A stretch of 64,000 bases of DNA from Bacillota bacterium. GTDB lineage: Bacteria; Bacillota; SHA-98; Ch115. Positions within the stretch are counted from its first letter, which is position 1, and each line of letters starts with the position of its first letter. The stretch spans positions 1-64,000 of the forward strand of contig JABLXA010000007.1 in NCBI GenBank assembly GCA_013178415.1. The letters run 5' to 3'. Made by a program: the position numbers and the translations under genes. Positions 1 through 64,000 of this stretch are shown in pieces. The notes beneath the pieces are model-generated. The model was not told where the DNA came from. It searched no databases and worked only from the letters and a program-made list of their open reading frames with translations.

Positions 1-25
1 CTTCTAAAATGACCTTCGGGTCCAT
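1..25 (-). CDS. 5' end of an unidentified leftward gene (partial)
   Basis: An ATG at 25 on the minus strand opens a frame that begins MDPKVILE and runs off the left edge. GGAGGG lies six bases upstream, ideal spacing for this ATG; the in-frame ATG at 31 would touch that site and is less likely. Only eight codons are visible, so the product cannot be named. The gene is divergent from sigI. Confidence 0.45.
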
Positions 26-303
26 GGCCATCCCTCCGGACTATCTTACTTCCGAAGGGATTCGCCATCAGGCCCTTCTAATCCCTCAAAATACCCGGCT
101 GGGAATTATTACATGCGAAATATGGGTTGAAATTATCCACCAGCAGGAGTTTGGAATCTGAGTGAAGAAATCCTTCCTATGTCAGCGGTTAGCTGGCGCA
201 ACCATTGATTTGTAAATCTATAAAATTCGAGCGGGACTTGGATTTTATATCCCGCGAAACCTCTTGATCAAACGAATCTTATTCTTGACAGGCGGTGAAG
301 CCC
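26..303. other. Divergent intergenic region upstream of sigI
   Basis: This spacer separates the leftward edge gene from sigI. GCGGGA at 231-236 and TCCCGC at 250-255 form a 6-bp inverted repeat with a 13-nt loop. No convincing sigma-A promoter is seen. ACCC near 93-96 and CGAA near 116-119 loosely recall elements reported for SigI-dependent promoters, but spacing and match are too poor to annotate an autoregulatory promoter. Confidence 0.3.
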
Positions 304-1062
304 ATGAGGCCAATCCTGAGGAAGGAAGCAGCTGTAGAAAATGGCACCGCCACGCTCGACCGGACTATTGCCGAGGCGCAGAATGGGAGCGCGGAGGCCC
401 GTGAAAGCCTCGTTAAGGCTTACTTGCCCTTCATTTTGAAAGTGGCTTCCAAGGTAACAAGGAAATACCTTAGAGTTGGGCTTGATGATGAGGTCAGCGT
501 CGGTTTGATGGCATTTGATGAAGCAATAACTCACTATGATTCCCGAAAAGGAAAGTCTTTTCTTTCATTCTCCGAGACTGTCATGAGAAGGAGACTGGCG
601 GATTATTTTCGCCGTGAATCGCAGACTCAGCGTGAAATTCCATTTAGCAGCTTTGCAGTGGAAGAGGACGCAGATGAGGATGATCCGGCGGAATTTGTCG
701 GAGAACGCCAGGCCATTTTGAATCATGTATCTGATGTAGAGGCCCAGGAAAGGAAGGAGGAGATAGCTAGATTCAAGAATTTGCTCGAGGAGTATGGAAT
801 CTCATTCGCAGACCTGGTTGAGGCCTCTCCAAAGCATAAGGATGCTCGGATGCGAGCAATGCAAGTGGCGAAGCTAGTGGCAACCAGGCCAGATCTAAGG
901 GAGTATCTCATAAAGAAAAAGAACCTGCCGCTCGCCGAACTCGCCAGATGCGTTCCCGTGAGTCGCAAGACGATAGAAAGGCAGCGGAAATACATAATCG
1001 CGATAGCGATTATCCTGCTCGATGAATTTGTATACCTCAAAGAGTATGTCGACAGGTTTTGA
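304..1062 (+). CDS. sigI: RNA polymerase sigma factor SigI
   Basis: Alternative sigma factor of the SigI group (252 aa), which in Bacillus responds to heat and in cellulolytic clostridia controls extracellular polysaccharide-degradation genes. The N-terminal half is a sigma-70 region 2 (around the LDDEVSVGLMAFDEAI segment). The C-terminal half has the family-specific helix-turn-helix: SFADLVEASPKHKDAR, then VSRKTIERQRKYIIAIAI. Region 3 is absent, as usual for SigI. I prefer ATG 304 because AGGCGGTGA lies about five bases before it; a GTG nine bases upstream would fall inside that site. The next gene starts 34 bp downstream and encodes the matching anti-sigma factor, so the pair is probably co-transcribed. 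Confidence 0.9.
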   Translation: MRPILRKEAAVENGTATLDRTIAEAQNGSAEARESLVKAYLPFILKVASKVTRKYLRVGLDDEVSVGLMAFDEAITHYDSRKGKSFLSFSETVMRRRLADYFRRESQTQREIPFSSFAVEEDADEDDPAEFVGERQAILNHVSDVEAQERKEEIARFKNLLEEYGISFADLVEASPKHKDARMRAMQVAKLVATRPDLREYLIKKKNLPLAELARCVPVSRKTIERQRKYIIAIAIILLDEFVYLKEYVDRF

Positions 1063-1096
1063 ATGAGCCGATTACCAGTGGGAAGGGGGGATAGCA

Positions 1097-2425
1097 TTGG
1101 TAAGGCTAGTAAATGACGCTAGATGTCGTCAGGGGCTTGTTCTCGAGGTGGATGGCCATAGGGCCATTGTATTGGATTCTGAAGGCTCATTTTTGCAGAT
1201 CAGGATCCGAAATGCTTCCGAGGTTAATGTAGGTGACCTTGTTCCCATAGCTCATGCCCATTCACGTCAGTGGCCCACAGCATTTCTATCGGGATTCTTT
1301 GCTCAGGGGACCATCTATGCTGCAGCATCAATGATTTTCCTGGCCATACTCATTGGCTTCATTTCCTTCATGCCATCGTCGCTGCACCGAGAGGATTCCC
1401 TGACCATGCCCAAAACGACTCAGATGCCAAGTGCGGGCATCAGGGAAGAGGCCTACCCTGATGCAGATGGCGGTGCCAATGATACTGGAGCACCTTTACA
1501 GGCGAAGATCATGCCCGGCGCGACGTCTGCCACATCGATACCCAGCCTTTCTTCCGGAGTGGGGGGCTCTCGCGAGGAGAGGACGTTCAAGGTGGCCAAA
1601 GCCAATAGCCATAGTATTTCGGGGAATACGAGCGCCCGAAGGAGCGCAGGTGGCCAAGTCAATTCAGTCAAGCCGCATGATGCCGGTCACGCTGGCGGCA
1701 AAGACGGCAGCGTGGCGGTAGGTCCGGATCAAGGAAGGCACTTTGTTGCTGCGACTTCTAGTCCTGGCGAGCCAAAGGCGCCAGGACCCGCATATCGGTC
1801 ATCAGCCATCAAATCCGGACGAGGTGATATGTCCGGCGATATTGGGGCGATGGGTATTCAGGCCGGCCTCTCTGAAAATGTTGGGTCCGGGCATCGTGAG
1901 ATCCAGCCTGGTCCTATGGGCGAGCCAGGAGAAGGCGTGGGTGCAGGCGAAAATGCAAATACTCAGGCTGTGGAGATCGCTAGGACGGGCCAAGACAGGG
2001 AAGGCAGTGATATCATGACCGCCGCCTCGAATACCAGCGACGGGATTTCGCTTGCCGCAAGATCCATCGATGGCGGGAATGCTGATAGGAGTAAGGCTAC
2101 GTCGGTTGACTCACCATCTACATCTAGATCATCATCTACAGCAACAACAACACCATCGCCATCACCATCAGTAGCAACACCAGCAGCATTGCCACTATCG
2201 TCGTCATCGTCATCGACGCCTTCTCCGTCAGCATCAGAGCCATCGCTGACGCCATCAAAGTCGCTATCTTTGATGGCGAATGTGGCTTCTAAGCAAAGTG
2301 AGGACGACCAGTTAAGCGTCCCCCAAGATACTCAAGATTCAGGGGACAGCAAAGACGACGATAAGAAAAAGGACAAAGAAGCCAAGGGGGATGAGTTAGA
2401 GAGCGGAAATAAGAAGAAAAACTAA
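1097..2425 (+). CDS. rsgI: RsgI-type anti-sigma-I factor with low-complexity ectodomain
   Basis: Membrane anti-sigma factor (442 aa) expected to hold SigI at the cytoplasmic face. Residues about 11-55 match the RsgI N-terminal domain (GLVLEVDGHRAIVLDSEGSF followed by VGDLVPI). One transmembrane helix follows at about 70-93. The remaining 350 residues should be extracytoplasmic and resemble no carbohydrate-binding or peptidase domain: they are Gly/Ser/Ala-rich, then a Ser/Thr/Pro tract (about 340-400), then an Asp/Lys-rich tail. TTG 1097 is the chosen start, with GGAAGGGGGG just upstream. Clostridial RsgI proteins often carry polysaccharide-sensing C-termini; here the sensor, if any, is not recognisable. 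N-terminal identity is firm; the C-terminal role is unknown. Confidence 0.8.
   Translation: MVRLVNDARCRQGLVLEVDGHRAIVLDSEGSFLQIRIRNASEVNVGDLVPIAHAHSRQWPTAFLSGFFAQGTIYAAASMIFLAILIGFISFMPSSLHREDSLTMPKTTQMPSAGIREEAYPDADGGANDTGAPLQAKIMPGATSATSIPSLSSGVGGSREERTFKVAKANSHSISGNTSARRSAGGQVNSVKPHDAGHAGGKDGSVAVGPDQGRHFVAATSSPGEPKAPGPAYRSSAIKSGRGDMSGDIGAMGIQAGLSENVGSGHREIQPGPMGEPGEGVGAGENANTQAVEIARTGQDREGSDIMTAASNTSDGISLAARSIDGGNADRSKATSVDSPSTSRSSSTATTTPSPSPSVATPAALPLSSSSSSTPSPSASEPSLTPSKSLSLMANVASKQSEDDQLSVPQDTQDSGDSKDDDKKKDKEAKGDELESGNKKKN
2110..2265 (+). repeat. Trinucleotide-rich tract encoding the Ser/Thr/Pro linker of rsgI
   Basis: CAT/CAA/TCA/TCG-type triplets are repeated in phase with the reading frame over about 150 bp, giving runs such as TATTTPSPSPS and LPLSSSSSS. 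In-frame triplet slippage would lengthen or shorten the linker without disrupting the gene. Confidence 0.6.
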
Positions 2426-2454
2426 ACTGATGAAGCTAAATTGATGATAATCCT

Positions 2455-2506
2455 TAAGCCGGCTGGGGGTAGTGCTGTTATATGAGTGAAATCCTGTGCC
2501 GGCTTA
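2455..2506. repeat. 9-bp inverted repeat with 34-nt loop between rsgI and queA
   Basis: TAAGCCGGC at 2455-2463 is perfectly complementary to GCCGGCTTA at 2498-2506. No T-run follows on either strand, so it is not a standard intrinsic terminator. It lies 30 bp after rsgI and 120 bp before queA. Confidence 0.5.
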
Positions 2507-2625
2507 GGCATGATTGAATGATAATTAGTCGTCATGCAACCAGTGCAAAATATGTTTTAAGGGATTCCTGTAGCGAGTCTGGATGGCAAGATGGCAAGGT
2601 CCGGATATGGAGAGGGTTTTCATGG

Positions 2626-4868
<2,243 letters not shown>

Positions 4869-4882
4869 GAGGTTATGTTGAT

Positions 4883-5179
4883 TTGGGTGCGCAACAGCCT
4901 GCTTCTCCCATCGGACTCTTGTTACCATTTGTTGTCATGATCGTGGTCTTCTACTTCATGTTGATAAGACCACAACAGATCCAGCAGAAGAAGCGTCAGG
5001 AAATGCTCGCCTCTCTCCGCAAAGGGAACCATGTGGTAACCGTCGGAGGAATATATGGGGAGATCGTGGATATCAAGGAAGACGCACTAATCCTGAAGAT
5101 CGCTGACAATGTGAATGTCAGGACCACGAAATCAGCCGTAGGAAGTGTCCTGGGCAAGGATCCAAAGCAATCAAAGTGA
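4883..5179 (+). CDS. yajC: Preprotein translocase accessory subunit YajC
   Basis: Small single-pass membrane protein (98 aa) of the SecDF-YajC group. A hydrophobic helix at about 10-29 is followed by the diagnostic LIRPQQIQQKKRQEML and a small cytoplasmic domain (VVTVGGIYGEIVDI). TTG 4883 has AGGAGG ten bases upstream. It follows tgt by 14 bp. In many Clostridia secD and secF come next; here the collinear block stops and an unusual non-housekeeping stretch begins. Confidence 0.92.
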   Translation: MGAQQPASPIGLLLPFVVMIVVFYFMLIRPQQIQQKKRQEMLASLRKGNHVVTVGGIYGEIVDIKEDALILKIADNVNVRTTKSAVGSVLGKDPKQSK

Positions 5180-5189
5180 GTCGAGGCCG

Positions 5190-5425
5190 GTATACTCGGG
5201 GTTGCGGTGCCCCCTGTCGGGTGCGACCTTTCGGGAGACGGTGGTCTCATCCCAGCGGACGCGATAGTCCCGGGGAGTGGATACTCCCCTCGGTGACGCA
5301 GCACTATCGTGGAGTGGGTGCTCCTCACCATCGGACGCGACCTTGCTGCAGGTCGCGTCCGGCAGGACGGTATCGCCATCCCCGGCCACGCTACGTCCGC
5401 CGGGAGGAGCCCCTGTTGTTACCGC
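5190..5425. repeat. GC-rich hairpin cluster downstream of yajC
   Basis: At least four inverted repeats are packed into about 230 bp. GGGGAGT/ACTCCCC lies at 5272-5289 (4-nt loop). GGAG/CTCC lies near 5311-5325. A perfect 12-bp stem lies at 5332-5343/5350-5361 (loop TGCTGC). CCCGGC/GCCGGG lies near 5380-5404. GGACGCGA occurs at about 5257 and again at 5333. The stretch is clearly richer in G+C than its surroundings. No ORF here has a good ribosome binding site. It may be a palindromic intergenic element or a structured RNA; no known family is recognised. Confidence 0.5.
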
Positions 5426-5455
5426 CACATCCGAAACGATGGAATTACCCATCCT

Positions 5456-5791
5456 TTAGAATGCCCTACCGGGCTGCCAGGCGCGGATGATATTATCTGT
5501 GTCAACCTGCAGCCACAAGACCTGCGCGTTCATGAGAACGTTTTGCCAGCTTGCCAGCCATGCCTGATCGACTGCCCTGTAGACTGTTGCAGTATCAGTG
5601 GTGGCAATCCATAACACGGATGGGCTGGTTGCTTCCGTTTGCCTGAACCATGTAGTCCTGGCCTGGACCCAGGTGAGCTGTTGAGGTGTAGACGTATCAG
5701 TAGATGGGGTGAACCCCGGGATGTCCAATCTGGTTATCTTACTGTCCAGGTCATGGAAATCAATACCTCTTAGCTTTTCATCAGACATCAT
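5456..5791 (-). CDS. Unrecognised Trp-rich protein, about 111 aa
   Basis: I do not recognise this protein. Translation starts at tandem ATGs (5791 or 5788) with AGGAG about six bases upstream, 16 bp after the yabG fragment on the same strand, so the two are probably co-transcribed. The product is soluble, has a polar Thr-rich middle and many Trp residues (TWVQARTTWFRQ, QAWLASWQNVL), and no signal peptide or transmembrane helix. After the TAA the same frame stays open for about 95 more codons through the hairpin cluster to 5171, encoding Gly/Ser/Pro/Asp-rich sequence. That leaves room for a gene shortened by one stop mutation. Confidence 0.45.
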   Translation of the reverse strand: MMSDEKLRGIDFHDLDSKITRLDIPGFTPSTDTSTPQQLTWVQARTTWFRQTEATSPSVLWIATTDTATVYRAVDQAWLASWQNVLMNAQVLWLQVDTDNIIRAWQPGRAF

Positions 5792-5807
5792 CGTCACTCC
5801 TTTGAGG

Positions 5808-6059
5808 TTATTGGGCTTTTCCTGCTCTGATGCTTCGGGCCTTAGTGTCAAATGGCCGGGATGCCCCTTTGCTGGTCTTGCCCTCCGGACAATCCGGAAG
5901 AGCGCAGGCCACTATATCATTCAACGGCGCATCGGCCATAACTCTATAGTCAACACCTCGGAGGAGCGCAGAATTAGAGGTCAGGGCAACCACCTTGAAG
6001 ACCACATCGCCATCGTACGATTTTCTCATCACAAGATCTCCGACCCTTATAGACTGCAT
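5808..6059 (-). pseudogene. yabG: N-terminal fragment of sporulation peptidase YabG
   Basis: The first 50 or so residues (VGDLVMRKSYDGDVVFKVV, then LLRGVDYRVMADAPLNDIV) match the N-terminus of YabG, the protease that processes coat and germination proteins in sporulating cells. The full-length family is about 290 aa. Here the frame ends after 83 aa with an unrelated basic tail, and the catalytic remainder is not found in any nearby frame. The start is sound, with GGAGGGGAGGAAG before ATG 6059. It is either a decayed yabG or a retained free-standing N-terminal domain; a functional full copy may lie elsewhere. Confidence 0.65.
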
Positions 6060-6192
6060 CTTCCTCCCCTCCAGAGAGCAGAGTTGGGCGAGGGCCCGAC
6101 CCTAGGAAGTCTTCTCCTATGTAATTGTATTCGGGCGCCTACCTGGTGGTCACTCCCCCGGGCACAATGTGGCTAATTATGCTAATCAAGTC

Positions 6193-6222
6193 GTATTTTT
6201 GGGCCGGTTAGCGTTCATACTA
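6193..6222 (+). promoter_or_regulatory. Sigma-G/F-type forespore promoter
   Basis: GTATT at 6193-6197 and CATACTA at 6216-6222 are separated by 18 bp. The -10 fits the forespore consensus CATNNTA exactly and the -35 has one mismatch to GNATR. Predicted transcription start is near 6229, just before the ribosome binding site of the small gene at 6257. Confidence 0.5.
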
Positions 6223-6256
6223 AAGAGCGAGATCAAAATGGGGGGAGGTTCGCCAA

Positions 6257-6442
6257 ATGGCCGAGAAAAGACATCGGCGGGCTGCCAAAGTGGATGAATC
6301 GGTGAAGCGTTATGAGATGGAGATAGCAGATGATTTGGGGCTAAATGAAGGGGGACTCCAGACCGAGGCAAATCGACCACTTACAGAGACTGATAAGCAG
6401 GCGAGACGTGTCAAAAACGAAAAGCGGGGAAGCAAGAAATAA
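6257..6442 (+). CDS. Small SASP-like protein, 61 aa
   Basis: A 61-aa hydrophilic, Lys/Arg/Glu-rich protein. DESVKRYEMEIADDLGL resembles the first helix of alpha/beta-type small acid-soluble spore proteins (pattern LxxxKYEIAxELG), which coat spore DNA. The second conserved SASP helix is not seen; the C-terminal half is a short basic tail. ATG 6257 has GGGGGAGG eight bases upstream, and a forespore-type promoter precedes it. Promoter and motif together support a spore function, but the family assignment is tentative. Confidence 0.55.
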   Translation: MAEKRHRRAAKVDESVKRYEMEIADDLGLNEGGLQTEANRPLTETDKQARRVKNEKRGSKK

Positions 6443-6469
6443 CTTAAAAAGTAGTACCACGGAGTGTGG

Positions 6470-6504
6470 GGCTCCTCCCGGCGGCATTTATCCAAGGAGG
6501 AGCC
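6470..6504. terminator. Bidirectional hairpin between the SASP-like gene and leuD
   Basis: GGCTCCTCC (6470-6478) pairs perfectly with GGAGGAGCC (6496-6504) over a 17-nt loop. It sits between convergent genes. Neither side has a strong T-run, so termination efficiency is uncertain. Confidence 0.5.
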
Positions 6505-6525
6505 TCAACCTCGCGCAGTTCCACC

Positions 6526-7026
6526 TCATGCAGATATGGTGAATTTGCCATACTTTTTCATGTAGTTTACGAGCCCGCCGGTGGACATAATATCCAGCAT
6601 AACCTTGGGAAGGGGATTTGTCCTCAATTCCTTGCCAGTTGTAATATCCCGGATAATGCCATTTTCCATGTCCACCTGCAGTTGATCTCCGTCCTGAATA
6701 GAGGTTGTGTCACATTCCAGGAGTGGGAGTCCCATGTTGATGGCATTACGATAGAAGATGCGCGCAAATGAAATAGCGATGACCCCCGCTATATGCGCAT
6801 GCTTTATTACTAGCGGTGCCTGCTCTCGTGAAGAGCCGCAACCAAAGTTCCGGCCCGCGACCAGGAAGTCCCCTGGCTTGATTCTCTGGTAGAAATCGGG
6901 GATAAGATCCTCCATGATATGTTTTGCAAGGTCGTCCATGTCAAGAGTCTTGAATTTGTACTTTCCAGAGATGATGTAGTCAGTATTGATATTGTCTCCG
7001 AATTTATGGGCAGTTCCGGACAGCAT
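6526..7026 (-). CDS. leuD: 3-isopropylmalate/homoaconitate dehydratase small subunit
   Basis: Small (swivel) subunit of a LeuCD-type hydro-lyase, 166 aa. Typical motifs are GDNINTDYIISGKY, GRNFGCGSSREQAP and FYRNAINMGLPL. ATG 7026 has AGAGGTG seven bases upstream; the frame extends ten codons further without a better start. It is the last gene of an apparent operon with a homocitrate synthase and the large subunit. The substrate-specificity loop after GDxxNTD reads YKFKT, neither the YLRT of archaeal homoaconitases nor the YLVY/YLVM type of isopropylmalate isomerases. The operon favours homocitrate as substrate, but isopropylmalate cannot be excluded. Confidence 0.82.
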   Translation of the reverse strand: MLSGTAHKFGDNINTDYIISGKYKFKTLDMDDLAKHIMEDLIPDFYQRIKPGDFLVAGRNFGCGSSREQAPLVIKHAHIAGVIAISFARIFYRNAINMGLPLLECDTTSIQDGDQLQVDMENGIIRDITTGKELRTNPLPKVMLDIMSTGGLVNYMKKYGKFTISA

Positions 7027-7060
7027 AAAATCACACCTCTTTTTCCAGGTCGGCATGTGC

Positions 7061-8317
7061 CTATCGCAAGAATTCCCTTGGGTCTGATATCTTGCCCCTT
7101 ATGGCGCTGGCAGCGGCGGTAGCAGGGGAGGCCAGGTAGATATTTGCCTTGTTGTTCCCCATCCGCCCTTTGAAGTTCCGGTTCGCTGTGGAAATGACGT
7201 TTTGCCCATCTGCTGGGATGCCGTTATGCAATCCGACACATGGGCCACAACCTGGCGCCACAACAACTGCCCCCGCCTCGATCAGCGTTTCCAATATCCC
7301 ATTCCTCATGGCTTCCAGTAATACCCATCGCGAAGCCGGCGCTACAATTAAGACTACGTCTGGATGGACGTGACGCCCTGATAGGACCCTGGCTGCGACC
7401 TCCAGGTCTTCATATCTTCCATTTGTGCAGGTCCCTATGACGGCCTCTTGTATGGGCGTTCCAATCACGTCAAAAATCGGCTTGACATTATCCACCTGGT
7501 GCGGGACGGCTATTTGTGGCTGAATAGCCGAGACATCTATCATTATGGTATCAGCATATATGGCATCAGGATCTGGCGCGACAGGGGTCCCGGGGCGGGG
7601 ACTATATTTCCGAATCCAGGCCTCCGTCTTCCCGTCATAGGGCATTATTCCTGCCTTCGCGCCAACCTCGACTGCCAGATTAGATATAGTGAAGCGGGAT
7701 TCTATGGAGAGCGCGCTTATAGCGCTTCCGGAATATTCGATGGATGCATATGTTGCCCCGTCAGCCGTCAAGATACCTGCCAGGTGGAGAGCCAGGTCCT
7801 TTGCAAAAACCCCGTCGGGGATCTCACCATCAAAGATGACTTTGATGGTGTGGGGAACTTTGAACCATAGCTGTCCGGACATCATTGCCGATGCCAGGTC
7901 AGTTGAGCCGACGCCAGTGGAAAAGGCATTGATGGCACCATAGGTGCATGTATGGGAATCCGCTCCAATCACCAGATCCCCGGGCGCTACATGACCACGC
8001 TCAGGTATAAGCTGGTGACAGACCCCCTCGCCTGCATCATAGAGGGTAATGCCTTGCTCGCGGGCGAAATCCCTCATCATTTGGTGCAGATTTGATGTCC
8101 CTTCATAGGCGCTCGGGCTGCAATGATCTATCACCAGCGCCACACGTTTTGGATCAAAAACCTTGCTGGCTCCCATCTCTTTGAATGAACGTATCGCAAG
8201 GGGCGATGTGCCATCTTGCGCCATGACAAAATCTACATCTGCTACGACCAGATCAGAGGCCTTGACGTTTTGACCAGAATGCCTGCTGAAGATCTTTTCG
8301 GCGATGGTTTTACCCAA
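7061..8317 (-). CDS. leuC: 3-isopropylmalate/homoaconitate dehydratase large subunit
   Basis: Large, [4Fe-4S]-bearing subunit of an aconitase-superfamily hydro-lyase (418 aa). Cluster ligands appear as C297 in GTCTNGR and C357/C360 in PGCGPCVG. The N-terminus MGKTIAEKIFSRHSG and the GADSHTCTYGA motif fit the shorter LeuC/HacA type. TTG 8317 is supported by GGAGGTGTGA three bases upstream. It lies between homocitrate synthase and the small subunit on the same strand. It would convert homocitrate to homoisocitrate if the operon reading is right, or isopropylmalate otherwise. Confidence 0.85.
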   Translation of the reverse strand: MGKTIAEKIFSRHSGQNVKASDLVVADVDFVMAQDGTSPLAIRSFKEMGASKVFDPKRVALVIDHCSPSAYEGTSNLHQMMRDFAREQGITLYDAGEGVCHQLIPERGHVAPGDLVIGADSHTCTYGAINAFSTGVGSTDLASAMMSGQLWFKVPHTIKVIFDGEIPDGVFAKDLALHLAGILTADGATYASIEYSGSAISALSIESRFTISNLAVEVGAKAGIMPYDGKTEAWIRKYSPRPGTPVAPDPDAIYADTIMIDVSAIQPQIAVPHQVDNVKPIFDVIGTPIQEAVIGTCTNGRYEDLEVAARVLSGRHVHPDVVLIVAPASRWVLLEAMRNGILETLIEAGAVVVAPGCGPCVGLHNGIPADGQNVISTANRNFKGRMGNNKANIYLASPATAAASAIRGKISDPREFLR

Positions 8318-8420
8318 GGATCACACCTCCGTTGTTCCCCCGTCCCAAAAACAACAATAAATAATACTCCTGCCGTACACTCTGCTGGTGGCAGAATGCC
8401 CTCGAGAAAGCGCGATGGAG

Positions 8421-9638
8421 CTATTTGCCAGCCCCTGTTTGGGACTTCGCCTGTTCCCGCTTGAAATCTTCGTATATATATACAAGTTCCTTATCGAAGA
8501 GAGCCCGCTTGAGATCCACGGAAACCTGCCGGATCCGCGCTACTAGGGCATGAGCTTCTTCTTTTGTTAATTGTATACCGTATTCACGGAACTTCGCCAT
8601 GACGGCCGCAGAGCCGGAATGCTTCCCTATCACGATTTGCCGCTGGAGTCCGACTTCCTCTGGGGAAAACACCTCATAGGTAGAGGCATTTTTGAGGACA
8701 CCATCTGTATGTATCCCCGACTCATGAGCAAACATGTTGCTTCCCACGATGGGCTTCCAGACCGGGAGATCCCTCATGGAAGCTTTGGCGACATATTCCG
8801 AGATCTCCCTAAATCTCTCGGTTTTGATATTGAGCTCGATCCCTTCTATATGCTTGAGCGCCATGACGACTTCCTCTAGCGCGGCATTTCCCGCTCTTTC
8901 GCCAAGCCCATTTACCGTAACGCCCACAAACGTAGCGCCTGCCTTTATCCCGGCCAGCGCATTGGCCGTAGCCATACCAAAATCGTTGTGGGTGTGCATT
9001 TCTACAGGTATCTTTACCTCGGTGACTATAGTCTTGATATGATCATAAATTTTGAACGGGTCCATTATGCCAACGGTATCGCAATACCTTAGGCGATCGG
9101 CCCCAGCATTCTTTGCGGCACGCGCGAACTCTAGGAGGAACTCCATGTCGCTGCGGGAGGCATCCTCGGCATTTACTGATACATAGACACCATGTTTCTT
9201 GGCGAATTCAGTGGCTCGAGTCATGCTGTCCAGCACCCATGCGCGAGTGGCCTTCAATTTGTGCAGGATATGGATATCCGATGTAGAAATTGAAATCGCG
9301 ACTGCATCTACCCCGCAATCGATTGATTCCTGCACATCCGCGATGACGGCCCTGTTCCAGCCCATTATACTCGCCCTTAGGCCGGCGTCTACGATCGCCT
9401 TGATCGCCAGCTTCTCCTCTCCGCCCATTACGGGAATCCCGGCTTCTATCTGGTGGACCCCTATTTCATCTAGAAGCTTCGCGATCCTGAGCTTTTCAGT
9501 ATTTGCAAATACAACCCCCGCTGTCTGCTCTCCGTCTCTTAATGTGGTATCAACAATGAAAACCTTGCTAGCCCCTGCATCCCTCACATCAACCTTGCGG
9601 ACCTCCTGACCAGTATCAGATTTCAAGCTATCTGACAT
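8421..9638 (-). CDS. Homocitrate synthase (NifV/AksA-like)
   Basis: DRE-TIM metallolyase family enzyme (405 aa) condensing acetyl-CoA with 2-oxoglutarate. DTTLRDGEQTAGVVF (about 30-44) with IEAGIPVMGGEE, the metal site HTHNDFG (about 215-221) and VNGLGERAGNAALEEV are closer to NifV-type homocitrate synthases than to LeuA, and the LeuA regulatory domain is missing. ATG 9638 has GGGAGGCG upstream. A promoter and an intrinsic terminator lie in its leader. Homocitrate could feed the nitrogenase cofactor or 2-aminoadipate/lysine synthesis. Adjacent dehydratase subunits point to chain elongation beyond homocitrate, but no homoisocitrate dehydrogenase or nif gene lies in this window. Confidence 0.85.
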   Translation of the reverse strand: MSDSLKSDTGQEVRKVDVRDAGASKVFIVDTTLRDGEQTAGVVFANTEKLRIAKLLDEIGVHQIEAGIPVMGGEEKLAIKAIVDAGLRASIMGWNRAVIADVQESIDCGVDAVAISISTSDIHILHKLKATRAWVLDSMTRATEFAKKHGVYVSVNAEDASRSDMEFLLEFARAAKNAGADRLRYCDTVGIMDPFKIYDHIKTIVTEVKIPVEMHTHNDFGMATANALAGIKAGATFVGVTVNGLGERAGNAALEEVVMALKHIEGIELNIKTERFREISEYVAKASMRDLPVWKPIVGSNMFAHESGIHTDGVLKNASTYEVFSPEEVGLQRQIVIGKHSGSAAVMAKFREYGIQLTKEEAHALVARIRQVSVDLKRALFDKELVYIYEDFKREQAKSQTGAGK

Positions 9639-9674
9639 GCTTTTCGCCTCCCTCTATTATCCTTGCCTGATATT

Positions 9675-9746
9675 TCACCTGGGGGATCTAACAAAAGACG
9701 CCCATCCTTTCGCGCGTATAAACAACGCTCCCGAGATGGGCGTCAT
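9675..9746 (-). CDS. Putative 23-codon leader ORF spanning the attenuator
   Basis: ATG at 9746 (minus strand) opens a 23-codon frame ending in TGA at 9675, with GGAGAGG six bases upstream. The frame runs through the terminator hairpin, so ribosomes translating it would melt the hairpin. It has no run of control codons such as Leu or Lys, so classical amino-acid attenuation is unproven. Confidence 0.3.
   Translation of the reverse strand: MTPISGALFIRAKGWASFVRSPR
9688..9744 (-). terminator. Intrinsic terminator/attenuator in the homocitrate synthase leader
   Basis: On the minus strand GACGCCCATC (9735-9744) pairs perfectly with GATGGGCGTC (9697-9706), followed directly by TTTTGTTAG. It lies about 55 nt after the predicted start of transcription and 50 nt before the coding region, the position of a transcription attenuator. 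Confidence 0.75.
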
Positions 9747-9805
9747 AGCCTGCCTCTCCGGGATAGCACTGCCTTTATCAGATGAGCGTATGGTGCATTT
9801 GTATA

Positions 9806-9833
9806 ATTATAACACACCCGGAAGGTCAGTCAA
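9806..9833 (-). promoter_or_regulatory. Sigma-A promoter of the homocitrate synthase-leuCD operon
   Basis: Minus-strand TTGACT (9828-9833) and TATAAT (9806-9811) are separated by 16 bp. Predicted start is near 9798, giving a leader of about 160 nt that contains the attenuator. Confidence 0.75.
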
Positions 9834-9909
9834 TAGAATTTGATATTTCCTCGCTCACCTTTTTGACCAGGCCCGGAATATACGATTTTCTCACGCGATG
9901 TTCGGTTCA

Positions 9910-10014
9910 CTACTTCTTCAAAATGGCTGAGATACTGTCCTTGCTGGAACCACTCTGCGGTTTCACCTTCTTAGGCTTCTTTTTCTCCTTTTTCGGTGGC
10001 ACCTTGCTTGCCAT
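9910..10014 (-). CDS. Lys-rich microprotein, 34 aa
   Basis: ATG at 10014 opens a 34-codon frame with GGGGGG about eight bases upstream. The product is very basic in its first half (VPPKKEKKKPKKVKP) and ends in a short amphipathic segment (SISAILKK). It lies about 50 bp after the DNA glycosylase on the same strand. No family is recognised. A nucleic-acid-binding role is conceivable from charge alone; that is inference. Confidence 0.45.
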   Translation of the reverse strand: MASKVPPKKEKKKPKKVKPQSGSSKDSISAILKK

Positions 10015-10063
10015 AGTGATCCCCCCATTTTCTGTCTACCCCATATTTTATTTATTCTACATT

Positions 10064-11014
10064 TTAGTAGCTGTTCCTTCTTGAAGTGTCTCTAGCAAAG
10101 GAACGTAAATGCCTGGCAAGACAGGTCCGGGCATAGTAGTAGAGGTACTCCTGAGCATAGCCGGCAAGGCGACCAAATTGCCTTACGGCGAATCCCCTGA
10201 TTTGCTCGAGCGGGACCTGCTTACCACCGAAATAAAAGAAACTCATGATCCTGGCGATCCATATGTCCACGGGGAATGCTTCATAGCGGCCCAGCCCGAA
10301 CAGCAGCACGCAATCTGCGATCTTGGGGCCAACCCCCTTTAGAGATAGCAGCGCCTTTCTTATCTCATCGGATGAGAGTTCTCGCAGCGCCTCAAAATTC
10401 AGGGCCCCCGAGCTTACAGTCTCGGCTGCCAGCTTCACATATGGCGCGCGAAATCCCGTTCCGCACTTCTCGATCTCATCTACAGGCGCAGATGCGAGAG
10501 CGCGGGGTTCTGGAAAGGCGAAGAATCCATCCTGTATCTCATGCCCGAAAGTCTTGCATAGATTTTCAACAGCCCTCTGTATGAGAGGTATGCTGTTCCT
10601 CGCGGAAATAATGAAAGAGATGAGACATTCCCATGGATCCTGACTTGCAAGACGCAGGCCGCTTGCAAACTCTACAGCTTTACTGAGCACGGGATCCATT
10701 TGCTTTAGCTCAGACTCGATCCTCTGATGATCCTTTTCCAGCCCGAAATATCGGATCACGAAGTCCACCATGTCACCGTCGACATCTTCCACAACGAGAT
10801 TGTCAACATCGCCGGCCTCTTGCCAGAGCCTCAATATACGCCCCCCTGCGACTCCTACATATGAATGCCTTCCGATGCCATTCCAATCAGGGTCAGTATC
10901 TTCATATGGTCGCCACCTGAAGGCCTGACCGCATTCCAGTGTATATTGAAGGTTGAATGGTTTGACCCCCGAAATAATGGTCCTGTTGCTCGCTGGCTCC
11001 TTTTTTATATTCAC
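10064..11014 (-). CDS. ogg: 8-oxoguanine DNA glycosylase (OGG1-type)
   Basis: Base-excision repair glycosylase/AP lyase of the HhH-GPD superfamily (316 aa), removing oxidised guanine from DNA. The N-terminal OGG domain (FNLQYTLECGQAFRWRP) precedes the helix-hairpin-helix LKGVGPKIADCVLLFGL, with catalytic Lys about 231 and Asp about 250 (PVDIW), the spacing seen in OGG1. GTG 11014 has GGAG six bases before it. The final 20 residues are Arg-rich. It lies 33 bp downstream of the UPF0182 gene and may share its transcript. Confidence 0.88.
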   Translation of the reverse strand: MNIKKEPASNRTIISGVKPFNLQYTLECGQAFRWRPYEDTDPDWNGIGRHSYVGVAGGRILRLWQEAGDVDNLVVEDVDGDMVDFVIRYFGLEKDHQRIESELKQMDPVLSKAVEFASGLRLASQDPWECLISFIISARNSIPLIQRAVENLCKTFGHEIQDGFFAFPEPRALASAPVDEIEKCGTGFRAPYVKLAAETVSSGALNFEALRELSSDEIRKALLSLKGVGPKIADCVLLFGLGRYEAFPVDIWIARIMSFFYFGGKQVPLEQIRGFAVRQFGRLAGYAQEYLYYYARTCLARHLRSFARDTSRRNSY

Positions 11015-11046
11015 TGTTGGCTCCGCTGTCCTTTCTACTATGGCTT

Positions 11047-13755
11047 CTAAAACCCTTTCAATTTATTGAGGGTTTCCCCAAGTTTCCTTAGCCTGTCACC
11101 GAACCCGGCCCAATCCCCACTCCTTGCCCTATCTTGCATTTCTCTGTAGAGATTCAGGGCCGATTCTATGAGGTCTCGAGGGATGGTAAGACCAGGGGGC
11201 GGGGTTCCAAGTCTTGGCCCCGGTTGTTTGGCTTCTTGCGGCGCCTGCGCCGGCGTGGCTCCAAATGCGGCTGCCAAAGCTTTTTCCAGCGTCTCCGCCA
11301 TTACAATGTTGCCACCGAAAACAGCTATGACTCTCTTGAGCTCTGGAAGTCCGCTCTTCTCTGCCAGCAGATAAAGAGGTTCAACATAGAGCATAGAATT
11401 CTCAATGGGAATCGTGAGCAGATTTCCCCGTATCACACTTGAGCCGCGCTGGCTCCAAAGCGTTAGCAATTGAGAAATCTCAGGAGATTGGTTGATCCTA
11501 GCTTCGACTTGCATCGGACCATAGACGAGATGTTGTTTGGAAAATCGTAGCAGGACCATCCTGCCAAAATCTTCGGGGTCGGAGACGGCAAACAGCCATG
11601 AGATCATATTAGGCTTGCGGGATGGGGTAAAAGGAATCGTGATTACATATTGGAGCTTTTCTTCTCCGGGCGGGCGCATCAGCATGTAATAGGGCTGGAC
11701 CTTTTGCTCACTCCCGGCATAGACCTCAGTGGGGATATCCCATAGATCCTCTCTGTTATAGAAAACATCGGGATCCGTCATATGATAGGCGGCTAGTGTT
11801 TCAGCCTGTATCCTGAACATATACTCAGGGTAGCGGATATGCGCCTTGAGTCCCTCCGGCATGTTCTCATATGGCTGGAACATCCCAGGGAAGATCCTTG
11901 AATATGACCTTGCTATTGGTTCTTCGGGATCAAAGAGATAAAAATCCACAGTGCCATTGTACGCATCGATGGTGATCTTCACCGGGTTGCGGATATAGTT
12001 GAACCCCTCGCGATGAGGCTGGGAATATGGGAAGAAGGATGTGGTGGTATAGGCGTCGATGATCCAGTAGAGACGGCCATTATCTATCACCATATAGGGG
12101 TCATTGTCAAACCTCAAAAATGGCGCGATCCTGGAGACCTTGTCCTTTATGCTCCTGAAAAACAGGATCTTGCTCTCAGGGGTTATCTCTGTAGAAAGCA
12201 GGAATTTTGCATTGGCGAATCTTACCGCAAATGCCAGGCGCCTGATCGGGGAGGATATGGGGATTCCACCGGTGCCGCGGTATTGCGTGTAAATATTTTG
12301 CTCTCCGAGGGGATAGTCAAATTCCCTGGTACGAGTGTTCACGAGTACATATTGGTCTGTCCCTTCCCCGTAATAAATCTCCGGTCTGGTTATCTTTGGG
12401 CCTTCGATGCTCCTCGGGGGGATGTCGCGAATTATTAAGTCCGGCAGTCCCTCCTGGGTGACTCTATTGACATGGCTCATACACAGACCATAGCCGTGGG
12501 TATAAACAAGATGCTGGTTGATCCAGGTACGAGCCTGCTGGGGGATGTCGCTCACTCGAAGCTCCCGCGGTGATAATGCCACTTGAACACGCTTGCCATT
12601 TATGGTGTATCTGTCTAAATCCACGTCATGGAAATTGTAGTAAAGCCTGATTTCCTGCAGCTGCGAATAGGTGTCGAGCAGAGGGCGCCAATCCCAAAGC
12701 CGGAGGTTTGATAGAGTGTCATTGTGTCTTGCCAGATCCCCATAGCTCAGATTATCAGTTATATCTAAATCATGGACTACCATGGAATCAAGCCCAAATG
12801 CCCTTCGCGTTCCAGCAATGTTCGCCTCGATAAAAGGCCTTTCACGCGCGAGTTCGTTGGGCTCAACCGACAGTTTCTGAACTACTTGAGGATAGATGCT
12901 TCCCAACAGAAAAGAAGCTGCAGCGAGGGTTATGACACCGCCTATAGCCAGCTTTTGAGTCTGGAATAGGGAATATAACAGGACCAGAACCCCGCAAATA
13001 ATGGCTATCACACTGAGGGCTCGAAATGCAAGCAAATTGGCGTGAACATCCGTGTATCCTGCGCCGAAGACCACGCCGCGCGGCGAAAAAAGTATGCCGT
13101 AGGCATTGATCAGGTACCCAAAGGCCTTGAGTATGAACCCGCTCCCGATGAGGAATGATAGATGTCGTCGCGGCAGAGCAGATATTCTGAACGTGCTTTG
13201 AGAGAATCCTATTTCTCCCAGGAGGAGGTATACAATGCCCACCAGGATCGCCGAAAATACGACGAGGGTCATCCCGGCGGAATATGCATATGTAAGAAAT
13301 GGCAATCTGAAAACATAAAGGCCTACATCATTGTGGAATATGGGATCAGCGTATCCAAATGGGCTTGGGTGCAAGAAAAGCTGAAACGATGACCAGTATT
13401 GTGCAGCCCCGAGTCCTGCCAATGAAGAAACAAAAAGGCTCAGAAGGAGAAAAACGAGATTTACCCTTCTGGCCGTGATGAACCCTGGCAATCTCATGCC
13501 CGATGTCCATTCAAGCCTTCTGATGCTTGTCCTTGTTATGGCGAGATTGAAATAGATGAAAATGAAATAGGTCGCGCCGGCCAGTATGCCAAGTTCTATT
13601 CGGGAGATGATTCCGGTCCAGAAAGCTTGAGGATATCCTTCGCTAAGGAACCACAGCCAGTCAGTGTATACTCGGGCTACGATTCCGCCGAATAATATCA
13701 CGAGGAGAAATACGACGACTGCAAAGGTGATGGCGGTGCGAGCCAAGCGGTTCAT
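11047..13755 (-). CDS. UPF0182 (COG1615) large membrane protein
   Basis: Conserved protein of unknown function, 902 aa. The N-terminal 300 residues hold about seven hydrophobic helices (first at about 7-29). The rest is a large soluble, presumably extracytoplasmic domain with family landmarks QARTWINQHLVYTHGYG, EIYYGEGTDQYVLVNT and EGLKAHIRYPEYMF. It ends in a Pro/Gly/Ala linker and a charged helical tail (DLIESALNLYREMQDRAR). ATG 13755 has AAAGGGG about nine bases upstream. A TATAAT lies on the minus strand at 13792-13797. Confidence 0.85.
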   Translation of the reverse strand: MNRLARTAITFAVVVFLLVILFGGIVARVYTDWLWFLSEGYPQAFWTGIISRIELGILAGATYFIFIYFNLAITRTSIRRLEWTSGMRLPGFITARRVNLVFLLLSLFVSSLAGLGAAQYWSSFQLFLHPSPFGYADPIFHNDVGLYVFRLPFLTYAYSAGMTLVVFSAILVGIVYLLLGEIGFSQSTFRISALPRRHLSFLIGSGFILKAFGYLINAYGILFSPRGVVFGAGYTDVHANLLAFRALSVIAIICGVLVLLYSLFQTQKLAIGGVITLAAASFLLGSIYPQVVQKLSVEPNELARERPFIEANIAGTRRAFGLDSMVVHDLDITDNLSYGDLARHNDTLSNLRLWDWRPLLDTYSQLQEIRLYYNFHDVDLDRYTINGKRVQVALSPRELRVSDIPQQARTWINQHLVYTHGYGLCMSHVNRVTQEGLPDLIIRDIPPRSIEGPKITRPEIYYGEGTDQYVLVNTRTREFDYPLGEQNIYTQYRGTGGIPISSPIRRLAFAVRFANAKFLLSTEITPESKILFFRSIKDKVSRIAPFLRFDNDPYMVIDNGRLYWIIDAYTTTSFFPYSQPHREGFNYIRNPVKITIDAYNGTVDFYLFDPEEPIARSYSRIFPGMFQPYENMPEGLKAHIRYPEYMFRIQAETLAAYHMTDPDVFYNREDLWDIPTEVYAGSEQKVQPYYMLMRPPGEEKLQYVITIPFTPSRKPNMISWLFAVSDPEDFGRMVLLRFSKQHLVYGPMQVEARINQSPEISQLLTLWSQRGSSVIRGNLLTIPIENSMLYVEPLYLLAEKSGLPELKRVIAVFGGNIVMAETLEKALAAAFGATPAQAPQEAKQPGPRLGTPPPGLTIPRDLIESALNLYREMQDRARSGDWAGFGDRLRKLGETLNKLKGF

Positions 13756-13886
13756 GGGTTTTTCAGCCCCTTTCTTTCAATAGCATAACCCATTATATCA
13801 TGATTTTGAGTATCCTTCAGTTTTGTTCTTGTATGCGGCGATATATGGAACGACTGGGTTGTATACCCCCGGTCCGGGTACACACA

Positions 13887-13910
13887 TAATACACCTGGTA
13901 ATACACCTGG
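13887..13910. repeat. Tandem 12-bp direct repeat upstream of ytxC
   Basis: TAATACACCTGG occurs twice head-to-tail, at 13887-13898 and 13899-13910, in the divergent intergenic region and directly before the ytxC ribosome binding site. An imperfect palindrome (GTATACCC...GGGTACAC) precedes it. A protein-binding site is possible. Confidence 0.55.
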
Positions 13911-13928
13911 GCAAAGGGGGTGAATTTC

Positions 13929-14831
13929 GTGCATGCAATCAGAATCGGCACCAAGGCATATGCCGCATATCTTTGCAATAGGTTTTATTCAAAAATCCCG
14001 GACTTCCAAATTGATATTCCAGGAATATGTGTTTCTCAAGAAAGAGATGGCAATATCATATTTATGTCGCTGGAGGTGCCACGACAATTCGCCTCCCCTT
14101 CTGAAAAGATGGAGCATGTCATTCGCCCTACTGCCAATGTGCTCACCGACTTGGTAACAGAGGATGTCTACCCCCTTATGTTGAAGAAAATGGCAAGCAG
14201 TAATTATCCCGGTCTAAATGAGGAAGAGATCCAAAGGCTCGGCGAACAGGTGATAAAGGCCTTTTGGATAGGCGCTGCATCTTCGAGATATTTGACAACC
14301 GAGGTCTTGGTGGGGGATATCATGGAGGCGGGACGTAAATCCGTCAAAAATGCCGTATTTGAACGGACTTTTGATTATCTAAAGGACAATGCCGAATTCA
14401 TAGTCGATGGTTTTGTAATGTTTCGTCTCAAAGATCATGTCAAGATCATGAGTGAGGCACTAAATCAAGTAGTAGAGGATTATCTCGTGGAACGAGAGTA
14501 TCGGGAGTTCCTGTCTTTACTGAAATATTTCGTTGAAATCCAGGAGCCGAAGACATCAGTGATTCATGTGATGGATTCAGGGGAAGCCAGGCTTAAGCTC
14601 ATGGATTCGCGGGGAAATGAGCTTCACAATGAATATCTGGATGGAATGGAAGTGAAAGGTGGTGGGGATGGAACACTAAAAGAGGATCTCTTATTGAGTA
14701 CTCTGATCACCCTAGCCCCGTCAAAGATAATCCTCCATCTGGCAAGAGACCGGGATATAGCTGCCAATATAATGACCATATTTGAGGGGAGAGTAGAATT
14801 CTGCCCAGGATGTCCCTGGTGCACTCAATGA
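13929..14831 (+). CDS. ytxC: Putative sporulation protein YtxC
   Basis: About 300 aa. The C-terminal half carries the YtxC signature: EFIVDGFVMFRLKDHVKIM, then VEDYLVEREYREFLSLLKYFVEIQEPK, and the terminal Cys motif FCPGCPWC. YtxC is conserved in endospore formers and commonly lies just upstream of thrS, as here. GTG 13929 has AAAGGGGGTGA five bases upstream; a GTG nine bases earlier lies inside that site. The biochemical role is unknown. Confidence 0.82.
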   Translation: MHAIRIGTKAYAAYLCNRFYSKIPDFQIDIPGICVSQERDGNIIFMSLEVPRQFASPSEKMEHVIRPTANVLTDLVTEDVYPLMLKKMASSNYPGLNEEEIQRLGEQVIKAFWIGAASSRYLTTEVLVGDIMEAGRKSVKNAVFERTFDYLKDNAEFIVDGFVMFRLKDHVKIMSEALNQVVEDYLVEREYREFLSLLKYFVEIQEPKTSVIHVMDSGEARLKLMDSRGNELHNEYLDGMEVKGGGDGTLKEDLLLSTLITLAPSKIILHLARDRDIAANIMTIFEGRVEFCPGCPWCTQ

Positions 14832-14863
14832 TTGTCATTCTTGGGCCCACTTGGCGACCTCTA

Positions 14864-14892
14864 TTGACATGTGATATCTGCTTAATTATACT
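14864..14892 (+). promoter_or_regulatory. Sigma-A promoter of thrS
   Basis: TTGACA (14864-14869), 17-bp spacer, TATACT (14887-14892). The start would be near 14899, leaving a leader of about 90 nt. No T-box is present. Confidence 0.75.
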
Positions 14893-14942
14893 TTGGTACA
14901 TGGAAATCATATGGAGATGTTATTAATTCAATGAGCTCATTG

Positions 14943-14961
14943 AGGCCCCGACAGGGGGCCT
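14943..14961 (+). terminator. Leader hairpin before thrS
   Basis: AGGCCCC (14943-14949) pairs with GGGGCCT (14955-14961) over a 5-nt loop, followed by TATGTATATTT. It is a weak terminator-like structure in the thrS leader, possibly a simple attenuator. Confidence 0.4.
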
Positions 14962-14990
14962 TATGTATATTTCCAGGAAGGAACGATGAT

Positions 14991-16802
14991 ATGATGGCTA
15001 AGGTCGGGGGTCAACACAGCATACCAGAAGCTATACCGATTCCAAATGAAGAATCTGTTGCCCTCAATTCAGAAGAAGGCATGGAGATTTACAGGCATTC
15101 TACTGCGCATATTCTGGCCCAGGCAGTAAAGAGGCTCTTCCCGGAAGTCAAACTCGCTATTGGCCCTGCCATTGAAAATGGATTTTATTATGACTTCGCG
15201 AGATCTTCCCCATTTACCCCTCAGGACCTTGAGAGAATCGAAGAAGAGATGAGAAAGATAATCCGCGAGGATCTTCCAATCGTCCGCCAGGAAATCTCCA
15301 AGGAAGACGCTTTGAAGATGTTCCGGGAACTGGGAGAGAACTATAAGCTGGAACTCCTGGATGGTATCCCAGAGGACACCGTGAGCATTTACCGCCAGGG
15401 AGAATTCGTGGATCTCTGTCGGGGCCCGCACCTTCCGTCGACCGGATGGGTCAAGGCTTTCAAACTATTGAATGTGGCCGGAGCATATTGGAGAGGCGAC
15501 GAGAAACGCGAGATGCTCCAGCGCATTTATGGCACCGCCTTTCCGACACAGGAGGAGCTCGATAAGTATCTACGATTAGTAGAGGAGGCTGAAAGGCGAG
15601 ATCACCGGAAGCTCGGGCGTGAGCTTGACCTTTTCAGTATACATGAAGAAGGCGGGGCCGGACTTGTATACTGGCACCCAAAGGGCGCCACAGTCAGGCG
15701 AATCATAGAGGACTTCTGGAAACAGGAGCATCTGAGGAGGGGCTACGAGCTGGTTTATACCCCTCATATCGCGAGGCGTGACCTTTGGGAAATATCCGGG
15801 CACTGGAGCTGGTATCGGGAGAATATGTATTCACCCATAATCATAGATGATGTTGAATACCTGCTCAAACCTATGAATTGTCCCTTCCATATCCTGATGT
15901 ACAAGTCCCGGACCAGATCTTATCGAGATTTACCAATAAGATGGGCGGAGCTCGGGACAGTTTACAGATATGAACGTAGTGGGGTGCTGCATGGTCTTCT
16001 GAGGGTGAGGGGTTTCACTCAGGATGACGCTCATCTCTTCGTTCGTCCCGACCAGCTGGAAGATGAGCTTATAGGTGTCCTCGATCTGATGCAGTTTATG
16101 TTGAGATCGTTCGGTTACAAAGAATATGATGTCGAGCTTTCGGTCAGAGATCCGGCCCAAAAGGAGAAATATGTCGGATCTGATGAGATTTGGGAACAGG
16201 CTGAGGGAGCTCTCGTCAGCGCCCTTGAAAAGAAAGGCTTCAAGTATCGCCGGATGGAGGGCGAGGCCAAGTTTTATGGACCTGCCATCGATGTGAAGAT
16301 AAAGGATGCCATGGGCAGAGGTTGGCAGGGGCCTACGATACAGGTGGATTTCAATCTTCCTGCACGTTTTGATCTGCAGTATATTGGGGAGGACAATGCT
16401 CCGCATCACCCGGTGATGATTCACAGGACTGTGTTGGGAGCTATGGAAAGATTCTTCGCGGGGCTAGTTGAGCACTACGCCGGCGCTTTTCCTGCTTGGC
16501 TCAGTCCTGTCCAGGTGAAGATATTGCCCATCGCTGAAAAGCATGTGGATTATGCGAAGCGTGTGCGGGATGACCTGGTGGTTCACGACTTGAGGGTGGA
16601 GATCGACGATAGAAACGAGAAGATAGGCTATAAGATTCGCGAGTCTCAGCTGGAAAAGGTGCCATACATGCTCATAGTCGGGGACAAAGAACAAAAGAAT
16701 GAGTATGTTTCAGTCCGTTCAAGGAGAGATGGGGATCTAGGGAGCATGACCCTTTCAGCATTTAGAGAAAGGCTGCTCTCAGAGGTCGCAGCTAAATCCT
16801 GA
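14991..16802 (+). CDS. thrS: Threonyl-tRNA synthetase lacking the TGS domain
   Basis: Class II synthetase (603 aa) charging tRNA-Thr. The editing domain HSTAHILAQAV and CRGPH are followed by the catalytic core, with zinc ligands in PMNCPFH, the VRGFTQDDAH segment and NAPHHPVMIHRTVLG, then the anticodon-binding domain. Only about 36 residues precede HSTAH, whereas TGS-bearing enzymes have about 65-70, so the N-terminal TGS domain is absent. ATG 14991 (tandem ATGATG) has AGGAAGG nine bases upstream. Extending to 14931 would not add a TGS domain. Confidence 0.94.
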   Translation: MMAKVGGQHSIPEAIPIPNEESVALNSEEGMEIYRHSTAHILAQAVKRLFPEVKLAIGPAIENGFYYDFARSSPFTPQDLERIEEEMRKIIREDLPIVRQEISKEDALKMFRELGENYKLELLDGIPEDTVSIYRQGEFVDLCRGPHLPSTGWVKAFKLLNVAGAYWRGDEKREMLQRIYGTAFPTQEELDKYLRLVEEAERRDHRKLGRELDLFSIHEEGGAGLVYWHPKGATVRRIIEDFWKQEHLRRGYELVYTPHIARRDLWEISGHWSWYRENMYSPIIIDDVEYLLKPMNCPFHILMYKSRTRSYRDLPIRWAELGTVYRYERSGVLHGLLRVRGFTQDDAHLFVRPDQLEDELIGVLDLMQFMLRSFGYKEYDVELSVRDPAQKEKYVGSDEIWEQAEGALVSALEKKGFKYRRMEGEAKFYGPAIDVKIKDAMGRGWQGPTIQVDFNLPARFDLQYIGEDNAPHHPVMIHRTVLGAMERFFAGLVEHYAGAFPAWLSPVQVKILPIAEKHVDYAKRVRDDLVVHDLRVEIDDRNEKIGYKIRESQLEKVPYMLIVGDKEQKNEYVSVRSRRDGDLGSMTLSAFRERLLSEVAAKS

Positions 16803-16839
16803 TAAACGGCCAAATGCAGCGGAGCCGGCCAAATGCTGG

Positions 16840-16868
16840 TTGACCCTCGAATACTGGTATGATATACT
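16840..16868 (+). promoter_or_regulatory. Sigma-A promoter of the infC-rpmI-rplT operon
   Basis: TTGACC (16840-16845), 17-bp spacer, TATACT (16863-16868). Predicted start is near 16875, leaving a leader of about 230 nt. Confidence 0.75.
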
Positions 16869-16874
16869 AAGTGC

Positions 16875-17098
16875 TGCTATATTAAGAGACTGAAGCAGAA
16901 GCCATCCGCTTCTCACCATGCGGCGCCGGTGGTGCATCACGGGCTTGCTGCCCGCGGTTGCTAGCATGGTCTATTGCTTGTGTGACTATCTATGCGCAGG
17001 TGATATCTGGCGCTGATCTCTAGGATCAAGATGGGCGGGTGGTTCAGCTCGCCCATTTGACGTATTTATGTGTTCTGCGACAATAATTCAGGAGGTGA
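16875..17098 (+). promoter_or_regulatory. Structured infC leader (L20-leader-like)
   Basis: A long non-coding leader before infC. It includes AGAAGCCATCCGCTTCT and the GC-rich GCGGCGCCGG segment, as in Firmicute infC leaders where ribosomal protein L20 represses its own operon. Near its end ATGGGCG (17031-17037) pairs with CGCCCAT (17050-17056), followed by a T-containing stretch, a possible terminator arm. Assignment to the L20 leader family is by context and resemblance, not by a covariance model. Confidence 0.55.
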
Positions 17099-17104
17099 CC
17101 AACC

Positions 17105-17689
17105 ATCAGCAAAGACTTGAGGGTGAACGAAAAGATCCGGGCGAAGGAGATAAGGCTCATCGATGAGAATGGGGAACAGCTGGGTATAATGTCTCCTAGG
17201 GATGCTCTTAGGATCGCTTACGAAAGAAACCTCGACCTGGTCGAAGTTTCTGCGCTGGCGAAGCCCCCTGTGTGTAGGCTCATTGATTATGGTAAGTATA
17301 AATACGAGCAGGCGAAGCGGGAGCGGGAAGCGAAAAAGAAACAGCGGATCATAGACGTCAAGGAAGTCCGCATGACGCCCAACATCGAGGGGCATGATTT
17401 CCAGGTGAAGGTACGCAGTGCCCAGAAGTTCCTGCTGGATGGAGATAAAGTCAAAGCCTCTGTGCGTTTCAGGGGGCGGGAAATCGTTCACGCCGATATC
17501 GGAAAGGCTTTGCTTGAGGATCTTGCTTCAGAGCTGAAGGACATAGGGATTGTGGAAAAAGCGCCCAGGATGGAAGGAAAGATGATGATAATGGTCCTTG
17601 CGCCGAAGCAAATGGCCAAATCCGATAAGTTGGATAGGGTTGATAAGCCCAGTAAGACAGATGATGTGGCTGAAACAGACGCCAAATAG
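17105..17689 (+). CDS. infC: Translation initiation factor IF-3
   Basis: Prevents premature 50S joining and checks start codons on the 30S subunit. The 194-aa product begins SKDLRVNEKIRAKEIRLIDENG, then LDLVEVSALAKPPVCRLIDYGKYKYE, and ends in the C-domain with a short acidic/Lys tail. The start is the rare codon ATC at 17105: AGGAGGTGA lies exactly six bases upstream and the N-terminus matches the family. The first conventional in-frame codon, TTG 17117, is twelve bases too far from that site. Non-AUG infC starts are known to let IF-3 control its own synthesis. Confidence 0.95.
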   Translation: MSKDLRVNEKIRAKEIRLIDENGEQLGIMSPRDALRIAYERNLDLVEVSALAKPPVCRLIDYGKYKYEQAKREREAKKKQRIIDVKEVRMTPNIEGHDFQVKVRSAQKFLLDGDKVKASVRFRGREIVHADIGKALLEDLASELKDIGIVEKAPRMEGKMMIMVLAPKQMAKSDKLDRVDKPSKTDDVAETDAK

Positions 17690-17758
17690 ATAAGGTCTTA
17701 CTCCGGCATATTGGATGATTTAGAGGTTACAGATGAATCTACGGGGAGGAATTACAGC

Positions 17759-17956
17759 GTGCCAAAGCTAAAGACACATCGGGGAGCAGCTAAGAGGTTC
17801 AAGGTGAGCGGCACCGGAAAGATCATCAGGTTCAAGGCATATAGAAGCCACCTTTTGTCAGCTAAGACAAAAAAACAAAAGAGACATCTCCGTAAGGATG
17901 TAGTTATGGAAAAGGGAGACTCAGGGAGAATCAGAAAGCTCATTCCATTTCTTTGA
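17759..17956 (+). CDS. rpmI: 50S ribosomal protein L35
   Basis: 65 aa, basic, with the L35 signature [21 protein letters not shown] and a C-terminus ending RKLIPF. GTG 17759 has GGGGAGG nine bases upstream; earlier in-frame codons give a non-family N-terminus. Second gene of the conserved infC-rpmI-rplT operon. Confidence 0.95.
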
Positions 17957-18053
17957 TCCTGTTCTTCCATGATTTTTGTGCTCCTATGTTTATCATTCCA
18001 TGCTTTATTTTGATTCATAGCATTACCTGATAAGTTGCGGGGAGATGATGGAA

Positions 18054-18413
18054 ATGCCCAGGGTCAAGGGCGGAATTGTCACACGACGAAGGCACAAGAA
18101 GATCCTCAAGATGGCCAAGGGTTTCACCGGAGCCAGGAGTAAGATATTCAGAAGGGCCAATGAAGCCATTCTTAAGTCGCTAGCTTATGCATATCGGGAT
18201 AGACGCAATAGAAAGCGCGAAATCAGAAGTCTCTGGATTGCCCGAATTAATGCCGCTGCTAGGGCAAATGGCATCTCTTACAGCAGGCTCATGGACGGGC
18301 TCAAGAAGGCAGGGGTGGAAATCAATAGAAAGATGATAGCCGATATGGCTGTTAATGATGCTGCCGGCTTTGAGGAGCTGGTCCGGGTTGCAAGGGAGTC
18401 AACGGTCAGATAG
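18054..18413 (+). CDS. rplT: 50S ribosomal protein L20
   Basis: 119 aa. Begins [19 protein letters not shown] and contains [21 protein letters not shown], typical of L20. It binds 23S rRNA early in 50S assembly and in Firmicutes represses the infC operon through the leader. ATG 18054 gives the family N-terminus, with GGGGAGATGATGG before it. Confidence 0.95.
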
Positions 18414-19257
18414 AGAACCTATAAGCTCTCCTCATAATCCCAAGATCAAGCTTGTCCGGCGCCTCCTCGAAAACAGGGGCTTCAGATATGAGTATGGGGC
18501 ATATGTCATAGAGGGCGCGCGGCTTGTGGATGAGGCTATAGCTGCGTCTATTGATCTTGAATTTGTCCTATTTGCTCTGGATTTTGAGGAAAGGGAGCCG
18601 GGCCGGAGGCTCCTTCAAAAGGTACGGGATAGCGGTGTGCCTCTGATCCCGGTAGCGCAAGGAATTCTAAGCCGTCTCGCCGACACTGTCACATCACAGG
18701 GGATACTAGCGGTTGCTAGAATCACCATGCAGGATGCTGAAACCCTCATAGGGTGTTCTATCGGCGAATTGCCGCTGATCCTGGTCTGTGACGAAATAAA
18801 GGACCCAGGTAATCTGGGTACGATCTTGAGAAGTGCGTGGGGATTTGGCGTGTCCCTTGTGGTGCTGCCGGAGGGTTGTGTCGATCTCTACAATCCAAAG
18901 GTTGTCCGGTCGGCCATGGGGGCCATTTTTCATGTCCCCGTTGCTATTTTTGAGAAATCTACCATTGAAGCGATAAGATGGCTCAGGGCTCACGGTATAG
19001 CCATCCTGGCATCGAGCCCCCATGCCAGGCGATATTGCCATCAATATGATTTCGTGCGTCCTGTCGCGATTGTGTTAGGAAACGAGGCCTGGGGAATCTC
19101 CCAGGAAATAGCAGAGGCTTCCGACGACATCGTCGCGATCCCTATGCCGGGCGGCAGCGAATCATTGAATGTAGCTGTGGCTACCTCGATAGTTCTCTAT
19201 GAGGCCGCGAAACAGCGTCTTGTAAGGGGCGAGAGGCTGTGCTATAATTCAGTTTGA
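18388..19257 (+). CDS. TrmH/SpoU-family RNA 2'-O-methyltransferase
   Basis: SPOUT-fold methyltransferase (about 289 aa) for rRNA or tRNA. The N-terminal substrate-binding domain ([27 protein letters not shown]) is followed by the knotted SAM domain: [45 protein letters not shown] and [20 protein letters not shown]. The start is uncertain; TTG 18388, with GAGGAG upstream, overlaps the rplT 3' end by 26 bp and suggests translational coupling. A gene of this family commonly lies between rplT and pheS in Clostridia. The methylated site cannot be inferred. Confidence 0.88.
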
Positions 19258-19297
19258 CAGGGGCGGCCGTATCACCAGTAAAGGGGTGTTGGTCCCT

Positions 19298-19387
19298 ATG
19301 TTTACAGCAGATTTTTTCTGGAGAATCTTCGAGGTGACCGGATCGATAAGGGCATATCTCATATACCGGCGTCTCAGAACGCAGTAG
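19298..19387 (+). CDS. YqzL-like microprotein, 29 aa, in the pheST leader
   Basis: ATG 19298 with AAAGGGGTG nine bases upstream opens a 29-codon frame. The core FWRIFEVTGSIRAYL matches the pattern of YqzL-family small proteins of spore formers (FxWxxFxxTGxIxxYL). Four of the first eleven residues are Phe and the ORF lies upstream of a strong terminator before pheS, so it could also act as a Phe-sensing leader peptide. Both roles are possible. The promoter is not evident; it may be read from trmH. Confidence 0.65.
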   Translation: MFTADFFWRIFEVTGSIRAYLIYRRLRTQ

Positions 19388-19429
19388 AAGATATGGTTTA
19401 GAATGCGTGCTGGCCCGCGACGGGCCCAG

Positions 19430-19470
19430 GGTCACAGCCTCGTCCCTTGACGTCCGGTTGTGACCTTTTT
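19430..19470 (+). terminator. Intrinsic terminator/attenuator upstream of pheS
   Basis: GGTCACA (19430-19436) pairs with TGTGACC (19459-19465), followed by TTTTT at 19466-19470. A small GGCCC/GGGCC hairpin lies just before. GTGACC at 19334-19339, inside the 29-codon ORF, can pair with GGTCAC of the terminator and could serve as an antiterminator. No T-box motif is present. Confidence 0.7.
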
Positions 19471-19535
19471 AGTATGATTGGGGTTTGTCGCGATGTTTAC
19501 ATGTCGTTTGATATTCATGCAGGAGGTTTTCCAGA

Positions 19536-20555
19536 ATGCAACAGAAGGTAGCTGAGATCAAGGATAGGATGATCCGTGACATAGAAGCTGCTGGTTCGGC
19601 ATCCCACTTAGAGGAGGTTAGACGCTCATATCTCGGTAAGAAGGGAATTATAACTCAGCTACTAAGAGGCCTGGGTCAGATCGACCCCGGCGAGAGACCT
19701 TTGGTGGGGCGCCTTGTCAATGAGCTCAAGGATCTATGTGAGGCCGAGCTCGCCAAACGTGAGCAAGAGATCAAGTCGCGGGAGGCGCAAGAGGCCCTTA
19801 AGAAGGAAACCCTTGACATATCTATGCCCGGTAGACGGGTCTGGGTTGGAAGGAAGCACCCACTTACCAGAGGCTTCGATGAACTCGCCAGGATCTTCAG
19901 CAGAATGGGATTTGAGGTTGTCAAAGGACCAGAAGTAGAGCTAGACTATTATAATTTTGAGGCGTTGAATACCCCGCCTGATCACCCTTCCCGTGACATC
20001 CAGGATACATTTTACGTGTCCCCGAAGGTCGTTCTCAGGACCCATACCTCACCAGTCCAAATCAGAACCATGGAGTCTCGAAAGCCTCCGATCCGTGTCA
20101 TCGTTCCGGGCAGGGCGTACAGGGCCGATGCCACCGATGCTTCTCATTCGCCGGTTTTTCACCAACTTGAGGGATTGGCCGTTGATCGTGGCATAAAGTT
20201 TTCGGATCTCCGTGGCACACTTGCCGCCTGGGCGGTGGAGTTTTTCGGCCCCGAGACTCGTACGCGCTTCCGGCCGCATTTCTTCCCATTTACCGAGCCA
20301 AGCGCGGAGGTGGATGTAACATGTGTAATGTGCGGCGGTTCTGGTTGCCGGCTCTGTAAGGGAAGCGGATGGTTGGAAGTAATGGGGGCAGGCATGGTGC
20401 ACCCAAAGGTCCTTGAAAACGTTGGATATGACCCGGGAGAGGTCAGCGGATTTGCTTTTGGCATGGGAGTAGATCGTCTTGTGATGCTGAAATATGGGAT
20501 CAGCGATATTCGTTCTCTTCTTGAAAACGATATGCGCTTCTTGCAGAGTTTTTAA
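19536..20555 (+). CDS. pheS: Phenylalanyl-tRNA synthetase alpha subunit
   Basis: Catalytic class II subunit (339 aa) of the alpha2beta2 enzyme. An N-terminal coiled-coil arm (about 1-90) precedes HPLTRGFDELARIFSRMGFEVV, then DTFYV, LRTHTSPVQIR, the motif-2 region PGRAYRADATDASHSPVFHQLEG, and motif 3 GFAFGMGVDRLVMLKYGI. The loop with CVMCGGSGCRLCKGSGWLE contains four Cys. ATG 19536 has AGGAGG nine bases upstream. It is followed 34 bp later by pheT. Confidence 0.96.
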   Translation: MQQKVAEIKDRMIRDIEAAGSASHLEEVRRSYLGKKGIITQLLRGLGQIDPGERPLVGRLVNELKDLCEAELAKREQEIKSREAQEALKKETLDISMPGRRVWVGRKHPLTRGFDELARIFSRMGFEVVKGPEVELDYYNFEALNTPPDHPSRDIQDTFYVSPKVVLRTHTSPVQIRTMESRKPPIRVIVPGRAYRADATDASHSPVFHQLEGLAVDRGIKFSDLRGTLAAWAVEFFGPETRTRFRPHFFPFTEPSAEVDVTCVMCGGSGCRLCKGSGWLEVMGAGMVHPKVLENVGYDPGEVSGFAFGMGVDRLVMLKYGISDIRSLLENDMRFLQSF

Positions 20556-20589
20556 CGCGCCTCGTGGCTAGATCTTAGGAGGTAGAGGA

Positions 20590-22659
20590 ATGCGGGTTCC
20601 CCATGATTGGCTGATGGAATATGTTGAGTGTGACAGGGATCCTGACGAAATCGCAGAGCTCATGACCATGACTGGCACCAAGGTGGAATCCCTTGAGCGC
20701 GATGACTCGGGCAATATCGTATATGATCTTGAGATAACGCCTAACAGGCCTGATTGTCTGTCAGTCATAGGGGTTGCACGCGAAGTTGCAGCCGGGCTTG
20801 CGAAACCACTCAAGGTCGAGATTCCTGAGGTCGCTGGCAAGGGTGATAGCGTCGAGGATTACATTTCTGTAGAGATCCAGGATCCCGATTTGGCGCTGCG
20901 CTACATAGCAAGGATAATAAGAAATGTAAAGATCGGACCATCTCCGCTATGGCTTCAGCGTCGTCTCGAGGCATGTGGAATCCGACCCATATGCAATGCG
21001 GTCGATGTGACCAACTATGTCATGTTGGCCTGTGGTCAGCCGCTCCATGCTTTTGATTACAACATGGTGAAGGGTCGCAAGATCATAGTGAGGCGGGCGA
21101 GGCCCGGGGAAAGCATTGTCACCCTTGACGGTGAGACCAGGGAATTAAATGGAGAGAATCTTGTAATAGCTGATGCTGAAAGGCCGATAGCCTTGGCAGG
21201 GATAATAGGCGGGATGGATTCTGAGATCACCGATGATACATCTATCATTCTCCTAGAATCTGCTAATTTCCTTGGGCGCAACATATACAGGACATCCAAA
21301 AAGATGAAGCTCCGTACTGAAGCTTCGCTGAGATTTGACAAGGGACTTGATCCTGAACTCGCGATGATGGCTCAGAATATGGCGTGCGAGCTCTTCGAGA
21401 AATTGGGAGTTGGGGAGGTGGCTCGGGGCCTGGTGGATGTATATCCAGCGCCTGAGAAGAAGAGATTCTTCTCTCTCAGCGTTGATCGCGTCAACCACCT
21501 CCTGGGGACCCAGCTAGCCTCCAAAGAGATGATAGATATCTTATCAAGACTCGAGATACCTGCATCCGAATCCCGGTCAGGAAGTATCGAGATACAGATT
21601 CCTAGCTTCAGGCGCGACCTGGCGATAGAGGCAGATTTCGTGGAAGAGATTGCGCGTATCTATGGATATGAGCGCTTTCCTCTCACCATGCTGTCTGGAT
21701 CGATTCCCGAGAGGATCAGGGGATTCAAGCAAGATCCCGAGGATATCTCTAGAGAGATCCTGTTAAGGCTGGGGCTGACCGAAGCCGTCACGTCGAGCCT
21801 GGTAGGCCAGTGGGCCCTTGACTTGATTCGCCTGCCTGAAAATCATCCGCTGAGGGAAGGAGTTAGGCTGGAGAACCCACTCGTGGAAGAACAGAGCATG
21901 CTCAGAACGACGTTGCTTCCCAATGTGATCGCGGTCTTGAAGGGCAATGCGGCCAAGGACGTATCAGATGTGCGTCTGTTTGAGCATGGCAAAGTTTATC
22001 TTCCTGAAGAAGGAAAGACATTGCCAAAAGAGAAGAGGTCTGTGGCTGGGGGCATAATGGGACTTGTAAGCCCGCCAACGTGGGGCGTTTCCGAACGTGA
22101 TTTTGATTTCTATGATCTCAAGGGGATAGTTGAAGAGTACCTTGATGAGATGGGGGTAGAGGGATACTCCTTTGAGAGGACTCAGCATCCGGCGCTTCAT
22201 CCCGGCAGGACTGCAGCTCTCATGATCGGTGGGAAATCAGTGGGAGTATTCGGGGAATTGCACCCTCAGATCCGCGAGGAATGCCATCTCCCCCATCGAG
22301 CATATGTCTTTGAGTTCGATTTTGACCTGATAGCTCAGTCCATTGTAGCCAGGGTCACAGCCAGGGAGGTCTCCAAGTTCCCTGAGGTGAGCAGGGATAT
22401 TGCCTTCATCGTGAAGGAAGATGTGCCATACGCGCGTATTGACAATATAATTAGAGAGGCCGCCACGGATTTATTGGAGGATCTCAGGCTCTTCGATGTC
22501 TATACAGGGGCGCAGATCCCCAAGGGATATCGGAGCCTTGCCATCAGGATGGTCTTAAGGGCCAAAGATAGAACGCTCACAGATGAAGAGGCTAATGAGA
22601 TTCGTGCAATGGTATCAAAGAGGCTTCAGGGGGAATGTGGGGCAGAAATAAGGGCATGA
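20590..22659 (+). CDS. pheT: Phenylalanyl-tRNA synthetase beta subunit without EMAP/OB domain
   Basis: Structural and editing subunit (689 aa). After MRVPHDWLMEYVECD and TMTGTKVESLERDD the protein passes directly into YDLEITPNRPDCLSVIGVAREVAAG. The usual inserted tRNA-binding OB-fold of about 110 aa (VGxVxxxxxHPNADxLxxCxV) is missing, which explains a length of 689 rather than about 800. The B3/4 editing region (NAVDVTNYVMLACGQPLHAFD), B5, and the C-terminal ferredoxin-like anticodon-binding domain (VSKFPEVSRDIAFIVKED) are present. ATG 20590 has TTAGGAGG upstream. Confidence 0.94.
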   Translation: MRVPHDWLMEYVECDRDPDEIAELMTMTGTKVESLERDDSGNIVYDLEITPNRPDCLSVIGVAREVAAGLAKPLKVEIPEVAGKGDSVEDYISVEIQDPDLALRYIARIIRNVKIGPSPLWLQRRLEACGIRPICNAVDVTNYVMLACGQPLHAFDYNMVKGRKIIVRRARPGESIVTLDGETRELNGENLVIADAERPIALAGIIGGMDSEITDDTSIILLESANFLGRNIYRTSKKMKLRTEASLRFDKGLDPELAMMAQNMACELFEKLGVGEVARGLVDVYPAPEKKRFFSLSVDRVNHLLGTQLASKEMIDILSRLEIPASESRSGSIEIQIPSFRRDLAIEADFVEEIARIYGYERFPLTMLSGSIPERIRGFKQDPEDISREILLRLGLTEAVTSSLVGQWALDLIRLPENHPLREGVRLENPLVEEQSMLRTTLLPNVIAVLKGNAAKDVSDVRLFEHGKVYLPEEGKTLPKEKRSVAGGIMGLVSPPTWGVSERDFDFYDLKGIVEEYLDEMGVEGYSFERTQHPALHPGRTAALMIGGKSVGVFGELHPQIREECHLPHRAYVFEFDFDLIAQSIVARVTAREVSKFPEVSRDIAFIVKEDVPYARIDNIIREAATDLLEDLRLFDVYTGAQIPKGYRSLAIRMVLRAKDRTLTDEEANEIRAMVSKRLQGECGAEIRA

Positions 22660-22700
22660 GCATATTGAGTGCCAGGGATTATCCGTGGGAGGTGAGGTCG

Positions 22701-23003
22701 GTGGCCAAGTCTTCAAGCGCCCAGACTCCGGCCGGTGGTCCCGAGGTTGCTCCTGTGAAAAAGTCCAGGGTTGCCGTGAGGATAATGTCAGATGAGTATA
22801 CCATCGTGGGCGATGCCGATCCTGAATATATAAAAGAGTTGGCCGCTGAGGTAGATTCACGAATCCGCCAGGCTCTTGAAGCTAACCGAAAGCTTGCTCG
22901 CGCTCAGGCTGCGATCCTTACCTGTCTAAACATGGCTGATGAACTGCACAAGCTCAAGGCTCAGTATGAAGAGCTGGTTCAGCTCATAGAAGGCAAAAGG
23001 TAG
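22701..23003 (+). CDS. zapA: Cell division protein ZapA
   Basis: FtsZ-ring-associated protein (100 aa). The core VAVRIMSDEYTIVGDADPEYIKELAAEVDSRI followed by a C-terminal coiled coil is typical. GTG 22701 has GGGAGGTGA a few bases upstream; the frame is open further into pheT, but that segment is non-family. Between pheT and mutS2 this is the expected Clostridia position. Confidence 0.85.
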   Translation: MAKSSSAQTPAGGPEVAPVKKSRVAVRIMSDEYTIVGDADPEYIKELAAEVDSRIRQALEANRKLARAQAAILTCLNMADELHKLKAQYEELVQLIEGKR

Positions 23004-23056
23004 CCTTTTATCATTCTTGACCAGCGTTTTCTGAGGACCGGGACGGTGAGGCAACC

Positions 23057-23887
23057 TTGGATTGGATAAGCATTCTCATATTGGTCATCTTGATCTTCTA
23101 TGCTGCCAGCGGATTGAGGCAAGGACTCATCAGGCAGGTAATCCACATTTTCGGCATAGTGCTTGCCCTTCTTTTGGCCTTTCGTTATTTCGACGATGTC
23201 GGAAGCATAGTGGCTCAGTATGTGCCAATCTCTGCCGGGATTTCAGGGGTTGTGGGATTTGCCGTCATCATCCTTGCAGTATTGGTGATCGCCTCCCTGA
23301 TAGGTCACCTTTGGTCGCGTCTTGCGCGCATGACTCCGCTTTCGATGCTGGATGCCGTGGGCGGAGCGGCCTTTGGCTTGTTGAAGGGCCTCATTCTGGT
23401 ATGTATCACCCTTGTTTTGATCTCGGCATTGCCTTTCTCAGGTATTCGCTCTGCGATAGATGGATCTGCCATTGCCTCCGGCATCCTCTCCTATGCTCCA
23501 ACCCTGTACAGCCGGATTGAAAGATCCTTGCCTGCTGACGCGCCTAGACTCATGATCACACCCGAGGGAATCAGGCTGCGACGCATAGACTTTCAGAAAC
23601 TTGATGGGGCCACATGCGTGGCCTGCGGTGGTAAAGTGAGATTTGTGGGGATAGTCCAGAGAGGATACCTTAGCGCCCCTAAGTTTGTATGTACAAGATG
23701 CGGCCGGACTAGCGACGGGTGCCAGACATACCAAGGTTTTCATCTTATATATGACAAATGCCCTGTAGATGAGGCAAAGAAAGGATTTCGCATCGACTGC
23801 AAAGTATGGCCAAACAATAGATTCGTTTCACCGCGGGGGCCATGCCCCGTATGCGGCGCGACATTAGACAGGCGTGACCTTAGGTAG
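23057..23887 (+). CDS. CvpA-family membrane protein with C-terminal Cys-rich domain
   Basis: Residues 1-160 form a CvpA-type membrane domain with four hydrophobic helices and AVGGAAFGLLKGLILV. In contrast to ordinary CvpA proteins (about 160-200 aa), a 110-residue tail follows with nine Cys: CxxC at about 187-190, 212-215 and 263-266, plus Cys 222, 235 and 248. This arrangement looks like one or more zinc ribbons. TTG 23057 is the start, behind GGTGAGG. CvpA members are linked to envelope processes, sporulation-associated functions and colicin V production; the tail's role is unknown. Confidence 0.75.
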   Translation: MDWISILILVILIFYAASGLRQGLIRQVIHIFGIVLALLLAFRYFDDVGSIVAQYVPISAGISGVVGFAVIILAVLVIASLIGHLWSRLARMTPLSMLDAVGGAAFGLLKGLILVCITLVLISALPFSGIRSAIDGSAIASGILSYAPTLYSRIERSLPADAPRLMITPEGIRLRRIDFQKLDGATCVACGGKVRFVGIVQRGYLSAPKFVCTRCGRTSDGCQTYQGFHLIYDKCPVDEAKKGFRIDCKVWPNNRFVSPRGPCPVCGATLDRRDLR

Positions 23888-23905
23888 AAAAGGATGGTGC
23901 GATGT

Positions 23906-24088
23906 ATGGATACAGAAACACTGGTTGTCGGAATACTCATGTTTGCCGTTTTGATTGCAGGGATCTATTTTGCCAACAAGGTAGACAAGCTGGTAAAGGC
24001 GCAAAAGGAATCTGAAGCTAGAGAAAGGGAGAAAGAAGGGGCTCGCCGGGGCATGCCCGCGCAAAAGCCGCGGCGTCCGGGGCGTTAG
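23906..24088 (+). CDS. Small single-pass membrane protein, 60 aa
   Basis: One N-terminal hydrophobic helix (LVVGILMFAVLIAGIYF) is followed by a charged, Lys/Glu/Arg-rich cytoplasmic tail likely to form a coiled coil. ATG 23906 has AAAAGGATGGTG upstream; an ATG 12 bases earlier lies inside that site. It is tightly placed between the CvpA-type gene and polX (12 bp before polX). No family is recognised. Confidence 0.6.
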   Translation: MDTETLVVGILMFAVLIAGIYFANKVDKLVKAQKESEAREREKEGARRGMPAQKPRRPGR

Positions 24089-24100
24089 GATTGAAGGGCG

Positions 24101-25828
24101 ATGACAGAAAATCTTCAGATCGCGGCCATTTTTCGTACCATTGCAGACCTTTTGGAGATTAAAGGTGAAAACCCGTTCAAGGCCAGGGCATATCGCCGGG
24201 CCGCGGATAGACTGGAAGGGCTTTCTGAGCCGGTCTCAGCTCTCATTCCTCAGGGTAAGTTGAGGCAGCTGGACGGGATAGGTGAGGCGATCGCAAAAAA
24301 GATAGAGGAATTTGTCTCTACGGGCCGGTTAGCCTATTACGAAAATCTCAAGGCCGAGGTCCCACCTGGATTACTTGAAATCCTTGACATCCCGGGGGTC
24401 GGTCCGAGGACAGCCCGGAAGATCCATCTTTCGCTGGGCATCTCAGGTATCGATGCCCTCGAGGCTGCGGCAAAGGCGGGCAAAATCAGGCATCTGCCTG
24501 GGATGGGGGTGAAGACGGAGCAAAATATCCTCCATGGGATACAGCTTCTCAGGGGAAAGACCGGGCGAATTCCAATCGGTATGGCACTCCCTGCGGCAGT
24601 GGGTCTTGAAGAGGCGATCAAGAAACTCCATGGGGTGGAAGAGGCCAGAGTCGCCGGAAGTATCAGGCGTATGAAGGAAACCGCCGGGGATATAGATGTA
24701 GTTATCGCTACTACTGACCCCGCTGCTATTTTGCAATCCATCGTCCAACTGGAGCCTATTCGCGAAACATTATCCCTCGGAGATACGAGGGCCAGGGTGA
24801 TGACCCGAGAAGGCATCGAGGCCGACCTCTGGGCTGTGAAACCGGCTGAGTTTTATGCCGCGCTTCATCATGCTACCGGCTCAAAAGCGCACAACGTGAG
24901 GCTGCGGACCCTGGCGCATGAGCATGGGCTGAAATTGAACGAATATGGCCTTTTTCGTGAAGATGGCGCCAAGATATCTATAAACCACGAAGAGGATATT
25001 TACGAGATCCTAGGCTTAGAATATATAATCCCCGAGATGAGGGAAGACTCTGGAGAAATTGAAGCCGCTCTCGATCACTCCTTGCCAATTGCGATAGACC
25101 CCCTGGATATAAAGGGAGATCTGCACATGCATACCAACTGGAGTGACGGCATCTCTACCATCGAAGAGATGGTAGAGGCTGCCCGAAGGCGCGGCTATTC
25201 CTATCTCGCCATTTGTGATCATTCCAAATCTCTGGGAATAGCCCGGGGATTGAGTGATGAGGACATCATGAAGCAGGCGGATTACATTCGTCGCTTGAAT
25301 GATCGGATCCATGGGATCCGGGTCCTTGCCGGGATTGAGGTTGATATTAGAAAAGATGGCACCCTCGACTACCCCGATGAAATCTTGTCACAGCTAGATA
25401 TCGTGGTGGCGTCGATTCATTCTGGCTTCCGGCAGGAGAAGGATATCATGACACAGAGGATAATCACCGCGATTCGCAACAAGAATGTAGATATCCTGGC
25501 TCATCCTACAGGCAGGCTTCTGGGAAGACGCGAGCCGTATGATGTTGATATGGAAGCCGTGCTTCGCGAAGCCGCCGCTTCGGGCACCATTCTCGAGATC
25601 AATTCCTACCCCGATCGCCTCGACCTCTCAGATATATGGGCGAGAAGGGCTGCCGGCTACGGAATAAAAATCTCCATAGATACAGATGCTCACGCCCCTG
25701 ATCAACTGTCCTACATTGCCTTCGGTGTCAGCGTAGCAAGGCGGGCCTGGCTCACAATTGAAAATGTGGTAAATTCCTGGCCCTATGAAAAGCTCAAGAC
25801 CTACCTTGACAAAACCATCTCCGAATAA
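24101..25828 (+). CDS. polX: DNA polymerase/3'-5' exonuclease PolX
   Basis: Family X repair polymerase with a PHP exonuclease (575 aa), used in gap filling. The N-terminal 8-kDa and HhH parts (LDGIGEAIAKKIEEF, IPGVGPRTARKI) precede the nucleotidyltransferase palm with metal-binding Asp about 197/199 (AGDIDVVI) and 242 (IEADLWAV). The PHP domain begins at KGDLHMHTNWSDG (about 338-350) and continues through ICDHSKSL, LAGIEVDI, DILAHPTGRLL and ISIDTDAH. All catalytic elements look intact. ATG 24101 follows the small membrane gene by 12 bp. Confidence 0.94.
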   Translation: MTENLQIAAIFRTIADLLEIKGENPFKARAYRRAADRLEGLSEPVSALIPQGKLRQLDGIGEAIAKKIEEFVSTGRLAYYENLKAEVPPGLLEILDIPGVGPRTARKIHLSLGISGIDALEAAAKAGKIRHLPGMGVKTEQNILHGIQLLRGKTGRIPIGMALPAAVGLEEAIKKLHGVEEARVAGSIRRMKETAGDIDVVIATTDPAAILQSIVQLEPIRETLSLGDTRARVMTREGIEADLWAVKPAEFYAALHHATGSKAHNVRLRTLAHEHGLKLNEYGLFREDGAKISINHEEDIYEILGLEYIIPEMREDSGEIEAALDHSLPIAIDPLDIKGDLHMHTNWSDGISTIEEMVEAARRRGYSYLAICDHSKSLGIARGLSDEDIMKQADYIRRLNDRIHGIRVLAGIEVDIRKDGTLDYPDEILSQLDIVVASIHSGFRQEKDIMTQRIITAIRNKNVDILAHPTGRLLGRREPYDVDMEAVLREAAASGTILEINSYPDRLDLSDIWARRAAGYGIKISIDTDAHAPDQLSYIAFGVSVARRAWLTIENVVNSWPYEKLKTYLDKTISE

Positions 25829-25887
25829 AGCCTCCTCTTACACCCAATACTATGTTAGAATCTATACCTTGCGGGTGAAAAGTCGAT

Positions 25888-26592
25888 TTGGCAATAGTCG
25901 GAAAAGCAATTTTCATGTACCTCTTCGTCCTTCTGATAATACGTCTCATGGGAAAGCGTGAGGTGGGGCAGCTTTCGCCCTTTGACCTCGTGGTCGCAAT
26001 AATGATCGCTGACCTGGCAGCGCTTCCTTTAGAAGAACGGCATATCAAGATCAGTGAAGCAGTAATACCAATCATTGTGCTCACTGTTCTTGAGGTAGGG
26101 ATGGCATATACCAGTCTTAAGAGCAGTCGAGCTCGCAACATAATCGTCGGTGAGCCGACGGTGGTCATCGAGAATGGGCGGATCCTGGAAGGGAATCTGA
26201 AGAAGCTCAGGTATAACCTCAACGATCTCCTGGCGCAGTTGAGGGAAAAGGATGTTCATAATATAGCTGATGTGGAATATGCCATCCTGGAGACGTCCGG
26301 TAAGTTGTCGGTCCTCAAAAAATCGCAAAAGCGGCCAGTGACTCCTGAAGATCTCAAGATACCCACTTCCTATGAAGGAGTGCCGTTTCCCCTCATTGTA
26401 GACGGGGAGATCAACTATGAGAACCTAAATCGGCTGAATCTAACGATAAAATGGCTTCAAGATGAATTGCACAAACACGGCTGTGACTCCCCACGGGATG
26501 TACTTTATGCCTCCATGGACAGCCAGGGGAACCTTTATGTTTCGTTGAAGCAATCAGCGGAGTTCAGGAGGGCGCAACTGGACCAGCGCTAG
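25888..26592 (+). CDS. DUF421 (YetF-like) membrane protein
   Basis: 234 aa. An N-terminal membrane part with about three helices contains the family motif IRLMGKREVGQLSPFDLVV. A cytoplasmic DUF421 domain follows (GEPTVVIENGRILEGNLKKLRYNLNDLLAQLREKDVHNIADVEYAILETSGKLSV). Paralogues occur in spore formers, some in spore membranes; the function is unknown. TTG 25888 has a GGGTGAAAAG region upstream. Confidence 0.85.
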   Translation: MAIVGKAIFMYLFVLLIIRLMGKREVGQLSPFDLVVAIMIADLAALPLEERHIKISEAVIPIIVLTVLEVGMAYTSLKSSRARNIIVGEPTVVIENGRILEGNLKKLRYNLNDLLAQLREKDVHNIADVEYAILETSGKLSVLKKSQKRPVTPEDLKIPTSYEGVPFPLIVDGEINYENLNRLNLTIKWLQDELHKHGCDSPRDVLYASMDSQGNLYVSLKQSAEFRRAQLDQR

Positions 26593-26694
26593 GAAGAAAA
26601 GGGAGCATCGGTTCTATAGAAGGAGGCATTGGGGGCGGATGTTCCTCTGATTAGTGCCATAGAGGAGGCTCATGAATGGAAAGGAGGTCTATCT

Positions 26695-27327
26695 GTGGAG
26701 CTGTCAAAAGATTTCAAGGAACGATATGTAAAAACTTTACAGGGGCGGGAATTCATTGTCTATGGAGGTCTTCTTGACCTGGCCCGCCATGCTGGTCTCA
26801 GGAGGATAACCACAAACATCGTCCAGATCCCTAACGCTGAAAATGGGATGTATGCTGTTGTCGAGGCAGAAGTGGAGACAGGAAATGGCGTTTTCAAGGA
26901 GGTAGGCGATGCCTCTCCTTCCAGTGTGAATAGGACCATCCTGCCTCATATCCTGCGCATGGCGGCCACAAGGGCTAAGGCTCGAGCGCTGAGGGACGCT
27001 GTCGGGGTGGACCTGGTGGCTCTCGAGGAGCTTGGCGATGCTTTGCCGGAAGATGATATTCCTTCACCGCCCAGACCCGAAGAAATTGTGATCGGATTTG
27101 GCAAATATGCCAAGAAAACTCTCGGCCAGATCCTGGATATGGATCGTGGCTATATTGAATGGTTGAGAGATAATGCTAGGGATGAGATCGTGCGAAAGGC
27201 AGCAAGGGACCTGCTGTCAAATAGGCCAAATGAGCCTGAAGATGATATAGAAAAATTGAGAGGCCGTGCGGCACATGCCCCGCATGAACTTATTCACGAG
27301 GATTCCCGAGATCAATTTCCTCAGTAA
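26695..27327 (+). CDS. Two-domain protein: ssDNA-annealing-like N-terminus plus ExoX-C/DUF3820-type C-terminus
   Basis: 210 aa. N-terminal residues (TLQGREFIVYGGLLDLARHAG through GDASPSSVNRTILPHILRMAATRAKARALRDAVGV) resemble Rad52/DdrA-like proteins and phage-type single-strand annealing proteins, where RxAxTRAxARALR is typical; this is recognition by eye. The C-terminal IVIGFGKYAKKTLGQILDMDRGYIEWL fits the FGKYxGKT small domain found at exonuclease X C-termini. GTG 26695 is chosen because AAAGGAGGT lies six bases upstream; the frame is open to 26629 but has no well-spaced site there. It lies between DUF421 and mutS2. Confidence 0.6.
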   Translation: MELSKDFKERYVKTLQGREFIVYGGLLDLARHAGLRRITTNIVQIPNAENGMYAVVEAEVETGNGVFKEVGDASPSSVNRTILPHILRMAATRAKARALRDAVGVDLVALEELGDALPEDDIPSPPRPEEIVIGFGKYAKKTLGQILDMDRGYIEWLRDNARDEIVRKAARDLLSNRPNEPEDDIEKLRGRAAHAPHELIHEDSRDQFPQ

Positions 27328-27379
27328 CCTCCCAACCCCGCCCGTGACGGTGTCGCCAGGCCACGCCGTGTTCCTTCCC

Positions 27380-27408
27380 TTGACAGCGAGCTAATTCTGA
27401 ATTAGATT
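27380..27408 (+). promoter_or_regulatory. Sigma-A promoter of mutS2
   Basis: TTGACA (27380-27385), 17-bp spacer, TAGATT (27403-27408). It lies about 20-50 bp before the mutS2 start. Confidence 0.6.
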
Positions 27409-27434
27409 ACTCTTGTCATCAAGGGGGGATGAAT

Positions 27435-29876
27435 GTGGATAGGCAGGGCGAGACAATAATGGACTCAAGGACCATTGAAGTCCTTGAATTTAGAAAGATC
27501 CTTTCCATGCTTGCTGCAGAGGCTGCATCTTCCCTGGGGAAAGAGCTGGCCATGTCTCTGACTCCCCGCGCGAGGCTTGAAGAGGTTCAGCTTCTTCAAA
27601 GAGAGACTACTGAGGCGAGAAGGGCCATGGAAGAAGCGGGGGAGCCTCCGCTCGGCGGCATACATGATATCCGCTCTTCACTCGGCCGCGCAAAAACTGG
27701 CGCTATTTTGGATCCCCGCAGTCTCCTAGATATCTTGAGCACCATTGAAGGGGGCGCACGCCTCAAAGATTATCTCGAAGATCTGCCTGAGGAATTTCAA
27801 ATCCTCAAGGAGTATGGCAGAAAAATCATGAGATTCAGGGAACTTGAGAATAGAATATACGGCGCCATTTCTGAAAATGGAGAGATACTTGACTCTGCAT
27901 CCCCTGAACTCCGCCGCATCAGGGCGGAGATACGATCTACCGAATGGCGTATCCGTGACAGGCTTGATTCAATGGTGAGATCTACTGACACGCAAAGATA
28001 TTTGCAGGAACCCATAGTCACGATGCGGGACGGGAGATTCGTGCTTCCGGTGCGCCAGGAATTCAAGTCCCAGATTCCGGGCATAATTCATGATCAGTCG
28101 GCAAGTGGCGCTACTTTGTTTATAGAACCCATGGAGATCGTGGCGCTCAACAACCATCTTCGCGAACTCGATGGTAAGGAACGGGACGAGATCGACAAAA
28201 TACTGAGTGAACTCTCCACCAGAGTTGGTGGCCAGGCAGAAGACATAGGAGCAACTGTGGAAACTCTTGCGCAGCTGGATTTCATTTTCGCTAGAGGGCG
28301 CCTTTCCAGCAAGATGGCTGCTACCCCGCCCTCCTTGAATATAGGCGGCCATTTTAATTTAGTGAAGGCAAGGCATCCACTGCTTGGCAAAGACGCGGTC
28401 CCTGTAAGCCCCCACCTTGGCCGAGATTTCAGGACAATGGTCATAACCGGGCCGAATACAGGCGGGAAGACTGTCACATTGAAAACGATAGGGCTTCTTC
28501 ACTTGATGGCCCAGGCGGGCCTTCATGTGCCAGCGAGTTCAGGGACAGAGATCGCTGTATGGAAGAGGATCTTTGCCGACATCGGCGACGAGCAAAGCAT
28601 CGAGCAAAATCTGAGCACGTTTTCCGGCCATATGGTGCATATATCCAATATCCTCAGGGAAGCGGATGAAAATACTCTAGTCTTGCTGGATGAACTCGGC
28701 GCTGGCACTGATCCTGCCGAAGGGGCCAATCTTGGCCGCGCTATCCTTGAATATCTTCATGAGAAGGGATGCAGGACTGTGGCCACTACCCATTATGGGG
28801 AACTGAAGGTCTTTGCCTATAAGACCCCGGGGGTCATCAATGCATCGACAGAATTTGATGAGGAAACGTTGAGGCCCACTTTCAGGCTTCTGGTTGGTGT
28901 GCCGGGGCGGAGCAGCGCCATTGCTATAGCGCGGCGTCTTGGCCTCCCTGAGAGGGTCACTGCTAGAGCTGGAGAACTCATGGGTGAAGAAGGTGTTAAG
29001 CAGGATTCCATAATATCTGAGCTGCTGGAAGATAGACGCAAGGCCGAGCTCCTGAGGCAAGAGAGTGAAGCCATGTTTAGTGATGCGTTCAGGACTATAG
29101 AATCAGCCAGACGCGAATTGACCCGAGCGCGGCAGGAGAGATCTGAGATCCTCGAGAAGGCAAGAGATGAGGCAAATAGGCTCTTGCGGAAGGCGCGTCT
29201 CGAGGCCGAGCAAGTCATAGATGAATTGAAGTCCATGCGCAAACAGATTAGTTCAGGGGGAACTGCCCAGCATTCTCTCGATGATGCCATTCGTCGTGCC
29301 CGTGAGAATGTCAAGAGCCTGAGACAGATAAGTGACACTATCGAATCGGAAGAAGGATATGAGGATTTGTCACAGGCTACAGCTCCAGCAGATGCCGAGT
29401 CTCTGAAGCCTGGCGCTCTGGTGTTCATCCCAAGATTCGGAAAGAAGGGCCTTGTATTGCGTTCACCAGACGATGACGGCAGGGTGGAGATCCAGGTCGG
29501 AGTGATAAGGACCTCTGTTCTCGTATCCGACCTCAAAGTCTGGCGGGATGACAAAATTCCGCGTGATATGGATACGGGAGGCAAACAGGGAGCGAAAATG
29601 CTGGACCGGGTGTCTCTCGAAAAAGCCAGGACTATACCGACAGAGCTTGATCTCCGAGGCCTTACGGCAGATGAAGCCTTATTGAAGTTAGAGAAATACT
29701 TGGATGACCTTTTGCTGGCTGGGCTTACGAAAGCGAGGATAATCCATGGCAAGGGCACAGGGGCTTTGAGACAAGCCGTGAGGGAAAAATTGAAAACCCT
29801 GCCCCACGTCACGGACTTTAGATTCGGAGAACAGGGCGAGGGCGGGGATGGGGTCACTGTTGTGACGATTGGCTAG
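27435..29876 (+). CDS. mutS2: Endonuclease MutS2 (ribosome collision/recombination factor)
   Basis: MutS-family ATPase with a C-terminal Smr nuclease domain (about 813 aa). It lacks the mismatch-recognition domain; in Bacillus it acts on collided ribosomes and elsewhere suppresses recombination. Walker A is GPNTGGKTVTLKT, Walker B is TLVLLDELGAGTDPAEG, then TTHYGELK. A long coiled coil (about 520-640) leads to Smr residues LDLRGLTADEALLKLEKYLDDLLLAG and IIHGKGTGALR. GTG 27435 is six bases after GGGGGG; ATG 27459 (MDSRTIEVLEF) is the alternative. Its 3' end overlaps the convergent PBP gene by 23 bp. Confidence 0.93.
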   Translation: MDRQGETIMDSRTIEVLEFRKILSMLAAEAASSLGKELAMSLTPRARLEEVQLLQRETTEARRAMEEAGEPPLGGIHDIRSSLGRAKTGAILDPRSLLDILSTIEGGARLKDYLEDLPEEFQILKEYGRKIMRFRELENRIYGAISENGEILDSASPELRRIRAEIRSTEWRIRDRLDSMVRSTDTQRYLQEPIVTMRDGRFVLPVRQEFKSQIPGIIHDQSASGATLFIEPMEIVALNNHLRELDGKERDEIDKILSELSTRVGGQAEDIGATVETLAQLDFIFARGRLSSKMAATPPSLNIGGHFNLVKARHPLLGKDAVPVSPHLGRDFRTMVITGPNTGGKTVTLKTIGLLHLMAQAGLHVPASSGTEIAVWKRIFADIGDEQSIEQNLSTFSGHMVHISNILREADENTLVLLDELGAGTDPAEGANLGRAILEYLHEKGCRTVATTHYGELKVFAYKTPGVINASTEFDEETLRPTFRLLVGVPGRSSAIAIARRLGLPERVTARAGELMGEEGVKQDSIISELLEDRRKAELLRQESEAMFSDAFRTIESARRELTRARQERSEILEKARDEANRLLRKARLEAEQVIDELKSMRKQISSGGTAQHSLDDAIRRARENVKSLRQISDTIESEEGYEDLSQATAPADAESLKPGALVFIPRFGKKGLVLRSPDDDGRVEIQVGVIRTSVLVSDLKVWRDDKIPRDMDTGGKQGAKMLDRVSLEKARTIPTELDLRGLTADEALLKLEKYLDDLLLAGLTKARIIHGKGTGALRQAVREKLKTLPHVTDFRFGEQGEGGDGVTVVTIG

Positions 29877-32241
29877 ACTGGTCTGCTGGATATGACCCAC
29901 CGGGCGGCACCTGGGGCCCATAACGCGCCGCCTGGGATCCGTCAGATGGCGATTGCGACCCATTTGTTGGCAGCATCTCCGCGGCCTGCGGCGGCTCATG
30001 GTTACCTCCTCCCTCGGCTGTTGGCCCGGTGGCGCCAGCCGGTCTTGCGCCTTGATGTATATCACAGTATTCCCTTGGAATCTTGCTAGATATATCTATG
30101 GTTCCATCCGGCAGCATCTCGGCACCTGATTCTTTGAGGTAGGTTTTTGTCACGACCTTGTCTTCCGGGCAGGCACCGGTCGCCAGCTTGCCTGATTCTG
30201 TACATATCCTAGCCGTGATGAAGGCGCCGTGGATGTTACAAAAGGTGGTTGGCTCCGTGCCCTTGATGAAGACCTCTTTTGTCACATTCGGACATTGTGG
30301 CGTGGCCAGGAGCCCTGAATCTTTGCATATAGATACACCCACATCGATCCCCGCGGGCACTGGAAAGTCCCGGGGTGGGGTTTTCCTTAGCGCGGATTTC
30401 ATGAATATCCCCCAGATTTGTGCCGCCCTTGAACTGCCGATTGCGGTGCCTCTATAGATCAGAGGTCTAGATTGTATATCATTGCCTATCCACACTGCCG
30501 CCACCAAATCTGGAGTATATCCAACAAACCAGGCATTTGTATTGTCACTAGTTGTACCCGTCTTGCCCGCCGCGGGTCGGTCAATGTTGGCTGCCTTACC
30601 CGTCCCTCGTTCGATGACACCCTTGAGCATATCAGTCATTATATAGGCCGTCTTCTCATCGAGTACCGCTCGCCTTACCGGATGGTATTCCTCCAGCACA
30701 TTTCCGTCCGGGTCCTGCACTTTCAGGATAGAGATTGGTTCCGCCAGTATGCCGCCTGAGGCAAGGACCGCGTACGCCCTGGCCATTTCAAGAGGAGTCA
30801 CGCCCCGGGTGAGCCCGCCGAGCACTAGAGAAAGATTCCGATCATTGTGGCTTCCTGACTCAACGAGGCTTGTAATGCCCATACGTTTGGCATATTCGAT
30901 GCCAGTGGATACGCCTATTTCATCGAGGAGCTTCACTGCCACGACGTTTACCGATTGTTCAAGGGCCTGTCGTAAAGGAATGGGCCCGCGGAATTTGTTG
31001 TCGTAGTTCTTCGGTTTCCATGGCGTGGAAGAACCAGATACAGCATATTCAACTGGTGAATCTATCATGATGGTGGCAGGGGTATAACCCTTGTCGATGG
31101 CAGCGGTATAGATGAATGGCTTGAATGCTGAACCAGGTTGCCGATAGGATTGGACAGCTCTGTTGAATTTGTCCTCCCCGCGACCTCCTACCATAGCCTT
31201 TATGTAACCTGTTGAAGGATCGATGGCAACTAGCGCTCCTTGTGGCTGGGTCAGGCCTTTTGAGTCCTTCCTGCCCGATGGCAGGTTATCATTTAAGGCC
31301 TTCTCCGCAACTTTTTGCATGTCAAGATCAAGGGTGGTATAGACTTTGAGCCCACCTTTATACACTCTGTCTTGTCCATATTGTTCGAGAAGGTGCTGGA
31401 GTATGTAGTCTATGAAGTAGGCGGCATGTCTCTTGTTGGGCTTGAGCCCAGCCAGCCTTATGGGCGCCCTGCTCGCATCTGCTTCATCTTGGGCTGTTAT
31501 ATACCCCTGTTCTCTCATCTTGGCCAGCACCGTGTCACGACGATTCCTGGCGGCTTCTAGGTTTTCGTACGGGGAATAATAGTTTGGACCCCGTGGTAAC
31601 CCCGCCAGGAGAGCGCATTCAGGCAATGTAAGATCACGAACGTGTTTTCCGAAATAAAGCTGGCTTGCAGCCTCAACCCCATAGGCCCCGTGGCCCAGAT
31701 AGATCTCGTTCAGATAGAGTTCCAGGATTTGGTCTTTGGTATATCTTCTTTCAAGCTGGATTGCATACAGTACCTCTTGGAGCTTTCGTGTAAATGTCTT
31801 ATTTAGGGTCAAGAAGGCGTTTCTAGCCAATTGCATGGTTATGGTGCTCGCCCCCTGCACCAGCCCGGCATGGCGAATGTCCGCGACAATGGCCCTTGCC
31901 ACAGCTATGACGTCTATACCATGGTGCTCGTAAAAACGGGAATCCTCTGTAGCAATGATGGCATTCCTGAGGTTCTTCGGTATTTCAGATAGAGGCACCC
32001 AGGTACGATTTTCTACATAGAGGCGGGTTATAAGCCTGCCGTTTATATCATATATCATGGTTGATTCACTAGGGCGATACTCTATGTCCTCCGGTCTGGG
32101 CATATTTTTGAGCGCCCCGGCTACGATTCCTATGGCACTGCCTATCGTGAATGATACCGTTAGAAAGGCGACTATAGAAATACCTAGAACCAGGTTTCTG
32201 ATGAGTCTTACCATGGTAGCGGCGGCTTTGACGCCTAACAC
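29854..32241 (-). CDS. PBP1A-family bifunctional penicillin-binding protein
   Basis: Class A PBP (795 aa) polymerising and cross-linking peptidoglycan. A single N-terminal membrane helix (about 17-42) precedes the GT51 domain with catalytic EDSRFYEHHGID (Glu about 99), GASTITMQLARN and RKLQEVLYAIQLE. The transpeptidase carries SAFK (Ser about 371), SVN (about 430-432) and KTGTT (about 560). After about 640, Cys-bearing repeats are followed by a low-complexity Gly/Ser/Gln/Pro tail. GTG 32241 is the start; ATG 32214 has no clear ribosome binding site. A TATAAT-like -10 lies upstream. Confidence 0.93.
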   Translation of the reverse strand: MLGVKAAATMVRLIRNLVLGISIVAFLTVSFTIGSAIGIVAGALKNMPRPEDIEYRPSESTMIYDINGRLITRLYVENRTWVPLSEIPKNLRNAIIATEDSRFYEHHGIDVIAVARAIVADIRHAGLVQGASTITMQLARNAFLTLNKTFTRKLQEVLYAIQLERRYTKDQILELYLNEIYLGHGAYGVEAASQLYFGKHVRDLTLPECALLAGLPRGPNYYSPYENLEAARNRRDTVLAKMREQGYITAQDEADASRAPIRLAGLKPNKRHAAYFIDYILQHLLEQYGQDRVYKGGLKVYTTLDLDMQKVAEKALNDNLPSGRKDSKGLTQPQGALVAIDPSTGYIKAMVGGRGEDKFNRAVQSYRQPGSAFKPFIYTAAIDKGYTPATIMIDSPVEYAVSGSSTPWKPKNYDNKFRGPIPLRQALEQSVNVVAVKLLDEIGVSTGIEYAKRMGITSLVESGSHNDRNLSLVLGGLTRGVTPLEMARAYAVLASGGILAEPISILKVQDPDGNVLEEYHPVRRAVLDEKTAYIMTDMLKGVIERGTGKAANIDRPAAGKTGTTSDNTNAWFVGYTPDLVAAVWIGNDIQSRPLIYRGTAIGSSRAAQIWGIFMKSALRKTPPRDFPVPAGIDVGVSICKDSGLLATPQCPNVTKEVFIKGTEPTTFCNIHGAFITARICTESGKLATGACPEDKVVTKTYLKESGAEMLPDGTIDISSKIPREYCDIHQGARPAGATGPTAEGGGNHEPPQAAEMLPTNGSQSPSDGSQAARYGPQVPPGGSYPADQSSQSSQQ

Positions 32242-32305
32242 CTCTTATCCCCTTGTTTCTTATACAATTATATCATACATAACAGCCTTTACCTATGTGG
32301 GGCAA

Positions 32306-32335
32306 TTGACCCTTGAAGAATTTACATGTTATACT
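32306..32335 (+). promoter_or_regulatory. Sigma-A promoter of tyrS
   Basis: TTGACC (32306-32311), 18-bp spacer, TATACT (32330-32335). The start near 32342 leaves only about 25 nt of leader, so there is no T-box. Confidence 0.65.
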
Positions 32336-32367
32336 CTTCGCGAGAATACAAGGAAGAGGCGAAATAG

Positions 32368-33597
32368 ATGAGTCCGGAAAAGCAACTCGGCATCTTGAAA
32401 CAAGGAGCTGCTGAAATAATCAACGAAGAGGATTTGCTGACAAAACTCAAGGATTCGGAGAAGAGTGGTCGCCCGCTCAGGGTGAAGCTTGGGTTGGATC
32501 CGTCTGCTCCTGATATCCACCTAGGTCACGCTGTGGTACTGCGCAAGATGAGGCAATTTCAGGATCTCGGACATGAAGCGATATTAGTGGTGGGGGATTT
32601 TACCGGTCGGATCGGGGATCCCACTGGAAAGTCTGAGACAAGGCGCCAGCTCTCATCTGAAGAAGTGGCCAGGAATGCGAGGACATATCAGGAGCAAGCT
32701 TTTAAGATACTGGACCCGGAAAGGACCAGGATCGTCTTTAACAGTGAATGGCTTGCTAGATTGACTTTTGAAGATATCATAAAGATGGCTTCAACCTATA
32801 CTGTCGCCAGAATGCTGGAGCGTGAAGAATTCTCTATGAGGTTCCAGCAAGAGAAGCCTATATATATTCATGAATTTTTCTATCCTTTCATGCAGGCATA
32901 TGATTCTGTCGCCCTGAATGCTGACGTGGAACTGGGGGCCACGGAGCAGAAGTTCAACATACTTATGGGCAGACATCTTCAGAAGGAATATGGCCAGGAG
33001 CCTCAAGTAGCGATGCTCATGCCGATCCTAGTTGGCATCGATGGTAAACAAAAGATGAGTAAGAGCCTGGGGAATTATATCGGGGTATCTGAAGCACCCG
33101 AGGAGATCTACGGAAAAGTCATGTCGTTGCCAGATGATGTCATGGCCGATTATTTTGAACTCGCAAGTGGTCTTCCGCATGAGGATGTGCATCATATAAC
33201 CCGATCATTATCCAAAGCGGAGATTCACCCAAGAGATGCCAAAAGGTATCTCGCTTTCACCATAACTGCTCTCTATCATGGCAAGGCCGCAGCAGAGAAG
33301 GCCCAGGAACAGTTTGACCTTGTATTTAGGCAGGGGGATGTTCCGGAGGAGATACCCGAGGTCAGAGTGCCATCTAGCGAGTCCAAGGACGGGAGGATCT
33401 GGGTGGCAAGGCTTCTTGCTTTGGCTGGCCTTGCACCAAGCAACAGCGAGGGGAAGCGCTTGATAGCGCAAGGGGCTGTCTCTATTGACGGAGAGAAACT
33501 CTCGGACCCTATGGCGGAGGTATCCATAGGAAGAGATGGGCTGCTGTTGAAGGTCGGAAAGAGAAGGTTCGCCCGGATATTTCCGAGCGGGGGTTGA
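32368..33597 (+). CDS. tyrS: Tyrosyl-tRNA synthetase
   Basis: Class I synthetase (409 aa). The HIGH-type motif is PSAPDIHLGHAVVLRKMRQFQDLGH and the signature loop is KQKMSKSLGNYIG; a C-terminal S4-like RNA-binding domain (SNSEGKRLIAQGAVSIDGEKL) follows. The sequence is of the TyrZ-type subgroup, with GDFTGRIGDPTGKSETR. ATG 32368 has AGGAAGAGG upstream. Transcribed divergently from the PBP gene. Confidence 0.95.
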   Translation: MSPEKQLGILKQGAAEIINEEDLLTKLKDSEKSGRPLRVKLGLDPSAPDIHLGHAVVLRKMRQFQDLGHEAILVVGDFTGRIGDPTGKSETRRQLSSEEVARNARTYQEQAFKILDPERTRIVFNSEWLARLTFEDIIKMASTYTVARMLEREEFSMRFQQEKPIYIHEFFYPFMQAYDSVALNADVELGATEQKFNILMGRHLQKEYGQEPQVAMLMPILVGIDGKQKMSKSLGNYIGVSEAPEEIYGKVMSLPDDVMADYFELASGLPHEDVHHITRSLSKAEIHPRDAKRYLAFTITALYHGKAAAEKAQEQFDLVFRQGDVPEEIPEVRVPSSESKDGRIWVARLLALAGLAPSNSEGKRLIAQGAVSIDGEKLSDPMAEVSIGRDGLLLKVGKRRFARIFPSGG

Positions 33598-33668
33598 CTT
33601 TCTTCACATCCTGGTCTGCAGCCGCATAAGATGATGTGATAGGCAATTTCCGACGAGCGGTGAAGGCC

Positions 33669-34496
33669 ATGATGTCAGATCTTCGCTGGTACATCACGCG
33701 TTGGCTCCGGTCCTGTGGCTTTTATGGGATCTCGAGTCTATTCTCCGGGCGGCCGCCGTTGGCATCAAGATATGCGCCTGTTCCAGGGCGAAACGGTTTT
33801 TCGGTCACCATGTCGCGGGCCGAGAGGATAGCGCTGCGCGGAATTCGTCTTGTTATAGTCTTGAGCCTTATTGTATTCATTGGTCTTATAATCTTCATGA
33901 TAGTGGATCGTCGTCTGATGCCGACTCTGCACCAGATTGCCGAGGTGCGAGCTAGAGTTGTTGCGACGGAGGCTATCAATGACGCTATAAGCAAGAAAAT
34001 CGCTGGCACCATCAAATGGGAGGATCTCTATGCCTTGAGGCCCGACAGCCGCGGCCGTGTAGTTCTCGTGCAGCCTAATACAGCTGAACTCAGCCGCCTG
34101 ACTTCCGATGTATCCATTGCTGTGCAGGAAAACCTGAAGAAGGCTACTGAGGATGTCATCCGCATTCCTCTCGGTCAGGCCCTTGGCAGTCAGATTCTAG
34201 CAAACATGGGGCCCAGAATCCCCATCAGGATAGCTTTGATAGGCAGCGTGAAAACAAGCATCCTGAGCAGATTTGAGGAAGCGGGGATAAATCAGATAAG
34301 GCATCTCATATACGTCAATGTATCGAGTACCATTCAGGTCGTGGTCCCGCTTGTCAGCACCATCGTTGAGGTGACGAATCAGGCTCCACTGACCGAGGTA
34401 ATCATCAATGGCGAGGTGCCCATGGTCTATGTGAGGGATGGATTGGGCTCAGGGTCGATTTCAGGCGGGCAAGATCAAAATCAGAAATCAGATTGA
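33669..34496 (+). CDS. yunB: Sporulation protein YunB
   Basis: About 275 aa with one N-terminal transmembrane helix (IRLVIVLSLIVFIGLIIFMIV), then the conserved MPTLHQIAEVRARVVATEAINDAI and a YunB domain (GRVVLVQPNTAELSRLTSDVSIAVQENL; PIRIALIGSVKTSI). YunB is needed for normal spore formation in Bacillus, in the mother cell. The start is ambiguous: ATG 33669 has AGCGGTGA about five bases upstream; GTG 33636 is possible. Confidence 0.85.
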   Translation: MMSDLRWYITRWLRSCGFYGISSLFSGRPPLASRYAPVPGRNGFSVTMSRAERIALRGIRLVIVLSLIVFIGLIIFMIVDRRLMPTLHQIAEVRARVVATEAINDAISKKIAGTIKWEDLYALRPDSRGRVVLVQPNTAELSRLTSDVSIAVQENLKKATEDVIRIPLGQALGSQILANMGPRIPIRIALIGSVKTSILSRFEEAGINQIRHLIYVNVSSTIQVVVPLVSTIVEVTNQAPLTEVIINGEVPMVYVRDGLGSGSISGGQDQNQKSD

Positions 34497-34566
34497 GAAC
34501 TCAGATTAGCCGTCATGGCTGCATGGCTGAATTTGGGCGCTGTGCGGGAGCCCAATTTGACACATA

Positions 34567-34620
34567 TGAGGGGGCGAGACGCCCCCTCACACCAGATTGA
34601 CCATCTGATCTGGCCGTTTT
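34567..34620. terminator. Tandem hairpins between yunB and groEL
   Basis: TGAGGGGGCG (34567-34576) pairs perfectly with CGCCCCCTCA (34580-34589) over three bases. CCAGAT/ATCTGG (34592-34613) follows, with CCGTTTT after it on the plus strand. They lie between convergent genes and probably terminate both transcripts, although T-runs are short. Confidence 0.6.
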
Positions 34621-34629
34621 CCTTATTCA

Positions 34630-36255
<1,626 letters not shown>

Positions 36256-36358
36256 TTATGTAGTACCTCCCTTTTCTCCTTGATCTAGAAACTCAATGAT
36301 TCGATGACATGGAATGAGACTCTATAGAGAGATCAAATACGCTGGACGAGATCCCCAT

Positions 36359-36640
36359 CTATTTTATGGCGAGAATGTCACTTTGCCTCAGGATGATATA
36401 CTCCTCGCCATCGATCTTGACCTCGGTTCCGCCATACTTGGCGAAGATGATTTTGTCGCCAGGTTTTACGTCCATGGGCGCCCTCTGGCCATTATCAAGA
36501 AGTTTGCCGGGACCCACGGCGATAACCTCACCTTCTTGAGGCCTTTCTTTGGCAGTATCTGGAAGAACAATACCGCCCTTGGATCGCTCTTCTTCGGTCT
36601 TTGCCTTGACTACCACTCTATCCTCCAGTGGTTTTATCAT
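36359..36640 (-). CDS. groES: Co-chaperonin GroES
   Basis: 93 aa, the heptameric lid of GroEL. It begins [18 protein letters not shown] and contains the mobile loop region [25 protein letters not shown] and [21 protein letters not shown]-type C-terminus. ATG 36640 has AAAGGAGG upstream. Confidence 0.97.
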
Positions 36641-36694
36641 TACTTTTTGTACCTCCTTTACCTGGAAATGTAGGGGACCTTTTGGTGACTCTTG

Positions 36695-36721
36695 TTAGCA
36701 CTCGCCTTAGGTGAGTGCTAA
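36695..36721. promoter_or_regulatory. CIRCE operator (HrcA binding site)
   Basis: TTAGCACTC-N9-GAGTGCTAA is a perfect CIRCE element lying between the groES promoter and start codon. HrcA repression of groESL is inferred from the site; hrcA itself is not in the window. Confidence 0.95.
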
Positions 36722-36734
36722 CAATCCGTACACA

Positions 36735-36763
36735 ATAATATCCATGGAGAATTCTCTTGTCAA
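36735..36763 (-). promoter_or_regulatory. Sigma-A promoter of groESL
   Basis: Minus-strand TTGACA (36758-36763), 17-bp spacer, TATTAT (36735-36740). The start would fall just inside or beside the CIRCE palindrome, consistent with HrcA blocking initiation. Confidence 0.8.
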
Positions 36764-36794
36764 TAGGACAGCACATAAAATCTTTGAAAAAACT

Positions 36795-37421
36795 CTACGG
36801 GATGCGCGATTCAGACAGCCCCTCCAGCAATTTCAAGAGCTCTTCTTCCCCCGACACGACAATGCCCTTCTCCAAATCTTCTCGTTCTGCTGGAGGGAGG
36901 CCGGAGACTGGGATCTGTGTGATGGACTTGACCTGGCACCTGGCGGCGGGAGTGCCATAAAAGACGGCTACAAACCCATCTTTGACACCGACATACATGG
37001 TCCGGCGACATTTGGGAGACATGCCCGGACGATGAGACTCAAGGATCACGCGCCCGGGGGAAAACTCGACAATATTCCAATCCTTACATTCTGTTTTCAA
37101 TCCTTCTCGGTCGAGCCCTATCATCTCGGGTGGGGCATCGCGGCTTTCTACTTCCTCATGGCCACATTCATATATGACTCTGGTTACCACAATGGTGTCT
37201 TTGCCTATCGTGGCGCCAGTCGCTGCCTTCCCGGCCGCTCCATCGAGCGGAGTCGCTGCCTTGGTATTTGATGATTTCCCGGCCTTCAGATACTGAGTTA
37301 TCCGGTCCCTGGCACTCTGAACCGTCTGTTGCTGCTGGTAGCTCAGCCATGAATACGAAAGACTGGCGGATACAAGGGCGACCAGCGCCAAAAGTAAAAT
37401 AGTCTTGAACCGCGAAAGCAC
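36795..37421 (-). CDS. bofC: BofC-like sporulation checkpoint protein
   Basis: 208 aa with an N-terminal signal-anchor helix (ILLLALVALVSASLSYSWL). The C-terminal YVGVKDGFVAVFYGTPA and VSGLPPAEREDLEKGIVV.. LLKLLEGL match the BofC C-terminal domain; in Bacillus BofC inhibits SpoIVB signalling from the forespore. The middle has CGHEEVESR and two further Cys. GTG 37421 has AGGAGG eight bases upstream. In Bacillus bofC neighbours ruvAB, and here yebC and ruvCAB lie nearby, which supports the call. Confidence 0.72.
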   Translation of the reverse strand: MLSRFKTILLLALVALVSASLSYSWLSYQQQQTVQSARDRITQYLKAGKSSNTKAATPLDGAAGKAATGATIGKDTIVVTRVIYECGHEEVESRDAPPEMIGLDREGLKTECKDWNIVEFSPGRVILESHRPGMSPKCRRTMYVGVKDGFVAVFYGTPAARCQVKSITQIPVSGLPPAEREDLEKGIVVSGEEELLKLLEGLSESRIP

Positions 37422-37558
37422 AGGGTAATCCTCCTCTGGTGAAATCAGGAAACCAGTTCATGTCTGATGAATCAAATATAGATTACCCTGATCGCGACAA
37501 AATATACCCTCTTTATGAAACTCCTGGTATATCCTTCGTAGCCGTGGCAAAGACCATA

Positions 37559-38320
37559 TCAGGCTCCGGCCAGTTGTTCCATCTCTTCGTCGGGTATGTC
37601 GAAGTTTGCATAGACCTTGCTTACATCATCATGATCCTCTAGATCCTCCACAAGGGCCAGCACCTGCTGGGCCTCTTTACCTGTGGTCCTTACGGTAGTC
37701 TTGGGCACCATGGTGATCTCTGCCTTATCAAAGGGGATACCGTTTCTCTTGAGATATTCACATACTTCATTGAGATCATCGGGCTGAGTAGTGATCTCCG
37801 CTATGCCGTCTTCCACCTTGAGGTCGAGGGCTCCCGCCTCGATGGCGTGTGCCATGAGCTCATCCTCGGTCTTCCCAGAAGAAGCGAGATCAATGGAGAT
37901 AACCCCGACTCTATCGAAGAGCCATGCAACACAGCCAGATTCACCCAGGTTTCCCCCGTGGCGCGCAAAGATGTGTCTTATGTCAGAAGCGGAGCGATTT
38001 TTGTTGTCGGTGAGGACGTCCAACATTATAGCTACGCCCCCCGGACCATAGCCCTCGTAGCTGAGTTGCTCGTAATTCTGGTCTTCCCCTGATGCTCCGG
38101 CTCCTCTCTTGATGGCCCGCATGATGCTGTCATTTGACATATTGACAGACCGGGCCTTTTCGATCGCCATGCGGAGCTTGAAGTTAGCCTCCGGATCCCC
38201 ACCGCCCTGTCTTGCGGCCACTATGATCTCCCTGGCTACTTTGGTGAATATCTTCCCCTTTTCGGCATCAGCCTTGGCCTTCTTATGCTTGATATTCGCC
38301 CACTTTGAATGTCCCGACAT
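37559..38320 (-). CDS. yebC: YebC/PmpR-family transcriptional regulator or translation factor
   Basis: 253 aa with the signature MSGHSKWANIKHKKAKADAEKGKIFTK, NDSIMRAIKRGAG, YEGYGPGGVAIML and LTDNKNRSASDIRH. Family members act as DNA-binding regulators and, as shown for some, as ribosome-associated factors for polyproline stretches. ATG 38320 has GAGGAGGGG six bases upstream; an ATG two codons earlier is less well placed. Confidence 0.94.
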   Translation of the reverse strand: MSGHSKWANIKHKKAKADAEKGKIFTKVAREIIVAARQGGGDPEANFKLRMAIEKARSVNMSNDSIMRAIKRGAGASGEDQNYEQLSYEGYGPGGVAIMLDVLTDNKNRSASDIRHIFARHGGNLGESGCVAWLFDRVGVISIDLASSGKTEDELMAHAIEAGALDLKVEDGIAEITTQPDDLNEVCEYLKRNGIPFDKAEITMVPKTTVRTTGKEAQQVLALVEDLEDHDDVSKVYANFDIPDEEMEQLAGA

Positions 38321-38397
38321 AGTCATCCCCTCCTCGCCCGTCTTTAAATTTTAGCACAATAACGGGCGAATTTGAAGGGAGATCATTTCTTAAGAGG

Positions 38398-39093
38398 TCA
38401 TTTCTTAAATGGGGAATTTTCCTGGGATTTGGCGATCTTGCTAGTGAGATACCTGTAGACTCCGGCAATGATGAAAATGGAGAACCACCCGGGCACTATC
38501 TTTCCAATTATAAGAAAATCGTATAACCCGTGCAGAAGGACCGCCGTGCCGAGCCCGCGCGTCAGTAAAGCAGGAGCCATATCAGCCTGGAATTTGGCTC
38601 TGGCCAGGTAATAACCGGAAATACCGGAAAATGAAGCATGGGCAAGGCAGGTAACGAAGGCTCTGATCAAACCCACTGTGATACCGAATGAGGCAGCATA
38701 CAGAAGGTTTTCCGCCGCAGCAAAGCCTAGACCGGAGGAGACCGAATAGACTATTCCATCCATCAGTTCATTGAATTCATGGGAGTCGTAAGCTGCCAAT
38801 TTCACGGCCAATAGCTTCACCGATTCTTCGGCGACACCCACGACAAAAATGGTCACAAGGGCGAGACTGAATAGGTTCGCAGGTCCCATCTGGGTAAATC
38901 TTCTAAATGGCATCTCTATCAAGATCGCGGGGAAAACCGCTATCGCCCCGTATATGAAAGACTTCAGGATGAGGGACTTGGGTTCAGGTTCATATTTATC
39001 CTGGCGATAGAAATACGTTACCCATAGGATGCCTGGCACAAGTGATACCAAGGTTAATGCAAAAAGGTCAGGATTAGGATCTGACAATTCCAT
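38398..39093 (-). CDS. PrsW-like intramembrane protease
   Basis: 231 aa, mostly membrane-embedded (about seven helices). It carries the PrsW motifs EESVK, SSGLGFAAAENLLY, CLAHASFSGISGYY and LLHGLYDF, including the catalytic Glu and the conserved His residues. In Bacillus PrsW cleaves the anti-sigma factor RsiW; the substrate here is unknown, and RsgI is not an obvious candidate. ATG 39093 follows AGGAGTGA closely. Confidence 0.85.
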   Translation of the reverse strand: MELSDPNPDLFALTLVSLVPGILWVTYFYRQDKYEPEPKSLILKSFIYGAIAVFPAILIEMPFRRFTQMGPANLFSLALVTIFVVGVAEESVKLLAVKLAAYDSHEFNELMDGIVYSVSSGLGFAAAENLLYAASFGITVGLIRAFVTCLAHASFSGISGYYLARAKFQADMAPALLTRGLGTAVLLHGLYDFLIIGKIVPGWFSIFIIAGVYRYLTSKIAKSQENSPFKK

Positions 39094-39335
39094 TCACTCC
39101 TAGCTATTCAAATGCTCTCTTCCAAGTAACTGAGCGGAGCTCCAAGCTGTCTACTCAGGAGAGTATGGTAGCCATCTCTCTGAGAGATGCGGCACTGGCA
39201 ATCACTTGATCCGGGAAGTATGATCCATTTTCGGGCTCCTACTTAGCTTTGCTTTGGATCATGGAAATGATACAATAATCATTAGATGCAGAAGAACCTT
39301 ATCTTGTCATCGATCACGTCCGGGCAGGTGGAGAC

Positions 39336-39911
39336 ATGATTGTGATGGGCATTGATCCAGGTACAGCCTCGACCGGCTATGGGGTTATAGAAAGCTTCGG
39401 GGGGCGCTTGGCCTGTTTGGACTATGGATGCATTCGCACCGGCTCGAATATGTCCTCGTCCCGCCGGCTGGAAACCATTTACGCTGCGGTTTCGCGATTG
39501 ATATCCAGTTACTCACCGGAGGTGATCGCGGTTGAGGAATTGTTCTTCAACAGGAATGCAAAGACCGCGCTGAAAGTAGGAGAGTCGCGGGGGGTTGTGA
39601 TACTCGCCGCTGTAAGACATAGTATCCGTGTGGCAGAATATACGCCTCTCCAGATAAAGCAGGCTATAACAGGATATGGTCGGGCGTCCAAAAGCCAGAT
39701 ACAAAGGATGATAAAGCTGCTCTTAAATCTGGAGTCTGTTCCTTCGCCCGACGACACTGCAGATGCCCTGGCTTGCGCCATCTGTCACATTCACTCTGAT
39801 AGCAGGCTTGGGAATTTGGATCGGGCGTTGGAGGCCGACAGGAGAGAGGGATGCTTGGGTGATGGCCGGGAATTGACGGGCATGCTGAAGAGTGGAGAGA
39901 ATCAGGGATGA
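39336..39911 (+). CDS. ruvC: Holliday junction resolvase RuvC
   Basis: 191 aa, cleaves Holliday junctions with RuvAB. The catalytic acids are D7 (GIDPGTASTGYG), E67 (AVEELFF) and D140/D143 (PDDTADALACAICH). The C-terminal extension past about 155 is non-conserved. ATG 39336 has GGTGGAGA upstream. Its 3' end overlaps ruvA. Confidence 0.95.
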   Translation: MIVMGIDPGTASTGYGVIESFGGRLACLDYGCIRTGSNMSSSRRLETIYAAVSRLISSYSPEVIAVEELFFNRNAKTALKVGESRGVVILAAVRHSIRVAEYTPLQIKQAITGYGRASKSQIQRMIKLLLNLESVPSPDDTADALACAICHIHSDSRLGNLDRALEADRREGCLGDGRELTGMLKSGENQG

Positions 39912-40522
39912 TATCATACATCAAGGGTAAGGTCGTGGAGTCTGGTCCCGGATATGTAGTTCTTGAGACCGGAGGGATCGGCTATCATATAGAGGTCCCT
40001 GCTACGGTACCCATTTCGGAACAGCGCCAGGGGTACGACATGAGGCTTTTCGTATGTCTCATGATTCGTGACGAAAGCATCGTGCTATACGGTTTCCCTT
40101 CGAGGGAGGAAGAAAAGCTCTTCAGAGAACTCATTTCAGTTAGCGGTGTAGGCCCCAAGGCGGCAATGAATATCCTCTCAGCCATGGATGTCGAATCCTT
40201 CAAGGTTGCGATATCACGAGAGGATACCCCGGCATTGACTAGGATATCTGGCATTGGCGCCAAGACTGCCAAGCGGCTCATTCTTGAATTGAAAGAACGC
40301 CTGTCGCGCATTGGCGCCAAGGCAGGGGGGTCTGGAGAGACGGGAGAGGGACAGGCTACCCGGCTGGAGATAGAGAATGAAGCTATTCAAGCCCTCGTCT
40401 CCTTGGGATATCAATATTCAGAAGCTCGAGGCGCCGTAATCTCAGCCATTTCCGAAAACAATCTCCCGGCGGATACCGGGGAACTGGTGAAACTGGCTCT
40501 ACGCGCCCTTTCAAGACATTGA
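39908..40522 (+). CDS. ruvA: Holliday junction branch migration protein RuvA
   Basis: 204 aa. It begins MISYIKGKVVE, contains the two HhH motifs (ELISVSGVGPKAAMNILS and LTRISGIGAKTAKRLILELK), and ends in domain III (AIQALVSLGYQYSEARGAV), which binds RuvB. ATG 39908 overlaps the ruvC stop, so the two are translationally coupled. Confidence 0.96.
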   Translation: MISYIKGKVVESGPGYVVLETGGIGYHIEVPATVPISEQRQGYDMRLFVCLMIRDESIVLYGFPSREEEKLFRELISVSGVGPKAAMNILSAMDVESFKVAISREDTPALTRISGIGAKTAKRLILELKERLSRIGAKAGGSGETGEGQATRLEIENEAIQALVSLGYQYSEARGAVISAISENNLPADTGELVKLALRALSRH

Positions 40523-40602
40523 TATCTTATGAGGTCGGATCTATTTTGCATTTACACTCATATATACTTGATCGACATCTTTTGAGGAGGATATAGCTTA
40601 TA

Positions 40603-41688
40603 ATGGCAGAGGAACGGGTGATTTCCCCATTAGCCAGGGACGAAGATCTTGCGGCGGACCAGAGTTTGAGGCCGCGATGGTTAAGCGAATATATAGGTCA
40701 GAATTCTCTCAAAGAGAACCTTTCGATCTATATCCAGGCAGCACGTGAACGTGGGGAGCCCCTAGACCATGTTTTGCTATATGGCCCGCCTGGGCTGGGC
40801 AAGACCACTATGGCCCATATCATCGCTCATGAACTGGCGGTCGGCATAAGGGTGACTTCGGGACCTGCGATCGAGCGGCCGGGGGATATGGCTGCCATTC
40901 TCACAAATCTCAGCCCCGGGGATGTGCTGTTCATAGATGAGATTCACCGACTCAATCGGACGGTCGAGGAAATCCTCTATCCTGCCATGGAGGATTTTGC
41001 CCTGGATATAGTCATAGGCAAAGGTCCATCCGCCCGATCAATAAGGATCGATCTTCCCAAGTTTACCCTGGTAGGCGCCACGACTCGCGCGGGGCTTTTG
41101 ACCTCTCCTCTTCGTGATAGATTTGGGATGATCCACAGGCTGGAATTCTATTCGCCAGAAGAACTCGGGGGAATCCTCAACAGGGCTGCTGCGCAGCTCT
41201 CCATCGAGCTCTCCCCGGATGCCGCCCGGGAGGTGGCCCGACGTTCTCGCGGAACTCCAAGGGTAGCTATCAGGCTGCTCAAGAGGGTTAGAGATTATGC
41301 GCAGGTCAAGGCCGATGGGGTCATAACCGGAGAGGTGGCCAGGGCTGCTCTTGGGCTTCTTGGCGTGGATGAAATGGGACTTGATGACACGGACCGGTTG
41401 TTGCTTACATCTATAATCCAGAAATTCGGCGGCAGGCCTGTGGGTATAGATACTATCGCCGCCTCCATCAATGAGGAAAGAGATACCATAGAGGATCTTT
41501 ATGAGCCATATTTGCTCAAGATTGGTTTCCTCGAAAGAACCCCACGGGGCCGGGTCGTGACGCCGCTCGCATATTCTCACCTGGGATTCGAATTTCCGGG
41601 TGATCGTTTTTCTGACGGCGGCAGGGACAATGGGAACACGAGTGAAGATGACAGGCCAAATGCCAGACAGGAGGTCTTCAACTTTTGA
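40603..41688 (+). CDS. ruvB: Holliday junction DNA helicase RuvB
   Basis: AAA+ motor (361 aa). Walker A is [15 protein letters not shown], Walker B is [11 protein letters not shown], sensor 1 is [10 protein letters not shown], the Arg finger region is LRDRFG, and the winged helix ends at [15 protein letters not shown]. The Asp/Asn-rich C-terminal 30 residues are an unusual extension. GAGGAGG precedes ATG 40603. It overlaps queH by 4 bp. Confidence 0.96.
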
Positions 41689-42224
41689 AGATATTGCTGC
41701 ACACTTGTTGTGCTCCATGCACTACTTATTGTCGAAAGGTGCTTGAAGAAGAAGGCATAGGTGTAACTGGTTACTTTTATAACCCTAATATCCATCCGTA
41801 CAAGGAATTTGAGAGACGCCGTGACACCATGAAAGAGTATGCTGCTAAAACCGGGTTCGATGTGATATATTATGATGTCTACGAGATGGAGGATTTCATC
41901 CGAAATGTAGTATTTCGTGAGGACGAGAGATGCCGATTCTGCTATTATATGAGATTGAAAAAAGCGGCTTATGCAGCTAAATCCGGCGGATTTGAGGGGT
42001 TCTCCACAACCCTTCTCATCAGTCCATACCAGAAGCATGAACTCATACGGGAGGTGGCCGAGCGGGTCTCTGAAGAATCGTCCATTCCATTCATATATCG
42101 CGATTTCCGGCAAGGTTACAGGGACAGCGTGAGGATGTCAAGGGAATTGGGATTATATCGGCAGCCCTATTGCGGATGTATATACAGCGAAAAGGAACGC
42201 TATCTGGGGCAAAAGAATAAATGA
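41685..42224 (+). CDS. queH: Epoxyqueuosine reductase QueH
   Basis: DUF208-family enzyme (179 aa) performing the last step of queuosine synthesis, replacing QueG. The vicinal CC of LLHTCCAPC (Cys 8, 9 and 12), C83xxC86 ([11 protein letters not shown]) and a late CGC ([11 protein letters not shown]) are the iron-sulfur and metal ligands. [12 protein letters not shown] and [11 protein letters not shown] are typical. ATG 41685 overlaps the ruvB stop. With queA and tgt in this window, the tRNA part of the pathway is complete. Confidence 0.93.
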
Positions 42225-42253
42225 TATTTCATATTTCATTGGGGTGATGGTTT

Positions 42254-42478
42254 TTGGGGGATTTCGGATCCTTTGGCAAGCTTCTCGTGGCGGTCGGAGG
42301 GCTCTTCGTCCTCATCGGTCTTCTTATGCTGGCCTTTGGCAAGATTCCGTGGATAGGGCATCTACCAGGTGATATATATATCAAGAAAGGGAATTTCTCT
42401 TTCTATTTTCCAGTTGTTACATGTATCATCGTGAGTGTGCTCTTGACCTTGATATTTAGCCTGTTTTCCCGGAGATAA
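42254..42478 (+). CDS. DUF2905 small membrane protein
   Basis: 74 aa, two hydrophobic helices flanking the motif GKIPWIGHLPGDIYIKKGNFSFYFPV, the DUF2905 signature. Function unknown; it often lies by ruvB and queA in Clostridia. TTG 42254 has GGGGTGATGG upstream. Confidence 0.85.
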   Translation: MGDFGSFGKLLVAVGGLFVLIGLLMLAFGKIPWIGHLPGDIYIKKGNFSFYFPVVTCIIVSVLLTLIFSLFSRR

Positions 42479-42570
42479 GCGTCTAGGCGATGGCGCTCAT
42501 GGCATGAAGCTACCGGCGGAATAGCCATAGAGGGAGAGGGGCAGCATAGATTTGAGAAGGAGTCCAGTCG

Positions 42571-43344
42571 ATGGCATTGTACAGGACTGAGGGTGTGATC
42601 CTGAGGAATCAGCTTCTTGGTGAAGCTGATAGGATTGTCACCATTTATACCCGTGAACGGGGAAAGGTCAGGGCCGTAGCTAGAGGCGCGAGGAGGCCAC
42701 GGAACAGATTTGTCGGGAGCAGCCAGCCCTTTACCCTTGCGGACTTTCTGATATTTGACAATAAGGGTCTTGACAATATAAGCCAGATAGAGATCAAGGA
42801 ATCTTTCGCGGAACTCCGCAATGATTTAGGGCTCATGGCGCGCGCCTCATATCTTGCAGAACTTCTATGCCAGGTTATGGAAGAGGAAGAGGCGAATCCA
42901 GAGATCTACAAACTTCTGGTGGCCTGTTACTATCTTTTGCTGGAAGCCAAGAATTCGCCGAGCGTGGACCCGGATAGCGTCCTTTGTCTCTATGAGGCTC
43001 AATTGCTGAAGTTTTTGGGATATGCGCCTTTGCTGGACGGGTGCGTGGGCTGCCACGCGCCACTTGATGCGCGCGCTTATACATTCTATCCAAGCCTGGG
43101 CGGAGTTCTTTGTGATGCCTGCAGGGATAAGGGAACGCGCCCTGAGAGCCCCGGGATAAAGGTGTCAAAGGGGACCATCGAGACACTCAAGTATCTTTTG
43201 AACTGCGATCCCGGGAAATTGCGGAATTTCAGGATGTCCCGGTCCACGAAGGTTGAGTTGCAGCAGGTTCTAAGGTCGCATATAGATTTCAGGTTGGAAG
43301 TGCCGTTGAAGTCTCGAAATTTCTTGGAGCATTTCCTGGGCTGA
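42571..43344 (+). CDS. recO: DNA repair protein RecO
   Basis: 257 aa, loads RecA with RecFR. The N-terminal OB-fold (LYRTEGVILRNQLLGEADRIVTIYTRERGKVRAVARGARRP is its conserved start) precedes a helical domain and a zinc site formed by CVGC and CDAC. ATG 42571 follows GAGAAGGAG. Confidence 0.94.
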   Translation: MALYRTEGVILRNQLLGEADRIVTIYTRERGKVRAVARGARRPRNRFVGSSQPFTLADFLIFDNKGLDNISQIEIKESFAELRNDLGLMARASYLAELLCQVMEEEEANPEIYKLLVACYYLLLEAKNSPSVDPDSVLCLYEAQLLKFLGYAPLLDGCVGCHAPLDARAYTFYPSLGGVLCDACRDKGTRPESPGIKVSKGTIETLKYLLNCDPGKLRNFRMSRSTKVELQQVLRSHIDFRLEVPLKSRNFLEHFLG

Positions 43345-43356
43345 AAGGAGGAATGC

Positions 43357-43788
43357 ATGATGGATATCACCATAGATAAGGTAGACTGTCTGCGTGAGCG
43401 CGCTGGTCTCTCCTATGAAGAGGCCGTAGACTATCTCAAACAGGCGGATGGAGACCTGGTGCAGGCTTTGGTGCTCATTGAACGGGAGGCGAGAGAAGGA
43501 CGCCAGAAGCTAATGGCGAAAGGCACGGAAGTCCTCACGAGGCTCAAGGATTTGATTCGCGCCGGCAATGAAACGAAGATAAGGATAAAGCAGAATGACA
43601 GGACAGTGGCGGAGGTTCCTGTTACCGCAGGAATAGTGGGTGCCGTATTGGCCCCCCAGGTGGCCGTGCTTGGGGCCCTTACCGCGCTGGCCACGCGATG
43701 TTCCATCGCCATTGAAGGGCGGGCGTCGTCCGCAGAGTATGCGCCCGGGGAGGCGGGCGGTCAGGTGCATCAGGTAGATCTGCATTGA
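43357..43788 (+). CDS. DUF4342 domain protein
   Basis: 143 aa. A UBA-like N-terminus (CLRERAGLSYEEAVDYLKQADGDLVQALVLIE) is followed by a DUF4342 domain (KIRIKQNDRTVAEVPVTAGIVGAVLAP) and a small hydrophobic segment (VLGALTALATRCSIAI). ATG 43357 has AAAGGAGG upstream. The stop codon lies within the -35 of the next promoter. Confidence 0.78.
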   Translation: MMDITIDKVDCLRERAGLSYEEAVDYLKQADGDLVQALVLIEREAREGRQKLMAKGTEVLTRLKDLIRAGNETKIRIKQNDRTVAEVPVTAGIVGAVLAPQVAVLGALTALATRCSIAIEGRASSAEYAPGEAGGQVHQVDLH

Positions 43789-43813
43789 CAGAGAAACCTC
43801 CCTTTGTTATAGT
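43785..43813 (+). promoter_or_regulatory. Sigma-A promoter upstream of spoIIM-glyQS
   Basis: TTGACA (43785-43790), 17-bp spacer, TATAGT (43808-43813), near-consensus. The start is predicted near 43820. It overlaps the DUF4342 stop codon. Confidence 0.75.
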
Positions 43814-43835
43814 TACTGTGTGCTCTTGAGGTATG

Positions 43836-43875
43836 CCCCTCGCCCCTGGGGTTTTTGCCCGGACGAGGGGTTTTT
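43836..43875 (+). terminator. Intrinsic terminator just after the spoIIM promoter
   Basis: CCCCTCG (43836-43842) pairs with CGAGGGG (43864-43870), followed by TTTTT (43871-43875). Lying about 15 nt after the predicted transcription start, it would end most transcripts at about 55 nt unless readthrough is regulated. Confidence 0.75.
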
Positions 43876-43890
43876 CATGGAGGGATGAGG

Positions 43891-44541
43891 GTGCGCCCGG
43901 GTGGGTTTTCTTACCTGGAGGATCTGAGGCGTATCTTGCGCCAGTCCAGGCGCTACATAACCTTTATCGCTTTCACATTCCTCCTGGGCGCGATATCCGG
44001 CTTCTTTTTGTATAAGTTCTTTCCTGATGAAATAACTCTACTCGTCTCAGATATTACTGCAAGACTTGCGGAATTGACCAGAGCTGTCGAGGCGGCCAGC
44101 CTTCCTGGAGCTATCTGCATGATTTTCTGGAAGAATTTCAAGGTCGTCTTGACGTGCGTAGCCTCTGGGCTCTTGTTCGGCATCTTGCCGGTTTTCGCGG
44201 TATTTTCAAATGGTTTTTTCATAGGGGTTGCTGCAAGCCATGCATCATCCAAGGGACTGAATGTCCCGCTGCTCCTGCTTGGGAGTGTAGCCCCGCATGG
44301 GATCTTCGAGGTTCCGGCGGTCATCCTGGGCGGGGTCATCGGCATGAGGATTGGCTTCAATATACTGGCGCTCTTTCGTTCGAGGCAGACGATCGCGGGG
44401 GTCTTACGGGTATTGGCTGATGCCGTTATGATCATGGTTCTGGTAATTGCGCCGCTCCTGGCCGTGGCAGCTTCTATAGAGATGACCGTCACCCGTCATA
44501 TCGTCACTCATGTGATCGCGCCCGGACTCGGGACTTTCTGA
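43891..44541 (+). CDS. spoIIM: Stage II sporulation protein M family protein
   Basis: 216 aa, five or so transmembrane helices, with the SpoIIM/DUF95 landmarks [34 protein letters not shown] and [15 protein letters not shown]. In Bacillus SpoIIM works with SpoIID and SpoIIP in septal peptidoglycan remodelling during engulfment. GTG 43891 is six bases after GGAGGG; ATG 43885 touches the site. Its stop overlaps the extended glyQ frame by one base. Confidence 0.82.
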
Positions 44542-44564
44542 TGAGATCGGGAAGGTGTTTTTCT

Positions 44565-45437
44565 GTGACTTTTCAAGAGATCATAAGCGCGTTGGAGGAC
44601 TTCTGGCATGCTCAGGGATGCCTGATAATGCAGCCCTATGATGTTGAGGTTGGAGCCGGTACCATGAGCCCGTCCACCTTTCTCAGGGCCCTTGGTCCGG
44701 AGCCCTGGAAGGTTGCATATGTTCAGCCTTCCAGACGACCAGCAGACGGGAGATATGGAGAGAACCCGAACAGGCTGTTTCAGCATCATCAATATCAGGT
44801 AATACTGAAGCCATCGCCTGATGATGTTCAGGAGACATATATCAATAGTCTCGAGGCCATCGGCATCTCACCTGCCCAGCACGACATCCGGTTCGTCGAA
44901 GATAATTGGGAATCTCCGACTTTGGGCGCCTGGGGGACAGGCTGGGAAGTTTGGCTGGACGGGATGGAGATCACTCAGTTTACCTATTTCCAGCAGATGG
45001 GCGGGATTGATGTAAGACCCGTTTCCTGCGAGATCACCTATGGTCTTGAGAGAATCGCAATGTACCGGCAAAACGTGGATAATGTCTTTGATATATGGTT
45101 TTCTGAGGGGATAAAATATGGGGAGGTTTTCCGCCAGTTTGAGTTTGAAAACTCCACATATGGATTTGACCTCGCAGAAATCCAGGCACTCAATTCCCTC
45201 TATCAGATTTATGAATCAGAAGCGATGCGGGTTCTGGAGGCCGGTCTCGTCTTGCCGGCATATGACTATGTGCTCAAGTGCTCCCATGTATTCAATCTTC
45301 TGGACGCGCGTGGCGCTCTGAGTGTTGCAGAGAGGACTGGCATGATGTCTAAGATACGTGCATTAGCTGGACAGTGTGCGGCGAAATTCATCGAAAATCG
45401 AGAGAAGATCGGGTTTCCTCTACTGCATAGAGATTAG
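44565..45437 (+). CDS. glyQ: Glycyl-tRNA synthetase alpha subunit
   Basis: 290 aa, catalytic subunit of the alpha2beta2 enzyme. It begins with [14 protein letters not shown], followed by [59 protein letters not shown] and the helical C-terminus. GTG 44565 is chosen since GGAAGGTG lies about six bases before and the family starts here; an upstream ATG at 44541 is less likely. No T-box is seen. Confidence 0.95.
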
Positions 45438-45462
45438 ACCATTGCCGGAGGGAGAACCTACC

Positions 45463-47547
45463 GTGTATCGAGATGCTATACTTGAAATAGGATGCGAAGA
45501 AATTCCTGCGCGCTTCATGCCTAGTGCCATTCAGGCTCTTCAGGAGATAGGGAAGAATCTCCTCGAGTCTGCACATCTCCAATTTGAGCGAGTATCTGCA
45601 TTTGGCGCTCCCAGGCGGCTTGTGTTATACATCTCTGAGCTGGAAGAGCTGCAGAAAGAGACAGTCAGGGAGGTCAGGGGGCCCGCAAAGCGTGTCGCTT
45701 TTGATGAATCAGGCCAACCTACAAGGGCGGCCATGGGCTTTGCGAAGGCTCAGGGCGTAAGGGTGGAGGACCTCGTTGTAAAATCTGATGAAAAGGGCGA
45801 ATATGTCTTCGCGGAGATAAGATCAAAAGGGGAACCCGCAATATCGGCGCTTTCACGGATATTTCCCAGGATCATAACCTCGCTTCCTTTTCCAAAGACA
45901 ATGAGATGGGGGGACCATTCACTTAGGTTCGTCAGGCCAATCAGGTGGCTCCTGGCTTTGTACGGAGACGAATTGGTGGATTTCGAGATCGATGGCATCC
46001 ACTCCGGCAGTGTCACCTTCGGCCATAGGTTTTTATCCCGGGGTCCGATTGCCGTAAAGCGAGCGGAAGGATACCACAGCGCCATACAGGAAGGCAGCGT
46101 AGTCCTGGACCAGAATGAAAGGCGGGAGATCATCCTGGCACAGGCACTAGAGCTTGCCCAGGAGGTATCCGGCAGGCCATTGATCAACCCTGGTCTTTTA
46201 GAGGAGATTATATTTCTTTGCGAGCATCCTAGAGGCTTTCGCGGGGAATTCCCTTCCCAATTCCTCGATATACCCAGGGATGTCCTGATCACCACCATGG
46301 AGAAACACCAGAGATACATCCCCATCGAGGGACCCGATGGCCGCCTTATGCCATATTTTATCGCCTTCCGCGATGGCGGCGACTATGGCATAGATGAAGT
46401 TAGACGGGGAAATGAGCGCGTCCTCAGGGCGAGACTCGCAGATGCCCGGTTCTTCTATGATGAAGACCGAAAGATACCGCTAGCGGATTATGTGGAGCGG
46501 CTCGGAGGGATGACGTTCATTGAAGGTCTAGGTACAATCAGGGACAAGACGGATAGGCTTGTAGAGCTTTCTGGTTACCTTACCAGCGAACTGGACCTTG
46601 ACGAACACATCCGGAAAGTCACTGAACGTTCGGCATTTCTCTGTAAGGCTGACCTTGCCACCAATATGGTGCGGGAATTTACAGAGCTCCAGGGAGTAAT
46701 GGGCCGGGACTATGCTCTATCATCCGGAGAAGACCCTGAAGTAGCGATGGCGATCTTTGAGCATTATCTTCCACGTTTTGCCGAAGATATCCTTCCCGAG
46801 ACTCTGCCAGGGGCGGTAGTCGGCATAGCTGACAAGATCGATACGATTGGCGCATGCTTCATGGCTGGTCTCGAACCTACAGGTTCGCAGGATCCATATG
46901 CTCTCAGACGGCAGAGTTCAGGGATCATAGCGATCATTGTCAAGCACAATCTAAAATTGTCCATGGAAAAACTCGTCCAGCGGGGCATACAAGGGTTGAA
47001 CGCAGGCGCATCACAGAAAGTCGTGACGCAAATCCTATCGTTCATGGAAGGACGCATGAAATCCTACCTTCTCGAGAAGGGGATACGCTATGACCTGGTG
47101 GATGCAGTGATTGGCGCAGGTTTTGACGATGTCCTGGGGACGGTGAAGAGAGCGCAGGCGCTTCATTCTGTCTCAGCCCGTGACGAGTTCTATAAGATGG
47201 CAACCGGATTTACCCGTGCTGCCAACATCGCCGGCAAACAGTTGAGAGGACCTGTGGATGAGTCTCTTCTCATGGAGGATGCTGAGCGCAGGTTGTATTC
47301 ATGTTATCTCGATGTGAAGGATGATGTGGAGAGATACCGTGAGGCAGGAGAACCTGAGAAGATGATTCTATCAGTGGCTAAATTTGCAGAGCCCATAGAT
47401 GAGTTCTTTTCCAATGTGCTCGTCATGGCGGAAGATGAGAAGGTGAAAGCTAACCGCCTGAATCTTCTCTCTGCCATAGCGGCATTGGTAGGTGGCATAG
47501 CAGATATGTCAAAAGTTGTAATAGCTAAAAATTCGACGACGGGATGA
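45463..47547 (+). CDS. glyS: Glycyl-tRNA synthetase beta subunit
   Basis: 694 aa. The start YRDAILEIGCEEIPARFMPSAIQAL is family-typical; further landmarks are TMRWGDHSLRFVRPIRWLLAL, LITTMEKHQRYIPIEG and the C-terminal HD-like and anticodon-binding part (RAANIAGKQ). GTG 45463 has GGAGGGAG upstream. It follows glyQ by 25 bp. Confidence 0.95.
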   Translation: MYRDAILEIGCEEIPARFMPSAIQALQEIGKNLLESAHLQFERVSAFGAPRRLVLYISELEELQKETVREVRGPAKRVAFDESGQPTRAAMGFAKAQGVRVEDLVVKSDEKGEYVFAEIRSKGEPAISALSRIFPRIITSLPFPKTMRWGDHSLRFVRPIRWLLALYGDELVDFEIDGIHSGSVTFGHRFLSRGPIAVKRAEGYHSAIQEGSVVLDQNERREIILAQALELAQEVSGRPLINPGLLEEIIFLCEHPRGFRGEFPSQFLDIPRDVLITTMEKHQRYIPIEGPDGRLMPYFIAFRDGGDYGIDEVRRGNERVLRARLADARFFYDEDRKIPLADYVERLGGMTFIEGLGTIRDKTDRLVELSGYLTSELDLDEHIRKVTERSAFLCKADLATNMVREFTELQGVMGRDYALSSGEDPEVAMAIFEHYLPRFAEDILPETLPGAVVGIADKIDTIGACFMAGLEPTGSQDPYALRRQSSGIIAIIVKHNLKLSMEKLVQRGIQGLNAGASQKVVTQILSFMEGRMKSYLLEKGIRYDLVDAVIGAGFDDVLGTVKRAQALHSVSARDEFYKMATGFTRAANIAGKQLRGPVDESLLMEDAERRLYSCYLDVKDDVERYREAGEPEKMILSVAKFAEPIDEFFSNVLVMAEDEKVKANRLNLLSAIAALVGGIADMSKVVIAKNSTTG

Positions 47548-47735
47548 AGGATCCTGCATGTTTTTGTAGAATATACCGAGGATTGATATGGGTTTCCAGT
47601 ACCGTCTTGCGATGAGGATCTTCCAACATGGTCAAAATATAGATTTGAACCAGGCTTGAGCTGAGATTCTTTCATCGGGCGTACATGGGACTTATTATAG
47701 GCATAAAGTCTAAATGGAAGGAGATGCAAGACACG

Positions 47736-50438
47736 ATGCCACAGGAGAAGAAGTATGTATACTTCTTTGGCGGCGGTAAGGCCGAAGGTACAGCGGCGAT
47801 GAGAAACCTCCTTGGAGGTAAGGGCGCCAATATCGCTGAAATGACGAATCTCGGGATCCCGGTGCCGCCAGGCTATACCATTTCCACAGAGGTGTGCACT
47901 ATTTACTATGAAAGCGGAGGCAAATATCCCCCGGAAATAGAACGGCAGATCGACGAAAATCTGAAGAAATTGGAAGATCTAATGGGGCGGAAATTGGGCG
48001 ATCCCGATAATCCGCTCCTGGTATCTGTCCGTTCAGGCGCACGGGTTTCAATGCCAGGCATGATGGACACGGTCCTCAACCTCGGTCTCAATGATCAAAC
48101 GGTCAAAGGGCTCATCAAGAACACAAATAACGAGCGGTTTGCCTATGATGCATACCGCAGGTTCATCCAGATGTTTGGTTCAGTGGTGTTAGGACTCTCC
48201 CATGACGATTTTGAGGAAATAATCGATGAGAAGAAGAAGGAACTGGGTGTCACCCTTGATACCGAGCTCGACGCTGAGGCCCTCAAGGATCTAGTAGTGA
48301 AATTCAAGGCTATGATAAAACAGAAGAAGGGCATAGACTTCCCTGAGGATGCAAGAAAGCAGCTGGACATGGCCCGGGATGCCGTATTCCGTTCGTGGAA
48401 CAACCCAAGAGCTATTACATATCGCAAGATTCATGGAATCCCCGGAGATTGGGGTACTGCTGTAAATGTACAGGCCATGGTCTTCGGTAACATGGGCGAT
48501 GATTCAGGAACAGGCGTTGCCTTCACTCGCGACCCTGCTACCGGTGAGAAGAAATACTATGGTGACTACCTCAGGAACGCTCAGGGTGAGGATGTAGTCG
48601 CCGGAATCAGGACCCCCAAGCCTATTTCAGAGCTGGAAAAGGAGATGCCTGAGATATATCGGCAGCTTACTGAGATCTTTGAGAAGCTGGAAAGGCACTA
48701 CAGAGATGTACAGGATGTGGAATTCACCATTCAGCAAGGGAAACTCTACATGCTTCAGACCCGAAACGCTAAGCGCACGGCGCAGGCGGCTGTCAAGATC
48801 GCGTGTGACATGGTAAGAGAGGGGCTCATTACGAAAGAAGAGGCGCTTTTACGCGTCGAGCCTGCTCAGCTTGACCAGCTGCTCCATAAGCGTATCGACC
48901 CCAAGGCTAAATTGCAGGTTGTAGCTAAAGGCGTCGCAGCATCTCCGGGAGCTGCGGTAGGGGCTGTCGTCTTCACTGCCGATGACGCGGCGGCTAGAGG
49001 CGGAAAAGGTGAAAAGGTCATCCTCGTCCGCAAAGAGACCTCGCCGGATGATATTCATGGAATGGCGGCTGCGCAGGGCATTCTAACGACGCGCGGTGGC
49101 AAGACGAGCCATGCGGCTGTAGTCGCGAGAGGCATGGGGACTCCATGTGTTTCAGGCTGCGAGGCCATAACAGTCAATGAAGCAGCCCGCCAGTTTACCG
49201 TGGCCGGGCATGTGGTGAAAGAGGGCGACATAATAACCATAGATGGCACTGACGGGCGCGTTATACTTGGTGAGGCCCCCCTCATCGAGCCGAGCATAAG
49301 CGGTGATTTTGAGATGCTCATGAACTGGGCAAATGAGGTGCGCGTGCTAGGCGTGAGGGCCAATGCTGATACTCCGCACGATGCCAGCACTGCAAGGAAA
49401 TTCGGAGCTGGCGGCATCGGTCTCTGCCGTACTGAGCATATGTTCTTTGCCGAAGAGCGCGTGCCAATAGTACAGCAGATGATCCTTGCCGATACCACTG
49501 AAGCTCGTAAGGCGGCATTGGATAAGCTCCTCCCGATGCAGAAGTCAGACTTTTTGGCCATTCTCAAGGAGATGAACGGGCTTCCTGTAATAATTAGGCT
49601 TCTAGATCCGCCTTTGCATGAGTTCTTGCCGAGTCGTGAGGAGCTCCTGGTCGATGTCACGAAGCTCAAGATTCAAGGTGGCTCGCCTGAGGAACTCGAG
49701 CAGAAGGAGACCCTCCTGGCTCGAGTCGACAAGCTCCACGAGATCAACCCCATGCTGGGCCACCGTGGCTGTAGACTAGGGATCACTTATCCTGAGATCA
49801 CTGAGATGCAGGCCAGGGCCATTTTTGAGGCCGCATGCGAACTCACCAAGGAGGGATATACGATTATCCCTGAGGTCATGATACCGGTTGTCGGGCATGT
49901 GAATGAAATCTCTATCGCTAGAGAAATAGTGGAACGCGTGGCCAAAGAGGTAATCTCCTCATATGGCGTCAAGCTCGACTACAAGATCGGGACCATGATC
50001 GAGCTTCCAAGGGCATGTATGACAGCCGACGAGATTGCAACTCAGGCCGAGTTCTTCTCTTTCGGCACCAATGACTTGACCCAGACGACATTCGGGTTTA
50101 GCCGCGATGATGCAGAGGGCAAGTTCCTCCCATACTATCTAGAGCATAACATCCTAGAGCACAACCCATTTGAGGTGCTAGATAGGAAGGGCGTAGGTGC
50201 CCTGATCGAAATAGCTGTTGGAAAGGGACGCAAAACCCGCCCTGATCTCGAGGTCGGTATCTGCGGCGAACATGGTGGCGAGCCGAGCTCTGTGGAATTC
50301 TGCCATATAGCGGGCCTTGACTATGTGAGCTGCTCTCCATACAGAGTGCCTATTGCCATCCTGGCCGCGGCACAGGCAGAGTTGAAGCATCCTAGAGCCA
50401 GGAAGGAAGCTGTAAAGGCCGAGTATTCGACTGTATAG
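47736..50438 (+). CDS. ppdK: Pyruvate phosphate dikinase
   Basis: Interconverts pyruvate, ATP and Pi with PEP, AMP and PPi; reversible and common in anaerobic glycolysis. About 900 aa with the ATP-grasp N-domain (KYVYFFGGGKAEG, NLLGGKGANIAEMTNLG), the phosphohistidine domain (GGKTSHAAVVARGMGTPCVSG) and the PEP-binding C-domain (GTMIELPRACMTADEIA, EFFSFGTNDLTQTTFGF). ATG 47736 is about 12 bases after AAGGAG; ATG 47724 abuts that site. Confidence 0.96.
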   Translation: MPQEKKYVYFFGGGKAEGTAAMRNLLGGKGANIAEMTNLGIPVPPGYTISTEVCTIYYESGGKYPPEIERQIDENLKKLEDLMGRKLGDPDNPLLVSVRSGARVSMPGMMDTVLNLGLNDQTVKGLIKNTNNERFAYDAYRRFIQMFGSVVLGLSHDDFEEIIDEKKKELGVTLDTELDAEALKDLVVKFKAMIKQKKGIDFPEDARKQLDMARDAVFRSWNNPRAITYRKIHGIPGDWGTAVNVQAMVFGNMGDDSGTGVAFTRDPATGEKKYYGDYLRNAQGEDVVAGIRTPKPISELEKEMPEIYRQLTEIFEKLERHYRDVQDVEFTIQQGKLYMLQTRNAKRTAQAAVKIACDMVREGLITKEEALLRVEPAQLDQLLHKRIDPKAKLQVVAKGVAASPGAAVGAVVFTADDAAARGGKGEKVILVRKETSPDDIHGMAAAQGILTTRGGKTSHAAVVARGMGTPCVSGCEAITVNEAARQFTVAGHVVKEGDIITIDGTDGRVILGEAPLIEPSISGDFEMLMNWANEVRVLGVRANADTPHDASTARKFGAGGIGLCRTEHMFFAEERVPIVQQMILADTTEARKAALDKLLPMQKSDFLAILKEMNGLPVIIRLLDPPLHEFLPSREELLVDVTKLKIQGGSPEELEQKETLLARVDKLHEINPMLGHRGCRLGITYPEITEMQARAIFEAACELTKEGYTIIPEVMIPVVGHVNEISIAREIVERVAKEVISSYGVKLDYKIGTMIELPRACMTADEIATQAEFFSFGTNDLTQTTFGFSRDDAEGKFLPYYLEHNILEHNPFEVLDRKGVGALIEIAVGKGRKTRPDLEVGICGEHGGEPSSVEFCHIAGLDYVSCSPYRVPIAILAAAQAELKHPRARKEAVKAEYSTV

Positions 50439-50476
50439 ATCCCACTCCTGGAATAGCTCTAGATAATGCTTACATG

Positions 50477-50507
50477 AGGGGCGGTTCCGGCCGGGGCTGC
50501 CCCTTTT
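50477..50507 (+). terminator. Intrinsic terminator of ppdK
   Basis: AGGGGCGG (50477-50484) pairs with CTGCCCCT (50497-50504) with one G-U pair, followed by T4. It lies 40 bp after the ppdK stop. Confidence 0.65.
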
Positions 50508-50631
50508 CTATTGAGTAGCCGGGATATAAGTTGAAAGTGGATTTCCCATGAAATGGACACAAATGCGGCGCTTGGGGCATACATTGCCTTAGAATAGTCA
50601 TAATATAGACCAAAGGGGCAAAGGATGAGAA

Positions 50632-50668
50632 TTTCTCGCTTCAAAATGTTATTTTGAAGCAGGAGAAA
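50632..50668. repeat. Long hairpin in the ppdK-dnaG intergenic region
   Basis: GCTTCAAAAT (50638-50647) and ATTTTGAAGC (50651-50660) form a perfect 10-bp stem with a GTT loop. TTTCTC/GAGAAA extends it by six pairs across a 2-nt bulge. GTCGAA, resembling a Spo0A-box core, lies about 12 bp downstream. It is part of a 476-bp stretch with no convincing gene. Confidence 0.6.
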
Positions 50669-50717
50669 CTTTCAGACCGTCGAATATGTAAAGCCGATTA
50701 CTAAGATGTTCCGCGCG

Positions 50718-50760
50718 GCCTCGCTTCCGTGGCCTCTGTTAGGTGGAGCGAGGCTGTTTT
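50718..50760 (+). terminator. Terminator-like hairpin upstream of dnaG
   Basis: GCCTCGCT (50718-50725) pairs with AGCGAGGC (50747-50754), followed by TGTTTT. No ORF with a ribosome binding site precedes it, so it may end a small RNA or act in the dnaG leader. Confidence 0.5.
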
Positions 50761-50914
50761 GACTGTGGGATCTTCGCTGAGCCCTACCAGGCCATGTGAG
50801 GGAGGAAAATCTGGGGCTTTCGCGAAATCCTGTAAGGGGAGATATGTGAAACTGTGGCATAAAACTGTCAAGATTTCGAGATAGGGTCTTTATCATGAGC
50901 GAGGCGAATGTCTA

Positions 50915-52765
50915 TTGTCAGCGCGATTCTCAAGCGCAGAGCTCGAGGAGATCAGAATTAGAAATGATATTATAGAGGTAATATCCGAATATGTCCCGCT
51001 CCGCGAGTCTGGGAGGGGGTATAAGGCTCTTTGCCCGTTTCATAGTGAACGTACCCCGTCTTTCACGGTCTCTCCCGAAAAGCAATTATTTCACTGCTTT
51101 GGCTGCGGCGCCGGAGGGGATGTCTTCACATTCATCATGAAGATCGAGAACCTCGACTTTCCGGGGGCAGTTCGATTCCTCGCCGACAGGGCCGGAATAA
51201 AGCCTCGCGATATGCCGGTGGGGAAGGGATATGTTCAGGTTGATAGGGAACAACTCTATAAGGTCAATGAGCTGGCTGCGGACTTTTTCAAGAAGGCATT
51301 GCTTTCAAAGGGCTCAGGAGAAAGGGCTCTCCTTTACATCAAGTCACGCGGGATCACCATGGAGACCATTGAGAAATTCAGACTTGGATACGCATATCCG
51401 GAATGGGATCGTCTGACTTCGCGCTTCTCGCATCTGGGGATATCTCTCCCGGCCGCCGAGAAAGCCGGTCTCGTGGTGAAGAGGAAGGATGGGTCCGGAT
51501 ACTATGACAGGTTTCGAGACAGAGTGATGTTTGCTATTTGCGACCGGCGGGGACGAGTTATTGGGTTTGGCGGTAGGGTGCTGGATGATACCCAGCCAAA
51601 GTACCTTAATTCAGCAGAGTCGCCGGTTTTCAATAAAAGGCATAATCTCTATGGTCTATATCATGCTCATGAATCCATCTCTAAGCATGGCAGGGCTATT
51701 TTGGTCGAAGGATATACCGACGTTTTAGCGCTGCATCAGGCCGGTTTTGACTGCGCCGTAGCATCGCTTGGGACCGCCCTTACTCCTGAACAGGCGAAGC
51801 TGCTGGGGATGTTGGCCAGGGAAGTGGTTTTAGCTTATGATCCCGATGTAGCTGGTAAGATGGCCACTTTGCGGGGGCTTGAGTTGCTCCTCCAGGCTGG
51901 CTTGACCGTCAAGGTGGCGGAATTGCCAGAAGGCCTCGATCCAGATGAAGTAATTCGCAATAAGGGTAGAGAGTTCTTCGCCGGGATCATTGACAATGCC
52001 GTAGGTTATATAGATTATCGGCTGCGAGTCTCGCTCGAAAAAAGAAGCCTGGACTCCACCGAGGATCGTGTGGCAATTGCCAGGGAGATGGTACCTGTCC
52101 TGGCATCGTTGCCCGGAGTTGTTGCTCGCAGAGAGTATGTAGCAATGGTTGCTTCAAGACTGGGCCTTGCAGAAGATTCTTTATGGAACGATGTCTTAGG
52201 TTATCAGCACAGAATGCCCGGAAGCGCTGTCCGGCAACAAGAAGGGGCAGGACCCAGAAGGTATATGGCCCCTCTAAAGGATAAAAATGGAGAAAACGGA
52301 AATACTATCTCCAGGCGAGATAACCTGGGGAAAGCTTACCGGGAAGCAGAAGCTACCTTGCTTCATCTTGCCATCGAGGATCCTGAGATTCTCGCAAGGA
52401 TCGAGGAGGAGATTGGCGTAGAAGGTTTTCATTACCCTGAGCACCAGAAGATATATAGCGCGATTCTCGAAGCCTCGGGCCATGCAGCGCGCGCCCTTGC
52501 AATCCTGGGGGAAGGCCGCGAGCGAAATCTCGCTCAAGACATTTTCTCCAGGGAGCTGCCTTGCGAGGAACCAGGGCTCAGGGAACGTGTCATGAAGGAT
52601 TGTATACGTCTCGTGCGCGAGAGGCAGTTGCGGTTGAAGATCGCGTCTCTCGAAGAAAAGATGCGTCTGGCAGAGAAAAAGGGGGAGACTGAGAAATCAA
52701 ACGAACTTTTGCTAGAACTTCAGCAATTAGCCGAGAGACTAAGCCGGGAATTGCCGCATACCTGA
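50915..52765 (+). CDS. dnaG: DNA primase DnaG
   Basis: 616 aa. The CHC2 zinc domain (CPFHSERTPSFTVSPEKQ..FHCFGCGAGGDVFTFI) is followed by the RNA polymerase/Toprim core (ILVEGYTDVLALHQAG, VVLAYDPDVAGKMA) and a C-terminal DnaB-interacting helical domain with a coiled-coil end. TTG 50915 has GAGGCGA upstream and gives the typical N-terminus. It precedes rpoD in the classical order. Confidence 0.95.
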   Translation: MSARFSSAELEEIRIRNDIIEVISEYVPLRESGRGYKALCPFHSERTPSFTVSPEKQLFHCFGCGAGGDVFTFIMKIENLDFPGAVRFLADRAGIKPRDMPVGKGYVQVDREQLYKVNELAADFFKKALLSKGSGERALLYIKSRGITMETIEKFRLGYAYPEWDRLTSRFSHLGISLPAAEKAGLVVKRKDGSGYYDRFRDRVMFAICDRRGRVIGFGGRVLDDTQPKYLNSAESPVFNKRHNLYGLYHAHESISKHGRAILVEGYTDVLALHQAGFDCAVASLGTALTPEQAKLLGMLAREVVLAYDPDVAGKMATLRGLELLLQAGLTVKVAELPEGLDPDEVIRNKGREFFAGIIDNAVGYIDYRLRVSLEKRSLDSTEDRVAIAREMVPVLASLPGVVARREYVAMVASRLGLAEDSLWNDVLGYQHRMPGSAVRQQEGAGPRRYMAPLKDKNGENGNTISRRDNLGKAYREAEATLLHLAIEDPEILARIEEEIGVEGFHYPEHQKIYSAILEASGHAARALAILGEGRERNLAQDIFSRELPCEEPGLRERVMKDCIRLVRERQLRLKIASLEEKMRLAEKKGETEKSNELLLELQQLAERLSRELPHT

Positions 52766-52847
52766 TCGGGGAGAACGGCAGGAACACCAGTCAGTGTTGT
52801 TTTTTTGAAATGCTGCAATTTCGGTGTCAGAGGAAGGGGGGAGAAAA

Positions 52848-53975
52848 GTGGCGAAGCATCCAGAACGCGATATTCCCGAGGTAAAGCAACTGTTAGAGAC
52901 AGGATTGAAGAAAGGCAGCCTCACTTACCAAGAGGTCATGGATTCATTGCATAAGGTTGATCTTACGCCCGAACAGATTGATGATATATATGAGTTGCTG
53001 GCAGAAAAGGGCATAGATATAGTGCCTGAGCCAAATGAACCTGGTGAGGTTGTCGAACCCGATGCTGCAGAGATAGAAGCTATAGAGCACCAGGATGGAG
53101 GGGCGCATGAACCTATAGAGATTGACTTGACTGCGCCTGAAGGTATCGCCACCGATGACCCCGTCCGGATGTACCTCAAGGAAATCGGGAGAGTTCCTCT
53201 CCTTACGCCTGAGGAGGAAATCGAGCTTGCAAAGAGGATCGAAAAAGGGGATGAGGAGGCCAAGCGTAAGCTTGCCGAGGCAAATCTCAGGTTGGTGGTA
53301 AGTATCGCCAAACGTTATGTGGGGCGCGGGATGCTTTTTTTGGACCTCATCCAGGAAGGAAATTTAGGGTTGATCAAGGCTGTCGAAAAATTCGATTACC
53401 GGAAAGGGTATAAGTTTAGTACTTATGCTACATGGTGGATCAGGCAGGCCATTACCCGCGCCATCGCGGACCAGGCTCGCACCATTCGTATTCCGGTTCA
53501 CATGGTGGAGACCATAAACAAGCTAATTCGCGTGCAGCGTCAACTCCTGCAGGAACTCGGCCGGGAACCCACCCCAGAGGAGATCGCTGCCGAGATGGGA
53601 ATTAGTGCCGATAGGGTGAGGGAGATCACAAAAGTCGCGCAGGAACCTGTCTCCCTCGAGACTCCCATCGGGGAAGAAGAAGACAGCCATCTGGGAGATT
53701 TTATTGAAGACGAGGATGCGCCTGCCCCCGCTGAGGCTGCATCGCACCTTCTGTTGCGGGAACAGCTCGAAGGTGTCTTAGATAGCCTCACCCCCAGGGA
53801 GGAGAGAGTCCTCCGCCTGAGGTTCGGCCTAGATGACGGGAGATCGAGGACCCTCGAAGAGGTAGGGCAGGTGTTTGGCGTTACCCGTGAACGCATAAGG
53901 CAGATCGAGGCGAAGGCATTGCGGAAGTTGAGACACCCCAGCAGGAGCAAGAAACTCAAGGACTTCCTCGAATAA
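52848..53975 (+). CDS. rpoD: RNA polymerase primary sigma factor RpoD (SigA)
   Basis: 375 aa. A short region 1.1, region 1.2 ([22 protein letters not shown]), region 2 ([58 protein letters not shown]), region 3 ([17 protein letters not shown]) and region 4 ([30 protein letters not shown]) are complete. GTG 52848 has AAGGGGGGAG upstream; a GTG eight codons earlier is less well placed. The many TTGACA/TATAAT promoters seen here match its specificity. Confidence 0.96.
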
Positions 53976-53992
53976 AATTTCGCTCTAGGGGG

Positions 53993-54021
53993 TTGACTTG
54001 CCGGGATGCACAGACTATAAT
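53993..54021 (+). promoter_or_regulatory. Sigma-A promoter of the tRNA pair
   Basis: TTGACT (53993-53998), 17-bp spacer, TATAAT (54016-54021). The start near 54028 is about 13 nt before tRNA-Asn. Confidence 0.8.
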
Positions 54022-54040
54022 AAATTGTGTAACGCTGAGT

Positions 54041-54115
54041 TCCCTGGTAGCTCAACGGTAGAGCAACCGGCTGTTAACCGGTAGGTTGCAGGTTCGAGAC
54101 CTGCCCAGGGAGCCA
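54041..54115 (+). tRNA. tRNA-Asn (GTT)
   Basis: 75 nt with encoded CCA. Acceptor stem TCCCTGG/CCAGGGA and T-arm GGTTCGAGACC; the anticodon loop CTGTTAA has anticodon GTT. Confidence 0.95.
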
Positions 54116-54122
54116 TCTTTAT

Positions 54123-54197
54123 GGGCCCATAGCTCAGCGGTAGAGCGACCGGCTCATAACCGGTTGGTCCCTGGTTCGAATCCGGGTGGGCCCACCA
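54123..54197 (+). tRNA. tRNA with CAT anticodon (elongator Met or Ile2)
   Basis: 75 nt with encoded CCA. Acceptor GGGCCCA/TGGGCCC; the anticodon loop CTCATAA has anticodon CAT. The initiator features (three G-C pairs at the anticodon stem base, unpaired first base) are missing. It is either elongator Met or the lysidine-modified Ile2 tRNA, which cannot be separated here. Confidence 0.9.
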
Positions 54198-54242
54198 GGT
54201 CGATCGAGCGGTAGCAGCGTCAATACCAATACGGTGAAGTGG

Positions 54243-54278
54243 CAACGCAGTCCAGTATGTGATTGCGTTGTTTTTTTT
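54243..54278 (+). terminator. Terminator of the tRNA operon
   Basis: CAACGCA (54243-54249) pairs with TGCGTTG (54264-54270), followed by eight T residues (54271-54278). Confidence 0.85.
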
Positions 54279-54442
54279 GTCTTGCTGCAATTAGAGCTGC
54301 CAAGTCTGAAAATTTTGATCGCTCATCGGCACCTGCAAAGGAATACCCTCCGTTTTGGCGAATATAAGGTAAATAATAGAACTTATGCCGGGGTTCTCCC
54401 GTGGGCATGAGGCTGGATTTTTGAAAGGAGGGTGAAGGCATC

Positions 54443-54769
54443 TTGGCGGAACCAGGAACTGATGTCACAAAGACCGACGAGCAGATCGTTGAAGAAGGAA
54501 AAGTTTGGGCGGCAACAAGTTACCTTTGGATACTCTGGATTGTTACTTTCATGACACAAAGGGAGAACAAATTCGCCATCTTTCATGCGAAACAGGCTTT
54601 TCTGTTATTCATAGCAAGCCTAATCGCGGGCATAATACCGGTGATTGGATGGGTCATCCTCGAACCCATCATCGTGATAATAGCCATCATCGGGATAGTC
54701 CAGGCCCTACTTGGGCGCTACTGGAGGATACCTCTCATCGCAGATCTAGCAGATAAGATCAAACTCTAG
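54443..54769 (+). CDS. DUF4870-like membrane protein
   Basis: 108 aa with three predicted helices. WAATSYLWILWIVTFMTQRENKFAIFHAKQAFLLFI matches the DUF4870-type pattern (short helix, FHAKQALLL, then two helices). Function unknown. TTG 54443 has GGAGGGTGA about nine bases upstream. Confidence 0.7.
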   Translation: MAEPGTDVTKTDEQIVEEGKVWAATSYLWILWIVTFMTQRENKFAIFHAKQAFLLFIASLIAGIIPVIGWVILEPIIVIIAIIGIVQALLGRYWRIPLIADLADKIKL

Positions 54770-54784
54770 GGCAATTCATAATGG

Positions 54785-54816
54785 GAGGCCTTGTCAGTTT
54801 TTCCTGGCAAGGTCTC
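54785..54816 (+). terminator. Hairpin downstream of the DUF4870-like gene
   Basis: A 13-bp stem with two G-U pairs (54785-54797 against 54804-54816) encloses a short T-rich loop. No T-run follows, so it is a weak terminator or an RNA-stabilising hairpin. Confidence 0.5.
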
Positions 54817-54951
54817 GATATTTGATTCCGGCAAATGGAAGGAACTCCCCTTACGGCGCCGAAATAATATATCTATGTGAGTGTAGGGGGAGGCATGGCG
54901 GACTCACCCAGGATTGCCTGTCATTTGTTTGGATAGGTGGGGTAGGGGAGA

Positions 54952-55134
54952 ATGGAGCGTAAGTGCGAGATATGTGGAAGAGCGATTCCTAAGGAGCGGC
55001 TCGAGATCCTGCCGAGCACCAAGCGATGTGTTGAGTGCGCTCGAAAGAACGGGACAGATATCCACGCCAGAAAGACCGATGTTGGCATGGATATAGATAC
55101 CTATAAGGATCTCCTCGGGGCCATGAGAAGCTGA
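54952..55134 (+). CDS. Small DksA/TraR-type zinc-finger protein, 60 aa
   Basis: 60 aa with a four-Cys finger (CEICGRAIPKERLEILPSTKRCVEC) of the DksA/TraR C4 type, followed by a short hydrophilic tail. It lacks the coiled-coil arm of full-length DksA. ATG 54952 follows GGTAGGGGAGA. It lies immediately upstream of rnpB. Regulation or RNA-polymerase binding is possible but unproven. Confidence 0.65.
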   Translation: MERKCEICGRAIPKERLEILPSTKRCVECARKNGTDIHARKTDVGMDIDTYKDLLGAMRS

Positions 55135-55176
55135 GCTCCTTTGGGATGCTCCTGGATCACGAGTTCAGAGTTTCCA

Positions 55177-55205
55177 TTGATCATGAGGGTTTTCAGGTAT
55201 ATAAT
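55177..55205 (+). promoter_or_regulatory. Sigma-A promoter of rnpB
   Basis: TTGATC (55177-55182), 17-bp spacer, TATAAT (55200-55205). The start near 55212 is about 23 nt before the RNA. Confidence 0.7.
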
Positions 55206-55234
55206 CATCCAGGGAGATTCGCTGGTTTTTTGGT

Positions 55235-55590
55235 GGAACAAGCAGGCCGGATGGCCGCGGGCTGGCTGACGCCGGCCTGAGGAAAGTCCGAGCTCCACAG
55301 GGCAGGGTGCTGGGTAACACCCAGTGGGGGCGACCCCAAGGAAAGTGCAACAGAAATCAAACCGCCGGCATGAATCATCCGTCCGGTAAGGCTGAAACGG
55401 TGCGGTAAGAGCGCACCAGCAACTAGGCGACTGGTTGGCTAGGCAAACCCCACCTGGAGCAAGACCAAATAGGAGGGAGATAAAGTGGCCCGCTTTTCCC
55501 TCGGGTATGGTCGCTGGAGGCGCCGGGTGACCGGCGTCCTAGATAGATGGTCATCCTCGACAGAACTCGGCTTACAGACCTGCTTGTTCC
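55235..55590 (+). ncRNA. rnpB: RNase P RNA (class A)
   Basis: Catalytic RNA of RNase P, which trims tRNA 5' leaders. The 5' end GGAACAAGCAGG pairs with CCTGCTTGTTCC at the 3' end (P1, 12 bp). Conserved blocks include GAGGAAAGTCCGAGCTCCACA, GGGTAACACCC, GAAAGTGCAACAGAAA, the CGGTAAGGCTGAAACGGTGCGG region and ACAGAACTCGGCTTACAG near the 3' end. The length is about 356 nt, usual for class A. ORFs across it are shadows. Confidence 0.95.
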
Positions 55591-55630
55591 TGCTTTCGTC
55601 AAGCGATCCTCAAAGCGTTTCAGACCATCC

Positions 55631-56440
55631 TCAAAGTGTCCCAAAAAGTTTGAGATGAAGCAGTCTCATCTGTTCCCGCGATGGAACCGGCGGCCAGAGT
55701 TCCTTGACGGCGTCGCGCCTTATAGCCCTGGAAAGTTTCTGATATATCGAGGCATCCTTTCTCACGAGATTTCTGATGAGATCGGATATCTCTCTTCGTT
55801 TGTTTACTTTTGTGACTGGACAGGGGCTCGTGAGAGGTTCAAAACCCGTAAGGGCTACAGCCTTCTGGATCTCATATTCGCGGAAGTAAACGAGAGGCCT
55901 TATGACAGTCAGCCCTGTGTCACTTAAATAAGTGGCAGGACTGAATGTCTGAATCTGGCCGGAATAGATTATGCTCATGAGAAATGTCACTACCGCATCG
56001 TCATGATGATGAGCGAGGGCTACTTTATTATATCCCTGCATCTTGGCGAAGCCGTTGATTGCGCCGCGCCTTAAGTGCGCACACAGTGAACATGGATTTT
56101 GTTTGCTCTCGGGCGAAAGGGCGGCCCGTGAGATCTGCGTCATTTCGATATTAAAAGGCACATCGAGCCTTGTGCAGAATTCATGCAGGCGATCTCTATC
56201 AAAAGGCTCGTCAAATCCAAGGTCAACGGTAAGGGCGCCCAAGTCGAAGGGGATGGGGCCCGAATTCCGGATCACGGACAGCGCATAAAGCAGAAATGCG
56301 CTGTCTTTCCCCCCGGAGAAACCCACGAGTATACGGTCACCAGGCTTGAGTAGTTCAAACTCCACGATGGCTCTCCAGAGTCGCCGCACATATCGTTTCG
56401 GCAGGCTCTGTCTGCCTTCCTTTATAGGTTCGATCTTCAT
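55631..56440 (-). CDS. TtcA/TtuA-like PP-loop tRNA thiolation protein
   Basis: 269 aa N-type ATP pyrophosphatase. The PP-loop is VGFSGGKDSAFLLYAL (about 38-53), then CSLCAHLRRGAI (a CxxC iron-sulfur or catalytic site) and NKVALAHHHDDAVVTFLM. C-terminal residues include TSPCPV, another possible ligand. TtcA thiolates cytidine 32 of tRNA; TtuA and related proteins thiolate uridine 54. Which applies is not resolved. It overlaps nothing and starts just after the Gx-type gene on the same strand. Confidence 0.8.
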   Translation of the reverse strand: MKIEPIKEGRQSLPKRYVRRLWRAIVEFELLKPGDRILVGFSGGKDSAFLLYALSVIRNSGPIPFDLGALTVDLGFDEPFDRDRLHEFCTRLDVPFNIEMTQISRAALSPESKQNPCSLCAHLRRGAINGFAKMQGYNKVALAHHHDDAVVTFLMSIIYSGQIQTFSPATYLSDTGLTVIRPLVYFREYEIQKAVALTGFEPLTSPCPVTKVNKRREISDLIRNLVRKDASIYQKLSRAIRRDAVKELWPPVPSREQMRLLHLKLFGTL

Positions 56441-56442
56441 GG

Positions 56443-57048
56443 TTACAGTCCAGTACTACGCGCTCCTTGAGGGTCCTTTCCCGCTATTTCGACTCGGGCG
56501 GGCCCCATAATTTTCACAGGTCCGAGCCATGCACCTGCCTTTGCGAGTCCTCGCAGTGTCATCTGGGCTATGAGACCAACCAGATATCCTGAGATTACAC
56601 CGGCTATGATCAGGAAAGGCAGGTAGAAGTATATACCAAAGCTCTGTACCATTATGGCAGCAACAAACAGCTGTCCTATATTGTGAAATACCCCGCCCAG
56701 GACGCTTATCCCGGCAAGGCTCAAATAAGAGTTGAAGCGTGAAAATGCTATGCTCATCACGATGGTGGCCAGGGTGGAGCCAGCTATACTGAACCAAAAG
56801 CTGGCAAGATTGCCGCTCAAAAGTGAGCCAAGGAGGCAGCGGACGGCGACTACCAGCAATGCATCGTATGGCCTGAGCAGCACTATAGAGATCAAAGTGA
56901 CCACATTGGCAAGCCCGAGTTTCGCGCCAGGAACCGGCAGTGGGACCGGAATCATGGCCTCTACCAGGTAGAGGATCAGACTACAGGATATGAGTATGGC
57001 TATAGATGTAAGGCGTTTTATCTGATTATGATCTCCTGAAAGCGCCAA
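56443..57048 (-). CDS. Gx transporter family protein (HepS/heptaprenyl diphosphate synthase component I-like)
   Basis: 201 aa, five or six membrane helices. The family motifs VPLPVPGAKLGLANVVTLISIVLLRPYDALLVVAVRCLLGSLLSG, LAGISVLGGVFHNIGQL and VISGYLVGLIA are clear. Related ECF-S-like proteins are annotated as heptaprenyl diphosphate synthase component I or Gx transporters. TTG 57048 has AGGAGG ten bases upstream. The gene usually neighbours a NusG-II-domain gene, as here. Confidence 0.82.
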   Translation of the reverse strand: MALSGDHNQIKRLTSIAILISCSLILYLVEAMIPVPLPVPGAKLGLANVVTLISIVLLRPYDALLVVAVRCLLGSLLSGNLASFWFSIAGSTLATIVMSIAFSRFNSYLSLAGISVLGGVFHNIGQLFVAAIMVQSFGIYFYLPFLIIAGVISGYLVGLIAQMTLRGLAKAGAWLGPVKIMGPARVEIAGKDPQGARSTGL

Positions 57049-57113
57049 TGATCAATAACCTCCTTAGACGATGATGAATATCAATGGCCACGACGCCATA
57101 GCAGAGTGGATGG

Positions 57114-57518
57114 TCAATAGGCCACAAGGTCAGGCTCATCCCTCTGTTGGATGAAATCAGATTCTACCATGACAACCACCTTGTGTGGCGCACATACTAT
57201 AGTCTGCCCCGGCTTTGAGATCCATCCCGTTTTGACACACATCTTGCCTGGACAGTCTGCATCCTTTATCCGGACACGCTGATTTTGGATCTCCACCAGG
57301 TTATACGAATCTTTGCCATGGGAATCACGGGTCTTCACCAGCAGAGTCTTGGACTGCGATGGATAACTTAGAGATAGCCTAGCATATTCCTTGCCATCGA
57401 CTTTTATCACCACTCGGTTCCCCCGGCCGCTAGCCGTTTTTATGGATGAAAGGGCAAATCCGCACAAGGCTAGAATAATGAATATCGAAATAAGTATGAT
57501 GTCGCCCTTTTTCAGCAC
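57114..57518 (-). CDS. NusG domain II-containing protein
   Basis: 134 aa with an N-terminal signal-anchor helix (DIILISIFIILALCGFAL) and a NusG-II domain (VVIKVDGKEYARLSL; VRIKDADCPGKMCVKTGWISKPGQTIVCAPHKVVVMVES). The two Cys of DCPGKMC and the Cys of IVCAPH are conserved. GTG 57518 is behind GGGGAGG. It pairs with the Gx transporter gene and may be an extracytoplasmic partner. Confidence 0.82.
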   Translation of the reverse strand: MLKKGDIILISIFIILALCGFALSSIKTASGRGNRVVIKVDGKEYARLSLSYPSQSKTLLVKTRDSHGKDSYNLVEIQNQRVRIKDADCPGKMCVKTGWISKPGQTIVCAPHKVVVMVESDFIQQRDEPDLVAY

Positions 57519-57625
57519 GAGCTCGAATTCCTCCCCGGAAAACAGAACGCTTCGCTACGAGAATGAGACCATGCTATAATTTTACTTCTTTTATATCCAT
57601 AAGGGAAGGGCAAGAGAGGAACCTT

Positions 57626-57904
57626 ATGAGGGAGATAATAGACATAAAGCATGGGGGAATCGAGGGCTTGGGGATAGAGTGCCATTACCTTGGCACTTCA
57701 GTGCCTGTGGAGAAAGCAGTTGACGCTGCCATCGAGATAGGGGCATCTGCCATCCTGATCAGCGTCATTCGGCCTAATATGACCACGGGCTCCGGGAGAG
57801 ATGGTTTATCAAGGCGTTTTAATGATTCAAAAGAGGAGGAGGATCATCTTGCGAAAGCCAGAGAAAGTGGTGATAATGGGAGCTGCCGGACGAGATTTCC
57901 ATAA
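57626..57904 (+). pseudogene. Remnant of a B12-dependent amino-acid aminomutase subunit (OAM/KamE-like)
   Basis: ATG 57626 has GAGAGGAA upstream. Its first 48 residues (IIDIKHGGIEGLGIECHYLGTSVPVEKAVDAAIEIGASAILISVI in part) resemble the cobalamin-binding domain of D-ornithine/lysine 5,6-aminomutase beta subunits. The remaining homology then breaks off into an unrelated polar tail, overlapping the next gene. Full beta subunits are about 250 aa or longer, so this is a truncated copy. It could still be translated as 92 aa. Confidence 0.55.
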
Positions 57905-59174
57905 TTTTAACACATTTTTCAGAGACAATCCGGATTATGAAGTTGTTGCGTTTACGGCTACGCAGATTCCGAACATAGAGGGTCGCCGCTACCCGCCTGT
58001 GCTTGCAGGGCCCAGGTATCCAGAAGGCATCGAAATCCTTCCTGAGGAAGATCTACCTAAGCTCATAAAGGAAAAGGCTGTGGATAAGGTAGTCTTTGCG
58101 TACAGTGATGTCTCTCATCAATATGTGATGCACAGGGCGTCACTGGTGTTAAGTCAAGGTCCTGATTTCTTGCTTATGGGGCCTAAAACCACGATGCTCA
58201 AAGCCGAAGTGCCCGTCATTTCGGTTTGCGCCGTCCGCACAGGGGTAGGGAAAAGTCAAACAACCCGAAGGGTGTCCCAGATACTCAGGGCACATGGCGT
58301 GAAAACAGTGGTCGTGAGACATCCCATGCCTTACGGGAGACTCGATGAGCAGGTGTGCCAGAGGTTTGAGAATTATGAGGATCTCGACCGGCATGAATGT
58401 ACCATTGAAGAAAGGGAGGAATACGAGCCTCACATCGCGCAGGGACACATAGTCTACGCAGGCGTTGATTATGGTGAGATTCTAGAAAAGGCTCAGTCTG
58501 AGGCGCAGATCATACTGTGGGATGGGGGGAACAATGATCTGCCATTCTATGAGCCGGATCTTCATATCGTCCTAGTGGACCCACATCGGCCGGGACATGA
58601 GGTGTCCTATCACCCCGGCGAGACTAACCTCAGGATGGCTGATATCGTTATCGTAAACAAGGTAGACACGACAGACCCTGGAAATATTGAGAAGACTCTG
58701 GCAAATGTCAAAGCTGCAAACCCCAAGGCTGCAGTTATAACCGCCGATTCACCTATCACACTAGATAACGAGGCCGCAGTGGCTGGCAAGAGAGCGCTAG
58801 TGGTCGAGGATGGCCCTACGCTAACCCATGGTGGTATGGCCTATGGGGCTGGGGTAATAGCCGCGAAAAAGGCAGGAGCCACCACCTTGGTGGACCCTGA
58901 AGAATATGCTGTCGGAAGCATCAAGGATACGCTGCGCAAATATCCTGACCTTGAACCTCTTCTTCCAGCTATGGGTTATAGCGCGACCCAGATCTCCGAA
59001 CTCGAGGAGACTATAAGGAAGACCCCGTGTGACGTGGTGGTGATAGGCACCCCTATAGATCTGAGGCGGGTTATAAGGATTGACAAACCAACTGCCCGGG
59101 CGAGATACGAACTCGTTGAGACAGGGGGAAGGACCCTTGAGGATCTCATCGGGGAAAGACTTCGCCTTTGGTGA
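57849..59174 (+). CDS. Cyclic 2,3-diphosphoglycerate synthetase-like GTPase
   Basis: 441 aa. Residues about 10-30 form an N-terminal Rossmann-like motif (VVIMGAAGRDFHNFN), with a P-loop further on at VCAVRTGVGKSQTTRRV, and DGGNNDLPFYEPDLHIVLVDP, NKVDT, and the C-terminal GTPIDLRRVI. In archaea the family makes cyclic 2,3-diphosphoglycerate; in bacteria its role is unsettled. TTG 57849 has AGGAGGAGGATC upstream. It overlaps the aminomutase relic. Confidence 0.8.
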   Translation: MRKPEKVVIMGAAGRDFHNFNTFFRDNPDYEVVAFTATQIPNIEGRRYPPVLAGPRYPEGIEILPEEDLPKLIKEKAVDKVVFAYSDVSHQYVMHRASLVLSQGPDFLLMGPKTTMLKAEVPVISVCAVRTGVGKSQTTRRVSQILRAHGVKTVVVRHPMPYGRLDEQVCQRFENYEDLDRHECTIEEREEYEPHIAQGHIVYAGVDYGEILEKAQSEAQIILWDGGNNDLPFYEPDLHIVLVDPHRPGHEVSYHPGETNLRMADIVIVNKVDTTDPGNIEKTLANVKAANPKAAVITADSPITLDNEAAVAGKRALVVEDGPTLTHGGMAYGAGVIAAKKAGATTLVDPEEYAVGSIKDTLRKYPDLEPLLPAMGYSATQISELEETIRKTPCDVVVIGTPIDLRRVIRIDKPTARARYELVETGGRTLEDLIGERLRLW

Positions 59175-59192
59175 GGCTTTCACAGAATATCC

Positions 59193-59221
59193 TTGAACTT
59201 GCGGGCTGACAAGTATAAAAT
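59193..59221 (+). promoter_or_regulatory. Sigma-A promoter of the EF-G-like gene
   Basis: TTGAAC (59193-59198), 17-bp spacer, TAAAAT (59216-59221). The start near 59228 leaves about 47 nt before the TTG start codon. Confidence 0.65.
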
Positions 59222-59274
59222 AATGTGGGTAGCCTGCAAAATAACAAGGTGCTTGTTTTGAGGAGGAGATCTGG

Positions 59275-61365
59275 TTGGGGAAACTGACATGCGAGCAAAT
59301 ACGGAACGTCGCCCTGATCTCCCACGGGGGGGCCGGGAAAACTAGCCTTACAGAAGCCATTCTATTTGATTGTGGGAAGATAGACAGGCTTGGGCGCGTC
59401 GACGAGGGTACCACCACAACCGACTATGATCCGGAGGAAGTCAAGCGGAAGATATCTATCAACGTAGCCTTGGCTCCATGCGATTGGAACGGATGCAAGA
59501 TCAACATCCTGGATGCGCCAGGATACGCTGACTTTTTAGGCGATACGATCGGCGCTCTACGAGTATCGGATGCTGCAGTAATGTTGGTTTGCGCGTCTTC
59601 CGGCGTGGAAGTTGGCACCGAGACCCTCTGGCAGGTCGCTGATGAGAGAAATCTTCCAAGATTGGTCCTCATTAACAAGATGGATAGGGAAAATGCTGAC
59701 TTTTACAAAGTTACAGATGCTATAAGAGCAAAGTTCGGGACCCATGTCGTACCTATTCAGCTGCCTATCGGGGCTCAGGAGTCATTTAAAGGTGTCGTTG
59801 ATCTGATTGCCATGAAGGCCATATTCTTCGATGGCGGCGGCAAGAAGACCATGGTAGGCGAGATTCCTCAGGATTTGGCAGAAAGGGCTCAGGAATATCG
59901 CAAGATGCTGATAGAGGCTGCTGTCGGCGATGATGACGAGCTCATTATGAAGTATCTTGGTGATGAGGAGCTTACAGACGAAGAGATCAGACGCGGCCTG
60001 CGGAAAACAGTCGTCTCGGGGAAGACTGTACCCATTTTATGCGGGTCCGGCCTCAAGAATATTGGAGTGCAGCCTCTTCTCGACTCAATAACAGCTTTCC
60101 TGCCATCGCCGGCCGACAGGCCTGAAGTGGAAGGGACAGATAAGTCAACAGGCTCCAGACGGAAGGTTCCCAACAGTGTAGATGCGCCGGCTTGCGCCTT
60201 GGTTTTCAAAACCATGGCTGATCCTTTCGTGGGGAAACTCACATACTTTAGGGTCTATTCCGGGGTTATACGTTCGGATAGCCAGGTCTTCAACGTTACA
60301 AAGGGCGTCCAGGAGCGTATAGGTCAGATTTTCTTCATGAGAGGCAAACAACAGGAAGCGACCGATGAGGTTACTGCCGGTGACATAGCGGCCGTCGCCA
60401 AACTTCAAGAGACATCCACAAGTGATACACTGTGTGATAAGGAATTCCCTGTTGTGCTTGACCCCATAGCATTCCCAAGACCGACGCTTTCCCTGGCGGT
60501 CCGTCCCAAGAGCAAAGGCGACGAGGATAAGATAGGAGCCGGGCTTGCAAGGCTCGCTGAAGAGGATCCTACATTTGTAGTTCGCAAGGATGCGGAGACT
60601 GGTGAAGTGCTGGTTTCCGGGATGGGGGAGCAGCACCTTGAGGTTGTGGCTGACCGCTTGAAGAGGAAATTTGGCGCTGAAGTAACGCTGGACAATCCGA
60701 AGATACCTTACAGGGAGACCATACGTGGGACTGTCAAAGTGGAAGGCAAGCATAAAAAGCAAACCGGCGGCCGCGGGCAGTATGGCCATGTATGGCTGGA
60801 GCTCGAACCTCTGCCTCCTGGCTCCGGATTTGAATTTGTGGACAAGATCTTTGGAGGCGCGGTGCCGAGGCAGTATATCCCCGCCGTCGAGAAAGGCATC
60901 AGGGAGACCATGTCTGAAGGAGTCCTGGCGGGTTACCCGATGGTAGATTTCAGGGCCACACTTTACGATGGCTCATACCACCCTGTTGATTCGTCAGAAA
61001 TGGCCTTCAAGATCGCTGCCTCCATGGCTTTGAAAAAGGGCGCCGCTGATGCGAAACCGGTGCTCCTTGAGCCAATCATGAATGTTGAGGTCGTGGTGCC
61101 GGAAGCCTACATGGGTGACATCATGGGAGATCTCAACAAGAGAAGAGGCAAGATCCTGGGAATGGAGCCGCAGGGCCATACTCAGGTCATCAAGGCTCAG
61201 GTCCCGATGGCCGAGATGTTCAAATACGCCATTGATCTCCGGTCCATAACTGGAGGCCGCGGGCATTTCAGCATGGAATTCTCGCATTACGAAGAAGTGC
61301 CGGCGCAAATAAGTCAGCAGATAATCGAAGCTGCAAAGAAAGAAAAGGAAAGGGAAAAGGAATAA
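59275..61365 (+). CDS. Elongation factor G-like protein (EF-G paralogue)
   Basis: 696 aa translational GTPase. G1 is SHGGAGKTSLTEA, G3 is DAPGYADF, G4 is NKMD, then domains II-V (NVEVVVPEAYMGDIMGDLNKRRGKILGM; SITGGRGHFSMEFSHYEEVP). The P-loop HGGAGKTS rather than HIDAGKTT and the TTTTDYDPEE switch place it with the EF-G2-like paralogue group, not with the str-operon EF-G. Likely role in ribosome handling under specific conditions; unproven. TTG 59275 has AGGAGGAGAT upstream. Confidence 0.86.
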   Translation: MGKLTCEQIRNVALISHGGAGKTSLTEAILFDCGKIDRLGRVDEGTTTTDYDPEEVKRKISINVALAPCDWNGCKINILDAPGYADFLGDTIGALRVSDAAVMLVCASSGVEVGTETLWQVADERNLPRLVLINKMDRENADFYKVTDAIRAKFGTHVVPIQLPIGAQESFKGVVDLIAMKAIFFDGGGKKTMVGEIPQDLAERAQEYRKMLIEAAVGDDDELIMKYLGDEELTDEEIRRGLRKTVVSGKTVPILCGSGLKNIGVQPLLDSITAFLPSPADRPEVEGTDKSTGSRRKVPNSVDAPACALVFKTMADPFVGKLTYFRVYSGVIRSDSQVFNVTKGVQERIGQIFFMRGKQQEATDEVTAGDIAAVAKLQETSTSDTLCDKEFPVVLDPIAFPRPTLSLAVRPKSKGDEDKIGAGLARLAEEDPTFVVRKDAETGEVLVSGMGEQHLEVVADRLKRKFGAEVTLDNPKIPYRETIRGTVKVEGKHKKQTGGRGQYGHVWLELEPLPPGSGFEFVDKIFGGAVPRQYIPAVEKGIRETMSEGVLAGYPMVDFRATLYDGSYHPVDSSEMAFKIAASMALKKGAADAKPVLLEPIMNVEVVVPEAYMGDIMGDLNKRRGKILGMEPQGHTQVIKAQVPMAEMFKYAIDLRSITGGRGHFSMEFSHYEEVPAQISQQIIEAAKKEKEREKE

Positions 61366-61422
61366 ACAGCGCGGCGGTTGGCGATGGCTGCCGCGTCGCC
61401 GCAATAAAATAGCTCGCAGCTA

Positions 61423-61452
61423 TTGCACTGTGCATCCGGGTTGTGATATTCT
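61423..61452 (+). promoter_or_regulatory. Sigma-A promoter of valS
   Basis: TTGCAC (61423-61428), 18-bp spacer, TATTCT (61447-61452). It lies about 45 bp before the T-box leader. Confidence 0.5.
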
Positions 61453-61494
61453 GAATTAAAATATACCCAACTGGGGCTTAGATGGCCATGGGTT

Positions 61495-61800
61495 TGAATA
61501 AGGCATTGAAGGAGAGGAGTAGGGGGCATCATCCCAAGAGAGGAAGACTCACCGGGTGAAAGGTCTTCTGGATTTGATTCCCCTGAAGGTCGCTCTGGAG
61601 CCATGCTCTCGAAGGGCTGATTTCGCGAAGGACTCGGTTTTCACGCGGAGCGCGCGGGAATGGCTTTGTAGGGGCATCAGGTGCGCCTGTTATAGCGCAG
61701 AGAGCGCCCGGCGGAGAGTTCGCCGGGAAGCAAGGTGGTACCGCGGAGGAGCGAGCTCCTTTCGTCCTTTGAGTGACGGAAGGAGCTTTCGGTTTTCAGT
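61495..61800 (+). promoter_or_regulatory. T-box leader controlling valS (specifier GTC, Val)
   Basis: The invariant T-box AAGGTGGTACCGCGG lies at 61732-61746, immediately followed by a terminator (AGCTCCTTTCGTC at 61754-61766 pairing with GACGGAAGGAGCT at 61775-61787, T-rich after). The Stem I start (GGAGAGGAGTAGGG) is near 61510 and a GTC Val codon at 61589-61591 is a plausible specifier. Uncharged tRNA-Val would stabilise the antiterminator and allow valS transcription. Exact boundaries are approximate. Confidence 0.9.
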
Positions 61801-61839
61801 GGATATTTTAGGGGATATTGATATGGGGGGGTTTTGGGA

Positions 61840-64000
61840 ATGAGTCTGGATCACGATCCAGCTATAAAAACCGATTTCGCCGAACCGCAAAGAACGGGCG
61901 ATCATGCAGGCGGAGCATGGGATATGCCGCCGGTATACAGGCCTCAAGAAGAGGACGAGAAGACCTACCGGTATTGGCTGTCAAATGGCTTCTTCCACGC
62001 AGAGGTAGACAGGGATAAAGAATCCTTTTCGATTGTGATTCCGCCGCCTAATGTCACAGGGTCCCTGCACATCGGCCATGCCCTCGATGAGACACTGCAG
62101 GATATCATGGTCCGGTGGCGCCGGATGCAAGGATACAATACGGTGTGGATTCCGGGCACTGATCATGCTGGCATTGCCACTCAAGTCAAAGTCGAGGCGT
62201 ATCTTGCCAAATCCGGGATCACCAGACATGATCTGGGGCGGGAACGTTTCTTAGAAGAAGTGTGGAAGTGGAAGCAAAAATATGGCTCGGAGATTATAAG
62301 GCAGCTCCAACGTCTAGGGGCCTCCTGTGACTGGCAGAGGGAAAGATTCACCATGGACGAAGGGTGCTCCAGGGCTGTAAGGGAAGTCTTTGTAAGATTA
62401 TTTGAGAAGGGCCTGATCTACAGGGGCGAATACATCATAAATTGGTGCCCCCGCTGCAAGACTTCCCTTTCAGATCTGGAGGTAGAGCATGAGGATGCGG
62501 ATGGGAACCTCTATTACATCAAATATCCTTTCAAGGATGGTTCAGGACATATAACAGTGGCAACCACGAGGCCGGAGACCATGCTGGGTGATGTGGCCGT
62601 AGCAGTTAACCCGGGAGATGATCGTTATAGGGGCATAGCCGGCAAGACCGTTATCCTTCCCATCATGAACCGGGAAATCCCGGTTATTGCAGATGAATAT
62701 GCTGATCCGGAATTCGGGACAGGTGCTGTGAAGGTCACGCCGGGCCATGATCCCAATGACTTCGAAATAGGGAGGCGACATGAGCTCCCAATCATCTCCG
62801 TTATTGGAGAGGATGGCCGAATGTCTCATGATGCAGGCAAGTATGAGGGGCTTGACCGGTATGAGTGCCGGGAAAAGGTGATAGATGAGCTAAGGGGTCT
62901 AGGCCTCCTGGAGCGTGTCGATCCACACCTTCATGCCATTGGTCACTGCCAGCGATGTGACACAGTGGTAGAACCATTAGTTTCTAAGCAATGGTTCGTG
63001 AAGATGAAGCCGCTGGCCGGCCCGGCCATCAAAGCGGTGCAGGACGGCAGGATCAGGTTCATACCCGAGAGGTTCACCAAGATATATCTTGATTGGATGG
63101 AAAATGTCCATGACTGGTGTATTTCCAGGCAACTATGGTGGGGACACAGGATTCCTGCATGGTATTGCCGTGATTGTGGTGAGGTGATCGTGTCCCGTGA
63201 AGACCCGGCATCCTGCTCTAGATGCGGCAGCAATATTGAACAGGATCCAGATGTTCTCGACACCTGGTTCAGCTCAGCCCTTTGGCCATTTTCCACAATG
63301 GGATGGCCTGACAGGACCCCTGAGCTCGAGAAGTGGTACCCCACATCACTCTTGGTTACGGCATATGACATCATCTTCTTCTGGGTGGCGAGGATGATTG
63401 TCATGGGACTCGAGTTCATGGAAGAAGTGCCTTTTAGGGATGTATATATTCATGGCCTTGTCCGAAATCCTGAAGGCAAGAAGATGAGCAAGTCCCTGGG
63501 GACAGGTGTGGATCCTCTTGTCGTCGTGGATGAATACGGCGCTGACAGCTTGCGGTTTGCGCTGGTCATCGGGAACACTGCCGGTAATGACATGAGATAT
63601 CGACCCGATAAAGTCGAAGGAAGTAGAAATTTCGCAAACAAAGTATGGAATGCTTCCAGGTTTGCCATTACGAATCTATCTCCATATGTTGATGAAATTG
63701 CGGCATTTTCTGGCGATGAGGATAAGGCCGAGTCCATCCTGGAAGAGCTAGAGCCTTATATGCTCCTACCTGACAGGTGGATAAGAAGCCGCCTGAATCA
63801 AGTGGTCAAAGAGGTCACGGATAGGCTTGAGAAATATGATACTGGCGAGGCCGCCAGGGCGGTTTACGATTTCATATGGGATGAATTCTGTGATTGGTAC
63901 CTGGAGATAGTGAAACCGCGACTTTATGACGGTTCTAAATGGGATGAGCCTGCCAGACGGGCAGCCCGGCTCGTGTTGCTGGATACCCTGACGAAGTCTT
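61840..64000 (+). CDS. valS: Valyl-tRNA synthetase (partial, runs off the right edge)
   Basis: Class I synthetase; about 720 codons visible of an expected 880. HIGH motif in [20 protein letters not shown] in [15 protein letters not shown], the editing CP1 domain ([34 protein letters not shown]), and [17 protein letters not shown]. Zinc-type Cys pairs appear in [12 protein letters not shown] and WYCRDCGE...CSRCGS. ATG 61840 has TATGGGGGGG about seven bases upstream. The C-terminal anticodon domain and coiled coil are beyond the window. Confidence 0.96.

Follow-up and report, generated by a model that had tools for sequence, protein, structure and literature searches.

The region analyzed here leads into pheST and lies in the window, by which we mean the whole 64,000-nucleotide stretch of DNA under study. 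It contains a methyltransferase gene, a small open reading frame (ORF) resembling YqzL, an intrinsic terminator and the two genes for phenylalanyl-tRNA synthetase, arranged as follows:

18355–19257, + strand: gene for a TrmH/SpoU-type RNA methyltransferase (PF00588), the conserved neighbor on the 5' side of the YqzL ORF in most relatives
19220–19248, + strand: promoter-like TTGTAA-17-TATAAT with TG before the –10 element, near-consensus and strong, inside the 3' end of the TrmH-like gene
19280–19288, + strand: Shine-Dalgarno-like AAAGGGGTG for the YqzL ORF, identified from the sequence
19298–19387, + strand: YqzL-like microprotein ORF, 29 aa plus TAG (Pfam PF14006, purifying selection, predicted two-helix hairpin)
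19334–19339, + strand: GTGACC, codons 13–14 of the YqzL ORF, complementary to 19430–19435 at chance level
19429–19470, + strand: intrinsic terminator, with a hairpin at 19429–19466 (–22.2 kcal/mol) and a T run at 19466–19470 (TTTTT)
19430–19435, + strand: GGTCAC in the terminator arm, identified from the sequence
19447–19475, + strand: promoter-like TTGACG-17-TAGTAT (9/12), overlapping the terminator, a candidate separate promoter of pheST
19522–19535, + strand: pheS ribosome-binding region, which could pair with ORF codons at 19317–19330
19536–20555, + strand: pheS (PF01409, PF02912)
20590–22659, + strand: pheT (PF03483, PF17759, PF03147, PF03484)

Most relatives have a GAAAGG-type element 5' of the YqzL ORF. 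The terminator, which was missing from the output of a simple terminator scan, retains a T-box-type loop, TCGTCCCTTG, and relatives that bear a T-box have their terminator at the same place and with the same type of loop. Just 5' of it lies a small hairpin (19412–19426, GGCCC-GCGAC-GGGCC), of which none was seen by eye in L018, the leader of the closest relative. The preliminary description of this DNA had supposed that the organism uses a T-box elsewhere, and the genome indeed gave 12 matches to RF00230. One of them lies in the window at 61497–61772 (94.3 bits), before an ORF starting at 61834 that reads like valS (valyl-tRNA synthetase). The window also holds a class A RNase P RNA (55239–55590) and two tRNA genes (54041–54112 and 54123–54194).

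The translation of the small ORF is MFTADFFWRIFEVTGSIRAYLIYRRLRTQ, 29 codons followed by a stop, with Phe at codons 2, 6, 7 and 11. It scored 29.6 bits against the Pfam YqzL model (cut-off 27), covering profile positions 1–22 of 44, so the initial reading of a YqzL-like ORF with four Phe within eleven codons was borne out. No NCBIfam model matched it, and it is the sole PF14006 match in its genome. Between the window and L018 there were 10 changes over 19.5 synonymous sites and 3 over 64.5 non-synonymous sites; pooled over 16 chosen pairs, pN/pS was 0.11, uncorrected for saturation. Judged by this substitution pattern, the ORF is a real microprotein gene under strong purifying selection. AlphaFold2 predicted helices at residues 4–18 and 21–32 of a 33-aa form (mean pLDDT 88), and the microprotein is probably folded. 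A structure comparison with this model returned nothing at E 0.001 or better, and a PDB sequence search with the YqzL-like peptide gave three chance matches only (E >0.6) and no solved relative. The Phe residues fall within a motif, FFWxxFExTGSIxAYLxY, found just as well in leaders with a T-box to sense tRNA-Phe. In a conserved and probably folded microprotein, the Phe residues would serve the protein and would not be there mainly as control codons. The preliminary description had also stated that YqzL is otherwise known just for being small and conserved. The open-access literature agrees with this, no paper there treating YqzL or the YqzL–pheST arrangement as far as its listing shows.

Relatives, too, have YqzL genes before pheS together with a terminator, a point that had been proposed as a check: we read 150 distinct leaders with a YqzL ORF directly before pheS, and a terminator was present in every one of the 44 that have no T-box. 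An initial set of 61 genomes included 49 with YqzL matches, 58 matches in total, and all 58 places were read. For 35 of these, the stretch read included pheS downstream of the ORF and on its strand, and in eight more the ORF lay 3' of TrmH with pheS outside that stretch. One of the eight, L006 (genome G055), has TrmH, then the YqzL-like ORF, then other genes, with no pheS in the stretch read, and the link there looks broken. The other 15 matches are of a second type, with a RecO-like ORF downstream of them in 14 cases (by eye; the fifteenth is L003), and two RecO-like fragments checked against Pfam, one of them in a slightly miscopied form, matched RecO_N. In L035 and L058 the YqzL–recO pair is followed by a glyQ-like ORF (by eye), which places the recO-type copy, as well, near a tRNA synthetase operon.

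More leaders came from searches in four families and from an even draw across the phylum. YqzL matches occurred in 162 of the 219 genomes of this phylum survey; pheS adjoined the ORF in 91 of the 93 loci read, these being the matches that were listed, strong and not already in the set, with weaker and unlisted ones left out. Among 80 loci found by starting from PheS, and hence without bias towards YqzL, the ORF lay upstream in 17, including Moorella thermoacetica, Pelotomaculum, Tepidanaerobacter and Anaerospora; the PheS-seeded Clostridium records had no YqzL ORF upstream of pheS. These 17 loci were kept out of the 150 leaders. The gap from the YqzL stop to pheS is 933 nt in L144, where an extra ORF, superoxide dismutase-like by eye, stands between the terminator and pheS; L145, a sister of L144, has a seemingly decayed piece of such an ORF.

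The stretch separating the YqzL ORF from pheS holds a T-box in 106 of the 150 leaders (28 plus 20 more identified by cmscan, the rest by motif). The cmscan runs found a T-box in 32 of the 40 loci of the first scans and in all 20 T-box-type loci of a later scan, L270 being partial (33.9 bits); with a loose pattern, a GAA-TTY-like specifier loop was present in 92 of the 106. The T-box is absent from the other 44 leaders, the window among them, and the terminator hairpin remains. In the window, positions 19200–19560 gave no RF00230 match at E up to 10, and stem I, the specifier and the antiterminator (the T-box sequence) are absent. The 44 comprise the window and L018 (family f1), L020 (f2, with the same order) and leaders from 13 further families; 27 were checked by cmscan and the other 17 were judged by the missing motif only. 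Among the 27, a 42.5-bit remnant in L248 was the sole finding.

On a tree of 147 PheS proteins (L183, L225 and L260 were left out for their short PheS), the T-box state changes 17 times, and at least 13 of these changes are forced by branches with 95% support. Close relatives can differ: L020 has no T-box and L019, of the same genus, has one; by genome, the T-box is missing in G002 and present in the congeneric G003. Relative to L249, L248 lacks one block of ~100 nt, flanked by AGCT repeats, which reaches from the specifier loop up to an unchanged terminator, and in L018 AGGTGGACCGGGG adjoining CCTTCGTC resembles, by eye, a worn T-box motif. From such remnants we infer that the direction of change was loss, and that the sensing part of the T-box was lost in the window lineage and independently in many relatives.

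The terminators that stay behind are well formed. In 37 of the 44 T-box-less leaders the terminator outdid 95% or more of 20 shuffles, and the median hairpin energy of the 44 was –16.8 kcal/mol, as compared to –16.5 kcal/mol in T-box leaders; the T run was slightly poorer in the absence of a T-box (5.66 vs 6.24 T in 8, p 0.004). In family f25, pairing is kept in 175 of 182 stem cells, with two-sided changes at four pairs (counted without L167, L170 and L171). Between the window and L018 the stem has one two-sided change (T-A to C-G), two one-sided changes and no broken pair over 31 cells; the hairpins of f46 align poorly, with 3 of 28 cells broken. The hairpin is hence no drifting leftover, its stems being kept by paired changes. 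In f25 (L155–L171), moreover, the 5' arm of the terminator, TGCCTTTCGTCC, is nearly invariant, L167 excepted, and the 3' arm varies via G-U pairs; several members have a short T run, and the hairpin abuts the pheS Shine-Dalgarno in many. From these sequences, the f25 hairpin appears to be something beyond a simple terminator.

As controls we used leaders with neither YqzL nor T-box. From the 80 PheS-seeded loci we took 13 YqzL-less ones, putative Bacillota, and two of them (L088 and L114) had T-boxes, leaving 11; L065, L104, L111 and L128 (other phyla) and L067 and L137 (too little upstream sequence) were not included. A comparable terminator was found in 2 of the 11 and a third leader reached 0.1, all three being Selenomonadales records. 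The contrast of 37/44 with YqzL to 2/11 without it gave a Fisher p of 7e-5, uncorrected for kinship and with controls that belong to other clades.

The preliminary description had proposed that GTGACC in the ORF can pair with the terminator arm, and that pheST is thereby subject to ribosome-mediated attenuation with the ORF as a Phe sensor. The complementary GGTCAC is there, but the pairing is at the level of chance: a match of at least 6 nt to the arm occurred in 28.5% of synonymous ORF shuffles, and the duplex energy was reached in 39%. In L018 the arm reads GGCCAC and the ORF still has GTGACC, with no compensation. An ORF paired with its own arm no better than with the arm of another leader, and over the 44 T-box-less leaders ORF-to-arm pairing had a median p of 0.64, with one leader of the 44 below 0.05 and the whole upstream region doing no better; these tests used simple duplex energies, by which a structured antiterminator could be missed. 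Shuffles, swaps, L018 and the 44 leaders thus led us to reject the GTGACC–terminator pairing as a conserved switch, and the attenuation built on it, with the ORF as Phe sensor, was not supported. The mean number of Phe codons is 2.66 without a T-box and 3.07 with one, f25 ORFs have 1–3 Phe only, and in ~11 of 13 independent pairs the number did not differ upon T-box loss, meaning that Phe codons were mostly kept, not gained. We found no Phe-codon enrichment after T-box loss, and T-box leaders share the motif in which the Phe residues lie.

Some other pairings were considered. In f25, CCTTTC in the 5' arm is complementary to the Shine-Dalgarno GAAAGG of the ORF, above shuffles (0/200). A general switch of this kind was rejected, since T-box leaders have the same excess over shuffles and there is no covariation (matched and swapped pairs being equal). 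Antiterminators located in the gap, suspected by eye in L216, were not above chance over the leader set. In the window, 19317–19330 (codons 7–11) and 19522–19535 can form 14 pairs (–22.4 kcal/mol, synonymous-shuffle p 0.007). This pairing of the ORF with the pheS ribosome-binding site is absent in L018 and L020 and falls below 0.05 in 4 of the 44 leaders; in the window it may reflect chance or a translational link peculiar to the species. Altogether, the shuffle, swap and 44-leader pairing tests gave no sign of an ORF-borne antiterminator.

As for promoters, a site of at least 9/12 precedes the YqzL ORF in 39 of the 44 T-box-less leaders. Behind the hairpin, a site scoring at least 9 was present in only 3 of the 44, the window included. 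In 20 of the 44 the hairpin ends no more than 40 nt before pheS, which leaves no room for a promoter behind it, so that pheST must be read through the hairpin. The TTGACG-17-TAGTAT element of the window has a counterpart of 8/12 at the same place in L018; chance alone would give about two such promoter-like sites over the 2.5-kb region.

Taken together, the leader is very probably a relic T-box leader that carries a real microprotein gene. The ancestral order would have been TrmH, YqzL-like ORF, Phe T-box, terminator and pheST, widespread in the phylum; in the window lineage the tRNA-sensing and antiterminator parts would have gone, with the terminator, the ORF and its promoter staying. Most transcripts would then stop behind yqzL and a fixed fraction would continue into pheST, such partial termination yielding yqzL in excess of pheST, and in the window species the second promoter overlapping the terminator may help pheST. 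That the terminator acts in this manner, as a fixed attenuator of pheST, has in our judgment an even chance of being right. Unregulated, a strong terminator that has no antiterminator would be a strange feature to retain so often before essential genes, and its T run falls just a little short of that in T-box leaders. The extra ORF of L144 also sits awkwardly with a fixed attenuator, because pheS may have its own promoter there.

ORF, promoter and terminator have persisted jointly while the T-box state changed at least 13 times. This would be expected if translation of the leader, or the YqzL peptide itself, nascent or finished, controlled read-through, working beside the T-box and taking over where the T-box was lost; neither GTGACC pairing nor stalling at Phe would be needed. 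The scarcity of terminators in T-box-less leaders devoid of YqzL, the closeness of the hairpin to pheS in 20 of the 44 leaders and the Shine-Dalgarno complementarity of the f25 arm all fit such control. We consider it the main rival of the fixed attenuator but a less likely one, because neither the Shine-Dalgarno nor the ORF covaries with the arm, T-box leaders show the same Shine-Dalgarno excess, the number of Phe codons is unchanged on T-box loss, and the YqzL-less controls come from other clades; moreover, a fixed terminator separating yqzL from pheST would explain the same contrast. In its broader form, with YqzL as a second, T-box-independent antitermination device that mostly coexists with the T-box and has replaced it at least about a dozen times, the proposal seems to us rather improbable.

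An own promoter for pheST at 19447–19475, with a terminator that merely ends the yqzL transcript, would accord with the position shared between the window and L018 and with the additional ORF of L144. It is nonetheless an unlikely account, given the rarity of such sites behind the hairpin, their frequency by chance and the leaders in which the hairpin ends within 40 nt of pheS. Stalling of the ribosome at Phe codons, which would let GTGACC pair with the terminator arm as in a pheM-like attenuator, could draw on the four Phe in eleven codons, on the folding of the arm onto ORF codons 1–15 in the pre-terminator RNA of the window (mean probability 0.55) and on the leader peptide pheM of E. coli pheST (PMC5821084). 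Yet the complementarity is of the chance kind and lost in L018, the Phe of f25 are few, and stalling at Phe 11 would, given the footprint size, place the ribosome over GTGACC itself, all of which makes this mechanism very improbable.

Whatever the mechanism, an uncharacterized microprotein family appears tied to the expression of phenylalanyl-tRNA synthetase across a phylum. The leaders also constitute a natural deletion set, with at least 13 state changes, in which a riboswitch sensor is lost and the terminator kept before essential genes; the kept terminator is either useful as a fixed attenuator or the site of action of a second regulator so far overlooked. If YqzL antitermination were true, a conserved leader microprotein would control an aminoacyl-tRNA synthetase operon of Firmicutes, and this would be new.

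The window leader resembles a T-box leader of pheST (RF00230) in its place and in its 3' terminator with a TTCGTCC-type loop, and differs from it in having no stem I, specifier or antiterminator. With E. coli pheM and classical attenuation of pheST it has in common a Phe-containing small ORF and a terminator before pheST (PMC5821084), but its peptide is conserved over the full length and has a predicted fold, and a conserved competing structure was not found. In the synthetase operons of Firmicutes, a previous survey is reported to have found T-boxes but no attenuation of the classical kind (PMC1262725). With YqzL (PF14006), a recO-linked small protein, the window ORF shares the core WxxFxxTGxIxAYLxY and a score over the cut-off. 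The pheS-linked form is shorter (~29 aa), stands before pheS and mostly has FFW where the recO type has LW or similar. The yqzL gene of B. subtilis presumably adjoins recO, whereas the copy in the window lies between TrmH and pheS, not beside recO.
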